This document shows positions 1 to 64,000 of a stretch of DNA of 64,000 nucleotides, piece by piece. The DNA is from a bacterium (GTDB taxonomy: Bacteria; Orphanbacterota; Orphanbacteria; Orphanbacterales; Orphanbacteraceae): the NCBI GenBank assembly GCA_025782575.1, contig JALGYY010000010.1, forward strand, positions 62,001-126,000. Direction: 5' to 3'. The number at the start of each line of letters is the position of its first letter. Within the stretch, counting starts at the first letter, position 1. The position numbers and the translations under genes were made by a program. The notes under the pieces are model-generated. The model searched no databases, was not told where the DNA came from, and saw only the letters and a program-made list of their open reading frames with translations.

Positions 1-26
1 CGGATGCGCCTGAGAGGCGAGACGTC

Positions 27-1274
27 ATGATCCGGGACGCTGATGGATCGGGAGAGCACAAAGTCAAAGTGCTTCACCTCATCACCCGTCTGATACTCGG
101 TGGGGCGCAGGAAAATACGATCGCCTCGGTAGCCTATGTCGATCCTGAACGGTTCGAATCCCACCTCTGGATGGGCCCGCAGACAGGAAGTGAGGGCTCC
201 CTTCTCGAAGAGGCCCGGCGGCTGGGCATCAAGCCACGCATTCTGCCCGACCTCGTACGCGAATTGAATCCGATCAGAGACCTGCGAATCGTTTTCGAAC
301 TTTCCAGGCTTTTTCGACAAGAGCGGTTCGACATCATTCACACCCATAGTTCCAAGGCGGGGATTGTCGGGCGGATCGCCGCGAAGATGGCCCGCGTACC
401 CTCGGTCGTTCACACCGTACATGGCTGGGGTTTTCACGAGCGAATGACCCCGTCACGGCGCCGCTTCTATGTAGTTCTGGAGAAGTGGATGGCCCGCTGG
501 ACTGACCGGCTCGTATCGGTTTCGGAGAGGACGACGCGGATCGGACTGGAACATGGGATCGGAGAGCATTCTCACTACAGTCTCATCCGGAGCGGAATCC
601 CGGTCGAGCAGTTCCGGCGGGATCCCCGAAAGAGAGCGGCCATTCGGCGATCGCTCGGTATCGCCGACAATGAGATCGTGATCGGTTCGGTCGGGCGCCT
701 TTCACCTCAGAAGAATCCGACCGATTTCGTCAGAATCGCTTCCAGACTCGCCAACCGTTATCCCAAGGTCCGCTTCATCTATGTCGGTGGCGGCCCGCTC
801 AGAGCAGAAATCGAGGACAGCATTTCAGCTGCCGGTCTGATGGATCGGATCACCCTTCTCGGACTTCGCCGAGACATCGCCGACATCCTTTCCGCATTCG
901 ACATTTTTATTCTGACCTCTCTCTGGGAGGGTTTGCCTCGCGTTGTCCCGCAGGCCCTTGCTTCAGGCCTTCCGGTAATCGCCTATGATATCTCGGGTAT
1001 CAAGGAGATCATCCGTCCGGATATCAACGGTGAGCTTGTCAGGTCCGGTGACACAGGAGCCATGGAGGAGATTCTCGCAAACCTCGTCACCAATGACTCG
1101 CTTAGAAGTGAGCTTTCGGCTCGCGCGGAACGGGGCTTTGACAGTTCGTTTTCAGAGGACCGTATGATTCGAGATCTGGAATCGCTCTACTCTGAACTTG
1201 CCGGCATGGTGCGAGGGAACCGTGATCCCGTTCCGGCCGACTCGGAAACCGGATCGATCTCGATCTCTTCATGA
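27..1274 (+). CDS. GT4 family glycosyltransferase
   Basis: Probable cytoplasmic, retaining GT-B glycosyltransferase of family GT4 that adds one sugar to a lipid-linked surface polysaccharide unit. The N-terminal acceptor domain opens with a GGAQ motif near residue 27, typical of GT4 enzymes. The C-terminal donor domain has GSVGRLSPQKN near residue 228 and the E-x7-E-like segment EGLPRVVPQALASG near 305. At 415 residues it is of normal family length. The ATG at 27 follows a GAGGCGAG stretch, which supports this start. Its stop overlaps the flippase start (ATGA), so it is the first visible gene of a long operon; anything upstream is outside the window. The sugar and linkage cannot be read from sequence. 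Confidence 0.88.
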   Translation: MIRDADGSGEHKVKVLHLITRLILGGAQENTIASVAYVDPERFESHLWMGPQTGSEGSLLEEARRLGIKPRILPDLVRELNPIRDLRIVFELSRLFRQERFDIIHTHSSKAGIVGRIAAKMARVPSVVHTVHGWGFHERMTPSRRRFYVVLEKWMARWTDRLVSVSERTTRIGLEHGIGEHSHYSLIRSGIPVEQFRRDPRKRAAIRRSLGIADNEIVIGSVGRLSPQKNPTDFVRIASRLANRYPKVRFIYVGGGPLRAEIEDSISAAGLMDRITLLGLRRDIADILSAFDIFILTSLWEGLPRVVPQALASGLPVIAYDISGIKEIIRPDINGELVRSGDTGAMEEILANLVTNDSLRSELSARAERGFDSSFSEDRMIRDLESLYSELAGMVRGNRDPVPADSETGSISISS

Positions 1275-2791
1275 AGAGCATCAAGCGAGCCGCGGGGGAT
1301 CTTTCGGCACTGGCTGCCGCCCGCGTGATTACGGCCCTGCTCGGGCTAGTCAACATCATCCTGGTTACCAAGCAGTTCAATCCTGAGGAGTTCGGCCGCT
1401 ACGCTCTGTTCCAGATGGTGCTGAGCGTGGGACTCACGATCGGCGTTTCCTGGTCCAGTTCGTCGCTCGTTCGCTTCGGGCGTGAAGAGTTCGAGAAGAC
1501 CGGCTTTATTCGAAGCGCATTCTGGAGCCGCGGCTATCCGCTCATGGGCGGTCTCCTCACGTTCCTGATCGGGGGATTCCTCTTCCGGCAGGAGATCCTA
1601 TCGTACGCCGGTATTGACGCCACGCTTTTTCCCCTTCTCGTAATCTCGTTCGTGTCGATGGCGATGATCGACCACTACCAGCGTGGCCTGCAGGCGGTAG
1701 GACGTCTCCGTCGACATGCGCTTACTTATGTTCTCCAGATGATTTCGCTCACCCTGCTCCTTCTTCTCATGTCAGCGGGGATACTGCCCGCCACGCTCCG
1801 GTTTCTGATCGGGTCGTTCACGGCATTCAACCTGGTCGGGCTCATCGTGGCCACGGCGTTCCTGCCTCATGGCCTGATCCTTCCCCCCAGACCTTCAAGG
1901 CAAATGGTTCAATCCGTTCTCCGCTACTCTTACCCGCAACTCATCGGCTTCAGCGGACTCTACATCGTGAACTGGATCGATCTCGTCGTCATCCGTCAGT
2001 TTCTCGGCACTGCGGATGTGGGCGTCTATCAGTTTGCCTATCGATTCTTTGCTGCAATTATCGGGCTATCCATGATCGCCGGTACCGTGCTGACCCCCAT
2101 GATGGTCGGATTCCGTACCCGGGGGGAAGACAGGATGGTCCGGCGATATGCTTCCGACATGGTCCCTTTGATCGCTCTCTGTCTTGGGATGTTGCTCGTA
2201 CCGGGCGCGGTAATCGCCCGTGCCGCGCTCCTTCTCCTGGCGCCCGCTGCTTACGAGCCGGCGATCCCCTGCCTGCTGGTGCTGTTCGGAGCCGCGCTCA
2301 TTCGTACAATGTCTCTCTGTCTCGCCCCTGTGCTGAACGCATACGACCGCGTGATCGAAGTCCAACTCGCAAACCTGGCCATTGCCGGAGTGAACATCAT
2401 CCTCGATTTCGCCCTCGTGCCGAGATTCGGGATTCTCGGCGCCGCAATCGCGACGGTAATCGCGTACATCGTGGGGAACGCCATCATCATCATTCGAATG
2501 AGACGACTGGCCCGCTTGGACGAGGGAAAGGTCTCGTGGGCACTCGGCATCAGCCTCGTCGGGATTTTCACCGTTGCATCACAAAGCAGCATTCTGATCG
2601 CTGCGGGAATGGCAATTCTCTTCTTCGTTGCTTTCGTTCTTGCTGCCCGCAAGCTCTCATTCGTAAGCGAACGTATGTTTTTGTTGATTGACATGGTCAG
2701 CATGCCGGCCTGGGTGGGAAGCATGATCAGAGGATCTTTGAGAGCGCTCGGAGGCAAGAGTGTCATCGCAAATGACGGAGACCCGGCGTGA
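1271..2791 (+). CDS. Wzx-like polysaccharide flippase (MOP superfamily)
   Basis: Polytopic inner-membrane protein of 506 residues with about 12-14 hydrophobic segments, as in Wzx/RfbX flippases, which move undecaprenyl-linked oligosaccharides across the membrane. The N-terminus (LVNIILVTKQFNPEEFGRYA) is typical of the polysaccharide biosynthesis family, and the region around residues 345-385 (NAYDRVIEVQLANLAIAGVN) fits the conserved C-terminal half. It overlaps the upstream GT by ATGA and the next GT by GTGA, so the genes are likely translationally coupled. With Wzz-like and Wza-like proteins downstream, it fits a Wzx/Wzy-dependent pathway. Substrate specificity is unknown. Confidence 0.87.
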   Translation: MKSIKRAAGDLSALAAARVITALLGLVNIILVTKQFNPEEFGRYALFQMVLSVGLTIGVSWSSSSLVRFGREEFEKTGFIRSAFWSRGYPLMGGLLTFLIGGFLFRQEILSYAGIDATLFPLLVISFVSMAMIDHYQRGLQAVGRLRRHALTYVLQMISLTLLLLLMSAGILPATLRFLIGSFTAFNLVGLIVATAFLPHGLILPPRPSRQMVQSVLRYSYPQLIGFSGLYIVNWIDLVVIRQFLGTADVGVYQFAYRFFAAIIGLSMIAGTVLTPMMVGFRTRGEDRMVRRYASDMVPLIALCLGMLLVPGAVIARAALLLLAPAAYEPAIPCLLVLFGAALIRTMSLCLAPVLNAYDRVIEVQLANLAIAGVNIILDFALVPRFGILGAAIATVIAYIVGNAIIIIRMRRLARLDEGKVSWALGISLVGIFTVASQSSILIAAGMAILFFVAFVLAARKLSFVSERMFLLIDMVSMPAWVGSMIRGSLRALGGKSVIANDGDPA

Positions 2792-3945
2792 CCGATCTCT
2801 TAATTGTGACTTCGAGCATGCGAGGAGGGGGAGCGGAGCGGCGAATTCTCGAGTTGATGGAGGGTCTTGATCGCAAGCGGTTCAGGATCACCTTGTTCCT
2901 CGCCGATCGCAAGGGTGAGTTGTTGGATCAGGTGCCGCAGGATATCCGAGTGTTCGCCCCACCCCGCGCGCTCGGGTTTCTCCGCAAGATCCCCGGCTTC
3001 TACTCACTGGCCATTCTCGTTTCGATTGCCCGCCTGATCCGATCAGAACGCCCGAATACGATTCTCTCCCGGTTGACAACCATGAATATCCTGATGCTCT
3101 GGGCTGCCCGGCTTTCGGGACGGCGGGGGGAAATGTGTCTCGTCGCGACTGAATCTACCAATACCCTGGTCGCATATGAAAACTCGGTTCGCCGTTTCAG
3201 GACGTTCCGCAATTTCGGTGTGGCGTACGCCTACCGGAGCGTTGACATGATTGTCTGCCTGAGCGAATCGCTCCGATCTTCCCTCTGCCAGTGGCTCGCG
3301 ACCGATCCGACAAAGGTCATAGTGATTCCGAACGGACTGAATATCGAGCGTATCGATGAAGCGATCCGAACCCCTATGGATATGCCTGAGGTTCCTGGCG
3401 GGAACTCGGTTGTAATTGCCATGGCAGGAGACTCCCTCGCGAAACTCGAGATAAAGGGGGTTCACCATCTAGTCAAGGCGATCTCTATCGCCCGGCTGCC
3501 CCTCTCACTCATTCTGCTCGGCGTAAACCCCGAAAGCGAGCATGTCCAGCGTTGGGCATCGGAAGCGAGTGTGACCGATCGTGTGCTATGCGTGGGATTT
3601 CAGGCCAATCCCTATCCATGGATTGCCCGGGCGGATCTGTTCGTATCCGCGTCTCTCTGGGAGGGAGCTCCGACAGGATTGCTCGATGCATTCGCATGCC
3701 GGACACCGATCGTGGCAACTAGATGTCCCGGCGGCGTTGTCGACATACTCGAAAACGGCCGATTAGGCTTACTTGTTAACCCTGGGAGTCCGGAGGAGTT
3801 GGCCGAGGGGATCTCTGATATGCTCGGTGCCCCGGACAGGGTCTCCGAACTCGCTTCTCTTGCTAGAAAAGTTCTGGAAGAATCGTATGGATTCACCACC
3901 ATGATACATCGCTATGAAGAACTATTGGAGCGACTGCCCGAATGA
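2788..3945 (+). CDS. GT4 family glycosyltransferase
   Basis: GT-B fold glycosyltransferase of 385 residues with GTG start. The N-terminal glycine-rich motif MRGGGAERRILELMEGL at residues 11-27 is characteristic of GT4 enzymes. The C-terminal nucleotide-sugar domain has FVSASLWEGAPTGLLDAFAC with the paired acidic residues and PIVATRCPGG. It probably transfers a sugar to the growing repeat unit at the cytoplasmic face of the membrane. The start overlaps the flippase stop (GTGA) and the stop overlaps the next gene (ATGA). Donor and acceptor are unknown. Confidence 0.87.
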   Translation: MTDLLIVTSSMRGGGAERRILELMEGLDRKRFRITLFLADRKGELLDQVPQDIRVFAPPRALGFLRKIPGFYSLAILVSIARLIRSERPNTILSRLTTMNILMLWAARLSGRRGEMCLVATESTNTLVAYENSVRRFRTFRNFGVAYAYRSVDMIVCLSESLRSSLCQWLATDPTKVIVIPNGLNIERIDEAIRTPMDMPEVPGGNSVVIAMAGDSLAKLEIKGVHHLVKAISIARLPLSLILLGVNPESEHVQRWASEASVTDRVLCVGFQANPYPWIARADLFVSASLWEGAPTGLLDAFACRTPIVATRCPGGVVDILENGRLGLLVNPGSPEELAEGISDMLGAPDRVSELASLARKVLEESYGFTTMIHRYEELLERLPE

Positions 3946-5330
3946 TTGACGCGGCGATTCGACATATTCTCTTCCCCATTACCGAGTCGCTTGCCGGCAG
4001 GCCTTCGGCGAGGCACTGGCGTTTCCTCCGCGAACATGAGCGCATGCCGATAGAAAATATCCGGGCAGAGCAGCGCAGACGATTGTTCAATATGATTCGC
4101 TTTGCGTCCGAAACGATTCCGTACTATAGAGATCTCTTCGCAGGTATGGGGATTGAATTTGCGGAAGAGACTATTGTCGATGACATAAAGCGCATCCCTC
4201 TTCTCACGCGATCAACCTTGCGCCGGAACTATGATGCTCTAAAGAACCCACACTCGGAAGAAAGATTCATAGAAAACCGAACGGGGGGCAGTACGGGAGA
4301 ACCGGTCAAGCTGCTCCGGAGCTGGGAGATGGCCGCATGGGGTCAGGCATCACGCTGGTATTTTCATGAGATTGCGGGACACCACCTGGGTGAGCGCATG
4401 CTCCAGCTCTGGGGTGCGGAACGGGACATGGTTGCCAAAAAGGTAAGCTGGAAGCCGCGACTACTCAGGCATTTGATGAACATCTCGCTGATCGGTTGCT
4501 TTCGAATGGACGAAGAAGATATGGGCCGGCTCGTCACTCGGATCAACCGCGAGAAGCCCGTAGTCCTTCACGGATATGTGGAGTGCCTTACAGGGCTTGC
4601 CGATTACATTTTGTGCAACAAGCTGCAGGTTGAGATGCCGAAGTTGGTCATTACCGCGGCAAGCACACTCTGGCCCTCCATGCGTAAGAAAATCGAGAGC
4701 GCGTTTGGTTCACCCACGTTCAACTTTTACGGAACACGTGATGCGGGGACGATCGCGGTCGAGTGTCCAGCCCATCAAGGCCTGCACACGAATCCGTTTA
4801 CACATTATCTGGAAGTGATCGATTCCGACGGCCGGGAGTGCGAACCGGGTGAAACCGGCCAACTGGTGATCACGCTTCTCATGAACCGCGTCATGCCGCT
4901 CATTCGGTATCCGATCGGGGATCTGGCCACTCTGCTCGATGGTACCTGCCCCTGCGGCCGGACGTTTCCCAGGCTCGGATCGATTGAAGGTCGTATTACG
5001 GAGACTTTCGTTTCGGGCTCAGGCGCCCTCGTGGTCCCCGCATTTTTCATTCATCTCATGGGAGTCGTTCATGGAAAGGGCCTGATTCGACGCTTCCAGG
5101 TGATCCAAGAGACACAAAATCAAATAGTTGTGAAAATCGTCCCCAGCCGGTCGAAAATTCTGGAGATCGAAAGCGCCGCATTTGAGACAATCAGAGAAGA
5201 AATTGTCCACCAGATGGGTGCCGGAACAGAAGTCGTCTTCCGCGAGGTTGAATCGATCGAACCGGGCCCGACCGGCAAGTACGTCTACACTATTTCCCAT
5301 GTGAGCGGGAAGGAAGCAAATCACCGTTGA
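3942..5330 (+). CDS. CapK/PaaK-like adenylate-forming enzyme
   Basis: Member of the phenylacetate-CoA ligase-like branch of adenylate-forming enzymes, often annotated CapK in capsule loci. Evidence is the phosphate-binding motif TGGSTGEPV near residue 110, an AMP-site motif YGTRDAG near 263, and a C-terminal RYPIGDLATLLDGTCPCG segment with the Cys-x-Cys pair common in this group. Its length (462 residues) is normal. CapK homologues are thought to modify polysaccharide or link an acyl or amino group, but the reaction is not established; PaaK itself makes phenylacetyl-CoA. Here the polysaccharide operon context favours a modification role. It overlaps neighbours on both sides (ATGA and TTGA). 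Confidence 0.8.
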   Translation: MIDAAIRHILFPITESLAGRPSARHWRFLREHERMPIENIRAEQRRRLFNMIRFASETIPYYRDLFAGMGIEFAEETIVDDIKRIPLLTRSTLRRNYDALKNPHSEERFIENRTGGSTGEPVKLLRSWEMAAWGQASRWYFHEIAGHHLGERMLQLWGAERDMVAKKVSWKPRLLRHLMNISLIGCFRMDEEDMGRLVTRINREKPVVLHGYVECLTGLADYILCNKLQVEMPKLVITAASTLWPSMRKKIESAFGSPTFNFYGTRDAGTIAVECPAHQGLHTNPFTHYLEVIDSDGRECEPGETGQLVITLLMNRVMPLIRYPIGDLATLLDGTCPCGRTFPRLGSIEGRITETFVSGSGALVVPAFFIHLMGVVHGKGLIRRFQVIQETQNQIVVKIVPSRSKILEIESAAFETIREEIVHQMGAGTEVVFREVESIEPGPTGKYVYTISHVSGKEANHR

Positions 5331-6544
5331 AATCAGAATCCCATCTCGTTTCCATCATTCGATGGAGAAAACAGATTCTCGTCAATATGATCGTAGTGGG
5401 AATCGTCGCGGCGATCGTATCGCTGATGCTCCCCGAGTGGTTTCGGGCGCGGGCATCTCTCATTCCCTCCAGCGATGAGCCGGTCGTTCCCGGAGTGGTG
5501 CGCGCACTGCAGGACATTGGCGGCGTCGGTGCGGAACTCGCTTCACATGCGGCAAACCCGGGCTTCTATGTGGAGATACTGAACAGCTACAACATCGCAG
5601 AGCGGCTCGTCAATCAATTCGAATTGCAGGATGCTTATGGTGCGAAGAACCTGGAACTTACCATCGCACTCCTGCGAAAGAGAACAACCGTCCTGCTCAA
5701 CCGGAACGGCGTCATCGAGGTGTACGTCGAAGATCGCAAGAGGCAGCGCGCGGCCGATCTTGCCAACGCATATGTCGAGGCGCTGGACTTCTACAATCAG
5801 GAATCTCGGACCTGGAAAGCAAAGCGGACACGGGAGTTCATTGTTCAACGGATTGCCCAAGTGGAAGATAGCCTCCGAATCGCCGAGGATTCCCTCGAGA
5901 CTTTCCAGGAAAAGAACCGCACCATTGCACTGACCGAGCAGACCCAGGCTTCGATCCTTGCCGCGTCGGAGACGCTCGGCCGGATCTACGCGCTCGAACT
6001 GGAGAATTCCCTTCTGCAGCGATTCGCCAGATCCAATCACCCGCAGGTGCAGGCGCTGGAAGCGCAGATCGCCGAACTCCGGGCCCAGCTCGATCGACTC
6101 GACCGGGGGAACAACGGCCGTCTCGGCCAGGACCAGTCGACTATAGAAAGAGCTCCAGCAGGGGGCGCGGAGATTCTTCCGCCACTCGAACGGATTCCCG
6201 GCCTCGCAACAGAGCTCTATCATCGCATGCAGGAAGTGCAGGTCCTTGGAACCATGTTGAAACTTCTTCGGAGCAGGCTTGAAGATGCTCGAATCGAAGA
6301 GGTAAGAGACACACCGACTTTAGAAATACTCGACACCGCCTTTCCACCCACCTACCGAGCCCGGCCGCAAAGGAAGATCTATACTCTTTTGGCACTGTTT
6401 ACGGCCCTTGTGCTTGGTGCGCTGGTAGCCGTCGGCTACGGTGCCTGGCATCGAAAACTGAGTGACGAGAAAGAGTCAGACCTTCACTACCTCGTATCTG
6501 AACTGACAAGGGACATCGAGAAAATCAAGCATTTCGGAAAATAA
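5327..6544 (+). CDS. Wzz-like polysaccharide chain-length determinant
   Basis: Polysaccharide co-polymerase family protein (405 residues) that would set chain length in the inner membrane. Topology is diagnostic: a cytoplasmic N-terminus, TM1 about residues 16-36, a large periplasmic part with heptad-rich coiled coil (about 170-260), then TM2 about 345-365 followed by a short tail. A proline near TM2 (FPPTYRARPQRK) matches the Wzz signature. There is no C-terminal tyrosine-kinase domain, unlike Wzc. The TTG start overlaps the upstream stop (TTGA). It pairs functionally with the Wza-like export protein further down the operon. Confidence 0.85.
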   Translation: MKSESHLVSIIRWRKQILVNMIVVGIVAAIVSLMLPEWFRARASLIPSSDEPVVPGVVRALQDIGGVGAELASHAANPGFYVEILNSYNIAERLVNQFELQDAYGAKNLELTIALLRKRTTVLLNRNGVIEVYVEDRKRQRAADLANAYVEALDFYNQESRTWKAKRTREFIVQRIAQVEDSLRIAEDSLETFQEKNRTIALTEQTQASILAASETLGRIYALELENSLLQRFARSNHPQVQALEAQIAELRAQLDRLDRGNNGRLGQDQSTIERAPAGGAEILPPLERIPGLATELYHRMQEVQVLGTMLKLLRSRLEDARIEEVRDTPTLEILDTAFPPTYRARPQRKIYTLLALFTALVLGALVAVGYGAWHRKLSDEKESDLHYLVSELTRDIEKIKHFGK

Positions 6545-6576
6545 CCCCCTGTTCGCCGGACTGGAGAGACACGCTC

Positions 6577-7791
6577 TTGGCCTCACCGATCAGCGTCGTT
6601 CATGTCCTCGCATCTCTTCGGCTTGGAGGGACCGAGTCGCGCGTCGTGGACTATTTGAAGACCGCCGACCGGACGGGTTTTCGCCATTCCCTCTGTTGCG
6701 TCACACGGGGGGGCGACCTGGAGGAAAAAGTGCGGCGCCTCGATATCCCCCTGTTCATTGCGCGACGCCGTTTTCGAGCGGACGTGAGTGTAATCGGGCA
6801 ATTGGCCCGCTTCATGAAGGAACAGCGCGCGGATATCGTTCATACAAGAAATTTTACGGCTAATCTCTGGGGGAGGCTTGCGGCGAAGATGGCGGGGGTC
6901 GGAACCGTCATCTCAGGCGAACATGGAACAGGGTGGGAGACTGCGGGATTCTCCCGTGTTCTGAACCGGCTGCTCGACAGAGATACGCAGATCATCGCGG
7001 CTAATTCAGAGGCGGCCCGCCATGTGGCCGTCAAGTGGCTTGGAGCGACGCCGGAACAGACACGGGTGATCTACAGCGGGATCGATTGCTCAGCAGAACC
7101 AGCCACGCCTGAAATACGCAAAAAAGCGAGATCGGCGATCGGCGTGAACAGTGTTACGCCGCTGATTTCGGCGGTGGGCCGGCTGATACCGGCCAAGGGT
7201 TTTCAATATCTCATTCGCGCCATGCCGACTGTCTGGGAGTCCGCGCCGGATGCGACTCTTTTGATCGCCGGCGACGGTCCGTATGGCGACGCTCTTTCCA
7301 GCATGATCCCGAGCGACGCCGGGAAACGAATCATTCTTCTCGGCTCGCGCTCCGACATTCACGATCTTCTCGCTGCAGCGGACGTGTTCGTCATGCCCAC
7401 GCTGAAAGATGCAATCCCGGGTGCTCTGATCGAGGCGGCGCTTTCCGGACTCCCCTGCGTGGCCACGGAAGTCGACGGCGTTCCTGAGGTTCTCGACCAG
7501 GGGAGAACCGGAGTGATTGTTCGGGCGGACCAGGTTCTGCGAGACCTGGACGGGACCCCCCTCCCCCGGTTCGTTGTAAACCCTGCGACCGGCTCTTTCG
7601 CCGACCTCCGCGCCCCTTCGCCCGATGCGCTCGCCCACGCGATCATCGGCCTTCTGGCCGCACCGGAAAGAAGGGAACAACTGGGAACCGCGGCGCGCGC
7701 CTTTGCGGCAGACCGATTCGACCTCTCCCGATGTGCGAGGAAACTGGAAGATCTTTATTTGGAATCAGCAGGGGCAGCGGCCCATGCGTGA
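6577..7791 (+). CDS. GT4 family glycosyltransferase
   Basis: GT-B glycosyltransferase of 404 residues. The N-terminal motif RLGGTESRVVDYL and the C-terminal motifs SAVGRLIPAKGFQYLI and LLIAGDGPYGDAL place it in GT4. The usual EG(x)P acidic pair appears as KDAIPGALIEAALSG, where the first Glu is replaced by Asp. The chosen start is TTG at 6577, preceded by GGAG about 10 bases upstream and a 32-base gap after the Wzz-like gene. There is an insertion of about 35 residues (LDGTPLPRFVVNPATG) near the C-terminus compared with its paralogues here. Probably acts on the same surface glycan. Confidence 0.85.
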   Translation: MASPISVVHVLASLRLGGTESRVVDYLKTADRTGFRHSLCCVTRGGDLEEKVRRLDIPLFIARRRFRADVSVIGQLARFMKEQRADIVHTRNFTANLWGRLAAKMAGVGTVISGEHGTGWETAGFSRVLNRLLDRDTQIIAANSEAARHVAVKWLGATPEQTRVIYSGIDCSAEPATPEIRKKARSAIGVNSVTPLISAVGRLIPAKGFQYLIRAMPTVWESAPDATLLIAGDGPYGDALSSMIPSDAGKRIILLGSRSDIHDLLAAADVFVMPTLKDAIPGALIEAALSGLPCVATEVDGVPEVLDQGRTGVIVRADQVLRDLDGTPLPRFVVNPATGSFADLRAPSPDALAHAIIGLLAAPERREQLGTAARAFAADRFDLSRCARKLEDLYLESAGAAAHA

Positions 7792-9262
7792 GCAGACGCA
7801 CAGCCCGAATCGTCTCTTTGCCTGGCTGATCGCGGGGCAACTCGCCCTGATCGTTGCCGGCGCCTTTCTCCCCCCTCGCGCCACTTTAGGCTACCTGCTC
7901 GCGATCGCCTGTCTCGCCACCGGTCTCTGGATCGCTCTTCGAGCTGCCAAACCGGAAGATCGCATATTTCTGGTACTCCTTTTCGCCGGAGCATTCGTCG
8001 TACGGCTCGTCCTCGGCATCGGATTCCACCTTCTGTCAATCTATGGGGGTGACACCGGGCTCTATTTCCCCGATTCGTTCCGGTACGATCGCCTGGGACG
8101 GGCCATCGCATACCGAATTCGTGAATTCGGCATGGAAGAGCTCTCCGTAATCACGAAGCCGGTTTTTCGGGGCTACAACGCTTATACCGGTCTCTTTTAT
8201 TACTATCTCGGTGATTCGATCGGCGTCCTCAAGGTCATGCAGGCTTTTCTGGGCGCACTGCTCGCCATCCCCACCTATCTCATTGGCGTCCTGATGTGGA
8301 ACAGGCGGATCGCCCGTTTCGCTTCGACACTCGTTGCCTTCTACCCCTCTCTCATCTTCTGGTCCGCCATGCACCTGAAAGACACACTCGCGGTTCTATT
8401 TCTGGTCATCTTCGTTCTGTTTGATATGCGATTCATTGCGAACCGGAAGCCGGCTGATCTTCTGGGTCTGGTACTTACATTTTCGTGTACGTTTCTCCTT
8501 CGGCCCTATGTCGCAGCCATACTGGCTGCGTTGTTCCTGCTCCACCTCCTTGTCCAATCTGCAAAAACCCGATGGGTCATCCCCCTGCGGTTAGCCCTCG
8601 CAGCTGTTGCTTGTTTGATCGCGGCACCGATTCTGATCGAGCAGAGCGAGTTTCGCTGGGCGGCCCATAGTGGCCCACTTATCGTTCTCGACTTCATTCT
8701 TCGCAACAATATGTACACGTCCGGTTCCTCCTTCTCGGCAGTGGCGATCACAGACTGGCAAAGCTACCTGCGGTTTCTCCCCGGGGGGGTGATTCACTTC
8801 ATCCTGACGCCGCTTCCCTGGAAAGCGGAAGGTATCTATCGATTCCTGATTCCCGAGGTGCTCCTTCGCTATGCTCTCCTTCCCTTTATGCTTTACGGAT
8901 TCTGGATCTCTCTTCGCAGCAGATTCCGGGCAGCCCTTCCCATGATCGTCCTGCCAATTCCGCTGATACTTACTTACGCTACAGTCTTTCTCGGAGGTGG
9001 TCCGCGTCACCAGGCGCAGCTCATTCCGTTTCTCGCCCTCTTTGCAGCAATCGGAATATCACGGTGGAAATGGGGGGCGCTCCCCTACGCCGTGTATGTC
9101 GCTCTTCTCGTGGCCGGTGGCGCGACATACAAACTCGGATTGATGGGGGGGGGAGCACTGGTTGGAGGGGCTCTCCTGATTCCTGCTTGCATCGCGATCA
9201 TCAGGGGCCTGCTCCCCACCCGTCCGGGCGGGGAAGCCGAGTCGGCGGCGTGGCGGCCATGA
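7784..9262 (+). CDS. Polytopic GT-C-like membrane protein (possible polymerase)
   Basis: Integral membrane protein of 492 residues with about 11-12 predicted TM helices. An early loop carries acidic and aromatic residues (GGDTGLYFPDSFRYD) and a HLKDT motif follows further on, an arrangement seen in GT-C/ArnT/PMT-like glycosyltransferases that use polyprenyl-phosphate sugars. No separate Wzy is evident, so this could instead polymerise repeat units. I start at the ATG at 7784, which overlaps the upstream stop by 8 bases, because an upstream extension to 7625 would overlap the GT by over 150 bases. Exact function is not determined. Confidence 0.7.
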   Translation: MREQTHSPNRLFAWLIAGQLALIVAGAFLPPRATLGYLLAIACLATGLWIALRAAKPEDRIFLVLLFAGAFVVRLVLGIGFHLLSIYGGDTGLYFPDSFRYDRLGRAIAYRIREFGMEELSVITKPVFRGYNAYTGLFYYYLGDSIGVLKVMQAFLGALLAIPTYLIGVLMWNRRIARFASTLVAFYPSLIFWSAMHLKDTLAVLFLVIFVLFDMRFIANRKPADLLGLVLTFSCTFLLRPYVAAILAALFLLHLLVQSAKTRWVIPLRLALAAVACLIAAPILIEQSEFRWAAHSGPLIVLDFILRNNMYTSGSSFSAVAITDWQSYLRFLPGGVIHFILTPLPWKAEGIYRFLIPEVLLRYALLPFMLYGFWISLRSRFRAALPMIVLPIPLILTYATVFLGGGPRHQAQLIPFLALFAAIGISRWKWGALPYAVYVALLVAGGATYKLGLMGGGALVGGALLIPACIAIIRGLLPTRPGGEAESAAWRP

Positions 9263-10416
9263 TCCGCCCTCTTCGAATTACGTTCGTCATCACCAGTACT
9301 CAACTCGCCGGCGCGGAGAGGGTTCTTCTCGACGTAGTTGCCGGTCTGGATCGCTCACGCTTCCATCCGAGCCTGATAACACTTACCGGAGTGGGCGGGC
9401 TCCTTGATGAGGCAAAGAAACTGGGAGTGATCGCGGAATCGCTCGAGATGCGATCTCCAGTCGATGTGCCAAGGTTGCTTCGGCTTGGAGCAAGGCTGCG
9501 CGCCCATGATCCCCACATCGTGCACACCTTTCTGATGCACGCCAATGTCGCGGGCCGGATCGCGGCCCGGCTGTCTAGTATCCCGGCGGTCGTTTCGAGT
9601 ATCCATGGCGAGTACAGACGGAAATGGTATCGATTTATCGAAAGGGGGACGATGGGGCTCGCCGATCGCGTTCTGACGGTATCGGAAGCCATTTTGCGGA
9701 TCTACTCGAAACGCTTTTCCGATCCGACACGCATTCAGGTATTGCCGAACGGAATACTAGTCGAGCCCTTTCCAGGGGAGTCCCAAAGGGAGGCCGCCAG
9801 GGAGTCTCTCGGACTCGATAAAAGTTTGAAATACCTTCTTGTAGTCGCACGGCTTACTCCCGAAAAGGGACTGAAGTACCTTCTGGAAGCGATGCCGGCA
9901 GTCGTAGAACGTTATCATGCCGTGCAACTTCTCATACTGGGTGATGGCCCTCTTCGAGCCCCCCTGGAGCGACTCGCCTCCCGGTCAGGGGCGGGCGACC
10001 GGATCGAATTCCTAGGATTTCGAAGCGACGTTTCCATCTACATGCGTGCATGCGATCTCTTCGTGCTACCCTCTCTTACCGAAGGCATGCCGCGAACCAT
10101 ACTGGAAGCCGCAAACTGCGGGATTCCTGTGATAGCATCCGACGTGTCGGGCATTCCGGAGATCGTATCGGACGGTGTGAGTGCGCGCCTCGTCACCCCG
10201 GGGAACAGTCGTCTTCTCGCCGAGGCGATAACTAGCCTGCTGAGCGATCAGGCCGGGGCCGTCGCGCTTGCTAAGAAAGCCCGCGAACGGCTCGAAAAGG
10301 AGTTCACGCTGGAAACGATGATCGCCCGCCACGAGAATGTCTATACCGAACTGGCTGCACAGGCCGGCATCGAGATCCCCGAACCGCAATCGAATGGACA
10401 CCCGAATGAATCGTAA
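9259..10416 (+). CDS. GT4 family glycosyltransferase
   Basis: GT-B fold GT4 enzyme of 385 residues. Motifs are QLAGAERVLLDVVAGL at the N-terminus, VARLTPEKGLKYLLEA at the start of the donor domain, and the E-x7-E region FVLPSLTEGMPRTILEAANC followed by PVIASDVSGIPEIV. The start is ATG at 9259, which forms an ATGA overlap with the preceding stop; the longer open frame back to 9064 lies inside the previous gene and is rejected. It closely resembles the first glycosyltransferase of the operon in its VSGIPEIV-type region, so the two may use related donors. Confidence 0.87.
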   Translation: MIRPLRITFVITSTQLAGAERVLLDVVAGLDRSRFHPSLITLTGVGGLLDEAKKLGVIAESLEMRSPVDVPRLLRLGARLRAHDPHIVHTFLMHANVAGRIAARLSSIPAVVSSIHGEYRRKWYRFIERGTMGLADRVLTVSEAILRIYSKRFSDPTRIQVLPNGILVEPFPGESQREAARESLGLDKSLKYLLVVARLTPEKGLKYLLEAMPAVVERYHAVQLLILGDGPLRAPLERLASRSGAGDRIEFLGFRSDVSIYMRACDLFVLPSLTEGMPRTILEAANCGIPVIASDVSGIPEIVSDGVSARLVTPGNSRLLAEAITSLLSDQAGAVALAKKARERLEKEFTLETMIARHENVYTELAAQAGIEIPEPQSNGHPNES

Positions 10417-12085
10417 CCGAATAACTGAATACAGATCGATCGGCTTGCTGTTGGTTTTCGCTGCATTCTTCTTGGTTCTATCTAACGATGGATTTGCGCA
10501 GCAAGTGACAACCGTTCAGGGAGGAACCGGCGGGGGGGTGACAACAGGAGATGCGCCCGGCCAGACGAGCGGCTCGGCCCTGGAAGGAATCGGCGCTTCT
10601 CCGGCACCGCTCGATCTGAGTGTCTCAGGTGAAGCGGTCCTCAGGAGCAATTATCGGCTGGGCCCCGGCGACCGGTTGCTCATCACGATTTCGGGCGATG
10701 TATATCGCTCATGGGAGTCGGTTGTGACGCCGGAAGGTCTTGCCATCATCGAGCCTGCAGGTGGGATCCGGGTTGCCGGGCTCGATCTCGACCAGGCGGC
10801 CGAAGTCATTAGCAGGGAACTGGGCGGCTACTACCGAAACGTCAGAATCACCACGCTTCTGATAGGGGTGCGTCAGTTTGAGGTACATGTGCTGGGCGAA
10901 GTCCGGCGACCCGGCCGATATGTAGCGAACGCGCTGACTACCGTCTCTGCGATCGTTCAGTCGGCGGGGGGCGCTACCGGCGCCGGTTCGACGCGGAACA
11001 TTCGTTTGCTGAAAACTGACGGCCGCGAATTTCGGGCCGACATGGATCAGTTCCTCAAGATCGGAAAGACTGATCACAATCCGCTGCTTACCGAAGGGGA
11101 TCGAATCGTAATCCCGATCAATACGGGTAACGTGTTGGTGTCAGGCCATGTCGGACGGCCCGGCCATTACGAATGGGTGGATGGCGAGAGACTGAAGGAT
11201 TATATCGACCTCTCCGGTGGATTCCTCGCCGGGGCGATCCGGAGCCGGATCGAGGTCTATCAATTCAAGAATGGATCGGGGAGCCTGGTCGACAGCCTGA
11301 GCTGCGACCTCGAAGAAGGTGAGGGCGAGATTGGAGAAGCCGATAATCCGGTAATCAAAATGGGTGATCAGATCTTCATTCGCCGCCTTCCGGATTGGCA
11401 CGAACGGACGATCGCCGTTGTTTCCGGTGAGGTTTTCTATCCCGGTGAATATGCAATCCGCGAAGGGACTGAGACTCTTCTCGATCTCATCGCGAGGGCG
11501 GGCGGTGTGAAAGAAGAGGGATCACTGCATGAGGCGACCCTCGTGCGAAGGACAGGACAGGACGAGTACGATCCCGAATTCGAGCGTCTGAAGCTGATCC
11601 CGGTTGCTGACATGACGGAAGATGAGTACGAATACCTGAAGCTCCGTTCGAGGGAGAGGAAGGGACGTGTGGTCGTCGATTTCGGCAAGCTGCTCGAGGG
11701 GGGCGAGGGGGGCGAGGAAAATGAGGATCTGCTGCTGCTTCGGGGTGACCGGATTACGATTCCTGCCAGAAAGAACGCAATCGCCGTAAGCGGCCAGGTA
11801 GCGAACCCGGGAAGCGTCGAGTACATCATCGGTGAAGAAGTGGAATACTATATCGATAGGGCGGGCGGCTATGGATGGCGGGCGCGGAAGAACAAGACAC
11901 GTATCATTCGGGCACGCACCGGCGAGTGGCTCTACGCCTCCAAAGTAAGGCACCTGGAAGCGGGTGACACGATCTGGATCCCCGAGAAACCCCAGCGTGA
12001 CTGGTGGCAGATTTTCAAGGACACTATGACGATAGCCGCCCAGGTCGCCACTGTTTACATCGTAATTGACAGGGCTTCTGAGTAG
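10406..12085 (+). CDS. SLBB-domain polysaccharide export protein (Wza-like)
   Basis: Periplasmic/outer-membrane export protein of the poly_export-SLBB family. From ATG 10406 it has a signal peptide (hydrophobic residues 10-28, cleavage near GFA-QQ), a poly_export domain (LGPGDRLLITISGDV) near residues 72-150, and about four SLBB-type beta-grasp repeats, each with a VSGxVxxPGxY-like signature (near 160, 245, 345 and 455). A C-terminal hydrophobic helix (AAQVATVYIVI) could cross the outer membrane. At 559 residues it is longer than E. coli Wza (about 380), with extra SLBB repeats, and no lipobox cysteine is visible. It overlaps the GT stop by 11 bases. Works with the Wzz-like protein to export glycan. 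Confidence 0.85.
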   Translation: MNRNRITEYRSIGLLLVFAAFFLVLSNDGFAQQVTTVQGGTGGGVTTGDAPGQTSGSALEGIGASPAPLDLSVSGEAVLRSNYRLGPGDRLLITISGDVYRSWESVVTPEGLAIIEPAGGIRVAGLDLDQAAEVISRELGGYYRNVRITTLLIGVRQFEVHVLGEVRRPGRYVANALTTVSAIVQSAGGATGAGSTRNIRLLKTDGREFRADMDQFLKIGKTDHNPLLTEGDRIVIPINTGNVLVSGHVGRPGHYEWVDGERLKDYIDLSGGFLAGAIRSRIEVYQFKNGSGSLVDSLSCDLEEGEGEIGEADNPVIKMGDQIFIRRLPDWHERTIAVVSGEVFYPGEYAIREGTETLLDLIARAGGVKEEGSLHEATLVRRTGQDEYDPEFERLKLIPVADMTEDEYEYLKLRSRERKGRVVVDFGKLLEGGEGGEENEDLLLLRGDRITIPARKNAIAVSGQVANPGSVEYIIGEEVEYYIDRAGGYGWRARKNKTRIIRARTGEWLYASKVRHLEAGDTIWIPEKPQRDWWQIFKDTMTIAAQVATVYIVIDRASE

Positions 12086-12130
12086 CGGGAAGCTCCGCCC
12101 GAATGTTCACAACTGGAGACCGCCTATCAA

Positions 12131-13474
12131 GTGAGCTTTCCCGGCCAGCACGAATCGCGCGTCGAACAGGATGTTGCTTATGGACATATGTTTATATTTT
12201 TGCTGTTCCTTGCGTTCGCAGTCAGGCTAGGCGTATGGATAGCTCACTACCGTCACAATACATTCATCCAGCCGGACACTATGTCGTATCTGAGGGCGGG
12301 AATAGAACTTCTGACAAGTGGCACCTTCCCGAGCTTTGCAAGAACACCTGTCTATCCTCTGTTCTTAGCCTCCATGTCCAAGTTCCTATCCCCTAATCCA
12401 GCGATTATGGCACTTGTCCAGATTGCTGTATCTCTACTTACAGTGTGGCTAATGTACGGCCTTTGGTTCCGCCTGTTTGGTTCAATTACGGCCCTTCTGG
12501 TCCTGGCCTTCATGGCCCTGGACGTTACAAGCGCCATCTCAGCCAATCACCTTCTCACCGAGACATTTTTTACATTTCTTCTTTCTGGCTGTCTTGTGGG
12601 GCTCCTGCACGTCCGTAGCAGAATCAGTATCATGGTGATTGGTATCGGTCTATCTTTCCTGGCACTCTGCCGTCCAGTCGCCATCTTGCTGCCGGTTGTG
12701 GTTGCTTTCTGGCTCTACGTCACGCTCAGAAAGCGCGGGCCTAATGTGTTTACTTTTGTATCGTGTTTTCTTGCCTGTTCGATTCTTCTCCCGGTTTCAT
12801 GGATTGCTCGGAATCATGCTCATACCGGTGTGTACTTCTTCAGTACGATTTCTTCGACAAACCTCTTCCAATATCGTGCTGCGTGGAACGTTTCTCGTGT
12901 GAGCGATCGGACATTTGACGAGATGCGGGCAGAGTTCAAGCAACGGGCCGATCTTGAAAAGGCGAATGCCGGCTTGAACGAGGGAGAATTAGCCAGATGG
13001 AAGCAGTCACGGGGATTAAAGATTCTGAGGGAGATGCCGTTTCTGACTCTAATTCAGGGTCTTGATGGTTTGGTCAAAATGTACCTCGGTATCTCCAACG
13101 CCTCCATCAATGAGTTTTCCATCACAAGTAATACATACGAACTAGAGAATTCCGGCTCGATAATTGTCAGGCGCCTGCAGAGCCTTGGCGGTAGAGGCGC
13201 TTCGGTATGGATTGCAGGTATCAAGATCTGGGCCATTCTCTACCTTTTACTATTGTACTCGGGTGTTCTTTATTCGGTCGTTGGAATGGCAAGGGGTCGT
13301 TTTACGACGGATCAGCGACGTGCTCTCTGGCTGATGTTGGTCGTTATCGCATACTTCACTCTCTTTTCGGTGGGTGCGGAAGCAAACTCCAGATTTCGCG
13401 TTCCGATCGCCCCCTCGTTGTCTGTCTTAGGGGCGACAGGGTGGGTCGTGCTTCTTCGCGCGGGATGGAAATAA
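12131..13474 (+). CDS. GT39/PMT-like membrane glycosyltransferase, 3' end altered by IS200
   Basis: Polytopic membrane protein of 447 residues resembling GT39/dolichyl-phosphate-mannose protein mannosyltransferase-like enzymes. It has DTMSYLRAGIELLTSG early on, a RPVAILLPVVV helix, and a C-terminal SRFRVPIAPSLSVLG motif typical of this group. A GTG start at 12131 is used; an ATG at 12188 (MFIFLLFL) is an alternative. The DNA looks more AT-rich than the preceding genes, suggesting separate acquisition. Antisense to its last few codons and stop, the sequence reads as IS200 TnpA (LISIP), so the C-terminus probably ends inside the transposase remnant and the native tail may be lost. Confidence 0.75.
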   Translation: MSFPGQHESRVEQDVAYGHMFIFLLFLAFAVRLGVWIAHYRHNTFIQPDTMSYLRAGIELLTSGTFPSFARTPVYPLFLASMSKFLSPNPAIMALVQIAVSLLTVWLMYGLWFRLFGSITALLVLAFMALDVTSAISANHLLTETFFTFLLSGCLVGLLHVRSRISIMVIGIGLSFLALCRPVAILLPVVVAFWLYVTLRKRGPNVFTFVSCFLACSILLPVSWIARNHAHTGVYFFSTISSTNLFQYRAAWNVSRVSDRTFDEMRAEFKQRADLEKANAGLNEGELARWKQSRGLKILREMPFLTLIQGLDGLVKMYLGISNASINEFSITSNTYELENSGSIIVRRLQSLGGRGASVWIAGIKIWAILYLLLLYSGVLYSVVGMARGRFTTDQRRALWLMLVVIAYFTLFSVGAEANSRFRVPIAPSLSVLGATGWVVLLRAGWK

Positions 13475-13667
13475 GCATGTGCACATGATCCGACATCAGG
13501 TGCTCTTCGTTGATCTCACTTTCCCGCTCCTCGGCCAATTTCCGGAATACCGAGCCAAGGTGTTGTTTGATCTGGCCGAAAATCCGCTCCTTCCGGTATT
13601 TCGGAATGAAGTCAACAGGATACCTACATTCCCATTTTGAACGCTGTAAACTATGGTAGCTTGACAT
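13466..13667 (-). mobile_element. IS200/IS605-family tnpA remnant (N-terminal part only)
   Basis: On the minus strand, from ATG 13667, about 68 codons read as the N-terminus of an IS200 transposase: MSSYHSLQRSKWECRYPVDF, then GQIKQHLGSVF, and the HUH metal-binding motif HLMSDHVHMLISIP. After SIP the similarity ends, near 13466. The catalytic Tyr-containing C-terminal half is missing. The frame stays open further but encodes unrelated sequence antisense to the membrane glycosyltransferase gene. A GGGAAG ribosome site sits just upstream. The element is therefore a 5' fragment, not a functional transposon, and it marks the boundary between the polysaccharide operon and the B6 operon. Confidence 0.8.
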
Positions 13668-13720
13668 GGGGCTTCCCTCTTGGCCAGCCATGGTAGGCAA
13701 TGGAAAAAGCCAGTCGGATC

Positions 13721-14726
13721 CTACGGCTGGGCTGCGCAAGCCGGCGCTGATACCGCCATAGCTATCAGGTCGTCCAGGCCGGCATCGAAGTAGCGCATCT
13801 TCCAGTCAGGCAGGAGGCGATCGAGCAGGTACGCTTTTCCCATTCCCATGAAGTAGAACTTTGCTCGCCCCTGTACGCCTTCACCAATGAATCGGACCGG
13901 ATTGAGGTACGTGGCATACGTTTCCTTCCAGATCCCGGTGTACGAGGCGGAAGGGAACAGCTCGGCAAACGGGGCGGTCGGCGCGTAAGCATCCGGGTCC
14001 GCGGCGAGGGCGGCGAGTTCCCGTTCCGTGTAGCGCGCAACTCCTTCATCCCATTCCATACCAGCGCTTGAACACGAATGCCAGGCTGTCTTCGTATACC
14101 GCAGGCGCCACCACATTCGCATGTGCGAGAAGGCGAACTGTAGTTCTCGCTCGGGCTCCTCGGAGCGTATCAGCTGTGCACGCCCGGAACACCTCTTCAG
14201 CCTCGAGGCGGTAGAGCGATGAGATGCGGTCATTATCGTGCGGGAAAGGGAAGGAAAGCTCATGCTCATCAGCGTGCTTACCAACGAATGGATTCAGGAT
14301 ACGCTCCGACCGCACCTGGTTCTGCCAGACGTGAAACAGTTCATGGGCGACCAGAACCACCCAGCGGGCCGAGTTCTCCTCCGGATCAGGGGGGGAGAGT
14401 ACCGCCGTCCAGGTCCCCTCAAATGGAAACGCCGCCCGGTATTTCCTCACATCGTCGCTCGGCCGAACGAGGACCGTGTCGCCATACGTATCGCTCCATA
14501 CCGGCTCGAATCCGTCGGGCGGATCGCTGCTTCCGATCAGCACCTCATATGTGCCCGTCTTGTAGACGAGGGGGCCGGCTGTCTTGTCCCACTCGGCCCA
14601 AACAGATGCCCCGAGAGTGTGTTGCAGGTGGTACGCCTCGCGAATCAATGCGGCATCTTCGGCGCTCAGGATCTGGGAAGCCGCGAGACGGGAGACAGGC
14701 GAAGAGCGCTCAAGCTTCCGGCTCAT
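13721..14726 (-). pseudogene. HExxH zinc metallopeptidase-like gene split by a frameshift
   Basis: Two overlapping frames encode the halves of one protein. The first (14726 to 14046) has VVLVAHELFHVWQNQ, an HExxH zinc motif, and stops at KRWYGMG. The second frame continues past it (to 13721) with GMEWDEGVARYTERELAAL, where WDEG...Y.E looks like the third zinc-ligand glutamate region of gluzincins. A one-base shift near 14047-14065, at a GGAATGGGATG run, would restore a protein of about 335 residues. I see no clear signal peptide. The start overlaps the methyltransferase stop (ATGA), so the gene was built into this operon. The shift could be a real mutation, a sequencing error or, less likely, programmed frameshifting. 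Confidence 0.65.
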
Positions 14727-15367
14727 GATTGTAGTCGCGCTATGAAGTATGGATGTCGCTCCTCTTCGCTCGCGGCGTTCGTCTGAAAGCCGCTGCCGAG
14801 CACACCTGCCTCAAGGATCTCGTAGCCGGCTCTCCTCAGAATCCTATCGTAGTCCGCCCGCGACCAGTTGCTCCAGAACATTTCGGCCCCGAACAACTCC
14901 TCGGTGTAGGCCGTTTCGGCATGCTCCGTCACCGTTACCAGGAAGATCCCGCCAGGTTTCAGCCATCGGCCTATCCGTTTGATAATCGGTTCATGGAGCT
15001 CACGGGGCAGATGGAAAAGAGTATAGAGGCAGGTGATCCCCTGAAATGATCGATCAGGGAATTCGTGTTTGCTGATATCACCCTTGATAAATCGAGCCGA
15101 AGGTACATTTCGCTCTGCGCTATGAATCTGCTCACCGGAGATGTCGATACCGGTCACGGAAAAGCGCTTCGCCAGTTCCCTGCAGACCGGAACTCCGTTC
15201 CCGCATCCGATATCGAGTACGGGCGTTCCCTCTTCGAGATTTGAAACAAGCGAATCAAACACGCGGGGCGGATCCGGACTACGAGCCTCCCCGTAGCTTT
15301 CCGAACACCGGTCGTACCCTGTTTCGACAATCGCCCGCCAGTCCAGGTCTGAATCGGCTTTCTTCAA
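14723..15367 (-). CDS. Class I SAM-dependent methyltransferase
   Basis: Methyltransferase of 214 residues with the SAM-binding motif I VLDIGCGNGVPV near residue 50, an acidic motif II GIDIS near 73, DRSFQGITCLYTLFHLP near 108 and RWLKPGGIFLVTV near 138, in the order expected for the UbiE/Methyltransf_11 group. The substrate is unknown. The start is a TTG at 15367, chosen because GGAGGG lies 7 bases upstream and there is no ATG at that position. It lies 16 bases after pdxT and overlaps the peptidase gene by ATGA, so it is part of the B6 operon. The context gives no clear clue to its substrate. Confidence 0.83.
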   Translation of the reverse strand: MKKADSDLDWRAIVETGYDRCSESYGEARSPDPPRVFDSLVSNLEEGTPVLDIGCGNGVPVCRELAKRFSVTGIDISGEQIHSAERNVPSARFIKGDISKHEFPDRSFQGITCLYTLFHLPRELHEPIIKRIGRWLKPGGIFLVTVTEHAETAYTEELFGAEMFWSNWSRADYDRILRRAGYEILEAGVLGSGFQTNAASEEERHPYFIARLQS

Positions 15368-15383
15368 TCGTGCCCTCCGACAA

Positions 15384-15962
15384 TCACATGGTTCCCTTAT
15401 CAGCCGCCGCCATAGTCACTAGCATCTCATGAACACGGCAGTCACCCGAAAGCTCGGGGTGGAATGTTGCGCCGAGTATGTTCCCCTGCCGGACCATCAC
15501 CGGTTCATCGTTGCAGCTCCCGATCACTTCGACGTCATCGCCCACTTCAGTAATCCGAGGCGCCCTGATAAAGACCATGGGGAACGGCCGCCCGTCGACG
15601 AGACCTTCTGACTCGAATGATTCGACCTGTCTGCCGTACGCATTTCGGGCAACGCCTACATTGAGGAGGCCGAGTGATTCCTGTTCCGGGCCGGTGACAC
15701 TGCGGGCCAGTAGAATCACGCCCATACAGGTGGCCAGAACCGGCCGCCCCGAGTCGACGAAATCCCTGATCGCCCTGTCAAAACCGTATTCTTTCAGCAA
15801 CAGCAGAAGCGTGGTTGATTCGCCGCCCGGAATGACGAGGCCGTCCACCCCGTTCAGAGTATCGGGCAGACGGACCTCGACTGTCTCGGCCCCGATCGCG
15901 CGGAGTGCCCGGCCGTGCGCATCGAACGCCCCCTGCAAAGCAAGCAGTCCGATCGTTGCCAC
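15384..15962 (-). CDS. pdxT: Pyridoxal 5'-phosphate synthase glutaminase subunit
   Basis: Class I glutamine amidotransferase that supplies ammonia to PdxS for PLP synthesis from ribose 5-phosphate, glyceraldehyde 3-phosphate and glutamine. Diagnostic motifs are the start VATIGLLALQGAFDAH, GLVIPGGESTTL, the nucleophile Cys in LATCMGVILLA, and the His/Glu pair in TFHPELSGD. It has 192 residues, matching the family. I choose the GTG at 15962, 4 bases after the pdxS stop; the longer open frame to 16154 would run back into pdxS. Confidence 0.95.
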   Translation of the reverse strand: MATIGLLALQGAFDAHGRALRAIGAETVEVRLPDTLNGVDGLVIPGGESTTLLLLLKEYGFDRAIRDFVDSGRPVLATCMGVILLARSVTGPEQESLGLLNVGVARNAYGRQVESFESEGLVDGRPFPMVFIRAPRITEVGDDVEVIGSCNDEPVMVRQGNILGATFHPELSGDCRVHEMLVTMAAADKGTM

Positions 15963-15966
15963 CCGT

Positions 15967-16854
15967 CTACCAGCCGCGGGTCTGGAGCAGTTCGGATTCA
16001 TCCATCTTGGAGACATCAAGTCCGCGCATCGCATCACCGAGTCCCTGTGATACCTCGGCCAGAATCGCCGGATCCTTGTAGTGAGTGGCGGCTCGCACGA
16101 TTGCCCGCGCCCTCTCTGCCGGATCCTCGGACTTGAAAATGCCGGAGCCGACAAAGACCGCCTCGGCGCCGAGTTGCATGACGAGCGATGCGTCAGCAGG
16201 TGTGGCGATTCCGCCGGCCGAGAAGTTCGGCACCGGGAGCTTCCCGTTCTTCGCGATCATCCGAACAAGCTCGTATGGAGCGGCCAGGTTTTTCGCCTCG
16301 GTCATCAGCTCTTCTTCCCCGAGCATGGTCAGTCGCCTGATGCCGCCTACGACTGACCGGATATGTCTCACCGCTTCGACAATATCGCCGCTTCCCGCCT
16401 CCCCTTTCGTACGGATCATCGCCGCCCCTTCGGCGATCCGGCGGAGCGCTTCACCCAGGTTCCGGCAACCGCATACGAATGGCACCTTGAAAGCGTGCTT
16501 GTCGACATGAAACGCCTCGTCAGCAGGGGTCAGCACTTCGCTTTCATCGATGAAATCGACAGCCAGTTCCTGCAGAATCTGCGCCTCAGCAAAATGACCG
16601 ATCCTTACTTTCGCCATCACTGGAATGGATACCGTCTCCTGGATCTCACGAATGATCCTGGGGTCGGCCATCCGGGCAACGCCCCCATCCCGGCGGATAT
16701 CAGACGGCACGCGCTCGAGCGCCATCACTGCCACTGCGCCCGAATCCTCGGCGATCCTCGCCTGCTCGGCATTGGTGACGTCCATGATGACGCCCCCTTT
16801 GAACATTTCGGCAAGGCCGGTTTTCAGTCTCAGAGTTCCTTTGTCTTCAGCCAT
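15967..16854 (-). CDS. pdxS: Pyridoxal 5'-phosphate synthase lyase subunit
   Basis: PdxS (Pdx1), 295 residues, a (beta/alpha)8 barrel enzyme forming PLP in a dodecamer with PdxT. Highly conserved segments are visible: [30 protein letters not shown], the active-site lysine region [14 protein letters not shown], and [19 protein letters not shown] with the second catalytic lysine. The C-terminal [13 protein letters not shown] phosphate-binding motif is intact. It lies 11 bases after the MocR-like regulator gene and 4 bases before pdxT. Together they indicate de novo, DXP-independent B6 synthesis. Confidence 0.97.
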
Positions 16855-16865
16855 GACAACACCTC

Positions 16866-18389
16866 CTATAACAATACGTTCGTCGAGCTCTGCTCGACCC
16901 CTTTACTCTCCTGCATACGGTCGCGCAAAATCGCGCCGAGCGTTTTGATTCCCTCCGCGATCCGGTCTTTCCCTTCACGCGTAAATGATAGTTTAAACAT
17001 GTTGCTCCCACCCCCATCCACATGGAAAAGCGCGCCGGGGGCGAAGTTCACACCGGCACGTCGAGCGTCGAGCCAGGCTTCAACAGCATCGACCCCGCGG
17101 GGCATGGAAACCCAGAGCGACATCCCCCCTTTCGGCCGCGTCCATGTACAGCCGTCAGGGAATTGTTTCTCCATCTCGTCGAGCATCACCGCGAGACGTG
17201 CCTTGTTTTCCCTCTTTACAAGTTCGAGATGGCTATCGAGCCGGCCTTCTTCGCAGAAACGATGTATGGCGACCTGGGCGAGAAGACCGGCCGAAAGATC
17301 GGTGCATGCCCGGATCCGCCGGAACGGTTCCTGGTAGACCTCCGGAAGGGCGAGCCAACCGAGACGGAGCCCGGGAAAGAGAATTTTGGAAAAAGTGCCG
17401 AGATGGAGAACGTGATCGCTTCCGGGAAAGCCCTTGAGCGGCGCTTCCGCCTGGCCTTCATAACGGAGTTCGGCATCGAAGTGATCTTCCAGAACCGGTA
17501 CGCCATGCCTAGCGGTAATTGCGAGTATTTCATGGCGTCGCTCGCGTGACATGGTGATCCCGGTCGGATTCTGAAAAGTGGGCATGCAATAGACGAGCTT
17601 GACGCGCCGGCGTGAGAGAATTTCCTTGAGCTGGTCGGGGCGAATTCCCTCCCCATCCATTCCCACCGGAATGAGCTCCACCCCGTACATTCGGAATACG
17701 CCGATCGCGTTGTAGTAAGTCGGCGATTCGATCACCACGCAGTCGCCGTCATCGAGAAGGAGCTTGGAAGCGAGATCGAGTCCCTGCTGCGAGCCATTCA
17801 GGATGAAGAGTTCGGATTCATCGATTATTCCCCCCTGGCTCCGAAGTCTCGAAGCGATCCACGAGCGGAGCGGGCCATAACCCTCTTTGGAGCCGTAGTC
17901 GAGTACCGCCGGCCCCATGTCTGCCACTACCTGGGAGAGCACCTCACCAAACTCGCCGGCGGGGAACAACTCGCAGTCCGGAATCGAGCCGGACAGGTTG
18001 ATGCGGCTCACCTCGTCCCGAACGGATATCCGCTCGATCAGGTCGTCCCCCTGCCGTCCCCGCCGGGAAAGCGCCCTCTCCAGGCTCCCCGCAAGATCGG
18101 AGGCAGGTCCTGGGGGCGATTCCTCCAGGGAGCCCGGAAACCGACCGACAAATGTCCCACTTCCTACCCTGCTTTGTACGAGGCCTTTCGATTCCAGCTC
18201 CGCGTAGGCCAGGGCGACCGTATTCCGATTGACGCCAAGCTGATTAGCGAGATCCCGCATGGATGGTAGACGATCACCTGACTGTAATTTGTTATTCCTC
18301 AACATATTATGGATTTCACTGACGATCTGCCGGTAAACCGGAAGGGATCCGTCTCGATCAACTTGAATGGAAATCACCACTTCAGCCAT
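16866..18389 (-). CDS. pdxR: MocR/PdxR-like PLP-dependent transcription regulator
   Basis: GntR-superfamily regulator of the MocR type, 507 residues. Residues 1-80 form a winged helix-turn-helix ([42 protein letters not shown]). The rest is a fold-type I aminotransferase domain, with the PLP lysine in [17 protein letters not shown]. Such proteins bind PLP as a ligand. Being the first gene before pdxST makes it a PdxR-type regulator of B6 synthesis by inference; a 2-aminoadipate-type aminotransferase regulator is the alternative. PdxR is usually transcribed divergently from pdxST, but here it leads the same operon, so it may regulate its own transcript through the repeats upstream. Confidence 0.85.
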
Positions 18390-18413
18390 GTTGCTCTCCT
18401 TAGTCCTGCTATC

Positions 18414-18442
18414 AGGATATCGACCAAATGGCCCTATGTCAA
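18414..18442 (-). promoter_or_regulatory. Sigma70-type promoter for the pdxR-pdxST operon
   Basis: Reading the minus strand, a perfect -35 TTGACA (18442-18437) is followed after 17 bases by TATCCT (18419-18414), a 4/6 match to the -10 consensus. The predicted start is near 18407. This leaves a leader of about 18 bases holding an AGGAGA ribosome site just before the ATG at 18389. Assigned by eye. Confidence 0.65.
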
Positions 18443-18462
18443 TACAGCTTTGTCCTATGTCA
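18433..18462 (-). promoter_or_regulatory. Two 9-bp direct repeats, candidate PdxR operator
   Basis: TGACATAGG (minus-strand reading) occurs at 18441-18433 and again at 18462-18454. The start-to-start distance is 21 bp, two helical turns, so both face the same side of the DNA. The proximal copy overlaps the -35 hexamer. MocR/PdxR regulators are known to bind direct repeats; that this pair is the operator is inference. Confidence 0.55.
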
Positions 18463-18550
18463 TTGTTGATATACAGATTCGGGGCCTCGCACCGTCAGGT
18501 TCCTCGCGGAACCGCCGATCCTTCGGGGGGGTACCTCATCTGGCAACAGG

Positions 18551-18559
18551 TGCTATAGT
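18551..18559 (+). promoter_or_regulatory. Extended -10 element upstream of the EEP gene
   Basis: TGCTATAGT at 18551-18559 matches an extended -10 (TGn-TATAAT, one mismatch) 52 bases before the ATG at 18611. No convincing -35 is seen 17 bases upstream. The same TGCTATA core appears before other genes in this window. Confidence 0.4.
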
Positions 18560-18610
18560 TATCAGCGTTCAGATGCACCGGGAGAGAGGCCTCCCCCGGT
18601 CGGAGCAATC

Positions 18611-19564
18611 ATGATCGGCACTCAACTTCGTAGAATATCCGGCTCTCTGACGGCGGTGGCGATCGTAGCGACTCTGCTATCCCTCTTGCCTGTCCGATCG
18701 TGGCCGCTCGAAATCCTCGCCAGCTTCCGGATCCAGATCCTGACCGTCTGTCTGTTTGCCATGGGAACCGCACTTCTACTTCGGGTCCGTTACCAGGTGG
18801 TGATCGGGATTACGCTCATCGCGCTCCACACTGGTGCCCTCTACCCCATGTTCGTAAGGGCCGACCGGGACACCGATCCGATAGATACCGGTTCGATCGA
18901 GGTTCTCACATTGAATCTGGAGTGGACCAACCGATCGAGCGACGAGATCCTCGAGACGATCGCGGGGATCGACGCCGACATTGTCACCGTTCAGGAAGTT
19001 GACATCTGGTGGCGAATGAAACTGGCCACCCTGATTGACCAGTATCCGTTCCAGTCATTTGATCCTCTCTCCACCAAGCCGGGTGTCGCGGTGCTTGCCA
19101 AGAAACAGGCGACCGAGGAAAAGTGGATTCCCCTTCATGGGCGACCATACGTCTCCCTTCTTTTTGAAGATGACGAAGGACGGGAATTCCGTTTCGCTGC
19201 GATTCATACGCTGCCGCCGCGTTCGCCACTTCTTTATCGCGCCCGTAACAGACAGATCGATGACGCGGCGCTCCAGCTCTCCCATGAGTGGATTCCGACG
19301 ATCATGGCCGGTGACTTCAACACCACGCCCTGGTCGCCGGTACTCAGTCAGTTTCAGGCCACCACTTCTTATATCAGCGTACGAACGGGCCGGGGCACAT
19401 TCCCCACATGGCCTTCATGGAATCCCATGCTTCGCGTTCCGATCGATCATATCTTCCACTCACCTGAGTTTCGCGTCGATAGGGTCAATCGAGTCCCGCT
19501 GTTCCACTCCGATCACATCGGTCTCGTTGCGAGGCTGTCGCTCGGTTCCGTCCCCGCCTCATGA
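18611..19564 (+). CDS. Membrane-anchored endonuclease/exonuclease/phosphatase (EEP) family protein
   Basis: 317 residues. Residues 1-80 hold about three hydrophobic helices, followed by an EEP fold (about 98-312) facing the periplasm or cytoplasm depending on topology. Catalytic motifs are EVLTLNLEW near 99, TVQEVD (metal-binding Glu) near 128, MAGDFNTTPW (Asp/Asn) near 234, PIDHIFHSPEF near 280 and HSDHIGLVARL (catalytic Asp/His) near 300. The arrangement recalls YafD. The substrate could be nucleic acid, phospholipid or inositol phosphate; sequence alone does not decide. GGAG lies 7 bases before the ATG. It overlaps the SGNH-TPR gene by ATGA, implying a shared task. Confidence 0.8.
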   Translation: MIGTQLRRISGSLTAVAIVATLLSLLPVRSWPLEILASFRIQILTVCLFAMGTALLLRVRYQVVIGITLIALHTGALYPMFVRADRDTDPIDTGSIEVLTLNLEWTNRSSDEILETIAGIDADIVTVQEVDIWWRMKLATLIDQYPFQSFDPLSTKPGVAVLAKKQATEEKWIPLHGRPYVSLLFEDDEGREFRFAAIHTLPPRSPLLYRARNRQIDDAALQLSHEWIPTIMAGDFNTTPWSPVLSQFQATTSYISVRTGRGTFPTWPSWNPMLRVPIDHIFHSPEFRVDRVNRVPLFHSDHIGLVARLSLGSVPAS

Positions 19565-21429
19565 GCGACGGCTCGCCAGGCCACAGGTCCCCGGCCGTCT
19601 CGATCGCTCAAAACTTCGTTCTCATCCTGCTCGGCGTCGGGCTGATCTTCGGCGTCGAAGGACTGCTCCGCCTGTTCGGAGTCGGCGGAGCGAACAAGCT
19701 CTTCCTCACTGAGTCGGCGCCGAATGGTGTGGATTTCTTCGTTACGAACGACAAGCTGAATGAACGGCTCTTCTTTCCGGTAACAGGCGAAGAGAGCGAC
19801 TTCCCCCGACCCCAGGTTCCTTACGCGCGTTTCGCCGTAGAGAAAGAGACCTCGACCTTTCGCGTTTTCGTCGTGGGCGCCTCTTCCTCGGTCGGATTTC
19901 CGTTCTCCCCCAATGTCTCTTTCGCCGGTTTCCTTCGGGAAATGCTCGCGGATGCCATGCCCGGCGGGAATGTAGAGCTGATCAACACTTCGATGACCGC
20001 AATCAGCAGCTATCAGGTCGGTCGCTGGGTTCGTGAAATTATCAGTCGCTATGATCCGGATGCGGTCATCGTCTACACGGGGCACAACGAAGTCTATGGC
20101 GTGCTCGGGGCCGGTTCATCCATGTCGGTCGGCACGAACAGGCTGGTCACCAGGCTCTTTCTGAATCTTCAAAATACGGCGATCTACTCCCTCGTTGCCC
20201 GAGGGCTTGAGCGCTTCTCGGAGCCGGAACCGGGCGGCAAAAAGGGACAGCCATTGGAGTCACTTACGAAGAACCGGGAGGTCCGACCGGATAGCGAACT
20301 CTATCGATCGGTACAACGGAACTTCAAAGCGAATCTCACCCAGATGGCGCGAGCGGCGATCAAGCGAGATGTGCCGATCTTCTTCTGCACACCGATCTCC
20401 AATCGAGCAGGCTGCGCGCCGATGGTTCCTATCTATCGCGCGGACATCAGCGACGACGACAAACGCGCGTTTGACCGGGCGCTCCAGTACGGCGACACCC
20501 GGCGGCGGGCGGGCGAATTCCGGCGCGCCGAAGAGGAGTACGCCAAGGCGCTCGAAATCGATGAAGGGCATGGAGGAGTGTATTACCGTTCAGGTCTTCT
20601 GCATCTCGACCAGGGGCAGGTGGAGCAAGCGAGAGAGTCGTTCGCGGACGCGCTCCTCCGGGACGGACTTCAGCTTCGGGCTTCAGACAAGCTGGCGGCA
20701 ATCGTTCGTGAAGTCTCCGATGAGCTGGGTGATCGGGGAGTGGTTCACCTGGTCGATTGTGTCGAGAAACTGGACCATGAATCGGAAGTGGGCGTGGTCG
20801 GGACCGACCTTGTTTTTGAGCATGTCCACCCGAACGGGAAGGGACACTATCTCATCGCCCTTGAAATCTTTCGCGAAATGGCCGGCTCAAAACTGGGGGG
20901 CGCGTTTCAATCCGATACCCCCCCCCTCACCTTCGATCAGGCGGCCGCCCTTACAGGCTACACGAATATGGACAAAGCGTACGCGTACCGATTCATGTCG
21001 ATCATGCTCAGGCAATGGCCTTTCGAAAACACATTCCGAAATCAGGTGGCGATCAGCAGAACCAACGAGGAGCTCCGGATCGCTCTTGAAGGTCTCAACG
21101 ATCTGGAAAGGGATGTTTTTGACTCACACCCTGTGGAGGCGACGATTTTACATTTGCGGCACCGGCTCGGACTCGCCTATCTGAATGCGGATCGACCGGG
21201 TGAAGCAGCCGAACAGTTCCTCATCATATCCAGGATGCTTCCTCACCTCCCCGAGGTCCGCATGCTTCTTGCCCGATCACTCTTCGAGTCGGGCCGCGCT
21301 GACAACGCCTATGAAATGCTTAAGAGAGCAATCGAGGTCGGTCTGATCGATCGCGGTCAAGTATCGGAAGATCCCAACTACAATCAATTGAGCGGCGACG
21401 GGCGATTTGCGGAATTCATCTCGCACTGA
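19561..21429 (+). CDS. SGNH hydrolase-like protein with TPR repeats
   Basis: 622 residues. An N-terminal membrane anchor (about 15-37) is followed by an SGNH/GDSL-like domain with block I VVGASSSVGFPF near 105, block III VYTGHNEVYG near 173 (GHNE in place of GxND) and block V EHVHPNGKGHY near 420. A TPR segment (RRAGEFRRAEEEYAKALEID) is inserted near 308-375, and further TPR-like helices lie at about 537-610. The insertion between SGNH blocks is unusual. SGNH enzymes of this type often remove or add acyl groups on glycans or lipids; the Ser nucleophile would lie in GASSS. Coupled to the EEP gene by ATGA. The real substrate is unknown. Confidence 0.72.
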   Translation: MSDGSPGHRSPAVSIAQNFVLILLGVGLIFGVEGLLRLFGVGGANKLFLTESAPNGVDFFVTNDKLNERLFFPVTGEESDFPRPQVPYARFAVEKETSTFRVFVVGASSSVGFPFSPNVSFAGFLREMLADAMPGGNVELINTSMTAISSYQVGRWVREIISRYDPDAVIVYTGHNEVYGVLGAGSSMSVGTNRLVTRLFLNLQNTAIYSLVARGLERFSEPEPGGKKGQPLESLTKNREVRPDSELYRSVQRNFKANLTQMARAAIKRDVPIFFCTPISNRAGCAPMVPIYRADISDDDKRAFDRALQYGDTRRRAGEFRRAEEEYAKALEIDEGHGGVYYRSGLLHLDQGQVEQARESFADALLRDGLQLRASDKLAAIVREVSDELGDRGVVHLVDCVEKLDHESEVGVVGTDLVFEHVHPNGKGHYLIALEIFREMAGSKLGGAFQSDTPPLTFDQAAALTGYTNMDKAYAYRFMSIMLRQWPFENTFRNQVAISRTNEELRIALEGLNDLERDVFDSHPVEATILHLRHRLGLAYLNADRPGEAAEQFLIISRMLPHLPEVRMLLARSLFESGRADNAYEMLKRAIEVGLIDRGQVSEDPNYNQLSGDGRFAEFISH

Positions 21430-21459
21430 TCATTGAACGTTCAGCTTTCAACTGACTAA

Positions 21460-22497
21460 TCAGATCAGGCGGGGTTGTTGACGGTCGGCGAGCTCAAGAC
21501 CTTTCTTCGCCATTGTCGTAAGGGGATACTCTGTCAGTTTCTCTCTCGCCACCCATTCGTGATCTTCGCCGGGCAGCTTGTTTAGATTTTTAGTTGACAC
21601 CTGATACACGTCAATCCTGTATCGCTTGTTCAGAATCGAATGCCCGAAGCGGCCTATCGGTTCCGGTTCCTGCTGACCTACCGGCGACGGAACGGTCTCG
21701 GGAAGGTCCCACATCCCCGCCATCCTGCCGGAATCCGGGCGGCGTTTGATAAGAACCCGCCCCTCTTTGTCGGACACCACATAAAGCGCCCGCGAAACAC
21801 GCACCATCTCCACTTTCGGTCTTGGTGTGGGGAACTGATCGACGCTGTTCGAGGCGAGGGCGCCGCAACGTTTTCTTACCGGGCAGTGTGAACAGTCGGG
21901 GCTCTTCGGTGTGCAGATCAGCGCCCCCCACTCCATCATCGCCTGATTGAAATCGCCCGGATTCGTTTGCGGTACCAGCGCATCGGCAACACTCCAGAAC
22001 TCTTTGCGATCGGAAACGCTTGTCCATCGCCCGCTCATGCGGAAGAAGCGGGCGGTTACCCTGTGTACGTTGCCGTCCAGGATCGGCGCCCGGAGATCGA
22101 AGGCGATCGACCGGATCGCGCCCGCGGTATACCTGCCGATTCCGGGGAGCGCGAGAAGTTGCATCTCTTCGGACGGCACGCGCCCGCCATGAACTTCCAT
22201 GACAATTTCAGCAGCCGCTTTCAAATGTCTCGCCCGCCTGTAGTAGCCGAGACCCGCCCACTCGGCAAGCACCTCGTCGATCGGCGCGGCCGCCAGGCTT
22301 TGAACAGTGGGAAACCGGTGCAGAAACCGTCGATAGTAACTTGTGGCGGCGGCCACACGGGTTTGCTGAAGCATGATTTCTGAGAGCCAGATCCGATACG
22401 GGTCTTTCGTGCGCCGCCAGGGAAGGTCACGCCGGGAGGCTCGGTACCAACGAATCAGTACGCGGCGTAGATAAGCGATCGAGTCTCTGTCGGGCAT
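21460..22497 (-). CDS. mutY: A/G-specific adenine DNA glycosylase
   Basis: Removes adenine mispaired with 8-oxoguanine or guanine. 345 residues. The catalytic Glu lies in RIWLSEIMLQQTRV, the HhH motif is LALPGIGRYTAGAIRSIAF, and the catalytic Asp lies in PILDGNVHRV. The [4Fe-4S] loop cysteines have the canonical C-x6-C-x2-C-x5-C spacing (CTPKSPDCSHCPVRKRC). The C-terminal 120 residues form a NUDIX-like domain for 8-oxoG recognition. It runs convergent to the SGNH-TPR gene (30 bases between stops) and divergent from the fatty-acid enzyme gene. Confidence 0.95.
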   Translation of the reverse strand: MPDRDSIAYLRRVLIRWYRASRRDLPWRRTKDPYRIWLSEIMLQQTRVAAATSYYRRFLHRFPTVQSLAAAPIDEVLAEWAGLGYYRRARHLKAAAEIVMEVHGGRVPSEEMQLLALPGIGRYTAGAIRSIAFDLRAPILDGNVHRVTARFFRMSGRWTSVSDRKEFWSVADALVPQTNPGDFNQAMMEWGALICTPKSPDCSHCPVRKRCGALASNSVDQFPTPRPKVEMVRVSRALYVVSDKEGRVLIKRRPDSGRMAGMWDLPETVPSPVGQQEPEPIGRFGHSILNKRYRIDVYQVSTKNLNKLPGEDHEWVAREKLTEYPLTTMAKKGLELADRQQPRLI

Positions 22498-22587
22498 GAG
22501 CAGTCTCCACGAGAGGTCAGGGGAGCATAGGGGGTCGGGCGGACGGGTGTCAACGCGGCCGCGCCGGTGGCCAGTTCCGCCCCGCCA

Positions 22588-22596
22588 TGCTATCCT
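22588..22596 (+). promoter_or_regulatory. Extended -10 element upstream of the dehydrogenase/hydratase gene
   Basis: TGCTATCCT at 22588-22596 resembles an extended -10, about 55 bases before the TTG start at 22652. The -35 region is poor. The -10 hexamer TATCCT is the same as the one proposed for the pdxR operon. Confidence 0.35.
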
Positions 22597-22651
22597 GAGC
22601 CTCCCGGTTTGCAGGACGACTCATACCAATCCCATACAGGAGGCAGTTGCC

Positions 22652-24697
22652 TTGGCAGAGAAGAGCAGGACCTGGAACAAGGTGGCCGTCGTCGGTGGCG
22701 GCAACATGGGGAGCGGCATCGCTCAGAAGATCGCTTCCGAGGGTGTGCCCGTCACATTGGTCGATCTGGATGATGAAAAGGTCGCGAACGGCCTCGAACG
22801 GATCCGCACGACACTCCAAGAAGGGGTGGAGCGCCGGATTTTCCGCCCGGATCAGGTCGAGGCGATTCTCGCCCGCGTTTCCGGAACATCCGACCTATCC
22901 GATCTTGCCGATGCCGATCTGGTAATCGAAGCGATCTTCGAAGATCTCGATGTGAAGAAAAAACTCTTCCGCGACCTCGATTCAAAATGCGGCGAATCGA
23001 CCATTCTGGCAACCAACACTTCTTCCTTTTATGTAAGGGATCTCGCCGAAGCGACCGAACGCCCCGATCGCGTTGTGGGACTCCATTACTTCTTTCATCC
23101 CGCCAAGAACCGGCTCGTCGAGGTTATTCCCGGAGAAGCTACATCGGCCGACACATATGCCAGAAGCTGGGCGCTTCAGGAACTGATCGGGAAGACGCCG
23201 ATCAGAAGCGCTGACGCACCAGGATTTGTGGTGAACCGCTATTTCGTTCCCTGGCTGAATGAGGCGGTTCGACTGCTCGACGAAGGGGCCGGCAACATAG
23301 CCACGATCGACGGCGCCGCAAAAAGCGCTTTTCGGATCGGAATGGGTCCGTTCGAGCTGATGAATGTGACCGGTGTGCCGATTGCTTACCACGCTGCCGG
23401 CACACTCGGCCGCCAACTCGGGCGCTTCTATTCTCCGGCGGATACGTTGAAGAAGCAGGTCGATAGCAAAGAGAACTGGAACCTGGACGGAGAGATCGAC
23501 GAGACCAAATTCGAGGCGATCGGTGACAGGCTCCTGTCAGTCGCGATCTATGTCGCATCTGCTCTGGTGAGCGAGAAAGTCGCTTCCATCGAAGAGACGG
23601 ATATCGGAGCGCGCGTCGGTCTACGCTGGGCGCTCGGTCCGTTCGAACTCGCCAATCGAATCGGCCTGGAGAAGGCGCAGAAGCTGACACGCGATCTCGC
23701 TTCACGATACGATTTGCCGCCTGCCGCTCTCATCGAGACTCAGGCAGAATCGGGCCGACCATTCGAATTCGAACTCGTTACGCTGGAGATCGAGGGGGGT
23801 GTCGGTACGATTACGATTCGACGTCCCGACGCGATGAACGCGCTGAACGAAGAGGTCGTCCGTCAGCTGGCCGCCCGGTTCACAGAGGCCGAGGCGAACG
23901 ACGAGGTCCGTGGCATCGTCCTCGACGGCGCAGGCAAGGCGTTCGTCGCCGGCGCCGATATCCGGTTCTTCGTCAAGAATATCAAAGCCGGGCAGGTCGA
24001 CAAGATCGCCCGGTTTACGAAGACCGGCCAGGATCTCTACAGGCAGATCGATCAGTGCAGGAAACCGGTGATCGCCAAACTTGACGGGCTCTCTCTCGGC
24101 GGCGGGTCTGAGCTCGCTCTCACTGCAGACTGCATCGTCATGACCGACAGGGGGATGATGGGGTTTCCTGAAACCGGCATCGGCATCTATCCCGGCCTCG
24201 GCGGGACACAGCGCACAAGGGAAAGAGTCGGGGCATCACTCACCAAGTATCTGCTCTATACCGGCGACATGATCGACGGAAGAACCGCCGTCTCCATGGG
24301 ACTTGCCGATGAGTTCGTGGATCGCGCCGAAGTTGACGGCCGGGTTCGGGAACTCGCACTGTCAGTCGGGCCGCAGAGCCGGGAAGTCAAACCGGTCCCC
24401 GAATCATTTCAGTCGATTGCGAAATTCTTCGGTGACAACAGTATGGAGACGATCCGGAAGGGTGAAGCGGACGCGGGCGGCGACCCACGGCTCGAGAAAC
24501 TGGCGAAGAAAGTTTCGTTCAAGGCACCGATCGCTCTTCGGATTACGGAAGAGTTGATCGAGAAGGGTGAAGAAGCGGGACTGGACGCGGGTCTTGCGCT
24601 CGAACTCGAAAACCTCGACAGGATATTCAGAAGCAAAGACGCGCTCACCGGGCTCACCTCGCTCGGGCGCGGCCGCCCTGAATTTCAGGATGAATAG
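22652..24697 (+). CDS. Fused 3-hydroxyacyl-CoA dehydrogenase / enoyl-CoA hydratase
   Basis: Bifunctional beta-oxidation enzyme of 681 residues, with the domains in reverse order to FadB. Residues 8-190 are the NAD-binding dehydrogenase domain (VAVVGGGNMGSGIAQKIA), followed by two helical 3HCDH C-terminal domains (about 190-375). Residues about 385-600 are a crotonase fold with GKAFVAGADIRFF (oxyanion-hole motif) and SLGGGSELALTADC then GMMGFPETGIGIYPGLGG, holding the catalytic glutamates. Similar fusions occur in archaea and some bacteria. The start is TTG 22652, set by a perfect AGGAGG at 22638-22643; the open frame to 22496 has no such signal. Followed by a terminator. Confidence 0.88.
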   Translation: MAEKSRTWNKVAVVGGGNMGSGIAQKIASEGVPVTLVDLDDEKVANGLERIRTTLQEGVERRIFRPDQVEAILARVSGTSDLSDLADADLVIEAIFEDLDVKKKLFRDLDSKCGESTILATNTSSFYVRDLAEATERPDRVVGLHYFFHPAKNRLVEVIPGEATSADTYARSWALQELIGKTPIRSADAPGFVVNRYFVPWLNEAVRLLDEGAGNIATIDGAAKSAFRIGMGPFELMNVTGVPIAYHAAGTLGRQLGRFYSPADTLKKQVDSKENWNLDGEIDETKFEAIGDRLLSVAIYVASALVSEKVASIEETDIGARVGLRWALGPFELANRIGLEKAQKLTRDLASRYDLPPAALIETQAESGRPFEFELVTLEIEGGVGTITIRRPDAMNALNEEVVRQLAARFTEAEANDEVRGIVLDGAGKAFVAGADIRFFVKNIKAGQVDKIARFTKTGQDLYRQIDQCRKPVIAKLDGLSLGGGSELALTADCIVMTDRGMMGFPETGIGIYPGLGGTQRTRERVGASLTKYLLYTGDMIDGRTAVSMGLADEFVDRAEVDGRVRELALSVGPQSREVKPVPESFQSIAKFFGDNSMETIRKGEADAGGDPRLEKLAKKVSFKAPIALRITEELIEKGEEAGLDAGLALELENLDRIFRSKDALTGLTSLGRGRPEFQDE

Positions 24698-24722
24698 TGT
24701 GAACTGACCCGGACAGACAAAA

Positions 24723-24747
24723 GCCCGGGGCCGCAATGGTCCCGGGC
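24723..24747. terminator. Bidirectional intrinsic terminator
   Basis: A 10-bp stem (24723-24732 with 24738-24747, one G-T pair, GC-rich) encloses a 5-base loop and is flanked by A-rich sequence upstream and GCTTT downstream. It lies between the convergent dehydrogenase/hydratase gene and the 90-residue protein gene, so it can serve both strands. Confidence 0.7.
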
Positions 24748-24802
24748 GCTTTACCATAATATCGGGCTCACCCGATGAAACCTGTTTCGCACGAAGTTCG
24801 AA

Positions 24803-25075
24803 CTAAACGTGGATCAGATTCTCTGATCCCCAAACGCTGACCCGCCTGATCTGTGTAAAGGGGATATACTGGGTGACCGGCTGAACCTCGCCCTTCTTCT
24901 TGGCTTCGTACGCAACCTCGACGAAATCGCCGCCGACCTTGACCAATTTTGCCTTGAATGTCTCCAGATCGATAGCGTCGGTAATCGCGCCGCGACGGAA
25001 GCTCTGCGGATTAACGACGGTGATCGGACCACCTTCCCAGGACCTCAAAGTGTCCCGAAAGCTTTCTTCAGACAT
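24803..25075 (-). CDS. Small conserved-looking protein, unknown function
   Basis: 90 residues, starting at ATG 25075 with AAAGGAG just upstream. I do not recognise the family. The central part alternates short beta-like strands (KLVKVGGDFVEVAYEAKKK, then QPVTQYIPFTQIRRVSVW) in a pattern resembling small beta-barrel (SH3/Sm-like) proteins, with the closing IPFTQIRRV typical of Sm-like motifs. That is a fold guess only. It is transcribed alone, with a leader of about 75 bases holding two hairpins, and is stopped by the shared terminator at 24723-24747. Confidence 0.65.
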   Translation of the reverse strand: MSEESFRDTLRSWEGGPITVVNPQSFRRGAITDAIDLETFKAKLVKVGGDFVEVAYEAKKKGEVQPVTQYIPFTQIRRVSVWGSENLIHV

Positions 25076-25082
25076 GACAAAC

Positions 25083-25167
25083 TCCTTTTCGACCGGGTCA
25101 TTACCCGCGACAAGCCACTGAGATCAACTCAGTTAGTGATCCCTGTCCAGTCCGGCACACTATAGCA
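25083..25167 (-). promoter_or_regulatory. Promoter and structured leader of the 90-residue protein gene
   Basis: The minus strand has an extended -10 TGCTATAGT at 25167-25159. The predicted transcript starts near 25152 and has two perfect hairpins before the gene: 6-bp stems at 25117-25122/25128-25133 (5-base loop) and 5-bp stems at 25094-25098/25103-25107 (4-base loop). The second sits next to the ribosome site at 25083-25089. This could modulate translation; that is inference. Confidence 0.4.
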
Positions 25168-25284
25168 CAAAAAGGGGGAAATCGGCCTCCCATTTCGTTG
25201 GTTTCCTCCTCTCGCGCCTGGAGGGGCAGGCAGGTTATTAGGGTAATTCCTTATACCAAAAAGGGTTCTGCCGATAATGGGGGA

Positions 25285-25332
25285 GTAGGCCTACATGGAC
25301 CATGAAGCAGACATGTAAGTTTACACACTTAC
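25285..25332. repeat. Palindrome and inverted repeat upstream of the kinase pair
   Basis: GTAGGCCTAC (25285-25294) is a perfect 10-bp palindrome. GTAAGT (25315-25320) and ACTTAC (25327-25332) form an inverted repeat with a 6-base spacer, ending 25 bases before the TTG start of the first kinase. Either could be an operator for the kinase operon. The remainder of 25168-25357 shows no gene. Confidence 0.4.
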
Positions 25333-25357
25333 GGTCTCAAACTGAGGGCGACCGATT

Positions 25358-26974
25358 TTGCAGCCTGCCAAGCGATTCTTCCGAACGGGCCGCCCGACAG
25401 CCCACGACCTGCGCTTCCAGGTCGTAGGCCTGGTGGGCCTCCTGATCCTCGTACTCAGTGCCACCCTTCTCGGGTACTTCTCGTCCCAGACACGGGCATT
25501 GCTCGGCGAAGAATTACGGAAGCGGGGAGTGGCGATCGCGAGAGGTCTCTCTCACAATGCCGGTACCGCCATGGCCGGTGGCGATATCGTCACTCTGCAA
25601 GGGCTCGCCGGCGGCGCTTTCGAGGAGAGGGGAGTCATCTTCGCCATCATGGTCGGCCGGGCGGGTGAGATACTTCATCAGACCTGGCGGGAAGACAGCA
25701 TGAGCGGAACCGTTCTCGAATTACTCCCTCTTCGCTCATCTCTCCAGCAGAACCGAATCTCAGAAGGCACCTTTACCTCGGGTGAGCGGTATGTACAGGT
25801 GATCTCGCCGGTATTCACTTCGCGCCGCGAAAACGAGCCGGGATCTCTCCAGACAAGTCCTCTCGCCGCGTCAAGCCGCCGCTATGCAGGGTACATCGTG
25901 CTTGGCATGAGCCCGGCCGGTACCGAGAAGATTCTCACATCCACCCTTCGCCGATCGCTCTCGATGACGGCAGGGATCGCACTGCTCGCCATCGGCGTTC
26001 TGCTACTGGTCATCCGAATTATCGTCGAACCATTGCGGCGAATGGCACGCTCGGCCGAACTGATCGCGGCCGGAGACTTGAACCAGCGGGTTCGCACACG
26101 ATCTCGCGACGAAATCGGTGTTCTAGCCCACTCGTTCAATATGATGGCTCAATCGCTGGACGCGCGGGATCGCCGCATCCAGGACAACCGGCACGCCCTC
26201 GAACGGTCGAACAGGGAATTGAAGAAGCTGGATCAGAAGAAATCCGAGTTCCTGGCGAACATGTCCCATGAACTTCGGACTCCTCTGAATGCGATCATCG
26301 GTTTCTCGGAGGTCCTGCGAGACCGATGCTTCGGATACATCAATCAGAAGCAGGCCGAATACGTAGAGGATATCCATGAAAGCGGCAAGCACCTCCTGTC
26401 CCTCATCAACGACATACTGGACCTATCCAAGATCGAGGCGGGGATGATGACCATCGAGCGCTCACCGTTCGACCTGGAAAGCCTGCTTCACGGCTCGATT
26501 TCGATGGTCAGGGAGAAAGCTGCAAAGCGTCGAATCGGTATTCGCGTTGAGACAGGCCAACTTCCTCCATTCATCGAAGCGGACGAGCGAAAAGTCAAAC
26601 AGATCGTCTATAACCTGCTCAGCAACTCAGTCAAGTTCACCTCCGATGGAGGGCACATCACACTCTCGGGCACCATGAAGGGTGATGAGATAGAGGTGTC
26701 CGTCGAAGATGACGGCATTGGAATCGATGAACCTGATTTCGAGAGGGTGTTCTCCAAGTTCGAGCAGATCGACTCCGGCGAATCGAGACACTATGAAGGC
26801 TCGGGCCTCGGATTGGCGCTTGCCCGTTCCATGGTTGAACTCCACGGCGGGAAAATTGCGGTTGCAAGCGAACTCGGACGGGGAAGCCGCTTTACGTTCA
26901 CGCTCCCTGTAGGTACGCCCGACGCATCAGCGGGGTCACCAGAAAAGGAACTCGATAGCCTGATTCAGGTGTAG
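25358..26974 (+). CDS. Membrane sensor histidine kinase
   Basis: 538 residues, TTG start at 25358 after a GAGGG site. Domain order is TM1 (about 24-45), a periplasmic sensor of about 150 residues, TM2 (about 200-222), HAMP (222-275), and HisKA with phosphoacceptor His304 in [20 protein letters not shown]. The HATPase_c domain follows, with N-box [11 protein letters not shown]1 EDDGIGID, F-box VFSKFEQID and G2 GSGLGLALA. All catalytic boxes are present. It lies two bases before the REC-REC-kinase gene, so its phosphoryl group probably passes to those receiver domains. The ligand is unknown. Confidence 0.92.
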
Positions 26975-26976
26975 CC

Positions 26977-28878
26977 ATGTCTCAGAAACGCATACTCGTA
27001 GTGGAAGACAATCCCCAGAACCTGAAACTGGTGCGCGATCTATTGGAATGTCGGGGACACGACGTCGTCAGTGCCGTGGATGGAGCGAGTGGCATTGACA
27101 AGGCTCAAAGGGAGATCCCTGATCTCATTCTGATGGACGTTCAGCTTCCCGGCATGGACGGGCTCGACGCCACGCGTAGGTTGAAAGCCGACAGCCGGAC
27201 CGCGGAGATCCCGGTCATCGCCGTAACCGCCCACGCTTTGCAGGGAGATTCCTCCCGCATCCGGAAAGCAGGTTGCGACGGTTACATTACGAAACCGATC
27301 GATACTCGCAAATTTGTCGACAGCGTCGAGGCTGCCCTCCGGATCGAAGCCGGTGCACCTGCTCCCGAGAAGATTATCGAACCGGGGGAGGCTCCACAGC
27401 TCCCTCCGACCGCCGGTGTTATTCTCGTTGTGGATGACGACGACCGCAATCGGAAGCTCGTTGAGGCGGTTCTCTTTCCCGAGGGATACCGTGTGATACA
27501 CGCCGAGAACGGCGAGCAGGCACTTAAGTCAATCGTGAGTGATCCTCCCGACCTCGTTCTTCTCGACGTGATCATGCCCGGAATGGACGGGTACGACGTA
27601 ACGCGCCGCATCCGGAGTGAACCGTCCACGCGGGCCCTGCCGATCGTGCTCATCACCGCCCATGGAAACGAAGACGGAAAGAAGCGCGGGATCGAATGCG
27701 GGTGCGATGAATTCGTGCAAAAGCCGTTCGATCGAAACGAACTCCTTACTCGCATCCGTTCGCTTATCCGAATCAGTGAGTTCCGGAAGCGCCTGGATGA
27801 ACGGGAACGGCTCGACGTCGTTCTTCGCGAGGTAGGTGAAGGGGTTATCCTGCTCGGCCCGAACTGGGAGATCGATCATATCAATTCTCCTGCCATGCGC
27901 CTGCTCAACATCAACGAATCAACCGACCACGACATCTGCATCCTGGATGAGCTCTATTCGTCAAAATCGGTGTCGATCGACCGCCGAATCATAGAGAGTC
28001 CGGAAACGAACAACCTTCGATTTGAAGTAGAACGGGACGAGACGCCCACTTCCGTGGCACCGGTCCTGTCTGTCTTTCTCAAGAAATCCATTAATGGTTC
28101 AGGCAATCTCGGTAGCGTCGTCCTGACTCTCTCGGATATCACCGAGAGGTGGCAGGCGGACAAGATGAAAGAGGAGTTTCTCTCCACTATCTCCCACAAA
28201 CTGAAGACTCCATTGTCAGTCATACTGGGGAATGCGGAGTCTCTTGTCGAGGGTCATATGGGTGACCTGACCGAGGTTCAACTCGAGACCCTCCGCGACA
28301 TTGCTTCGGGGGGGAAACAGCTCTCCGAACTCGTGGACAAGCTTCTCGAATTCACGTCCGGCGGCTTCGATCGTGGAGATACCGACAATGGGATTACTGT
28401 CGCAACATTTCTCGACGAGTACGAAGCCACTATGACGATGGACCGTAAAGAAGGAGATTTCGAGATCTCATTCCGCGCCGATGAAGAAGCCCGATCGATC
28501 CGGTTCGACACCGGCCCGGTTCGAACCGCTTTCAATAATCTCATCGAAAACGCGATCAAGTTCAGCGAGGGAGATACGGTTCGAATCGAAATCGAAGCCG
28601 GCCTCGAGGAGAAGAGTGACACTGTCGAATTCCGGATCACCGACAACGGTCCCGGGATCGCGCCTGAACATCACGAGCGCATTTTCGATAAGTTCTATCA
28701 AATCGAGAAATACAAAACCGGGAGGGTCGAAGGTGTCGGGCTCGGTCTCGCTCTGGTCCGAAAAACACTGGCCACCGCGGGAGGATCCATACATGTCCGG
28801 TCGAAGCCGGGAGAAGGGGCGACGTTCCTGATCAACCTGCCTCTCGGCGAAAAAGGACCAGCTTCGCCAGCGCAGTAA
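26977..28878 (+). CDS. Soluble REC-REC-PAS-histidine kinase hybrid
   Basis: 633 residues with no TM segments. Receiver 1 (about 4-120) has phosphoacceptor Asp54 (LILMDVQLPGMDG) and a KP motif (ITKPID). Receiver 2 (about 145-265) has Asp197 (LVLLDVIMPGMDG) and FVQKPF. A PAS-like segment spans about 275-385. HisKA has His407 in TISHKLKTPLSVILGNAESL, with Lys-Leu-Lys in place of the usual Glu-Leu-Arg. HATPase_c has NNLIENAIKF, TDNGPGIAP and GVGLGLALV. Tandem receivers before a kinase suggest a phosphorelay hub fed by the adjacent membrane kinase. No DNA-binding output protein is encoded next to it. Its 3' end overlaps the opposing pseudouridine synthase gene by 47 bases. Confidence 0.9.
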   Translation: MSQKRILVVEDNPQNLKLVRDLLECRGHDVVSAVDGASGIDKAQREIPDLILMDVQLPGMDGLDATRRLKADSRTAEIPVIAVTAHALQGDSSRIRKAGCDGYITKPIDTRKFVDSVEAALRIEAGAPAPEKIIEPGEAPQLPPTAGVILVVDDDDRNRKLVEAVLFPEGYRVIHAENGEQALKSIVSDPPDLVLLDVIMPGMDGYDVTRRIRSEPSTRALPIVLITAHGNEDGKKRGIECGCDEFVQKPFDRNELLTRIRSLIRISEFRKRLDERERLDVVLREVGEGVILLGPNWEIDHINSPAMRLLNINESTDHDICILDELYSSKSVSIDRRIIESPETNNLRFEVERDETPTSVAPVLSVFLKKSINGSGNLGSVVLTLSDITERWQADKMKEEFLSTISHKLKTPLSVILGNAESLVEGHMGDLTEVQLETLRDIASGGKQLSELVDKLLEFTSGGFDRGDTDNGITVATFLDEYEATMTMDRKEGDFEISFRADEEARSIRFDTGPVRTAFNNLIENAIKFSEGDTVRIEIEAGLEEKSDTVEFRITDNGPGIAPEHHERIFDKFYQIEKYKTGRVEGVGLGLALVRKTLATAGGSIHVRSKPGEGATFLINLPLGEKGPASPAQ

Positions 28879-29812
28879 CCCCTCGCTCCCCCAACCGCTT
28901 CCGGATCGTCGCTACGAACTCGTCCGGCGGCTCGCAGACGACAGTCACGGAATCCCCTCTTTTCGCGCCCGGCAATCTGATCATCATCGCGTGGAGCATG
29001 ATTCGTTTCATACCCTTCGGCTTTTTATCCCCGTAGTAGATAGGGTCGCCGGATATGGGAAAGCCGGCGTGGGCGAGATGAACGCGAATCTGGTGGCGCC
29101 TTCCCTCTCGAAGCGAAACAGCGATAAGGGACCAGCGATGCCCGAAAAAGAGGGGCTTGATCCGGCTCTCCGCACTTCGCCCGTCAGGGGAGATCACCAT
29201 TTTTGCGGGGTTCTTCGGATGGTGGGCGATCGGATGAAGAGTCGTAAAACTCTGCTCCACCCGGCCCACTACGAGGGCGATGTACTCTTTGTCAACCCGG
29301 CGCCACTTCCACTCTTTCCTGAGATTTTCATAGGCCTGCGCTGTTCGGGCCGCAACGATTACTCCGGAGGTACCCGTGTCCAGTCGGTGGAGTAATCCCG
29401 CTTCCCGGGTCGGGCCGATCTTCTGTAACTCGGGGTACCTCGCAGCCAGCCTGCATGCCAGCGCGTGATTGTCCGTCTCGTCCCTCGGAAGTGTGGGAAG
29501 TCCCGCCTCTTTATTGACAGCCACGATTCGGTCGTCCTTATGCAGCACTTCGAGGGGCCCTTCCGGATCGAGCTTGATCGCGTCCGAGCGTTCGACTCTA
29601 AGATCTCCCGCGTCTACCTTGTCGCCTGCCATCAGGATTTCACCCTTCCGGGCGATCCTCCCGTTCACACGCACATTTCCCGCAGCGAATTCCCGTTTCA
29701 GGAGAGCCCGCGAAGCTGTAGGGAAACGCCCACGCAGAAAAATATCCACACGTGTCCCTATGTCGTCGCTATCTACAAAGATGAGAGTCGAGTCATCCGT
29801 CGAGCCTGTCAC
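28832..29812 (-). CDS. RluA-family pseudouridine synthase (RluD-like)
   Basis: Isomerises uridine to pseudouridine in RNA, most likely 23S rRNA. 326 residues: an N-terminal S4 RNA-binding domain (SRALLKREFAAGNVRVNGRIARKG, about 33-56), then the catalytic domain with the RluA motif LLHRLDTGTSGVIVAAR (catalytic Asp in HRLD), followed by REGRRHQIRVHLAHAGFPI. The GTG start at 29812 is set by AGGAGGAG about 7 bases upstream. RluD and related enzymes cannot be told apart here. It lies 19 bases after the DUF255 gene and its 3' end overlaps the kinase gene convergently. Confidence 0.9.
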   Translation of the reverse strand: MTGSTDDSTLIFVDSDDIGTRVDIFLRGRFPTASRALLKREFAAGNVRVNGRIARKGEILMAGDKVDAGDLRVERSDAIKLDPEGPLEVLHKDDRIVAVNKEAGLPTLPRDETDNHALACRLAARYPELQKIGPTREAGLLHRLDTGTSGVIVAARTAQAYENLRKEWKWRRVDKEYIALVVGRVEQSFTTLHPIAHHPKNPAKMVISPDGRSAESRIKPLFFGHRWSLIAVSLREGRRHQIRVHLAHAGFPISGDPIYYGDKKPKGMKRIMLHAMMIRLPGAKRGDSVTVVCEPPDEFVATIRKRLGERGVTALAKLVLFRREAG

Positions 29813-29830
29813 GGCAACTCCTCCTGCCGA

Positions 29831-32062
29831 CTATTGCGTACTTGCTGCGTTCTCGAGTGCCAGGCGAAGGGACGCCACGTCATAGATAGGCGCGTCACAG
29901 ACATAGTCACGACAGATATAAACAGAAGCCTCGGCGACGCCTTCTTTTCCCTCCAGAAAAGGCATGACGGCGAGAGCCTGCTTCGGATCCAGACTCAGAT
30001 CGAGGTAAGCCGTAACTGCGTCCGGTGAATAGGAGCGAGCCAGCTCACTCAGGAACTGCTTCGTTTCCGAGTCGTCTCCAGGCCCGACCACCGCAATCTC
30101 CCGGGGTTCGCCGAAGTGAAAATCGAGAGCATTCAGCATGGCCGCTGAGCCACCCGGATTCCGGTTGAGCGGCTGAGTAAAGCAGTTAAAGAGCTTCTCC
30201 GCGATCTGGCGCAGCTCCGATTGGCCGGTAAGCCTTTGAAGTCGAGCAAGATTCATCGCTGCAATCGAGTTGCCCGACGGCGTCGCCCCATCGAAATGAT
30301 TTTTGGCACGGGTCAGAAGCTCTTCGTTCTCGGTTCCCGTATAAAAGAACCCGCCGTTCGCTTCGTCGACAAAATATTCAACCATCTTTCCGTTCCAGTG
30401 AATCGCCTTTTCCAGATATTCGAGTTCCCACGTCGCTTCATAGAGATCAATCAATCCCTGCACCAGATAGGCGTAGTCGTCCAGGAATGCATCGACTTTC
30501 GCCTCCCCCGACTTCCACGTATGAAGCAGTCGCCCGTTAACCACGAGTTTCTCGTCGATGAACGAAGCGATCCTGGTTGCAGCCTCCACGTACCTCGGTT
30601 CTTCCAGTTTGCGCCCCGCCCTGGCGAACGCAGTGATCGCCAGCCCGTTCCATGACGTGAGTATTTTGTCATCCTTGCCTGGCCTGACCCTCTTTTCCCT
30701 TTCATCGAAGAGCCGCTTAGCCCCCCTCGCGAGAATCTCCCTCGCCTTTTCGGTGCTGAGAGAATGGTTCCCCGCGATTCGTTCCAGTGGATCCCGCGTT
30801 CGAAGCGCCGACTTGCCGTGTTCGAAATTCCCGGTTACCGACACGTCGAAGTAATCAGCAACAAACGTCCCTTCGCTCTCGCCGAGAAGTTCGATCAGAT
30901 CGTCTCTCTCCCAGGCGTAGAATTTCCCTTCCTCCCCTTCCGAGTCGGCATCTTCAGTCGAGAGGATTCCTCCGTCAGGATGGGTCATGTCACGAAGGAG
31001 ATAGTCGAGCGTCTCTCTTACGATTCGAACATACTCCTTGTTGCCGGTGATGATCGAAGCGTCGAGATAGACAGGGACCAGAAGGGCGTTGTCATAGAGC
31101 ATCTTCTCGAAGTGGGGAATGAGCCACTTTTCGTCGGTCGAGTATCGATGAAACCCGCCTCCCAGCTGGTCGTACAGTCCCCCTTCTTTCATGCGATCGA
31201 GCGTATGGGTGGCGATCTTGAGTGCCTCGGCGTCACCTGTCCTGAAATACCAGCGGAGGAGCAGCGCGAGCTTGGCGCTCGGCGGGAATTTGGGCGCCGT
31301 CCCGAACCCGCCCCAGACCGGATCGAACGATTGCTTCAGTCTCGACACCGCCAGATCCAATGTGATGGACGCGGCGTTCCCGCCCCCCTTCGGACCGCCG
31401 GACGACTGACGGAGTTGCTGCACCAGCCGGTCCATCCGCGCCTGGCTCTCCGGCTTGTGCGCCTCCTCATTCCAGAACGTGGAAATCTGTCGCATGATCG
31501 ACTTCAACCCTGACCGCCCACCTCTGTCTTCCGGCGGAAAGTAGGTGCCCCCGAAAAACGGCCGTTTGTCCGGTGTCATGATCACGGTAAGAGGCCAGCC
31601 TCCCCGTCTGTTCATGATCTGCACGGCCGCCATGTAGACACCGTCCACATCAGGTCTCTCTTCGCGATCCACTTTGATGCAGACGAAATTCTCGTTCATG
31701 ATTGCGGCGACTTCTTCGTTCTCGAATGACTCCCTTTCCATGACATGACACCAGTGACAGGCCGAATAGCCGATAGACAGGAAGATCGGCTTATTTTCAG
31801 CTACCGCTTTTTCGAATGCCTCATCCCCCCAGGGATACCAATCCACCGGATTGTGGGCATGCTGCAGCAGATAGGGTGATGTCTCATGAATGAGCCTGTT
31901 CGTATGGGCGTGCTCCGTTTCATCCGAGGGCGCCTGGGCATGGTCTTCCGACCCGGCTTCCGCAGGGCGATCTTCATCGCCCCCCGACCCGCAGGCGAAG
32001 AAGAGCGCGAAAATGACAAGAGACGGGAAGACCATGTACTGTAACGGGAATCGTTTAATCAC
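29831..32062 (-). CDS. YyaL/DUF255 thioredoxin-fold plus glycoside-hydrolase-like protein
   Basis: 743 residues. It has a hydrophobic N-terminus with a possible lipobox cysteine ([12 protein letters not shown]), then the DUF255 signature [20 protein letters not shown] and a thioredoxin-like site [12 protein letters not shown] (Cys-x-x-Cys). A long (alpha/alpha)6-type domain of about 500 residues follows, as in the YyaL/SPATA20 family. The function of the family is not established. I start at GTG 32062, which has GGAG about 8 bases upstream; the frame is open to 32125. If the lipobox is real, the protein is exported and its CxxC pair would act in the periplasm, unlike the cytoplasmic homologues I know of. 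The lipobox -3 position (Phe) is atypical. Confidence 0.83.
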
Positions 32063-32250
32063 GGGAAGACTCCTTGAAGAGGACGGTATTTTCGCAGTAT
32101 ACCGGATTAGGGGCAGCCCGGCCATAGTGGCCGCATGCCTCCTCGGAGGACGGCGCTATCGAATTCCCCGCTGACAGTCTGACCACACGATTTCGCCGAT
32201 TGCAACGCGATCTCGAGAGCCGGGGCCGATTTGTCCTTCTCGAGGATCTC

Positions 32251-32901
32251 ATGGGGATCAGTGGAGCTCTATTCCGGATCTATTGGCTGCCCGAACCCGC
32301 CGGGGGGAGCGATCCTCAATCGATCTGCTCGGGCGCTCCCCTCGCTCGTGCGGCGGCTGCGTACCAATATGAAATTGATCTCAACACTGGTGTTCTTTCT
32401 GATGACCGGGCGCGCCAGTTCGAAACGCTGTCGAGCAGGGTCGACCTGTTTCTCGATTCCCTCCGAGAAGGTTGCCGGCTCGCCTCCGAGAGCAGCTACG
32501 AAGAGAACGGGCGGACCTATGCGTCAGGACGTGCGGCTTACGATGCTATGGAGGCGACTCTCCGGGATGCGGAGAGCGGGTCGTTTCCTGCGGATTCCCA
32601 AAAATCGCTCGCGGAGTCCGCACGAACGATCGGCCGCTCCCGTAAGCTACTCGCCCGCTATCTTGCCCGGGTCGCTAATTTTCTCGGCACCGCACCCGGC
32701 ATCGGGCCACTTGATCGTGAGGGAATCGCGCTGATCAGTATTGCGACTCGACTCGATGCCTGCCTGTCGCCCGGTGGAGCAGACAACCTGGACGAGCGAG
32801 CAATGAGGGCGATCGCTCGGGATCTGCGCAAGGCATCAAGCTGCTACAGGGACGGCATTGCAGCGATCGGCACCACGATCGAGAGAGGGCGCGGGGCATG
32901 A
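32251..32901 (+). CDS. Helical protein of unknown function
   Basis: 216 residues from the ATG at 32251, which has a GAGG site. I do not recognise the family. It is mainly alpha-helical with many Ala, Arg and acidic residues, no signal peptide and no TM segment. A short beta-like start (GALFRIYWLP) is followed by helices such as AMRAIARDLRKASSCYRDGIAAIG. The frame is open upstream: TTG at 32200 could extend it by 17 codons, and coding-looking sequence continues back to a GGAGG at 32145-32149 with no ATG or GTG following, so the real start is unsure. It overlaps the next glycosyltransferase gene by ATGA, which suggests a joint role. Confidence 0.6.
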   Translation: MGISGALFRIYWLPEPAGGSDPQSICSGAPLARAAAAYQYEIDLNTGVLSDDRARQFETLSSRVDLFLDSLREGCRLASESSYEENGRTYASGRAAYDAMEATLRDAESGSFPADSQKSLAESARTIGRSRKLLARYLARVANFLGTAPGIGPLDREGIALISIATRLDACLSPGGADNLDERAMRAIARDLRKASSCYRDGIAAIGTTIERGRGA

Positions 32902-34037
32902 AGATCGCGATCACAGGCATATACCCGGCCGACAGGAACAACATCCAGGGCGGGGTCGAAGCCGTAACGCTGAGACTGAGTGAAGGTCTCGCCCGAATCC
33001 GAGGCAACGAAGTTCATGTGATCGTCACCAGGGGGGGCGCTCCGGAATCATTGAAACGGTCCGAATCGAACGTCCTCGTGCATACAATTACCGGGTCCAG
33101 AAAACTGGGAAATATCCTGATGGCGATTCCCGACAGAAGAAGAATCGCCCGTAAGATCCGTGAGATTCGGCCGGATATCGTACACGCTCACAGCACTGAC
33201 AGGTATGCGCTTGGCGCGATCGAGAGCCGGTTTCCAGCGGTCGTTACGATTCACGGCATTATTGAAAGAGAATCGGCTCTCGAAACAAACGCCCTCGCCC
33301 GAATCCGTGGCTACTTCCGTAACAGACTCGTCGGTAAGGCACTCGACGAGATGCAGAATGTGATCCTGCTCAGTAATTATGTAGGCGAGCATTACAAAAG
33401 AGAGCTGTCGAACGCCAGACAATGGACGATCGAGAATCCGGTAGCCGATCGGTTTTTCGAGAGCCGCTCCGCTGAGGATTCGGCGACTGTCCTGCACGTA
33501 GGGCTCCTCATTCCGAGAAAGGGAATCCGGAATCTTGTCGAGGGGATCGGTAAGGCGCGTGAAACAGTGCCGGAGATCCAATTGAGGCTTGCCGGTTCGG
33601 CGAGCGACCGGGCGTACGATACAGCTGTTCGGGAACGGGTGAAGTCGCTCGGCCTCGAAGACGCTGTCGAGTTCCTGGGAGGACTTTCTCCGGATGAACT
33701 CGCAGACGAGTACGATCGATGTGCCGTGCTCGCTCTTGTTTCCAAGCAGGAGACGCTCCCGGTGGCGATTCAGGAAGGAATGGCGGCAGGTAAACCTGTG
33801 GTCGCTTCGCCGGTCGGGGGTATTCCGGACATGGTGAGCGAGGGCAAGTCAGGGTATCTCGTTCCTTACGGGAACCCGGAGCTTCTCGGTAAGCGCCTGG
33901 CCGAGCTTATGGCCGACCGCACCCTCCGGATCAGCATGGGACGTGAAGCCAGACGTATCGCCGAGAAGCGCTTTCGTATGGACTCCGTCTGCAACCGGAC
34001 CATGAAAGCCTACGAAGAAGTAATCGACCGCTTCTGA
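32898..34037 (+). CDS. GT4 family glycosyltransferase
   Basis: 379 residues. The N-terminal GGVEAVTLRLSEGLARI motif near residue 15, the HAHSTDRYALGAI region, the donor domain VGLLIPRKGIRNLVEGI and EGMAAGKPVVASPVGGIPDMVSEGKSGYLV place it in GT4. The second acidic position (LPVAIQEGMAAG) is intact. It is outside the main glycan operon and coupled by ATGA to the unknown protein before it. It may act on a separate glycolipid or on the same surface glycan. A 5-bp hairpin lies between it and the molybdenum enzyme gene (34042-34054). Confidence 0.85.
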   Translation: MKIAITGIYPADRNNIQGGVEAVTLRLSEGLARIRGNEVHVIVTRGGAPESLKRSESNVLVHTITGSRKLGNILMAIPDRRRIARKIREIRPDIVHAHSTDRYALGAIESRFPAVVTIHGIIERESALETNALARIRGYFRNRLVGKALDEMQNVILLSNYVGEHYKRELSNARQWTIENPVADRFFESRSAEDSATVLHVGLLIPRKGIRNLVEGIGKARETVPEIQLRLAGSASDRAYDTAVRERVKSLGLEDAVEFLGGLSPDELADEYDRCAVLALVSKQETLPVAIQEGMAAGKPVVASPVGGIPDMVSEGKSGYLVPYGNPELLGKRLAELMADRTLRISMGREARRIAEKRFRMDSVCNRTMKAYEEVIDRF

Positions 34038-34066
34038 TTCCGAGGTCAAACCTCTATAGTTAATTC

Positions 34067-36127
34067 ATGCCGGTCTACTCCACAGTCTGCCCCAGAAACT
34101 GTTACAGCACCTGCAGCATTAAAGTGCACGTGGAGAACGGCAAGCTCCGCCGGATCGAACCGCATCCGGATAACCTCGCAACACCGGAAGGTCCCTGTCT
34201 CAAAGGCCTCTCTTACGTCGAGCGGACACACTCGCCAGACCGCATACTGCATCCTCTCAGGAAAGATAAAAATGGTCCGGGATTCAGCCGTGTTTCGTGG
34301 GACGAGGCATTCGATCTGATAGTCGAGCGGCTCACCCGGGCCAGGGAGGATTTCGGGCCGCAGAGCGTACTCTACTACACCGGCAGTGGTACGAAGGGAC
34401 TGCTCAATAGTGTCGGCATGGAGTTCTGGAAGCTGTTCGGCGGATGCACGACGACTTACGGCGATCTCTGCTGGCCGGCGGGCCTGGAAGCGACCCGGCT
34501 CACGCTCGGCGAGAACAAGCATAACGTTCCATGGGACCTCGAAAACGCAGGGCTCATTATTCAATGGGGTAAGAACGCCGCTGAGACGAACATCCATCAG
34601 ACCGTCTTCATGAATCGGGCCTCAGAAAAGGGAGCCCGGTTGATTGTCATCGATCCCCGTCGCACGGAGACGGCCGAGCGGGCGGAGCTGCTCATCCAGC
34701 CACGGCCGGGAACGGACGGCGCGATCGCGCTCGCCGCCGCCCATCTTCTCATTCGAGAAAACAGTATCGACAGACCGTTCATTGAAAAACATGTACTCGG
34801 TTTCGATGAGTTCGAAGAAGCTGTGCGGGAGTGTACTCCCGACTGGGCCGCTGAAATCGCGGATGTACCGGTTCACTCGATCGAAACGCTGGCGGAGAGA
34901 ATCGGAAATAGCGGACCAGTTACGATCAACGCCGGTTTCGGGATGCAGCGCTACACGAACAGTGGCCAGACCATGCGGGCGATCATCGCTCTTCTGGCGA
35001 TTACAGGTAACATCGGAAAGCCGGGCGCGGGCTGGATCTTCGCGGACCTCCAGACGCAGATCTTCGGCACCGTGAAAGACCCGATCGCATTCTACCCGCC
35101 CGGCAGTTCGAACGACGACGTGCGCGTTTCCATTTCGACTGCACGGCTCGGCCGGGACATGCTCGCCGCCAGGGATCCTGAACTTTCAATCGCCTGGGTG
35201 GAGCGGGGAAATCCGATCACACAGAATCCGGATACCAACAGAGTACTCCAGGCTTTTCGGGGTCTCTCCTTTCGAATCGTGGTCGATCAATTCATGACCG
35301 ACACTGCCCGTGAAGCGGATCTCATTCTACCTGCCAAGACGATGTTCGAGCAGTCTGACCTGATCGGCGCGTATTGGCACCCGTATATTCAACTGAAACA
35401 GAAGGTGTTGGAGCCCCCGGGTGAGGTCAAGCCGGAGTCTGAGGTCTATCGGGAGCTCGCGCTCCGGCTCGGTATTCCGAAGAGTGACTTAAGAGATGTG
35501 ATTCCAGGGCCTGCGGACGCTGATATCGAAGCGTATCTGACTAAACATCTGGCGCCGTTTCCGGAACTGACTCTGGAAAAGTTGCGCGAAGGTCCGGTTC
35601 TAGTGCCAGGCTTGCAGGAGATCGCGTTTTCCGATTATCGATTTCCGACACCCTCAGGAAAGATCGAACTCCTGTCGCATGAAGCGGAGAGTCGATGGGG
35701 GGTCGACGCGATACCCCGGTTCGTCGAGTCACGGGAATCAATTCGGCAGGAGCGCCTGAATGGGGACAAGAAAAAGCTCCTCTATTTCCTGACTCCCAAC
35801 ACCAAGAATCGCATCCATTCTCAGTTCAACAATCTTAAGACGATACTCGCTCTCGATCCCAAACCGCTACTCATCATTCACCCGGAAGATGCGTCGATAC
35901 GGGGCGTCAAAAACGGATCGCAAGTTAGAATCCATAATGATCGGGGTGAAATCAAGGTCAAAGCCCGTTTTGACCGGGGTATCAAGCCGGGCTGCGTTTC
36001 CATGACAAACGGCTGGTGGATTTCGCAGGGAGGAACAGTCAACTTCTGCTCTCGCGGCCGTGAAACCGACATGGGCCATGGAGCGGCGTTTCACGACAAC
36101 CTTGTTAACGTCGAGAGACTCTCTTGA
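34067..36127 (+). CDS. Molybdopterin oxidoreductase catalytic subunit (DMSO reductase family)
   Basis: 686 residues, with Mo/W-bisMGD domains of the DmsA/PsrA/PhsA superfamily. An N-terminal [4Fe-4S] site is formed by Cys8, Cys12, Cys16 and Cys44 (C-x3-C-x3-C-x27-C). Cys135 in TYGDLCWPAG is positioned like a protein ligand to the metal. Other motifs are WGKNAAETNIH, IDPRRTETAERA, and the C-terminal domain GSQVRIHNDRGEIKVKA. There is no twin-arginine signal, so it should remain in the cytoplasm, unlike DmsA. The substrate is not readable (sulfur compound, DMSO, nitrate-like or another). The stop overlaps the downstream gene by TTGA. Confidence 0.88.
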   Translation: MPVYSTVCPRNCYSTCSIKVHVENGKLRRIEPHPDNLATPEGPCLKGLSYVERTHSPDRILHPLRKDKNGPGFSRVSWDEAFDLIVERLTRAREDFGPQSVLYYTGSGTKGLLNSVGMEFWKLFGGCTTTYGDLCWPAGLEATRLTLGENKHNVPWDLENAGLIIQWGKNAAETNIHQTVFMNRASEKGARLIVIDPRRTETAERAELLIQPRPGTDGAIALAAAHLLIRENSIDRPFIEKHVLGFDEFEEAVRECTPDWAAEIADVPVHSIETLAERIGNSGPVTINAGFGMQRYTNSGQTMRAIIALLAITGNIGKPGAGWIFADLQTQIFGTVKDPIAFYPPGSSNDDVRVSISTARLGRDMLAARDPELSIAWVERGNPITQNPDTNRVLQAFRGLSFRIVVDQFMTDTAREADLILPAKTMFEQSDLIGAYWHPYIQLKQKVLEPPGEVKPESEVYRELALRLGIPKSDLRDVIPGPADADIEAYLTKHLAPFPELTLEKLREGPVLVPGLQEIAFSDYRFPTPSGKIELLSHEAESRWGVDAIPRFVESRESIRQERLNGDKKKLLYFLTPNTKNRIHSQFNNLKTILALDPKPLLIIHPEDASIRGVKNGSQVRIHNDRGEIKVKARFDRGIKPGCVSMTNGWWISQGGTVNFCSRGRETDMGHGAAFHDNLVNVERLS

Positions 36128-37473
36128 GCCTGGTTTCTTCCGAGCGCGCCTTCATACTCGATCTCAACAAATGCACCGGTTGCCAGGCCTGCCAGGTCGC
36201 CTGCGGAATCGAGAACGAGCTTCCGCCGGGCGAAAGCTGGCGTTGGATCGATTCTTTCAACAAAGATCACATTGCAGACGTCCCTCTCTATCACCTTTCT
36301 CTCGCGTGCAATCACTGCGCCGATCCGCCGTGCATGAATCACTGCCCTGCTCTGGCTATTCATAAAGACCCGATCACAGGTGCGGTCACGATCGACGAGA
36401 AAACCTGTATCGGCTGCAAGTACTGCACATGGGCCTGCCCCTATGACGCGGCCCGATTCGATTCCGACGCTCGTGTCGTCAAAAAATGCACGCTTTGCAG
36501 TCACCGTTTGAGTGAGGGGCTCGATCCCGCTTGTGTCACTCAGTGCCCCACAGGTGCGCTCCGTTTAGGTGAGCGGGGAGAGTCAATCGCTGAGCCGTCT
36601 GTAGCAGGCTTCCCCGAAACTGAGGCCGATCCGGCAATCCGGTTCATCCCTCTCAGGGAGAACAGTCAGGGCCCCGAAGTGGCGGGCGGCTCATGCGAAG
36701 TCCCGCTGGAGAAATCGCCCGAAATCGCTTCTCGCCCTCCACGATTTTCGCTCCGGTCCGAGTGGCCGCTATTGGTATTCACGCTGCAGACAGCGCTACT
36801 GGCCGCGATCATGGGCGCTCCCGCCGCCCGCGACGTGATCAATCCATTCGCTTTTCTGATCGCGGGGGGAGTCGGCGCCGGCCTCAGCACACTTCACCTC
36901 GGAAAGAAGCACCGCGCCTGGCGGGCGATCGCCAACTGGCGTGGGTCCTGGCTCAGCCGGGAAATCATTCTTTACTCCTGCTTCCTGCTCTCCTCGGCCG
37001 TTCACCTGCTGGTCGATCCTGCAGGGAGAGAATCGGGGCTTCTCGCTTCTCTGTTCGGATTCGCCACACTCTTTGCGATGGACAGAGTCTATTACGTCAC
37101 GCGCACACCCGGGCTCCGGCTCCACAGTGCCCAGGTCTTGTTGACAGGTGCTCTCTTCTGCTCTTTGCTGATCGGTCCGGCTCCTCTTTTCACTGGCCTG
37201 ATTCTGCTGAAGACCCTTCTCTATTCTTTACGCAAGATCCGTTTTGCCCGGTCGGGCCGTCCCGTCCGCCCCCTCCTGACTCTTGCTCGTGTAGCATTCG
37301 GCTTCCTGCTCCCTGTCATTATCATTCAACGACCGACAGGAGCCCTGCTGATAATCGGCGGAGCCTGCCTCCTGCTTGCCGAGCTGATCGACCGCGCGGA
37401 GTTCTATCTGGAGCTCGAAATCCTCTCTCCCCGGGCGGAAATCGCGAAGATCCTCCGGCGCAAAGTGCTATAA
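36124..37473 (+). CDS. Fused iron-sulfur (DmsB-like) and membrane anchor (DmsC-like) subunit
   Basis: 449 residues. Residues 1-150 are a four-cluster ferredoxin subunit: CTGCQACQVAC, CNHCADPPCMNHCP, CIGCKYCTWACP and KCTLC...CVTQCP give 16 cysteines. A Pro/Glu-rich linker of about 60 residues follows, then a membrane domain (about 215-440) with about eight helices, ending in LLAELIDRAEFYLELE, as in DmsC. In typical systems DmsB and DmsC are separate genes. It should carry electrons between quinone and the molybdenum subunit encoded just before it. The TTG start at 36124 overlaps the preceding stop (TTGA). Confidence 0.87.
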   Translation: MSLVSSERAFILDLNKCTGCQACQVACGIENELPPGESWRWIDSFNKDHIADVPLYHLSLACNHCADPPCMNHCPALAIHKDPITGAVTIDEKTCIGCKYCTWACPYDAARFDSDARVVKKCTLCSHRLSEGLDPACVTQCPTGALRLGERGESIAEPSVAGFPETEADPAIRFIPLRENSQGPEVAGGSCEVPLEKSPEIASRPPRFSLRSEWPLLVFTLQTALLAAIMGAPAARDVINPFAFLIAGGVGAGLSTLHLGKKHRAWRAIANWRGSWLSREIILYSCFLLSSAVHLLVDPAGRESGLLASLFGFATLFAMDRVYYVTRTPGLRLHSAQVLLTGALFCSLLIGPAPLFTGLILLKTLLYSLRKIRFARSGRPVRPLLTLARVAFGFLLPVIIIQRPTGALLIIGGACLLLAELIDRAEFYLELEILSPRAEIAKILRRKVL

Positions 37474-37474
37474 T
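37466..37474 (+). promoter_or_regulatory. Extended -10 promoter upstream of the M6 protease
   Basis: TGCTATAAT at 37466-37474 is a perfect extended -10 (TGn-TATAAT), overlapping the stop codon of the preceding gene and lying 69 bases before the protease ATG. No -35 is evident, as expected for extended -10 promoters. Confidence 0.5.
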
Positions 37475-37542
37475 CAGAAGGTTCGAACGCCCCTCCCCCA
37501 TTCTCAGGCCCGACGTGTACTCGAACCCTCGGGGATCCAGCC

Positions 37543-39576
37543 ATGCGATCAATGAAAGCCCTTTCTCTCTCTTTTGTTGCTATGACTCTCATTCTTCAGG
37601 GGCTGTTCATCACCCCCGGTCATGCTGACCGAGAGGCGGGATGGGTCGTCCCCCCCGAGCAGAATCCTGATTTCGTCATCTACGATCTTCCGCCGGCCCA
37701 GATTGAAAAGTGGCTGTCCATTCCCTACGATGAAATGGTACAGCGTCGGGGGAAGGTCACACTTGCCCCCCCATCGGATACGTTGAAGGCGCTCGTCTTT
37801 CTCTGCCAGTGGGACGATCACCTGGCCGACACGGTCGCCCATCCGCCGGAGGTTTTTGATACGCTTCTGTTTACTGAGGGCGTGGTCAGTACGGGGAGCA
37901 TGCGGGAGTTCTTCCTGGAGACATCCTACGGCGACCTCTGGGGTGAGGGTGGCGTCCATGGCTGGTTCACTCAGCCGACCTATATTTCGGGAGCGTATTT
38001 TACCGACTTCTTTGCTGCCGCCGATCCGTTCATCGATTACTCCGAGTTCGACCGGGATGGAGACGGTTACACGGATGCCGTCTGGATCTTTCATGCGGGG
38101 CCGGGCCAGGAGGAGACGCATAACACGGCAGACATCTGGTCCTTCGCAGTCTGGGGCCTCGACTATATGACCGATGACGGCGTGATCATCGATCGGTTCG
38201 CCTGCAATCCGGAAGAGCATGCCGACGGTTCGATCATCAGCATTCGAGTACCGGCCCATGAAGCGGGGCATGTTCTCGGCCTTCCCGATCTCTACGACTA
38301 CAACTCCAAACTGGACACTGTGACCTATTTCACGCCGGGTGACGCGAATGACCACCCCATGGTCGACTGGGGATTGATGGGTTACTACGGTTACAACATC
38401 ATGTCATTCGGGACACGTACCGACCCGTCACACTTCTGCGCCTGGTCCAAAGAACAGCTCGGTTTCCTGACAAGCACTCCGCTTACTTCGTCGCAGAAAA
38501 ACGTCCCACTACCGGAAGTGAATACCAATCCATTTGTCTATAAAGTTACCGGCGCCGGATCGGGGAGCCAGGAATACTTTCTGCTCGAAAATCGTAACTC
38601 GGCTTCCACGTCGATTTTTGACCATCTGGACTCCGACTTTTCCGCTTACTGGCCATGGTTCACTCCCGGGCAGAACCAGAAGGACTCCGGTCTTCTCATC
38701 TATCATGTGGATGACGCCGTAAGCAGCAATTCATCCGGCTCCCGTTACAAGGTAACCATCGAGGACGCCGGGTATGATCCCGCCCGGCCCTGGGACGGGA
38801 CGAGCGAGTTCTCCGACTGGTGGTATCCCTACGAAATGAGAATCAGCGCCCCGTTCTCGGCCGATGACCCGGGGCAGGGCTCGTTCACACCGAACACGAC
38901 TCCCAATTCGGACTGGTATGGCGGCGGGAGTGGCATCTGGATCACCAATATCAGCGAGTCGGGCGAAAACATGACCTTCGATATCGGCTTCGGTAACGCC
39001 TGGCCCGCGATTGTGGACCACGCACCGGCTGCCCTGGATACGCAGATCGTGTCAGGCGAAGTCACGCTCTTTTCGGCTGACGTTCTGGATGAGGATGGCG
39101 ATGCCTCCACGTACGAATGGTATGTGGACGGCTCTCCCGTGCAGTCCGGTTCCGACTCGACCTATTCGTTTTTAGCCAGTCCCCCTGGAGCGGTCGTCAA
39201 TCTCTTACTGGTCGCTACCGACGGTTCCCTCGCCGACTCCCTCGGCTGGTCACTCATGATCATCGACCCGACCGGAGTCGCCGATGCAGCGCCCGCCGTT
39301 CGAGCGGGGACCATTCAAGCCACACCGACACCGTTCAATCCGTCTGTCAGGATTCGGGCAGCCGTTCCATCGGCCGGTCATGCCCGTCTCACAGTTCACG
39401 ATCCCGCCGGCCGCCTGGTCGCCGTCCTCGCCGACGGACATCAGGAAGCAGGCCTGTTAGAACGAAGCTGGCTCGGCAAAGATCTGACCGGGAACGACGC
39501 CGCGTCCGGGATCTACTTTGTCCGGCTCGTCACTCGCGATGAAGCGGTCTCGAAGAAGATCTTGCTGCTACGGTAA
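37543..39576 (+). CDS. Secreted M6-family metalloprotease with C-terminal FlgD/T9SS-like domain
   Basis: 677 residues. A signal peptide (about 1-28, cleavage after GHA) is followed by an M6/immune-inhibitor-A-like protease domain. The zinc site is HEAGHVLGLPDLYDY, with His239 and His243 in HExxH-xxGxxD. A calcium-type loop FDRDGDGYTD lies near 173. A PKD/Ig-like region spans about 490-585. The last 80 residues are a FlgD-like Ig/sorting module (TPTPFNPSVRIRAAV then SGIYFVRLVTRDEAVSKKIL), the type used as a C-terminal sorting signal in FCB-group bacteria. It would be secreted and likely attached to the cell surface. An extended -10 precedes it. Confidence 0.88.
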   Translation: MRSMKALSLSFVAMTLILQGLFITPGHADREAGWVVPPEQNPDFVIYDLPPAQIEKWLSIPYDEMVQRRGKVTLAPPSDTLKALVFLCQWDDHLADTVAHPPEVFDTLLFTEGVVSTGSMREFFLETSYGDLWGEGGVHGWFTQPTYISGAYFTDFFAAADPFIDYSEFDRDGDGYTDAVWIFHAGPGQEETHNTADIWSFAVWGLDYMTDDGVIIDRFACNPEEHADGSIISIRVPAHEAGHVLGLPDLYDYNSKLDTVTYFTPGDANDHPMVDWGLMGYYGYNIMSFGTRTDPSHFCAWSKEQLGFLTSTPLTSSQKNVPLPEVNTNPFVYKVTGAGSGSQEYFLLENRNSASTSIFDHLDSDFSAYWPWFTPGQNQKDSGLLIYHVDDAVSSNSSGSRYKVTIEDAGYDPARPWDGTSEFSDWWYPYEMRISAPFSADDPGQGSFTPNTTPNSDWYGGGSGIWITNISESGENMTFDIGFGNAWPAIVDHAPAALDTQIVSGEVTLFSADVLDEDGDASTYEWYVDGSPVQSGSDSTYSFLASPPGAVVNLLLVATDGSLADSLGWSLMIIDPTGVADAAPAVRAGTIQATPTPFNPSVRIRAAVPSAGHARLTVHDPAGRLVAVLADGHQEAGLLERSWLGKDLTGNDAASGIYFVRLVTRDEAVSKKILLLR

Positions 39577-39749
39577 GGTGATCGGCCGGCTGGGCAAAGA
39601 AGCGCGTGCTGGTTCGAGTCCCGATCTAGTGGCAGCAATATTCAGCGTTCTGCGCTCTCATGTCCGGATGCCTCATGACACGCGCGTCAATTCACACCCA
39701 CGTTGATGGTGTGATCTGCCCGCCCGGATCGGCTGCTGACTAGCATTCC

Positions 39750-39778
39750 TTGAATTCCCCAGTCTAGCAGTGTAAACT
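39750..39778 (+). promoter_or_regulatory. Sigma70-like promoter upstream of the interrupted secreted protein gene
   Basis: TTGAAT (39750-39755) and TAAACT (39773-39778), each 4/6, are separated by 17 bases. The predicted start near 39785 is 44 bases before the ATG at 39829. The 39577-39749 stretch just upstream holds no gene. Confidence 0.45.
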
Positions 39779-39828
39779 AATATCAGACTCCGAAACTGGA
39801 ATTAGCGAAAGCGCGCGCCGGGGATTCC

Positions 39829-40395
39829 ATGCACACACGGACGAGAGCGATAGCAATCCCAAGCCTGCTGATTCTCTGAGGGCTTCTCAACCCGATCCCA
39901 ACATTGGCCGGCGAGCTGGATTGTAGCTATGCGGTTCCACTCATTCTGAATGGACCGAGTGAAGCGCGGGGTCCGTGGAACTATCCGGACAATGTCCTGG
40001 TCTATGGATGTTCTTGCAGCGGCGGCGGGGGGGATGTAGTTTACTCTCTTACGACTCCCCCCGGCTTAGGAGTGCAAGTGAGGATTCGACTCACCGGCCC
40101 GGATCCCGGCCACGTAGGTGATCTTGACCTCATGCTCCTCGGATCGTGCGACAAAAACGATTGTGTCGCAAAATCGTGCTCTGGAATTAACTCCGTCGAA
40201 ATCATCGAAGTTTGTCTCGAACCAAATCGAACCTACTACGTTGTTGTCGACGGGTCTGACAGTTACGGCGGCGGTGTCTCAGCCCGCGTTCTTCGAACTT
40301 GCCCTAATGGCAATCTCCCCTTTGCCTCCCGTCTGAAGCAGGGAGCTCATACGCATGACAGTTCCTGGGGCAACGTAAAACAGCTTTTCCGCTGA
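39829..40395 (+). pseudogene. Small secreted PPC-like protein with an in-frame TGA in the signal peptide
   Basis: From ATG 39829 the frame reads MHTRTRAIAIPSLLIL, then TGA at 39877-39879, then GLLNPIPTLAGELDCS and on to a stop at 40395. Without the TGA this is a classical signal peptide with hydrophobic core and cleavage after TLA. The mature part (about 160 residues) looks like a pre-peptidase C-terminal (PPC) beta-sandwich: VGDLDLMLLGSC, then ICLEP-like ...RTYYVVVDGSDSYGGG..., with several cysteines that could pair after export. The part after the TGA is open from a TTG at 39904, but that start would lack the signal peptide. TGA probably replaces TGG (Trp). See findings. Confidence 0.6.
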
Positions 40396-40534
40396 TCGGA
40401 TCACGCTAGAGTTGCCATTCCCCTCATCGCAGCCAGATTCCAACCGACCGACAAGAATCAATCCGGAATACATGACCGGCGAATCGCTATCAAATTGAGA
40501 GTCAGGTTTACATAATCTGGAGAGGTGCGCCTCC

Positions 40535-40876
40535 CTAATCATCCTCACTACCCGGCCGGGCTCGGCGCTTCTTGGTGTCCCCTCGCTTTCGTTTTTCGTT
40601 CAGACGCCTGGCACGGGAAGCCCGGCTCGGCTTTGTTGCGATCCGCTTCTTTTTTCGTTTTCTGAGCGCGGCGAGCTTCACCATGAGCCGCTGCCAGGCT
40701 ACCACCCGGTTTCTCATCTGCGAACGATCTTCGGTCGCGGTTACGACTATCCCGGTCGGAATGTGCCGCAAACGAACTCCGGTCTCCGTCTTGTTCCTGT
40801 GCTGCCCACCGGGACCGCTTCCGCGAAAAAAATCCTCGAGAGTTTCGTCCCGAAGCTTCTGCGGTATGTCTTTCAT
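40535..40876 (-). CDS. Peptide chain release factor-like protein with GGQ motif
   Basis: 113 residues. [25 protein letters not shown] at the N-terminus contains the GGQ peptidyl-tRNA hydrolysis motif (residues 23-25). The C-terminal half is very rich in Lys and Arg, as in ArfB/YaeJ and the small RF-1-domain family. There are no codon-recognition domains. ArfB-type proteins rescue stalled ribosomes; whether this one does, or is a release-factor-like paralogue, is not decided. The ATG at 40876 overlaps the stop of the upstream membrane glycosyltransferase (ATGA). Confidence 0.85.
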
Positions 40877-42672
40877 CTGTCATCCCCGGCGTTCAGTCGT
40901 TTGCTCTCTTCCAGGCCGATCAACAGTTCATCCTGCACATAGTCGAGCTTACCCGCCCTTCGATAGATCCAAGCCAGCTTGTCATGTGCTTCGGGATTGC
41001 CGCCGATGTCATACACTTCGATCGCACCGGCCAGCACGGCTACTCTCGGGTACTCCCGAATCCAGTCATAAAGGTCGGGGTCGGGAAGCCAGAATCCCTG
41101 GAGCACCGATCGCCCGATCGCGACAAACTCCGGATCGGGGTGATAGCCAAGCGATTCCCGTCTGACTTCTCGAGATGGCGCAAAGAGCCAACCTGGGAGA
41201 AACCGGAACTTAATCCCATAGCGGGTTGGATCGGCATTTCCGAAGTAGGCGAGATAGACACCTTCGAGTTCGTTTTCATCGATCCACTTCGCGAGAGCGG
41301 GGAGCCCCTGGCCCCAATCGAGGTTGGAGTCGCCCAGCAGCTCCATCCCCCCCTCCGAGCCGCCCACAGCTTCGTTGAAATAGGGAATGAAATGAGGACA
41401 GGCTCTGGCCGTTCCGGCCGCCTGCCAGGCGATCAAGAGAGAGGCCGCAATCGTACCAATGCCGCGGCGGGCAATCAGCCAGGCAAGGGCACGCCCTCCA
41501 GCGATCGCCAGAAAGGGATAAACGGGAAGCAGGTATCTCAGTCCGATATTGATCCGGCTCATGAATATGAAGAAGAGAGCGAGCAGGATCGGCGGAATCA
41601 AGAGCCACGCGATGTTTTTTTTCCGGCGCTTCCGACTCCCGGCACCGCCATCACGCTTTCCCCTATGACGCTCTCGCCGGCCCACAAAAAGCAGAACAAT
41701 CCCAAGCCCCGCGAGCAATAGAAACGGGATTGCCGTCTTCGCCAGAAACGCGACCGGGTAATACAACTTCCATCCGCCGTCCGTCACTTCGCCCCTGAAA
41801 AAAGCGCGATGCCCTGCGTTCGCATTTCTCTGGAACTCGATCCCCTTGCCGAACGGCCTCGGGAGAACACCTTTCCAGAAAGGAGAGACGCTCTCTCTAT
41901 GGGGCTCTTCCGTCCCCGCCCCGAGCGCGGCCGCGCCCATGGGATGGGTGTAATGGGGCAGATATCCGAGATGGAGCGCCCCGAACGCGATCAGCACGAT
42001 CAGGCCGTACCCGGCCAGCTGCTGCCTCACTCGAAAACCTGCCAGCAGCGCCGCCACCGGAATGATCCCGAGAAGAAGAATGGCGGTGAATTTCGATAGA
42101 AAGGCGAGACCGAGGGCGAGGCCCGCCCATATCAGATTCCGCCATCCCCTATTCTCATGCCAGATCCGGACGCGAACCAGGACCCAGAAGAATGTGACCG
42201 TGAGCAGCAGATCGGGCGTAGCCAGGCCGCCGTGAGCGAGCACATTCGGTTCGAGCGCCATGAGAAGCGCGGCGCCGAAAGCGGCCGTCGTCCCGAACCT
42301 CCGTTTCGCCTCGAAAAAGACCAGTAATACGAGAACCGGTACAAGCGCCATGAAGGGCAACCGTGTCAGAAGGACGATCCTGTCCCCGTTACCCAGCCTG
42401 TAGAGCGCCCGTCCCCTTGAATCCTGATCGGGGGCATTCCAGACCTCTTCGGGGATCTCGATCCCGCTAAGAAGAAGAGAGTTCAAGTAATAGGAAAGAG
42501 GCGGATGGAGAATCGCCCCCTTCAGCCGCCAGTCCCCCTCCTGAACCAGATAGCTGCCGAGGCCGACATAGTGAGTTTCGTCCACTGTGGGGGAGGCGGA
42601 GATCCCCCCCAGATAGACCAGGAACGCCGACAGAACCATGATCGCCGCTAGAATAATCGCGCGCACTCTCAT
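40873..42672 (-). CDS. GT39/PMT-like membrane glycosyltransferase
   Basis: 599 residues with about 11-12 TM helices. The first loop has the acidic motif [16 protein letters not shown] near residue 26, comparable to the DE motif of ArnT/PMT family GT-C enzymes, then [19 protein letters not shown]. It likely transfers a sugar from polyprenyl phosphate to protein or lipid on the outer face. I choose the ATG at 42672, which has GGGAG upstream, over the longer open frame to 42735. A long Arg/Gly/Lys-rich cytoplasmic loop ([20 protein letters not shown]) lies near residue 350. Confidence 0.83.
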
Positions 42673-42678
42673 CGCTCC

Positions 42679-42707
42679 CTTGTATCGCGGCCTGATGAGC
42701 CTGTCAA
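42679..42707 (-). promoter_or_regulatory. Sigma70-like promoter close to the membrane glycosyltransferase start
   Basis: On the minus strand TTGACA (42707-42702) and TACAAG (42684-42679, 4/6) are separated by 17 bases. The predicted transcription start is about 42672, at the ATG itself, which would give a nearly leaderless mRNA even though a GGGAG site is encoded. The rest of 42708-42963 shows no gene. Confidence 0.4.
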
Positions 42708-42963
42708 TGAACACGGGGCCGGGATGCCTCCCCACTTTTCAGAGACCCTGCAACAACACTTCCCCGTTTCGCTCGATTATTTCGGACTTTCTATCGATTT
42801 CAAGGAATATTGCTTGACAGGTTCTGGAGCCTGCTGATCTCGAACATCGCAGACTCCTCTCAAGATCCTCATCAGAAGACGTCTCGTTATCCAGGATCAA
42901 TTGAACGTGATCTACTCGACTGTTTTTTCGAATCCAACCGCGATCGATCTTGCGCCGCCTCTC

Positions 42964-42991
42964 TCGACGCCGAAAAAGAGCGTGTTAGAAT
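42964..42991 (+). promoter_or_regulatory. Possible promoter for the HNH endonuclease gene
   Basis: TCGACG (42964-42969) and TAGAAT (42986-42991) with 16 bases between. The predicted start is near 42998, 42 bases before the chosen ATG at 43040. Confidence 0.35.
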
Positions 42992-43039
42992 GTTTGTGGG
43001 GCTCGGATCGACAAGGGTGGATGTGTGAGGAGGAATGTG

Positions 43040-44188
43040 ATGACGACGAAGAAGATGAACTCGGTGCTGGCAAAGCTTTCCAATCATGAGATCATTCGAA
43101 AAGGGGATCGGGCGGTTCACAGCCGGCATGAACTCTCCATCGAGATACTCGACTGTCTGGTCGAAATCGAGCGGCGATTGATTTTTCTGAAAGAAGGTTA
43201 CTCCTCTCTGTTCGATTACTGCACGCGGAGATGGCACTATTCTCCGCCCAAAGCGGGACGGTTCATCGCGGCCGCCCGATGTATGAAGAATTTTCCTGCC
43301 GTACGGAATCTCCTCTCCCGGCGCAGGATCACTCTTTGCGGCGTTTCCCGAATCGCCGGGATCCTGACCGATGAGAATGCCGACAGAATTATCCGAGAAG
43401 TCTCCGGAAAGAGATTCGTAGAGATCGAAAAGATCGTCGCCTCGCTGAAGATCGCGCCGAAGACCCGGGAGTCGATACGGCCGATCGGACTGCAGGAGCC
43501 GGCGGGCGATCGGGATCAAAGTGCTGATCACGAGGATCTTTTTCAGCCGAATCGAATATCTGAGAACTCTCAAATTGATAGCGGTATTGCGAATGACCCC
43601 GGCGATCTTTCCGGGGGCAACTCTCAAATTGATAGTCCGAAAGAGAAACCGGAACACCGTTATGAGATCCGGTTCTCTATGAGCGAAGAGTTCTGCCGGG
43701 ACCTGGAACGGGCGAAGACGGTCTGCTCCCGCAGCTGGAATCTGGAAGCTATCCTGGGGAGAGCGATCAAAGATCTTCTGGAGAAGCGCGATCCCGAGCG
43801 GAAAGAGGCGCGGAGGAAGAAGAGAGGAGCCAGGAAGCAGTGCCGGTTGCCGCGCCAGGCGAAGAGCGATTCCCCGGTCAAACCGGCAACCGTTAAGGGA
43901 CCGGATGCCGCCCCTGAAAAGGAATATCCCGGCGAGTGGGCGGCGGCAACGCCCAGCCGTTCAAGGCACATTCCGGCCCGACTGCGAGACGCAGTGTTCA
44001 ATCGCGACAACGGCCAATGCACCTACACCAGTTCCCTCGGCATCCGATGTGACTCGACCGCTCATCTCCAGATCGATCACATCACGCCATTCAGCCGAGG
44101 CGGCAGGCACACCTTCGACAATCTGCGCATTCTTTGCGGCAAACACAACCGCATGGCGGCTTCTGAGATGTCACCTGGAATCCGTTGA
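43040..44188 (+). CDS. HNH endonuclease-domain protein
   Basis: 382 residues. The C-terminal HNH domain reads RDAVFNRDNGQCTY...LQIDHITPFSRGGRHTFDNLRILCGKHN, with His (DH), Asn and His (KHN) of the HNH site and two Cys for structural zinc. The N-terminal 150 residues are helical (LSNHEIIRKGDRAVHSRHELSIEILDCLVEI) as in DUF222-type HNH proteins, often found in multiple copies in environmental genomes. The ATG at 43040 is set by AGGAGG at 43028-43033, which lies within the longer GTG frame. The linker holds a 17-bp exact repeat (43565-43581 and 43619-43635) encoding two copies of NSQIDS. Role unknown: mobile, defence or homing are all possible. Confidence 0.8.
   Translation: MTTKKMNSVLAKLSNHEIIRKGDRAVHSRHELSIEILDCLVEIERRLIFLKEGYSSLFDYCTRRWHYSPPKAGRFIAAARCMKNFPAVRNLLSRRRITLCGVSRIAGILTDENADRIIREVSGKRFVEIEKIVASLKIAPKTRESIRPIGLQEPAGDRDQSADHEDLFQPNRISENSQIDSGIANDPGDLSGGNSQIDSPKEKPEHRYEIRFSMSEEFCRDLERAKTVCSRSWNLEAILGRAIKDLLEKRDPERKEARRKKRGARKQCRLPRQAKSDSPVKPATVKGPDAAPEKEYPGEWAAATPSRSRHIPARLRDAVFNRDNGQCTYTSSLGIRCDSTAHLQIDHITPFSRGGRHTFDNLRILCGKHNRMAASEMSPGIR
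43565..43635 (+). repeat. Two 17-bp exact direct repeats inside the HNH gene linker
   Basis: AACTCTCAAATTGATAG occurs at 43565-43581 and 43619-43635, 54 bp (18 codons) apart, preserving the frame. It encodes NSQIDS twice in the linker before the Lys/Arg-rich region. Confidence 0.8.
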
Positions 44189-44301
44189 GCGGCGGGGCGA
44201 GCTCCTCCAGGTGAGCGCACTGGCGCGGAAAGCCAGCCCGGAGGCGGGCGCAGCCATCCCGCCTGCAGAGGGCGAAGGGGACTCCCCACCCGGGTTCCCC
44301 C

Positions 44302-44330
44302 TTGCCGCATCTCCGGCTCCCCCCTATAAT
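44302..44330 (+). promoter_or_regulatory. Sigma70-type promoter for the topoisomerase VI genes
   Basis: TTGCCG (44302-44307, 4/6) and a perfect TATAAT (44325-44330) with 17 bases between. The predicted start is near 44337, 20 bases before the ATG at 44357 with a GGAGGG site between. The preceding 44189-44301 holds GC-rich hairpins (44220-44236 and 44243-44263) that may end the HNH transcript. Confidence 0.6.
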
Positions 44331-44356
44331 CGGCCGCGGACAAGGGAGGGGGTCTC

Positions 44357-46135
44357 ATGACGAAAGCTCGGGGGAGCCGCACAGGTAGCGGCGCGGCCCA
44401 GACAGGACTATTCGACGACGTGTCGTCCACAAAGACCAGCAGAAAGACCGGCAAGACAATCAGCAGGAAAACTGCAAATACCGCCAGAAAAGCATCGGAT
44501 AAGGCGCCCGGCCCGGTAGCTGGCCCCAAGCCATCGGGCGGAAAAACAGCCGGTCTCCAGGTCAAGAAGAAGAACCGTCCTGCCAGATTCACCGCCGGCA
44601 AGAGAAAACCCGCGAAACAGCGGGAGATCTCGGTCAGCGAGTTCTTCGCCAAAAACCGCCATCTTCTCGGTTTCGATAACCCCTCCAAGGCACTGCTTAC
44701 TACCGTCAAAGAGGCGGTCGACAACTCCCTCGACGCATGCGAAGAGGGGGGCATTCTCCCCGAGATCCATGTCCATATCGAGTCACTGAAAGAGGACCGC
44801 TACCGGGTAACTGTGCAGGATAACGGCCCCGGTATTTCACGAAAAGAGATGCCCCGCGTCTTCGGCTCACTGCTCTACGGCAGTAAATTTCATCGGCTCT
44901 GCCAGTCCCGAGGCCAGCAGGGGATCGGGATTTCCGCGGCAGGCATGTATGGACAGATCACCACGGGCAAACCGGTTCATGTCGTTTCCAAAGAGAAACG
45001 AAAACCGGCCCATCGATTCGCCATTCTTCTCGATACGAATACCAATCTCCCTCTCATCACGAAAGACGAAGAGGTGGAGTGGGACATCTCCCACGGCACG
45101 ATGGTGGAGATCGAACTGGAGGCGAGCTACAAAGGGGGACGCCACTCGGTAGACGGCTATCTCTGGCAGGTCGCCCTCGCCAATCCACACGTGACGCTCC
45201 ACTACGCTCCGCCCAAGGGGGGCCCGGTGAACTACGACCGCGCCTCCAGAAAGCTCCCCGCCGAGGCGAAAGAGATCAAGCCTCACCCCAAAGGGGTCGA
45301 GCTGGGCCAGCTTATGAAAATGCTAAAAGAGACGAAGTACCGGAATCTGCACGGCTTTCTCACTCATGAGTTCAGCCGGGTGAGTAATAAAGTAGCCGAC
45401 GAAGTGCTGGACGGGGCCGGCCTGAAAGCCCAGATGAGTCCCGGCCGTGCCCATCGCGACGCAGCCGAGGTTCTCTATCGCTCGATTCAGCAGGCGAAGA
45501 TCATGAACCCGCCGACAAACTGCCTCTCCCCCATCGGCGAGGACCAGCTCCTCAAATCGCTGAAAAGCCGGCACGAACCGGAGTTCGCAATCGCCGTCAC
45601 CCGGCCGCCGTCGGTCTATCGGGGCAACCCGTTTCTGATCGAAGCGGCGCTCGCCTACGGTGGAGGCGCGTTCAGCTCGGACGAGCCGGTCAAGCTGTAC
45701 CGCCTGGCGAACCGCGTACCCCTCATGTATCAAAAGTCCGCCTGCTGCGTAACGAAGAGTGTGATCGAGACGGCGTGGAAGAACTATCACGTTCCCCAGA
45801 GTCGCGGCGCACTCCCCGTAGCGCCGATGGCCATTCTCGTTCACATTGCGTCGGTCTGGGTTCCATTTACTTCCGAATCAAAAGAAGCGCTCGCGTCTTA
45901 TCCCGAGATTCAAAAAGAGATCAAGCTCGCCCTGCAGGAATGTGGCCGGAAACTCGGTACCTATATCAGGCGAGGTCGGAGGCTTGCCGACGCCCAGAAG
46001 AAAAAAGACTATATCGAGAAGTACATTCCCCACATCGGAATCGCTCTTCAGGAGATTCTCGGACTGACAGATAAGAAGCGCGCGACCACCGAAAGCAAAC
46101 TCCGCGATATTCTCGAACGCAGCCGGAAGATGTAG
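44357..46135 (+). CDS. top6B: DNA topoisomerase VI subunit B (ATPase)
   Basis: GHKL ATPase subunit of the type IIB topoisomerase, which passes one duplex through another using ATP. 592 residues. The first 92 are an extra Lys/Thr/Ser-rich tail. The GHKL domain follows: EFFAKNRHLLGFDNPSKALL, N-box TVKEAVDNSLDACEE, DNGPGISRKEMPRVFGSLLYGSKF and GQQGIGISAAGMYGQ. The H2TH and transducer domains occupy about 320-590, with EPVKLYRLANRVPL as a clear family segment. Topoisomerase VI is usual in archaea and plants and rare in bacteria. It lies 10 bases before the A subunit gene, with its own strong-looking promoter. The tail contains QTGLF at residues 15-19. Confidence 0.92.
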   Translation: MTKARGSRTGSGAAQTGLFDDVSSTKTSRKTGKTISRKTANTARKASDKAPGPVAGPKPSGGKTAGLQVKKKNRPARFTAGKRKPAKQREISVSEFFAKNRHLLGFDNPSKALLTTVKEAVDNSLDACEEGGILPEIHVHIESLKEDRYRVTVQDNGPGISRKEMPRVFGSLLYGSKFHRLCQSRGQQGIGISAAGMYGQITTGKPVHVVSKEKRKPAHRFAILLDTNTNLPLITKDEEVEWDISHGTMVEIELEASYKGGRHSVDGYLWQVALANPHVTLHYAPPKGGPVNYDRASRKLPAEAKEIKPHPKGVELGQLMKMLKETKYRNLHGFLTHEFSRVSNKVADEVLDGAGLKAQMSPGRAHRDAAEVLYRSIQQAKIMNPPTNCLSPIGEDQLLKSLKSRHEPEFAIAVTRPPSVYRGNPFLIEAALAYGGGAFSSDEPVKLYRLANRVPLMYQKSACCVTKSVIETAWKNYHVPQSRGALPVAPMAILVHIASVWVPFTSESKEALASYPEIQKEIKLALQECGRKLGTYIRRGRRLADAQKKKDYIEKYIPHIGIALQEILGLTDKKRATTESKLRDILERSRKM

Positions 46136-46145
46136 GAGAAGCGCC

Positions 46146-47243
46146 ATGGCCAGCAAGAAGAAGATCAACATCGTCGAGAGAATCAGGCGCGAAGCGGGGA
46201 GCGTAGAGACCCGCGTCAACCGTGGCCGGAAACCTACCATGAAATTCCCGGTCCGTTCGCTCCAGAACGTGAGCTACCAGGCGCGTAAGGGCTACTTCGA
46301 AATCATGGGCCGCACCAAAGAACGGACGCTCACAGTCAACACAGTAAAGACATTTGCCCAGACCCTTCGCATGATGGCTCTCTCCAAAGAGCTGATCGAG
46401 ACCGACGACATCGCCACCAAGAGAGAGGCGTACTACGTTTCCAAGAACTGGGGGGAGGCACGCTTCAAGGAGCAGCCGGAATCCGATACGGTTATGGAAG
46501 ATGTAGAAGCGCTTTTCCGGGTGAATCGGGAACAGCTCGGTTTCATTCCGGAGGAAAAAGGGGGGGACGTCGCCGGCCAACTGGTCGTGATCGACATCGA
46601 CCCATCCACAGGAAAGAAACTTCGAATCGATTGTACGAAATTCGGTTCGGGTGCGTATTCGATTCCGATCTCGGTAGAGCAACTGGAATTCGAGACGAAA
46701 GCGAAGTTCATCCTGGTGATTGAAACCGCCGGAATGTTTCAGCGGCTCGTGAAGCACAGCTACTGGAAGACAGCGAACTGCGTCCTGGTTTCTATGGGAG
46801 GCGTCCCCACAAGGGCATGCCGGCGGTTCATCCGCCGCCTGGCGGACATCAAGAAGATTCCCGTATACGTCTTTGTCGATGGCGATCCTTATGGCTTCAT
46901 GAATATCTATCGGACCCTCAAAGTGGGATCAGGGAACGCCGCTCACCTGAACGAGTTCTTCTGCGTCCCTCAGGCGCGGTTTCTGGGAATCACGCCGAAG
47001 GATATCGACGATTACGAGCTTCCCACACACCCCTTGAAAGATGTGGATATCAAGCGCGCAAAGGACGCCCTCAAGAATGATCCTTTCGTACTGCATCACA
47101 AACCGTGGCAGCAGGCTCTGAAACAGATGATCAAGATGGGCGTCCGCGCCGAACAGCAGGCGCTCGCCAAACATGGTCTGAATTACGTGATCGACGAGTA
47201 CCTGCCCCAGAAGATCAAAAAGACATCGCAGTTCCTGCCCTAG
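46146..47243 (+). CDS. top6A: DNA topoisomerase VI subunit A (Spo11-like)
   Basis: 365 residues. The catalytic subunit cleaves DNA by a tyrosyl linkage. The catalytic Tyr is one of Tyr96/Tyr97 in ATKREAYYVSKNWGE, within the 5Y-CAP domain, followed by the family segment PESDTVMEDVEALF. The Toprim domain has the metal-binding Glu in VIETAGMFQRL and the acidic DxD-type VFVDGDPYGFMNIYRTLK. Length matches archaeal homologues. Ten bases separate it from top6B, so the A2B2 enzyme is made from one transcript. The catalytic residues look intact, so an active enzyme is expected. Confidence 0.93.
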   Translation: MASKKKINIVERIRREAGSVETRVNRGRKPTMKFPVRSLQNVSYQARKGYFEIMGRTKERTLTVNTVKTFAQTLRMMALSKELIETDDIATKREAYYVSKNWGEARFKEQPESDTVMEDVEALFRVNREQLGFIPEEKGGDVAGQLVVIDIDPSTGKKLRIDCTKFGSGAYSIPISVEQLEFETKAKFILVIETAGMFQRLVKHSYWKTANCVLVSMGGVPTRACRRFIRRLADIKKIPVYVFVDGDPYGFMNIYRTLKVGSGNAAHLNEFFCVPQARFLGITPKDIDDYELPTHPLKDVDIKRAKDALKNDPFVLHHKPWQQALKQMIKMGVRAEQQALAKHGLNYVIDEYLPQKIKKTSQFLP

Positions 47244-47278
47244 GAGATTGATGTCACCGCCCGAAATGTGAACATGTC

Positions 47279-48502
47279 ATGATTGACACACAAGCCATCC
47301 GCAAGTGCTTTCCGATTCTCTCCCGCAAAGTAAACGGCAAACCGCTCGTCTATCTGGACAGCGCGTCCACTTCCCAGAAGCCCGATATCGTGATCGATAC
47401 CGTCTCCGACTTCTACCGAAACTCCTGCGGTAACGTCCATCGGGGTGTTCATGCACTCACACGGGAAACAACGGAGCTCTATGAAGATGCCCGCCGAACC
47501 GTTGCCCGTTTCATCGGCGCCGCCGATCCCGCGGAGATTATTTTCACACGGAACGCCACCGAAGCGATTCACATGGTCGCCTGGTCCTGGGCTCGGGAGC
47601 ACGTCGGGGAAGGGGACGAAATCGTTATTTCCGAGATGGAACATCATTCCAATCTCGTGCCGTGGCAGATTCTCGCCAAAGAGCGCGGCGCGAATCTCCG
47701 GTTTCTCGGAATCGGTATGGACGACACGCTCGAACCGGGCGACCTCGAGAGTTTGATCACCCCACGGACGAAACTGATTACAGTCGTTCACGTCTCGAAC
47801 ACACTCGGCGTGATCAACCCGGTTCATGAGATCATCAGGATAGCCGCCCGTAATGGCGTACCGGTCTTTCTCGATGCGGCGCAATCGGTTCCTCACCTCC
47901 CTGTGAACGTCGCCGAACTTGGCTGCGACTTTCTTGCTTTCTCGGGGCACAAAATGCTCGGTCCGGCAGGAATCGGCGTGCTCTGGGTGAGCAAAAACCG
48001 TCAGAGGGAGATGAAGCCGTTTCTGACGGGTGGCGGCGCGATCGATCAGGTAGGCCGGGATGGCGCGACTTTCAACGAAGCGCCCTATAAATTCGAGGCG
48101 GGAACACCGGCGGTGGCCGACGCACTCGGTCTCGCCGCAGCAATCGACTTCCTCGATGAGATCGGCATGGAGAATGTTCGCGCACACGAAGAAGAGCTCA
48201 CCGCCCGCGCCCTTTCTTCCATGTCCCGCATCGATGGGCTCTCGTATTACGGGCCGGAACAGACAGCGCTTCGGTCCGGCGTGATTTCATTCAATGTAAA
48301 GGGGATCGAGCCCTACGAACTCGGCAGTTACCTCGATTCCCATGGTGTTGCCATACGGGCGGGCGACCATTGTACCCAGCCACTCCTCCGAGCACTCGGT
48401 ATCAGTTCCACGGCCCGCGTCTCGTTCTATCTTTACAACACCATCAATGAGATCGACTTCTTCACAGGGCTCGTCGAGAAAGCAGCAGAAGACGGTATCT
48501 GA
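47279..48502 (+). CDS. sufS: Cysteine desulfurase of the SUF system
   Basis: Type II cysteine desulfurase (SufS/CsdA): moves sulfur from cysteine for Fe-S cluster assembly, using PLP. 407 residues. The N-terminal segment FPILSRKVNGKPLVYLDSAS is highly typical. The PLP Lys is Lys225 in FSGHKMLGPAGIG and the active-site Cys is Cys365 in AIRAGDHCTQPLLRALGI. The start is the ATG at 47279, 35 bases after top6A, with no obvious ribosome site. No SufBCD or SufE gene lies next to it; a scaffold may be elsewhere. It is either co-transcribed with topoisomerase VI or separate. Confidence 0.94.
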   Translation: MIDTQAIRKCFPILSRKVNGKPLVYLDSASTSQKPDIVIDTVSDFYRNSCGNVHRGVHALTRETTELYEDARRTVARFIGAADPAEIIFTRNATEAIHMVAWSWAREHVGEGDEIVISEMEHHSNLVPWQILAKERGANLRFLGIGMDDTLEPGDLESLITPRTKLITVVHVSNTLGVINPVHEIIRIAARNGVPVFLDAAQSVPHLPVNVAELGCDFLAFSGHKMLGPAGIGVLWVSKNRQREMKPFLTGGGAIDQVGRDGATFNEAPYKFEAGTPAVADALGLAAAIDFLDEIGMENVRAHEEELTARALSSMSRIDGLSYYGPEQTALRSGVISFNVKGIEPYELGSYLDSHGVAIRAGDHCTQPLLRALGISSTARVSFYLYNTINEIDFFTGLVEKAAEDGI

Positions 48503-48587
48503 AGCAAAGCCGACCCGGGTTGTTGAACCGCCGGAATGTTGGTATGTTCGTCAAGTTCGCCATCAGCACGGACGCCGTGACCGCCAA

Positions 48588-49355
48588 ATGACAGAAACGG
48601 AAAATTCACCGATCGGGTCACATTCCATGACTCCCGCCAGAGAAAGATACGAGTTCAAATACAAGATTCCCCTCGCTCAAGTTGCGGAGATCCGTAAAGC
48701 GATCCTTCCCTACGTTCTGCCCGATCCGCACGCCAACGGTGGACCGTTCCCACACTACACAGTCAGGAACATTTACTTCGATTCCAGAGACCTGCGCGCT
48801 TATCACGATCGCCAGTTCGGCATGAAACGAAGGAAGAAGCTCAGGGTCAGAACATATGGCGGGATCAATGACATCGTCCCGGTCTTCTTCGAGATCAAGC
48901 ATAAGCTCGGCAAGCGGAGGTTTAAAGAGAGAGTGGAGATTCCGCGCGATCAGGTGGCCGTAGCAATCGATCCGGTAAAGACGTTTTTGCCTGGTTCGAG
49001 CGCTCCCCCGATTGATGACCGCACCCTGTCCCGATTCCGATCCTATCTTGAAACGCTGGAACTGGAGCCTGCCGTTCTAGTAGCCTATGAGCGGGAGGCG
49101 TATATGGTTTCGAATGACCCGGCCAAACGGATCACGATTGACGAGAAAATCCGAACCCGCCCCGCGCCCGGGCTCGATGAACTGTTCCTGGAGCGTGACC
49201 TCATTTCCATTGATTCGAAAAGTTCCTTGGTGGAATTTAAATTCGACGATGGAATGCCTTTGTGGATGCGAGAAATCGTTTCACATTTCGGCCTCCGGCG
49301 CATCTCCTATTCCAAATTTTCCCGGGCGATGGAGGAGTCGGGGCTCGCAGGGTGA
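48588..49355 (+). CDS. VTC-domain protein (polyphosphate polymerase-like)
   Basis: 255 residues with the tunnel-fold VTC domain found in eukaryotic polyphosphate polymerase Vtc4. Motifs are RYEFKYKI near residue 19 (basic residues lining the tunnel), KLRVRTYGG, FEIKHKLGKRRFKERVEI, VLVAYEREAYM, RITIDEKIRT and the metal-binding SLVEFKFDDG. The ATG at 48588 is chosen; ATG 48627 (MTPARERYEF) is an alternative with a GGG nearby. The frame is open far upstream but overlaps sufS. The bacterial substrate may be polyphosphate or another anionic polymer. Next to a DUF4956 membrane gene, a recurrent pair. Confidence 0.85.
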   Translation: MTETENSPIGSHSMTPARERYEFKYKIPLAQVAEIRKAILPYVLPDPHANGGPFPHYTVRNIYFDSRDLRAYHDRQFGMKRRKKLRVRTYGGINDIVPVFFEIKHKLGKRRFKERVEIPRDQVAVAIDPVKTFLPGSSAPPIDDRTLSRFRSYLETLELEPAVLVAYEREAYMVSNDPAKRITIDEKIRTRPAPGLDELFLERDLISIDSKSSLVEFKFDDGMPLWMREIVSHFGLRRISYSKFSRAMEESGLAG

Positions 49356-49391
49356 GGAGTCGACTGTTATTGTTCAGTAGAGGAATGCGGA

Positions 49392-50081
49392 ATGGATGAC
49401 TTTCTTGAACTCTTCGAGACCGATCCCGATGTGTGGAATGCCGCTCAAGTTTTCCTCAGCATCGGCACGTCTTTCGTATTGGGCATGTTCGTCTCCTGGA
49501 TCTACCGGTGGACCAACCGCCAACTCACCGTTTCGTTTTCATTCGTCAATACTCTCGTACTCGTTTCGATGATCATGGCGATGGTCATCATGGGCATCGG
49601 GAACAACGTGGCCCGAGCTTTCGGTCTGGCTGGGGCGATGTCCATCATCCGATTCCGGACAGTCGTAAAAGATACACGGGATACCGCTTTTGTTTTTTAT
49701 GCCCTCGGCGTCGGAATGGCTGCCGGAACCGGCAATCTGATGATCGCGCTCATCGGTACGCTTCTCATCGGGTTTTTCATCGCCATTCTTCACTGGCTCC
49801 GCCACGGCGTATCTGATCAGGACGCGTATCTTCTCAGCTTCGATACCTACACCGGTGTCGTAGAAAACGCCGAACGCTCATGGTCCGAGGTTTTCGACCG
49901 TTCTTTCCAGTCGTGCCGCCTCTCCGGCGTCAAATCAGCTCGGGTGGGTGACGTATCCCGCTACTATTACCATGTGATCCTGAATGAGTCGGTCGATGCG
50001 GCGACTGTCGTCGCGGAACTGGCCGGGCTCGAAGGCCCCCATCGCATCTCGCTTACTGTGGACAAGGAAGGCGAATCGTAG
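49392..50081 (+). CDS. DUF4956 membrane protein
   Basis: 229 residues with four TM helices in the first 145 (SIGTSFVLGMFVSWIY, SFVNTLVLVSMIMAMVIMGIG, FVFYALGVGMAAGTGNLMIALIGTLLIG region) and the conserved loop GLAGAMSIIRFRTVVKDTRDTA. A cytoplasmic alpha/beta domain follows (about 150-229). DUF4956 proteins are commonly encoded beside VTC-domain proteins, and the two probably form a membrane complex. Whether it exports, anchors or senses polyphosphate is not known. It lies 36 bases after the VTC gene. Confidence 0.85.
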   Translation: MDDFLELFETDPDVWNAAQVFLSIGTSFVLGMFVSWIYRWTNRQLTVSFSFVNTLVLVSMIMAMVIMGIGNNVARAFGLAGAMSIIRFRTVVKDTRDTAFVFYALGVGMAAGTGNLMIALIGTLLIGFFIAILHWLRHGVSDQDAYLLSFDTYTGVVENAERSWSEVFDRSFQSCRLSGVKSARVGDVSRYYYHVILNESVDAATVVAELAGLEGPHRISLTVDKEGES

Positions 50082-50116
50082 GGCGCGGAGTTCCGCTCTT
50101 GGGGTGCTCACCCCTG

Positions 50117-50335
50117 CCCTCACCCACGCGACAGGAGGAACCACCCAAGGGCCGGCTCCGGGGCTCCCTGTGGTCGCCCCTCGCCTCACTCGCTCGACCG
50201 GCCCGTAGAATCTACGCACGAAAATAGGCAGGGTCTGATTAACCCTGCCCATTTTCAATGCTCCGTTTCTACAGGTCCGCCGGCCTCGTCTCGCTAATTC
50301 CCTTGGGATGGCTCCTCCTGTCGCGCGGGTGAGGG
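50117..50335. repeat. Long imperfect inverted repeat around an intrinsic terminator
   Basis: Arms 50117-50150 and 50301-50335 are inverted copies with about 4-5 differences over 35 bases. Each contains CCCTCACCC then CGCGACAGGAGGA (or its complement). The inner 150 bases hold the terminator hairpin and further weak inverted similarity (GTAGAA near 50208-50213 with CTAC near 50272-50275). No protein is encoded in 50082-50407. It resembles an intergenic mobile repeat or BIME-like element. Confidence 0.55.
50221..50255. terminator. Bidirectional intrinsic terminator
   Basis: An 8-bp perfect GC-rich stem (50227-50234 with 50242-50249) has a 7-base loop, with AAAAT before and ATTTT after, so it can stop transcription from both the DUF4956 and bactofilin sides. 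Confidence 0.75.
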
Positions 50336-50407
50336 AGTAGCGCGTAAATCGCTAGGCGCGCTGAGTGCGCTAGGTGCGTGGCGAGCGTTACACGCGCCAA
50401 GCGCCCC

Positions 50408-50815
50408 TTACTTTCCGCCGATCTTCTTTTCGATCTTGAGCGTCCCCTCGAACTCAACGCCGTCCTGGATCACCACCGATGGGGACTTCATGTCACCGAC
50501 GACCTTGCACCCCGCCATCAGCTCGATCTTGGCAGTAGCGTTGATCTCGCCCTCGAGCTTGCCGTGAACGACAACGGTGCGAGCTTTCACCTTGGCGTTG
50601 ACCATGCCGTCCTTGCCCACCATCAGGGTGTCGTTCATGTCGATGTCGCCGTTGAAATTCCCGTCGATCTGAACGCCTGCCTGCGATTCGAGCCTGCCCG
50701 TGAACTTCGCGCCCTGCGCAAGAAGGGACCGGGCCCCACCTCGCGGCCGAGGCTCCTCCGTGGTCGGTATGTTTGCTACTTCAACCGGTTTGGTCTTTCC
50801 ATCTTTTCCGAACAT
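50408..50815 (-). CDS. Bactofilin-family cytoskeletal protein
   Basis: 135 residues. The disordered N-terminal 30 residues with a Pro/Arg-rich patch are followed by a right-handed beta-helix with repeating strands (FTGRLESQAGVQIDGNF, GDIDMNDTLMVGKDGMV, NAKVKARTVVVHGKLEG, and so on), the bactofilin (DUF583) pattern. It polymerises into membrane-associated filaments without nucleotide. The start follows GGAGGAGAGGGAGAG. It lies 43 bases after the M23 peptidase gene; bactofilin plus M23 peptidase pairs shape the cell wall in other bacteria, so a morphogenetic role is inferred. Confidence 0.9.
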   Translation of the reverse strand: MFGKDGKTKPVEVANIPTTEEPRPRGGARSLLAQGAKFTGRLESQAGVQIDGNFNGDIDMNDTLMVGKDGMVNAKVKARTVVVHGKLEGEINATAKIELMAGCKVVGDMKSPSVVIQDGVEFEGTLKIEKKIGGK

Positions 50816-50858
50816 CTCTCCCTCTCCTCCTGGTGTGCGGCCCCGCGGGGTGACCCGT

Positions 50859-51701
50859 TCAGTTCACTGTCTGTGGTTCAAGCAGGATTGCGGGATCCAC
50901 GGCGTACCCGTCCTGGCGCACTTCGAAATGGAGATGAGGCGCGCTCGACCTTCCCGTAGTCCCTAAAAAGGAAATGGTATCGCCGAGACGGACACGATCC
51001 CCCACCCCGACTACCAGTTTTTCGTTATGACAGTAGACGGTTTCCAACCCGTCGCCATGATCAATGATCGCCACGTATCCGAATTCGTCATGCCAGCCCG
51101 CCCCGATAACCGTACCCTTCCGTGGCGCTTCGACCAGAGTGTTTCGGGGTGCGGCGATATCGATTCCCGTGTGAAGTCCCCCATGCCCCCTCTCTTCGAG
51201 AAATATGGACGAAACGAACCCGGCCACAGGCCAGGGGAGCTTCCCTTTGAGAGGAGCGATTTTTCTTTCGATTGTCGCGGCTATCTCCTCGTCCGGAATG
51301 AGCGCGTCCGCAAGAACGACGTCGGGAACACCAGGCGGCCTGACCGATTCGGGAAGCGCGGCCATTCCCCCATTACCCATTCGTTCCGATAACGGGCGCT
51401 CCGGGAGCCCCACCAGCTGGCGAACCTGGCGATCCATCTCTCGCAATTCCTCAATCTCCTGCTCGAGGCCGGCAAGCCGGATCTGCTTCTCTTCCATTTC
51501 GGCTACGCGGCCATTCAGCGCGCTCCAGTTGCGTACTTTGTACATCAACTCGCCGTAAGTCACACCAAGAAAAACAACGCCTATCCCGAGCATGAGCAGA
51601 ATCCCGGCCAGAATCATCAACGCCCGAACAGAAACCTGAAGATGATAGCTCTTACTACCATCGGACGGAGTGACTATGACAGAGTAATTCTTGGATGGCA
51701 T
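50859..51701 (-). CDS. M23-family peptidoglycan metallopeptidase
   Basis: 280 residues. N-terminal TM helix (about 23-50), a coiled coil (RVAEMEEKQIRLAGLEQEIE region), then a LytM/M23 domain with zinc motifs HTGIDIAAPRNTL (HxxxD) and PHLHFEVRQDG (HxH). The intermediate motif is VYCHNEKLV, where His normally lies in YxHL. An endopeptidase role in the periplasm is likely. Start: ATG at 51701, near a poor ribosome site; a TTG at 51713 is four codons upstream. Upstream promoter at 51745-51774. Directly followed by the bactofilin gene. Confidence 0.88.
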   Translation of the reverse strand: MPSKNYSVIVTPSDGSKSYHLQVSVRALMILAGILLMLGIGVVFLGVTYGELMYKVRNWSALNGRVAEMEEKQIRLAGLEQEIEELREMDRQVRQLVGLPERPLSERMGNGGMAALPESVRPPGVPDVVLADALIPDEEIAATIERKIAPLKGKLPWPVAGFVSSIFLEERGHGGLHTGIDIAAPRNTLVEAPRKGTVIGAGWHDEFGYVAIIDHGDGLETVYCHNEKLVVGVGDRVRLGDTISFLGTTGRSSAPHLHFEVRQDGYAVDPAILLEPQTVN

Positions 51702-51713
51702 TTCAGACCACAA

Positions 51714-52809
51714 ACAGATGATGGGTTATCCGACAGAAGAGCCGATCTTACTTCTGAAATTCAAAGAATGTCAACGGCGGGGATCAGAGAGTATGAGGAA
51801 AGAGGAATAAATCAAGAGATCGGGGGCACGTATTCCGTCCGGTGACAAGGGTGCTACCATTTGCGATTGAGTTCCCCAAAGAACCCCGGACCAACGTAGC
51901 CCCCAGATCCCTGAAACTGTCCAGCGGTAGATCCTCCTTCCGATCAGGGACGATTCCGTCCGTTCCCGGTATTCGGGCAAAGGAAATCGGAAGCTCCCAC
52001 ACTTCCCGATTTCCTGGCCCACCCTATGAATTGGAGGGCTGAGAATCACTTCTCACCCCCTTTCTATTCTCAAGGAACGTGCCAGAAGAAGGCTGGCCGA
52101 ACGGAATCGTTCGATCAGCAGATCTTATTCAATTTCAATCGTTTACAAGATTCGCGCCATACCACATCACTATGAGGCCCTCGGCTGGTGTATACAAATG
52201 AGGACAGAATTCGTTTCTTTCGTTACCTTTTTCGGGAAATAACACGATTTGTCGCAGAAGGGAAATCGCCGGGCGTCCGGGAGGCAGAGGAGGCCCATAT
52301 GGAACGCTTTCAGACAAAATCCGGACGATTTAGTCCGTTTTCTTGCAGCATTTGCAAAGGCGTTGGCTGACACACCACCACTGTTCCGGACCTATCTTAT
52401 GGATGATTAACAGGTTGGAGGTGTCTCTCTGCAGAAGCACCCCTGGGAACGCCCCTTGCTCAACCAATCACTCAGGGAGGGGGGGCATTCGGAAATCTGG
52501 GTGCGACTCGTGCGAAGTAACTTGGGGAAGCGTGCACGGGTCAGCTTCCCATAGCTGTTAACCGAGCACTCCAATCGTCGGCCTGGGAAGCTCTCCCCTC
52601 CCCCATTACTACCGATGCGACGTGCAGACCCCCAAAAAATGATGTATGGTGAAGCTAGAAATGCGTCAGACGACGTACAGCTGAATATGGTATGGGCCGG
52701 GGGAGTCCTCCACATTCCCAATTCTTCGGGAAATTCGGCAATTAGTATGGGAGAGGACGGATATCGTTTTCTCCTCCTTCACTATCTCCAATTGCTCCTC
52801 CGGCTCGTT
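51714..52809. other. Gene-free 1.1-kb region with hairpins
   Basis: No open frame here has a recognisable protein. The sequence holds several hairpins: a 9-bp stem 51982-51990/52006-52014; a 6+3-bp stem 52036-52045/52050-52058 followed by a T-rich stretch (possible + strand terminator); and a 7-bp stem 52525-52531/52544-52550. It could contain an RNA gene or degraded DNA. Composition looks less coding than elsewhere. The M23 promoter lies at its left end. Confidence 0.4.
51745..51774 (-). promoter_or_regulatory. Sigma70-type promoter for the M23-bactofilin operon
   Basis: On the minus strand a perfect TTGACA (51774-51769) is followed after 18 bases by TAAGAT (51750-51745, 4/6). Predicted start near 51738, leaving a leader of about 37 bases to the ATG at 51701. 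Confidence 0.6.
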
Positions 52810-54207
52810 TTATCCAGCCACACTCCGCTCCAGGTATTGCCCGGTCCCTCTCTTGCCGTGAAAGGCTCCGTCTCCTATGAGCAGTTCTCCACGCCTCCAC
52901 ACTTTGACCGGAACGCCCCGTACCGTCACACCCTCATAGAGCGTGTGGTCCACATTCGCGTGAGTGCTCTCCCCCGAAAACGTTCTCTCTTTCTTCGGAT
53001 CCCATAACACCACATCGGCATCGCTCCCCGGCAGGAGCGCACCCTTCCGCGGGTAGAGGCCGAACAGCTTGGCCGGATTGGTAGCTGTGATCTCCACGAA
53101 TCGGGAAACATCATAGTGACCGCCGTTCACCCCTCCGTGGTACATCATCATGAGGCGCTCTTCCATCCCAGGCGAGCCGTTCGGAATCTTCGCAAAATCC
53201 TCCCGGCCCAGGTCCTTCTGCCCCTTGAAATTAAAAGGGCAGTGATCGGTCGAGATAATCTGGAGCGTGTTGTCGGCGAGACCTTGCCAGAGGGCGGGCC
53301 AATTGTCGGCCGAACGAATCGGCGGCGACATGACAACTTTGGCCCCCTCGAAATCGGGAAGCTCATAGTCCTCGTACTTCTTGAACAGATACTGCGTGCA
53401 GCTCTCGGCGAATGCGGGAAGCCCGCGGCTTCTGGCACGCCTCACCTGATTCAGGGCGAGTTCATTGGTCAGATGAACGACGTAACATGGTGCGCCGGCC
53501 ATCTCGGCAATCGCGATGAACCGGCCGGTCGCCTCGGCTTCCGCTTCGGGGGGTCTGGTGAGCGCGTGCCACTTCGGTTCGAAATGCCCGTTCGCATGTG
53601 CTTCTTTCACCAGCTCATCGATCACGTCACCGTTTTCGCAGTGGGCCATGACAAGCTGGCCGGTCTCCCGCGCGATCCGAAGAGTATTGTAGAGGTCGGA
53701 GTCCGATACCTGGAAAAGGCCCTTATAAGCCATGAAGACCTTCAGGCTGCTGATCCCGCGATCGAGGAGCCCTGGAATCTCTTTCAGGACCGCTTCGTTG
53801 AAATCGGTAACGGCAAGATGGAAGCCGTAATCGATGACCGGCTTATCGCCGACCTTTTCGTGCCACTGATCGACAGTCTGGTTCAGCGTCTGCCCCGGTG
53901 TCTGTATGGCGAAATCGATATGGGTGGTCGTCCCTCCCCACGCCGCCCCTACATGACCCGTATAAAAGTCATCCGCTGAAACTGTCCCGCCGAACGGCAG
54001 GTCCAGATGGGTATGCACGTCGATACCGCCAGGGATCACGTAATGGCCCGACGCGTCGATCGTCTCGTCGGCGCCTCCGTCGAGCTTGACACCCGTATCG
54101 ACAATCTTCTCTCCCTCAATCATGAGATCGCCCTCGAAAACGCCTTCCGAGCTGACGATCCTGCCGCCGCGAATCAGGATTCTCTTATCTTTGCTGGTGC
54201 TGGACAT
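52810..54207 (-). CDS. hydA: Dihydropyrimidinase / D-hydantoinase
   Basis: Amidohydrolase opening the ring of dihydropyrimidines or hydantoins. 465 residues. The binuclear metal site is complete: His65 and His67 (DVHTHLD), carboxylated Lys156 (SSLKVFMAYKG), His189 (MAHCENGD), His245 (YVVHLTNE) and Asp321 (STDHCPF). Family-typical PPIRSADNWPALW and NPAKLFGLYPRKG are present. Length fits. GGGGGGAT precedes the start. It is alone on its strand segment, 70 bases downstream of ispF, so it may be the last gene of that operon or have its own promoter. No beta-ureidopropionase gene is nearby. Confidence 0.93.
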   Translation of the reverse strand: MSSTSKDKRILIRGGRIVSSEGVFEGDLMIEGEKIVDTGVKLDGGADETIDASGHYVIPGGIDVHTHLDLPFGGTVSADDFYTGHVGAAWGGTTTHIDFAIQTPGQTLNQTVDQWHEKVGDKPVIDYGFHLAVTDFNEAVLKEIPGLLDRGISSLKVFMAYKGLFQVSDSDLYNTLRIARETGQLVMAHCENGDVIDELVKEAHANGHFEPKWHALTRPPEAEAEATGRFIAIAEMAGAPCYVVHLTNELALNQVRRARSRGLPAFAESCTQYLFKKYEDYELPDFEGAKVVMSPPIRSADNWPALWQGLADNTLQIISTDHCPFNFKGQKDLGREDFAKIPNGSPGMEERLMMMYHGGVNGGHYDVSRFVEITATNPAKLFGLYPRKGALLPGSDADVVLWDPKKERTFSGESTHANVDHTLYEGVTVRGVPVKVWRRGELLIGDGAFHGKRGTGQYLERSVAG

Positions 54208-54277
54208 GACACATCCCCCCGATGGACAGATGAAACTGAATTCTGAAGCCTATTGTAACGCGAATGGGATGGTGTTG

Positions 54278-54760
54278 TCAGGCCGGGAGGAGAAGGGCGA
54301 CAGCATGAACGGCAATTCCCTCGCCCTTCCCGATCGCCCCCATCCCTTCGTTGGTCTTTCCCTTGATCGAAATCACTTCGGACTCGATACCGAGCGCCCC
54401 GGCGATCGCCGCCCGCATCGCCGGAACGTGCGGCGCCATTCTGGGTTCCTCGGCAATGATCACCACATCGATGTTGCCGACTACATATTCACTCCGGCTC
54501 AGCAGATCCCGTACTTCCCGCAGAAACTCCATACTCGACCTGTCTTTCTGATCGGCATCGGTGTTCGGGAAGAGTGTACCTATATCACCCGCTGCCATCG
54601 CCCCTAGAAGTGCGTCTACCACTGCATGACTGAGGACATCCGCATCGGAATGCCCGTCGAGACCGCTGGAGTACGGAATGGTCACCCCTCCTACGATCAG
54701 CGGCCGTCCCTCTATGAAACGGTGGGAATCGTAACCGACTCCGATCCGGGGGACGATCAT
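54278..54760 (-). CDS. ispF: 2-C-methyl-D-erythritol 2,4-cyclodiphosphate synthase
   Basis: MEP-pathway enzyme, 160 residues from ATG 54760. Metal ligands lie in RIGVGYDSHRF (Asp, His) and GLDGHSDADVLSHAVVDALLGA (His). C-terminal segment ISIKGKTNEGMGAIGKGEGIAVHAVALL is typical. The ATG overlaps the ispD stop (ATGA); a frame open to 54787 is rejected. Makes the cyclodiphosphate from the product of IspD and IspE. Last gene of the long operon. Confidence 0.96.
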   Translation of the reverse strand: MIVPRIGVGYDSHRFIEGRPLIVGGVTIPYSSGLDGHSDADVLSHAVVDALLGAMAAGDIGTLFPNTDADQKDRSSMEFLREVRDLLSRSEYVVGNIDVVIIAEEPRMAPHVPAMRAAIAGALGIESEVISIKGKTNEGMGAIGKGEGIAVHAVALLLPA

Positions 54761-55455
54761 GACTTTTCCTTTCGCGAGGCGATCCACGAGGCAAGAGCGA
54801 GGTCATCGGGCGTTGTCATCTTACGATTCCAGATGCTCGCTTCCACGATCTCGATTCCTACATTGAGCCGCTCGACGAGAGAGGCTTCATCTGTCCCTAC
54901 GAAGTGATCTGCCTCCGCCTGGCGATACGCCCTTCGGATCAGATCGATCCGGAAAGCCTGGGGGGTCTGGGCAAGAAGAAGCCGATCACGATCGACCGTC
55001 CGAAGCCCGTGCCCTTCCATTCGTTCTTTCACTGTTTCCACCGGAGAGCTCGCCACGATCGCGGCCCCCTTTTTCTTTGCCAGGGCGATTGTTTCCTCCA
55101 CTTCCCGATCAGTCACGAACGGTCGCACACCATCATGCACGACTACCAGCTCAGTTGATTCCGGCGCTGCGGTAAGGCCGCGGCCTACCGAGTCGAACCG
55201 GGTCCTGCCACCGGGCACGACGCGCACGGGTCTGTCGCACACGGCGAGGATCTCCCGGACCTTCTCCACTTCACTCGCCGCAGCAGCAACGATGACGAGA
55301 TCGATTGCCTCGGTTCGCTGAAGGGCTCGCACCGTATGGAGCAGAACCGGCTCACCGTCCAGCTCCAGAAACTGCTTCGGCTCAGACGTACCCATTCGCT
55401 TGCCCGCGCCTGCAGCCGGAACGATGGCGACAGTAATGACAGAATCCGGACTCAA
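54757..55455 (-). CDS. ispD: 2-C-methyl-D-erythritol 4-phosphate cytidylyltransferase
   Basis: Transfers CMP to MEP. 232 residues. The nucleotide motif VPAAGAGKRMG with PKQFLELDG, the metal region VVVHDGVRPFV, SSPVETVKE, and AQTPQAFR...TDEASLVE are all as expected. The TTG start at 55455 overlaps the mlaD stop (TTGA). Paired with ispF, it indicates the non-mevalonate isoprenoid pathway. Confidence 0.96.
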   Translation of the reverse strand: MSPDSVITVAIVPAAGAGKRMGTSEPKQFLELDGEPVLLHTVRALQRTEAIDLVIVAAAASEVEKVREILAVCDRPVRVVPGGRTRFDSVGRGLTAAPESTELVVVHDGVRPFVTDREVEETIALAKKKGAAIVASSPVETVKERMEGHGLRTVDRDRLLLAQTPQAFRIDLIRRAYRQAEADHFVGTDEASLVERLNVGIEIVEASIWNRKMTTPDDLALASWIASRKEKS

Positions 55456-56354
55456 AAGATCTCTAATTTCACATATCGTTTGGGGTTTTCGCGAACATCC
55501 ACGAGCAGCTTGTTCATGTTCCTGGTAGCGAGAAGCAACTCATTATAGAGTTCATCATCTTTGACGAGTTTACCGATCGTCCCCTGCCCCGACTCGACTC
55601 CTGCAATCAGATTTTCCAACGTGGATACGGAACGGTCGAGTCGATCGACGAGCGCTCGCGCCTTTACCGACGTTTCCGAAAGGGCTGTCAGGGAAGTGTC
55701 GATGTACCCCTCGCTCTTCGTGATAATACGGTCGATTCCCTCTGCCGCTGAACGGGCACTCGAAAGAGATCCCTCTATATCCGCACGATGGCTCGCTATG
55801 ATTTCCTTGAGGTCTGTCGAGATTTCTTCGAGATCAGCCAACGACTCTTCGAGCGGACCGACCACCTTCTGATCCTCCACGATTCTTTCGATCTCCTCGA
55901 TGATCTTCTTGAGGCTTTCGAATACCGGCTCGGCTTCTGACATCACCGCACCCACCCCGGCAATATAAGCCCCCTGATGCACCTTGTCGGGGTCGATCGC
56001 CGACCGACCGGATCCGGGCTCGATCGCCACCTGCATCTCGCCCATCAACCCGAAGCTTTCCACGCGAAACGATGCGTCCTCATAGAGCATGACGTCCGGG
56101 AGGAGTTCCAGCATGATCTTTACTTTGCGATCGCCCAAATCGATCGCAGCTACCTTTCCTTGCTTGACGCCCGAGACGCGGACCGCATCACCCACTTCGA
56201 TACCGCCCACCTGATCGAAAAGAACCTGCAGGCGCAATGTATCGCTCGTCAGGAACGACTCGGACAGGAAGACGATTCCGAATACCAATACGAGAATCGC
56301 CACAAGAACCGTGGCCCCCACCCTCAGTTCAATGTTCGATTCAGCCAAAATCAT
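55452..56354 (-). CDS. mlaD: MCE-family lipid transport protein (MlaD-like)
   Basis: 300 residues. TM helix at about 12-32 then one MCE domain (about 38-128: LQVLFDQVGGIEVGDAVRVSGVKQGKV, then FGLMGEMQVAIEPG), then a long helical coiled-coil region of about 150 residues that could form a periplasmic tube. Unlike short E. coli MlaD (about 180), the C-terminus is extended. Part of an ABC importer/exporter for phospholipid at the envelope. It lies 9 bases after mlaF and overlaps ispD by TTGA. Confidence 0.9.
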   Translation of the reverse strand: MILAESNIELRVGATVLVAILVLVFGIVFLSESFLTSDTLRLQVLFDQVGGIEVGDAVRVSGVKQGKVAAIDLGDRKVKIMLELLPDVMLYEDASFRVESFGLMGEMQVAIEPGSGRSAIDPDKVHQGAYIAGVGAVMSEAEPVFESLKKIIEEIERIVEDQKVVGPLEESLADLEEISTDLKEIIASHRADIEGSLSSARSAAEGIDRIITKSEGYIDTSLTALSETSVKARALVDRLDRSVSTLENLIAGVESGQGTIGKLVKDDELYNELLLATRNMNKLLVDVRENPKRYVKLEIF

Positions 56355-56363
56355 TCCTCCGGG

Positions 56364-57125
56364 TCAAACGGTCTGGATCGGACCTTCCGCCTTCCCGCAA
56401 ATGAACTGCTGGACGTACGGATTTTCAGTACCCTTCACATCTTCCACCGCGCCGTCAAAAACAATACGGCCCTCATGAAGCATGGCGATTCGATCCGCTA
56501 TTTTGTATGCGCTCGTCATGTCGTGGGTCACAGTAATCGAAGTGGCGTGAAAGCGCTTCTGAAGAGATCGGATCAGGTCGTTGATGACATCCGCCGTAAT
56601 CGGATCAAGCCCGGTTGTCGGCTCGTCGTACAGGATGATCTCAGGATCCATGGCGATCGCCCGCGCCAGAGCGGCCCGTTTCCGCATCCCGCCGGACAGC
56701 TCGGACGGCTTCTTGTCGATTGCACTTCTAAGATTGACAAGATCGAGCTGCACTTCCGCCGTCCTCCGAAGCTCTTCCGGCGACAGATGAAAATGCTCTT
56801 TGAGGCCGATCGAGACGTTCTCGCCCACAGTCATCGAATCGAACAGTGCCGAGGCCTGAAAGAGAAACCCGAATTTCTTTCGCACCTCGTACAGATCGCG
56901 GCGTCTCATGTGACTGACATCCACGCCATCCACATAGACCGCACCCTTGTCCGGTTGATGGAGGCCGATCATGTGACGGAGCAGCACGCTCTTGCCGCAA
57001 CCGCTCGGCCCTATGATGACGATCGATTCCCCCCGCCTGATATCGATGTCGACGCCTCGAAGCACATGCTGATCTCCGAACGACTTCTCCAGACCCTGAA
57101 CAGATAGGACAACCTCTTTGCTCAC
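56364..57125 (-). CDS. mlaF: ABC transporter ATP-binding protein (MlaF-like)
   Basis: 253 residues, GTG start. Walker A GPSGCGKSVLLRHMIGL, Q-loop FLFQASALFDSMTVGENV, signature LSGGMRKRAALARAIAMDPEI, Walker B ILYDEPTTGLDPI and the switch His in TVTHDM. FQASALFDS is typical of Mla/MCE ATPases. Powers the MlaE permease. GTGA overlap with the protease gene before it, a gene that separates it from mlaE. Confidence 0.94.
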   Translation of the reverse strand: MSKEVVLSVQGLEKSFGDQHVLRGVDIDIRRGESIVIIGPSGCGKSVLLRHMIGLHQPDKGAVYVDGVDVSHMRRRDLYEVRKKFGFLFQASALFDSMTVGENVSIGLKEHFHLSPEELRRTAEVQLDLVNLRSAIDKKPSELSGGMRKRAALARAIAMDPEIILYDEPTTGLDPITADVINDLIRSLQKRFHATSITVTHDMTSAYKIADRIAMLHEGRIVFDGAVEDVKGTENPYVQQFICGKAEGPIQTV

Positions 57126-57943
57126 CGGTCCACCAACGCCTCGCGGATCATGTTTTTGAGCGGGTTCACCGGGAGGGCGAGTCCGATTCCCGCAAACTGC
57201 GCCATCTCCACCGGAATGGACTCGATCTCGCTTAGAACATCCTGCCGGGACATGACAGGCCCCGGCGTTTTGACATGGGACTTCATCATCCCGATCACTT
57301 CGCCTGTGTCCTTCCGAAAGAGCGGACTCCCGCTCGTACCGATCGCCACGAGGGCGTCTACCTGAATCATTCTGAGGCGCGGCCCGTCAGGTTGGATCCG
57401 CCAGCGTCTCATGGAGGAGATATAGCCCATGGCCAGCGAGGGAACCACCTCGCTCTCCACAGTGTAACCGAGCGGAAATCCGATGAAGCCGACCTCTTCA
57501 CCCGCCCTCAAGTTATCGGAATTGCCCAGCCGTACAGGCGTAAACCCGTCGAAGTCGACCTTCAGGACGGCCGCGTCGAGACCGGATGCGGTAGCGATCA
57601 CTCTGGCGGGCAGATTGCGCTCCCTCTCTCCCCCCACACCGGGAATCGAAACTGTTACTTCCTCCCTTCCTGCGACTACGTGATAGCAGGTGAGCAGATG
57701 CCCCTTGTCATCGATGGCGAATGCGGTGCCGTAACTCGCGAATCCGGTGGACGAATCCTGAAACCATACGAGAACGGTAGAGAGGGAGTATTCGTCAAAA
57801 ATGTCAGCAACACTCTGGGCGGAAGCGGGTGCCGGAGCAGCCCAGACAAAAAGCAGAAGTGCCAGAAACGACTGCCACCGGGTGATCCCCGGTTCCTTTC
57901 CACAAATTCGAAGCGATTGGATCATCCGTCCGTAATTCCTCAT
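57122..57943 (-). CDS. Trypsin-like serine protease within the Mla operon
   Basis: 273 residues. Possible N-terminal signal/anchor (about 23-42, ending ASA-QS), then an S1C-type protease domain. The triad is His88 (LTCYHVVAG), Asp123 (GLDAAVLKV) and Ser204 (AIGTSGSPLF, in place of GNSGGPL). There is no PDZ domain, unlike DegP. It lies between mlaE and mlaF with 4-base overlaps on both sides (ATGA and GTGA), so it is expressed with the lipid transporter. A periplasmic protease acting on Mla components or envelope quality control is inferred. I know of no standard Mla operon with this gene. Confidence 0.83.
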   Translation of the reverse strand: MRNYGRMIQSLRICGKEPGITRWQSFLALLLFVWAAPAPASAQSVADIFDEYSLSTVLVWFQDSSTGFASYGTAFAIDDKGHLLTCYHVVAGREEVTVSIPGVGGERERNLPARVIATASGLDAAVLKVDFDGFTPVRLGNSDNLRAGEEVGFIGFPLGYTVESEVVPSLAMGYISSMRRWRIQPDGPRLRMIQVDALVAIGTSGSPLFRKDTGEVIGMMKSHVKTPGPVMSRQDVLSEIESIPVEMAQFAGIGLALPVNPLKNMIREALVDR

Positions 57944-58725
57944 GCGAAGATCCAGCTGAACAGAAACTCAGCCAGAATATAGTCCGAGATCAGAATCAGG
58001 AGGCACGACGAGACCACCGCGTGTGTGGCCGATTTACCGACCCCTTCGGCGCCGCCCGATGTTTGAAGCCCATAATAACATCCCATGAGTGCGATCACCA
58101 TTCCGAATACGAGCGATTTGATCATGCCGCTCCAGACATCGCTCGTCTCGAAGAAAAGCCTGAGACCGCTTACATAAGTTTCGCCGGACATGCCGAGAGA
58201 ACCGACCGCGGCGAGATAGCCACCGAAGATGGCGAGGCCGTCGGCGAAGATCGTTACCACAGGGATCATGATGGCTCCTGCCACGAATCGGGGGAGAACA
58301 AGATAGCGAGTCGAGTCGATCGCCATCGCTTCGAGCGCGTCGATCTGTTCCGTCACCTTCATGGTGCCGAGCTCAGCAGCGATCGACGCGCCTACCCGCC
58401 CGCCGACCACGAGGCCGGTAAGAACGGGTCCGAGTTCGATGAGCACCGAACGACCCACAACTGAACCGACGAACCGATCGGGAATCCAGTTCTGAAACTG
58501 GTAGGCCGCCTGTACCGCAGCCACGCCGCCCGTAAAGAATGACGTGACGATCACGAGCGGCAGTGAGCCGACGCCCATCTCCATCATCTGCACGACAGTG
58601 AGCCGAACCGTGCGAGGAAGCTGGGGGAGCACCTTGATTATGCGGACAACAAGAATCGCGAGTTCGCCCAGCTCGGCGATAGCGCGCATCGCTCCCCGCC
58701 CAAGGGAAGAAACGGCTTCGCGCAA
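57940..58725 (-). CDS. mlaE: MCE-system permease (MlaE-like)
   Basis: 261 residues with about 5-6 TM helices. Highly typical segments are SFFTGGVAAVQAAYQF, LGPVLTGLVVGGRVGASIAAELGTMKVTEQIDALEAM, and YLVLPRFVAGAIMIPV. The TTG start at 58725 has a perfect AGGAGG 6 bases upstream and sits one base after the dnaB stop, giving the usual family length; a frame open to 58791 has no such signal. Inner-membrane channel of the lipid transporter. Confidence 0.93.
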   Translation of the reverse strand: MREAVSSLGRGAMRAIAELGELAILVVRIIKVLPQLPRTVRLTVVQMMEMGVGSLPLVIVTSFFTGGVAAVQAAYQFQNWIPDRFVGSVVGRSVLIELGPVLTGLVVGGRVGASIAAELGTMKVTEQIDALEAMAIDSTRYLVLPRFVAGAIMIPVVTIFADGLAIFGGYLAAVGSLGMSGETYVSGLRLFFETSDVWSGMIKSLVFGMVIALMGCYYGLQTSGGAEGVGKSATHAVVSSCLLILISDYILAEFLFSWIFA

Positions 58726-58726
58726 C

Positions 58727-60151
58727 CTATTCCTCCTGAGGGACGACCTCTGATTCATCATTATCGTAGACAGGTTGATCGAAGTAAGCATCGGGCGCCG
58801 GATCTTCGAAGCGCATGAAGTCCTTGATAAAGGTCAGTTTGACGGTGCCCAGTTGACCGTTTCTATGCTTCCTGATCAAAAGCTCAGCGCGATTCCTGAG
58901 ACTCTCGTCGTCCGGATTGTAGACCTCTTCCCTGAAGAGAAAGATCACAACGTCGGCATCCTGCTCGATGGCCCCTGATTCCCGGAGGTCGGAAAGCACG
59001 GGTCGCTTGTCTTTCGGGTTTCGCATTTCCACCGCACGGGAGAGCTGAGAGAGGGCGACCACAGGAATCCGGAGTTCTTTCGCAAGCGCTTTCAGTGAAC
59101 GGGAGATATGGGAAATCTCCTGCTGCCGGTTTTCGTGGCGGCCGCCACCGGTCATGAGCTGCAGATAGTCGACAATCAGGAGCGAGAGATCGTGCTCCGC
59201 CGCGAGACGCCGCGCCTTGGCCCGCATTTCGAGAACGTTCAGCATGGGGCTGTCATCTATGAAAATCGGCGCTTCATAAAGAGAGTTGGCCGCCTGCACC
59301 AGTTTCTGCCATTCCGCACTGCTCAATCGACCGTTCCGCACCTTGTAACTGCTGAGCCGGGCATCGGAACAGATAAGCCGGTTCACAAGTTGATCGTTCG
59401 ACATTTCCAGGCTGAAGATCCCTACCGCTCTTTTCGATTGTAACGCGACATTCTGGGCGATGTTCAGCGCGAAGGCGGTCTTGCCCATCGATGGCCGTCC
59501 GGCGAAAATTATGAGATCGCTGTTCTGAAAACCGGAGAGGATCGAGTCGAGCTCCCTGTAACCGGAAGCGAGCCCGAGCGCCGACAGTCCTCCCTGCCTG
59601 ACAAGATCGATCTTCTTCACCACCTCACTCACAATCGGTTTCACACGCTGGAATCCCTGGGAGAGGCGGTTCTCCGAGATCTCGAAGATCGACTGCTCCG
59701 CTTTGTCCAGTAGAACGTCGACTTCGTCGGCCTGGTCATAGCTCTTCTGTACGATTTCAGTGCCGGTTCGAATCAGCTCGCGCCGTACCCACTTTTCCTT
59801 GATGAGATTGGCGTGATACGTGATGTGCGCCGCCGTGGCGACCGTGTCCAGCAAAGATGCGAGGTAGAGCCTCCCCCCGATTTTTTCGAGTGTTCCGTCA
59901 CGGTTCATCTCATCGGAAATGGTCAAGATGTCGATCGCCTCGTCCCGTTCGAAGAGATTCAGCATGGCCAAGTAGATCTTGCGGTGTGCTCCGCGGTAAA
60001 ACGCCTCCGTGCCGATCACTTCGATAGCACGTGTAATCGCCCGCGGTTCGATCAGAATTGCACCGAGCACCGCCATTTCGGCTTCGACGGCGCTCGGCGG
60101 AACTCGATCAAATGCGTCGCTCTTTTTTCCCTGGGGCAGGCCCACGTTCAA
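58727..60151 (-). CDS. dnaB: Replicative DNA helicase
   Basis: Hexameric helicase that unwinds at the fork. 474 residues. N-terminal domain (PPSAVEAEMAVLGAILIEP) binds primase; the RecA-like domain has Walker A FAGRPSMGKTAFALNIAQN, Walker B LSLLIVDYLQLM, and LSQLSRAVEMRNPKDKRPVLSDLRESGAIEQDAD. No intein visible. Start TTG 60151 after AAGAGGAG (short spacing); a GTG two codons later is possible. Eight bases after the UDG gene. Confidence 0.95.
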   Translation of the reverse strand: MNVGLPQGKKSDAFDRVPPSAVEAEMAVLGAILIEPRAITRAIEVIGTEAFYRGAHRKIYLAMLNLFERDEAIDILTISDEMNRDGTLEKIGGRLYLASLLDTVATAAHITYHANLIKEKWVRRELIRTGTEIVQKSYDQADEVDVLLDKAEQSIFEISENRLSQGFQRVKPIVSEVVKKIDLVRQGGLSALGLASGYRELDSILSGFQNSDLIIFAGRPSMGKTAFALNIAQNVALQSKRAVGIFSLEMSNDQLVNRLICSDARLSSYKVRNGRLSSAEWQKLVQAANSLYEAPIFIDDSPMLNVLEMRAKARRLAAEHDLSLLIVDYLQLMTGGGRHENRQQEISHISRSLKALAKELRIPVVALSQLSRAVEMRNPKDKRPVLSDLRESGAIEQDADVVIFLFREEVYNPDDESLRNRAELLIRKHRNGQLGTVKLTFIKDFMRFEDPAPDAYFDQPVYDNDESEVVPQEE

Positions 60152-60159
60152 AACTCCTC

Positions 60160-60948
60160 TTAGTCCGACCTGATTTTCCGATACTCATCCCGCAGCATCT
60201 TGAAATCATTCCATACCGGGCGTTTGTAGCTCTCGTTCCGGAGACAGGCGGACGGATGATAGGTACAGATCAGCTTGATATCCCCATGATCATACCACCG
60301 ACCGCGCAATCGGCCGATCCCGTCGTTCGATTTTAGTAGCGTCTGCGAGGCGAATCGCCCGAGAGCGCAGATAATTCTGGGCTTCACGAGTTCGATCTGG
60401 CGTTTCAGCACCGGATTACACGTGGCCACCTCGTCCGGCTGGGGATCACGGTTTCCGGGCGGCCTGCATTTCACGATATTCGTGATATAGACATCTTCAC
60501 GCTTGATCCCCGCCGCAATGAGAATCTTATCGAGTAACTGTCCTGCCTTGCCGACGAACGGCTCGCCGATCCGATCCTCGTCGGCGCCCGGTCCCTCGCC
60601 GATGAACATCAGGTCGGCGTTTTCGTTACCGACGCCGAAGACGAGTTTGCTTCGCTTTTCATGAAGCCCACAGAGCCGACAATCGCCGACAGAATCTCTA
60701 AGCTCGGACAGGCTGGCGGCCGAAGACTCGTCCCCATCAGAATCAGGAGCGGCTACGGCGGACTCGGGAGTCGCGCTCGTGGTTGTCGCGGCAGTCGCGG
60801 TCGCGGTCCCCGGTTCTGCGCGGCCATCTTCGAAAAGCATGGCCCCCGGGAGCGGCTCCTCGCTCTTCCCCAGAATCAGTGGGGGATATCCGAACTCTCT
60901 CTGCTGTCGCAGGTAACGCAAAAACATCTCGCGTGCCTCGGCCGTCAT
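60160..60948 (-). CDS. Type-4 (Fe-S) uracil-DNA glycosylase
   Basis: 262 residues. Removes uracil from DNA. Motif [27 protein letters not shown] is characteristic, with [11 protein letters not shown] holding the conserved His. Fe-S cysteines: CRLCGLHEK and [19 protein letters not shown]-terminal extension of about 80 residues with an Ala/Thr-rich linker ([19 protein letters not shown]). The start overlaps coaBC (ATGA). Such proteins are sometimes annotated as DNA polymerase N-terminal-like. Confidence 0.92.
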
Positions 60949-62195
60949 CGGCGATCCAGCATTTCGACCGCTCGATCGAGCAGCCGCCTGGCGATTTCGC
61001 TCTTCCGGACGAGTGGGATCACATCCCGCAAACCGTTCCGGCCGAGCAGAATCGCCTCGGTCTTCGGCTGATCGATCCCTCCGCCCGGCACGTCAGGGCG
61101 GTTGACGACAATCAGATCGAGATTCTTCTTCTCCAGCTTCCTGCGGCCGTTCTCTTCGATCGAATCGGTTTCGAGAGCGAAGCCGATGAGCACACCGATG
61201 GACTCCCGGTCGTCACCGATCGATTTCAATATGTCTTCCGTCGGTTCCAGCTCGATCGTAATCGGTCCCGTTCGCCTGGTCTTGGAACCGGACACGTTCT
61301 TGGCCCGGAAATCGCCGACCGCGGCGGCCATGATCACAATGTCTTTCCCACGGGCTTCGCGGACCACGTTTTCGGCCATCTCGCTCACCGTGCGCGCCTC
61401 AATCAAACGGACACCTTCAGGAGGATCGACAGACATCGCACCCGCTACCAGAACGACTTCCGCGCCCCGGCGACGCGCTTCCGACGCAATTGCCACACCC
61501 ATGCGGCCGCTGGATCGGTTAGTCAGCAACCGAACCGGATCGAGCGGCTCTTCCGTCCGCCCCGCCGTGACGAGCACTCTTCGGCCCACCAGATCACCAT
61601 TACGCCCGCCGAGTGCGCACTCAATCGCCGCCATCTGCTCTTCAGGCGACGCCAGACGACCCACCCCGTCGTAGCCGCATGCGAGCGGCCCCTCACCGGG
61701 GGATACGATCTGGACGCCGTCTTTTTCCAACTGGGCGATGTTTCGTTGTGTGGTCGGATGCTCCCACATGAACTTGTTCATCGCGGGAGCTGCAAGCACC
61801 GGACAGGTAGCCGCAAGATAGGATGTAGTGAGAAGGTCGTCGGCCACACCGGCCGCCATTTTCGCCAGAATATTCGCGGTGGCCGGCGCGATGAGAAAAA
61901 CGTCGGCCATCTGTGCCAGATCAATGTGGATCGGCCTCGATTCATCGCCGAAAGCGCTGCCCGGTCTGAATTCGCTATCGCTCTCCCAGAGCCCGATCGC
62001 CACACGCCTCCCCGTAAGCGCCTCGAAGCTCTCCCGGGTGACAAGCCGGGCAGCCGACCGGGTCATGATCACCTGGCATTTCCAGCCCGCCTTGGTAACG
62101 AGCCGAACCACCTCCAGAGCTTTGTAGGCGGCTATCCCCCCCGTTACGCCGAGCAGGATGTTCGTGCTAATCGTCGAACGAGTGGTTTTCGGCAT
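60945..62195 (-). CDS. coaBC: Bifunctional phosphopantothenoylcysteine decarboxylase/synthetase
   Basis: Two steps of coenzyme A synthesis: ligates cysteine to phosphopantothenate, then decarboxylates. 416 residues. N-terminal CoaC flavoprotein domain: GVTGGIAAYKALEV, catalytic PAMNKFMWEHPTTQRN, active-site Cys in LACGYDGVGRL. C-terminal CoaB domain: VTAGRTEEPLDPVRLLTNRSSGRMG and KNLDLIVVNRPD. Its start overlaps the rpoZ 3' end by 29 bases. Confidence 0.95.
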   Translation of the reverse strand: MPKTTRSTISTNILLGVTGGIAAYKALEVVRLVTKAGWKCQVIMTRSAARLVTRESFEALTGRRVAIGLWESDSEFRPGSAFGDESRPIHIDLAQMADVFLIAPATANILAKMAAGVADDLLTTSYLAATCPVLAAPAMNKFMWEHPTTQRNIAQLEKDGVQIVSPGEGPLACGYDGVGRLASPEEQMAAIECALGGRNGDLVGRRVLVTAGRTEEPLDPVRLLTNRSSGRMGVAIASEARRRGAEVVLVAGAMSVDPPEGVRLIEARTVSEMAENVVREARGKDIVIMAAAVGDFRAKNVSGSKTRRTGPITIELEPTEDILKSIGDDRESIGVLIGFALETDSIEENGRRKLEKKNLDLIVVNRPDVPGGGIDQPKTEAILLGRNGLRDVIPLVRKSEIARRLLDRAVEMLDRR

Positions 62196-62427
62196 CCGTC
62201 TCTTCCGCTTCGCTTACAAACACCTCGTCCTTCTCCTCGATGATCTCGAACTTCACATCCCCATTCACCATTTTCCTCATCGCACGGGTCGTCACCTTTT
62301 CCGGATTGTCTTTGTCGACACCCGAGACGAACGTAAACATGTTCATCCGGCGGGCCTCACGTGCAGTGGCGACAACGCTGGCGTAAGGGTCTTCCATATC
62401 TCGAATGGCCTGCTCGAGAAACTCCAT
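62167..62427 (-). CDS. rpoZ: RNA polymerase omega subunit
   Basis: 86 residues. MEDPYASVVATAREARRMN matches the omega helix region, and the N-terminal start fits. A C-terminal acidic tail (EEKDEVFVSEAEETDAEN) follows. GGGAGG precedes the ATG. It lies between gmk and coaBC, the classic gmk-rpoZ-coaBC order, which supports the call despite a short and divergent sequence. Confidence 0.85.
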   Translation of the reverse strand: MEFLEQAIRDMEDPYASVVATAREARRMNMFTFVSGVDKDNPEKVTTRAMRKMVNGDVKFEIIEEKDEVFVSEAEETDAENHSFDD

Positions 62428-62450
62428 AATTCGATTCCTCCCAACCTCGA

Positions 62451-63053
62451 TCAGAGGCTTTTGATTCGATTCAAACGGCTCGCCCGCAAAGTCTCCACCC
62501 TCAGGATCGAAAGCGTGTCCTGCAACGCACCGTCGAATGTGTCATTGATCACGATATAGTCATATTCGAACATCCGGTCCAGCTCGCGCATCGCGTCCTC
62601 CAGTCGACGCTGGATGCGGTCTTCTTCTTCCGTACCCCGCCCGCGGAGCCGCCGTTCCAGCACGCTCAGCGATGGCGGAACGACAAAGATTCCCACCGAA
62701 TCCGGATAGTATTTTCGAATTTTCGCGCTCCCCTGTACATCGATATCGAGGATCACGATCTTGCCGTCTTCCACGCTCCCGTCAACTTCGCTGCGGGGCG
62801 TGCCGTAATGGTCTCCATGAACGATGGCCCACTCCGCGTAGGCATCGGTCTCGATCTTCATCTTGAACGTTTCCACGTCGACGAAGTTGTAGTCAACTCC
62901 GGGCCGCTCCCTCCCACGCCTGGGACGGGACGTATCTGATACCGAGAAACGGCAGTGATCGAGCTTCCTGACCACTTCTCGTGCAAGTGTCGTCTTCCCC
63001 GCTCCCGATGGCCCGGCAATCACCACCGGGAACGTACTTTTCGATTCCACCAT
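62451..63053 (-). CDS. gmk: Guanylate kinase
   Basis: Phosphorylates GMP. 200 residues. P-loop IAGPSGAGKTTLAREV, GMP-binding SVSDTSRPRRGRERPGVDYNFVD, WAIVHGDHYGTP, and ILDIDVQGSAKIRK. Start ATG 63053 after AGGTG; a GTG at 63062 (three codons earlier) is possible. Nine bases downstream of yicC, in the usual order. Confidence 0.95.
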   Translation of the reverse strand: MVESKSTFPVVIAGPSGAGKTTLAREVVRKLDHCRFSVSDTSRPRRGRERPGVDYNFVDVETFKMKIETDAYAEWAIVHGDHYGTPRSEVDGSVEDGKIVILDIDVQGSAKIRKYYPDSVGIFVVPPSLSVLERRLRGRGTEEEDRIQRRLEDAMRELDRMFEYDYIVINDTFDGALQDTLSILRVETLRASRLNRIKSL

Positions 63054-63062
63054 CAGGAGCAC

Positions 63063-63941
63063 CTACTCGATGTTCTGGACTTGTTCCCGGAGCTTTTCCA
63101 CTTCTTCTTTCATGGAGACCACATAGCGGGCCATAGTGGAATCGTTCGCTTTCGACCCGATTGTATTTACTTCGCGCTGCAGTTCCTGCAGCAGAAAATT
63201 CAGTTTACGGCCCGCCGGTTTCTTGGACCGGATAGCGGCAAGAAACTGATCGATGTGGGATCGGGCGCGAACGACCTCCTCGGTCGTGTCGAAACGGTCG
63301 GCCAGAAGGGTCACTTCCGCCGCCAATCGATCTTCACTGATCTTACCCGAGTCGAGAGCATCGTTGATACGGCGGCGAAGATCCTTTCGAGCCTCAGCGA
63401 CCCGTTTCGGCATCCGTTTCTCCACTTTCCCGATGCAGGTCCTGATGACGCCCAGTCTCTTCCGGAGATCCGCCTCGAGCGCCTTTCCCTCGCGCTTCCT
63501 CATACGGGCCACTCCTAGAATCGCCTTTTGGATCCCCTTTTCGACGACAGGCCATGCATCCTCCTCTCTGAGGTTGAAAGTCGGCCGTTTCATTACATCG
63601 GAAAACCCGAGGAGCGTATTGATGTCCAAATCCCCTGCAACATCATATTTCTTCTTCAGACGGCGGGCCAGCTGAAGATAGCTCTCGATTCGATCCTCAT
63701 CCGGAACGAGCCCCCCTTCTTCGCCACTCCCGTCCAGGTCGATCGTAACACTCACCCGGCCTCTCCCGAGGGCAGCCTGGAGATCCTTCCGGATCTGCTG
63801 CTCGGAAGCAGACAGCAGTCGGGGAAGCTTGATCGACGTCTCGAAAAAGCGGTGATTCACCGTACGGATTTCGATCGTGAACGTGTGCCCCGCCACTCGG
63901 ACTTCCTGGCGCCCGAAGCCTGTCATGCTGGTAATGGCCAT
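63063..63941 (-). CDS. yicC: YicC-family endoribonuclease
   Basis: 292 residues from ATG 63941. Start motif SMTGFGRQEVRVAGHTFTIEIRTVNHRF and C-terminal DQFLAAIRSKKPAGRKLNFLLQELQREVNTIGSKAND are diagnostic. YicC proteins bind and cleave RNA. The start is set by GGGGAG six bases upstream; a frame open to 63971 lies beyond the promoter. First gene of the long operon. Confidence 0.92.
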   Translation of the reverse strand: MAITSMTGFGRQEVRVAGHTFTIEIRTVNHRFFETSIKLPRLLSASEQQIRKDLQAALGRGRVSVTIDLDGSGEEGGLVPDEDRIESYLQLARRLKKKYDVAGDLDINTLLGFSDVMKRPTFNLREEDAWPVVEKGIQKAILGVARMRKREGKALEADLRKRLGVIRTCIGKVEKRMPKRVAEARKDLRRRINDALDSGKISEDRLAAEVTLLADRFDTTEEVVRARSHIDQFLAAIRSKKPAGRKLNFLLQELQREVNTIGSKANDSTMARYVVSMKEEVEKLREQVQNIE

Positions 63942-63969
63942 GGATGACTCCCCATAAAGAAGGAATATC

Positions 63970-63999
63970 ATGATAGCTTACCGTTTGATGGGGCGTCAA
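63970..63999 (-). promoter_or_regulatory. Sigma70-type promoter of the yicC-ispF operon
   Basis: On the minus strand TTGACG (63999-63994, 5/6) and TATCAT (63975-63970, 5/6) with 18 bases between. Predicted start near 63963, giving a leader of about 22 bases holding GGGGAG before the yicC ATG. It reaches the window edge. Confidence 0.6.
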
Positions 64000-64000
64000 C

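Follow-up and report, generated by a model that had tools for sequence, protein, structure and literature searches.

The window analysed here is a stretch of 64,000 nucleotides from contig JALGYY010000010.1 (positions 62,001 to 126,000 of the forward strand). Genes on its minus strand follow one another in the order yicC, gmk, possible rpoZ (a small gene with no Pfam match), coaBC, a UDG-family gene, dnaB, mlaE, a protease gene, mlaF, mlaD, ispD, and ispF. The features around the protease gene are as follows.

58727..60151, minus strand: dnaB, conserved neighbour upstream
57940..58725, minus strand: mlaE, permease of the MCE transporter (PF02405, 261.7 bits; TTG start)
57940..57943, minus strand: overlap of mlaE and the protease gene, 4 bases
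57122..57943, minus strand: protease gene, predicted PDZ-less HtrA-type serine protease (273 aa; Pfam Trypsin_2; catalytic triad)
57122..57125, minus strand: overlap of the protease gene and mlaF, 4 bases
56364..57125, minus strand: mlaF, ABC ATPase of the MCE transporter (GTG start; NCBIfam MlaF as best model, 220.7 bits)
55452..56354, minus strand: mlaD, MCE protein with a predicted helical C-terminal half (PF02470, 55.7 bits)
54757..55455, minus strand: ispD, conserved neighbour downstream
54278..54787, minus strand: ispF, conserved neighbour downstream

The protease gene was thus located between mlaE and mlaF where the initial annotation had placed it, and the 4-base overlaps described there were seen with both neighbours. 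Overlaps of this length occur at 4 of the 11 listed operon junctions, including coaBC/udg and mlaD/ispD. Reading mlaE from the TTG at position 58725 is supported by AGGAGG immediately upstream; a longer ORF, up to 58791, would enter dnaB. As the score of mlaF was below the cut-off of its NCBIfam model (441), this gene was named from the match together with its context. Downstream of ispF, likewise on the minus strand, is a dihydropyrimidinase gene (52810-54207; D-hydantoinase model, 571 bits, above cut-off), and in genome G001 of the same phylum a homologue lies approximately 2.9 kb past ispF.

The protease was compared with its counterparts in seven genomes of the phylum of the window organism, representing one family and five genera and hereafter called the clade. 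The window protein matched Pfam Trypsin_2 with 97.2 bits (cut-off 27.6). His88, Asp123, and Ser204, proposed earlier as a complete triad, were invariant in all seven clade proteases and aligned with the HtrA triad positions. The reported absence of a PDZ domain was borne out, with no match in the Pfam search for the window protease or any other clade copy. A hydrophobic stretch (residues 26-40) followed by ASA-Q, as read from sequence and hydropathy, agrees with the signal peptide predicted previously, and by hydropathy a hydrophobic N-terminal stretch was present in the six clade proteases with a readable N-terminus. The label "trypsin-like" is appropriate for the fold but not for the specificity. 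Trypsin carries an Asp six residues before the catalytic Ser, whereas in the clade proteases this position (by trypsin numbering) is Leu, Thr, or Ser, so that specificity for Lys/Arg is not expected. Cys86, two residues N-terminal of the catalytic His, was also invariant in 7/7 clade proteases and may allow redox control.

An AlphaFold model of the protease, built with a 7-row alignment, had a mean pLDDT of 74.2 and a pTM of 0.72. Foldseek gave DegP (8f0a) as the best match (E 9.4e-15), and VIA-align superimposed 194 residues of the model on this structure with Z 24.7 and an rmsd of 2.5; Z was about 24 for DegP, DegQ, and Deg1. The Foldseek and VIA matches listed were dominated by HtrA chains, and the absence of other S1 families among them is uninformative. 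By sequence, the closest solved relative was MucD (E 5.9e-23). The NCBIfam model degP_htrA_DO scored 77.8 bits, under its cut-off of 416.2, and covered model positions 54-197 of 434. In a PADLOC scan, the only resemblance to defence proteins was weak and lay in the trypsin domain (48 bits at best), and the context of the gene is not that of a defence locus. The predicted fold and the best sequence matches are those of HtrA/Deg proteases, minus the PDZ domain.

Like members of the HtrA/Deg family (MEROPS S1C; DegP, DegQ, DegS, and plant Deg1), the clade proteases have a predicted chymotrypsin-type fold, the same triad order, GxSG, and a C-terminal GIGxAxP motif, which is an HtrA signature. They differ from typical members in three respects: one or two C-terminal PDZ domains are replaced by none; the HtrA sequence GNSGGP reads GTSGSP, GNSGSP, or GHSGSP; and, in comparison with DegP, the clade proteases have about 25 additional residues separating the strand that bears Ser204 from the GIG motif. 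HtrA-like protease domains among the Foldseek matches included Deg5 (4ic5) and MarP Rv3671c (3lt3), both of which have a protease domain without PDZ; MarP has, in addition, a multi-pass membrane part at its N-terminus. To our knowledge, neither is known from an MCE operon. Other HtrAs are encoded in the window genome, three with PDZ above cut-off and a fourth with a weak match. With at least three HtrAs carrying a clear PDZ domain, the operon protease is not the only general HtrA of this organism but an additional, operon-bound enzyme.

The transporter encoded next to the protease is simple in composition. One MlaE was found per genome in six of the seven clade genomes, and the single PF02470 match in the window genome was MlaD. 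Searches with PF05494 and PF04333 detected MlaC and MlaA in none of the seven, and both were detected in the E. coli control. Judged from this gene content, the transporter is of the minimal MlaEFD kind. MlaD was predicted to have a membrane helix, an MCE domain, and long helices, with no beta-barrel predicted, at low confidence (mean pLDDT 60 for a model of the monomer). The C-terminal tail of MlaD, NPKRY..IF (window positions 55452-55490), ends in Phe and is common to clade and outgroup MlaD.

The MlaEFD core has been described, in a study of Veillonella parvula, as ancestral and widespread (Grasekamp et al. 2023, PMC10665443). The minimal system of that species likewise has MlaE, MlaF, and MlaD in one operon, no MlaA or MlaC, and a long helical MlaD, as predicted for the clade. 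It differs from the clade system in that the clade MlaD has no predicted beta-barrel (low confidence) and neither TolC nor TamB was seen in the part of the operon that was scanned. The words "protease" and "peptidase" do not occur in the main text of that paper, whereas the clade operon has a protease embedded in it. Among the papers listed on MCE, Mla, and Let systems in connection with proteases, HtrA, operons, and gene neighbourhoods, none, judged by its title and the opening of its abstract, dealt with a protease encoded inside an MCE operon. The parts are of known kinds; the combination of a minimal MCE operon and a PDZ-less HtrA-type protease gene within it was met with neither in these papers nor in the outgroup loci, and we regard it as new.

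The protease gene was present in 7/7 clade genomes, ruling out an artefact of one genome. The order mlaE-protease-mlaF-mlaD was observed in six of the seven, that is, in every genome in which mlaE was found (6/6); conservation of the insertion among relatives had been suggested as a check. In the remaining genome, G005 (82% complete), the contig starts within the protease gene and continues with mlaF-mlaD-ispD-ispF, and mlaE was not found. Identity to the window copy was 47-54% for the protease and, by tblastn, 69-84% for MlaE, 66-78% for MlaF, and 37-48% for MlaD. With start codons chosen by the analyst, the protease/mlaF overlap was 4 bases in 6/7 genomes and likely 14 in G001, and the mlaE/protease overlap was 4 bases in three of six readable cases, the other three having 17 bases or a small gap.

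Outside the clade, a search with the single window protein yielded only two HtrA-like loci (30-31% identity). A profile of the seven clade proteins was then run over 386 genomes (7 of them the clade) and over the nearest-outgroup phyla (8 and 47 genomes, E 1e-26), making 430 non-clade genomes after removal of overlaps. No counterpart of the protease was detected in these 430 genomes. The clade proteins scored 403-437 bits and the best non-clade match 102 bits; the non-clade matches lay in frames mostly of 360-600 aa with the appearance of ordinary HtrA-type proteins, and four HtrA-like matches at 95-98 bits came from the nearest-outgroup phyla. No orthologue away from MCE genes was thus encountered in the 430 genomes; a wide occurrence of homologues far from such genes had been named as speaking against a link.

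Of the 143 non-clade mlaE loci among the matches listed, those with the greatest similarity to the window mlaE, 140 were considered (omitted: G363:C20, G279:C113, and G338:C30). An MlaF-like gene was present within 5 kb downstream on the same strand in 120 of these 140; the remaining 20 had no such gene downstream, 5 of them with less than 3.2 kb of downstream sequence left. mlaE adjoined mlaF in 114/120 loci (aligned edges no more than 401 bases apart). In five others (L084, L091, L119, L127, and L159), unrelated genes of approximately 1.4-1.6 kb separated the two, with no protease among them, and in L085 the "MlaF" was part of another ABC transporter. No trypsin-type frame was found between mlaE and mlaF at any of the 120 loci among the matches listed, in keeping with the earlier statement that MCE operons normally do not carry such a protease; the only one anywhere at the 140 loci was on the opposite strand of L159, approximately 4 kb off. 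The inserts in L119, L127, and L159 consist of two genes and represent two outgroup families; by eye, the second gene resembles a helicase-loader ATPase of the DnaC/DnaI type. It was also observed that dnaB lies on the same strand no more than 400 bases upstream of mlaE in 40/140 outgroup loci, and 400-2500 bases upstream in 22 more; dnaB and the lipid transporter form an old neighbourhood.

The operon without the protease is represented by L078, a close outgroup with the order coaBC-dnaB-mlaE-mlaF-mlaD-ispD-ispF, in which mlaE and mlaF overlap by about 4 bases. In 13 outgroup loci, the mlaE-mlaF gap, estimated by alignment to the window MlaF, was -19 to +90 bases. In a tree of MlaE, MlaF, and DnaB from 30 loci (L093 dropped because of its incomplete set; L084, L085, and L042 not included), the protease-bearing loci formed one clade with support of 100/99, requiring one state change. 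A protease tree made by a quick method placed the seven clade proteases in one group (SH-aLRT 100), with no conflict between the order within this group and the operon tree. Since the protease-bearing loci are one clade and the nearest outgroup operons have no protease, the gene was gained once and inherited vertically. Derivation from a local DegP copy was not supported, as the other HtrAs of the clade fall into other groups of the tree (three starred groups, with L220/L223 and L221 weakly placed) and those checked in the window genome have PDZ domains, three clearly and one weakly. Relative to the sampled HtrAs, the clade proteases sit on a long branch at an open fork that carries a long-branch warning.

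For the pair G002/G005, dN/dS (NG86) was 0.17 for the protease, 0.12 for mlaD, and 0.04 for mlaF. This ratio, from the better-resolved pair, and the triad kept in 7/7 genomes rule out an inactive relic. For G004/G006, the values were 0.59 (NG86) or 0.33 (YN00) for the protease, 0.06 for mlaE, 0.15 for mlaF, and 0.11 for mlaD; the protease ratio is unreliable because dS was 0.036 with very few synonymous changes, and strong constraint in that pair is not supported. The protease dS in this pair (L044/L045; NG86) is far under the 0.22-0.29 of mlaE, mlaF, and mlaD, reflecting either local recombination or chance.

Since the insertion is clade-wide and no orthologue was found away from MCE genes in the 430 other genomes, a connection with the transporter is plausible, and we consider a functional link likely. 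Kept at a place where the other bacteria checked have no protease, the enzyme is a good candidate for one dedicated to the transporter. The initial annotation had also argued from tight coupling to a role in processing or quality control of the lipid transporter. The coupling is weaker evidence than was assumed there, because genes throughout the operon, those for housekeeping functions among them, are packed alike. Since dnaB, ispD/F, gmk, and coaBC belong to the operon as well, co-expression does not imply a common pathway.

Our preferred reading, to which we give a probability of about 45%, is that the encoded protease serves, in the periplasm, the quality control or turnover of MCE transporter parts. 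On the stem of the phylum, a PDZ-less HtrA/Deg-type gene was acquired once by an operon already ordered dnaB-mlaE-mlaF-mlaD-ispD-ispF, and it has been retained at this position with its triad intact. The protease would be co-produced with the minimal MlaEFD transporter and reach the periplasm by means of its N-terminal leader or anchor. Working beside the transporter, it may clear or trim periplasmic parts that are misassembled or in excess, with MlaD as the first target and MlaE loops as the second; alternative targets may be envelope proteins that suffer from a failure of lipid transport. With no PDZ domain, substrates would be found through local concentration or partner contacts, not through C-terminal tags.

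A possible alternative is that the protein is a general envelope protease, unconnected with the transporter, whose gene came to lie between mlaE and mlaF accidentally and gained constant expression there. This is a serious rival, because the operon mixes unrelated functions, some of its genes have nothing to do with lipids, many of its junctions show 4-base overlaps, and unrelated genes occupy the same spot in 5 of the 120 outgroup loci. It would also fit the lack of any co-changing segment in MlaD or MlaE: alignments showed no clade-only columns in MlaE (6 clade and 12 outgroup rows) or MlaD (7 and 8 rows), and clade-specific invariant residues were few, 8 and 2, respectively. Chance landing accords less well with the exact position being kept in 6/6 readable genomes while the proteases have diverged to 47-54% identity, a point weakened by the conservation of gene order in the entire operon, and with the absence of an orthologue from the 430 other genomes.

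A bolder reading of the link with the transporter, which we regard as unlikely, makes the protease an accessory subunit of the MCE transporter, seated on MlaD or MlaE and gated by lipid passage or assembly, such that failed transport would lead to local proteolysis. If true, the MCE system would contain a proteolytic checkpoint of its own.

Improbable, too, is a role as a sensor of lipid state, in which the idle, loaded, or broken state of the transporter would switch the protease to cut a signalling protein, comparable to DegS and outer-membrane proteins, with contact to MlaD or MlaE in place of a PDZ sensor. An HtrA fold without PDZ would suit such a role, as would the invariant Cys86 close to the catalytic His and the additional helix-containing segment after the Ser204 strand, a possible partner site ahead of the GIG motif. 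MCE and protease genes are likewise genomic neighbours in E. coli K-12, where prc and htpX lie within about 4 kb of letA; these, however, are of other protease families, on the opposite strand and in separate operons from letAB, with msrC and proQ between. Against the sensor, the scanned operon genes included neither an anti-sigma factor nor any gene for membrane signalling. The least probable role is that of an obligatory maturation protease cutting MlaD or MlaE to permit transporter assembly; position and co-inheritance speak for it, but MlaD length and the C-terminal tail are much alike in the clade and in close protease-free outgroups and the clade proteins have no extra segment, so that the maturation step proposed initially is disfavoured as a compulsory one. 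Both roles are less likely than quality control or chance landing.

Little is known about the checking, turnover, and tuning of MCE lipid transporters. The clade offers a natural test case, with an intact protease-bearing operon beside closely similar protease-free operons. If the link fails, it would be a clean example of how conserved position and gene overlap in housekeeping operons can mislead functional guesses. If the link holds, the protease would provide a transporter of three genes with a candidate regulator open to addition or removal.
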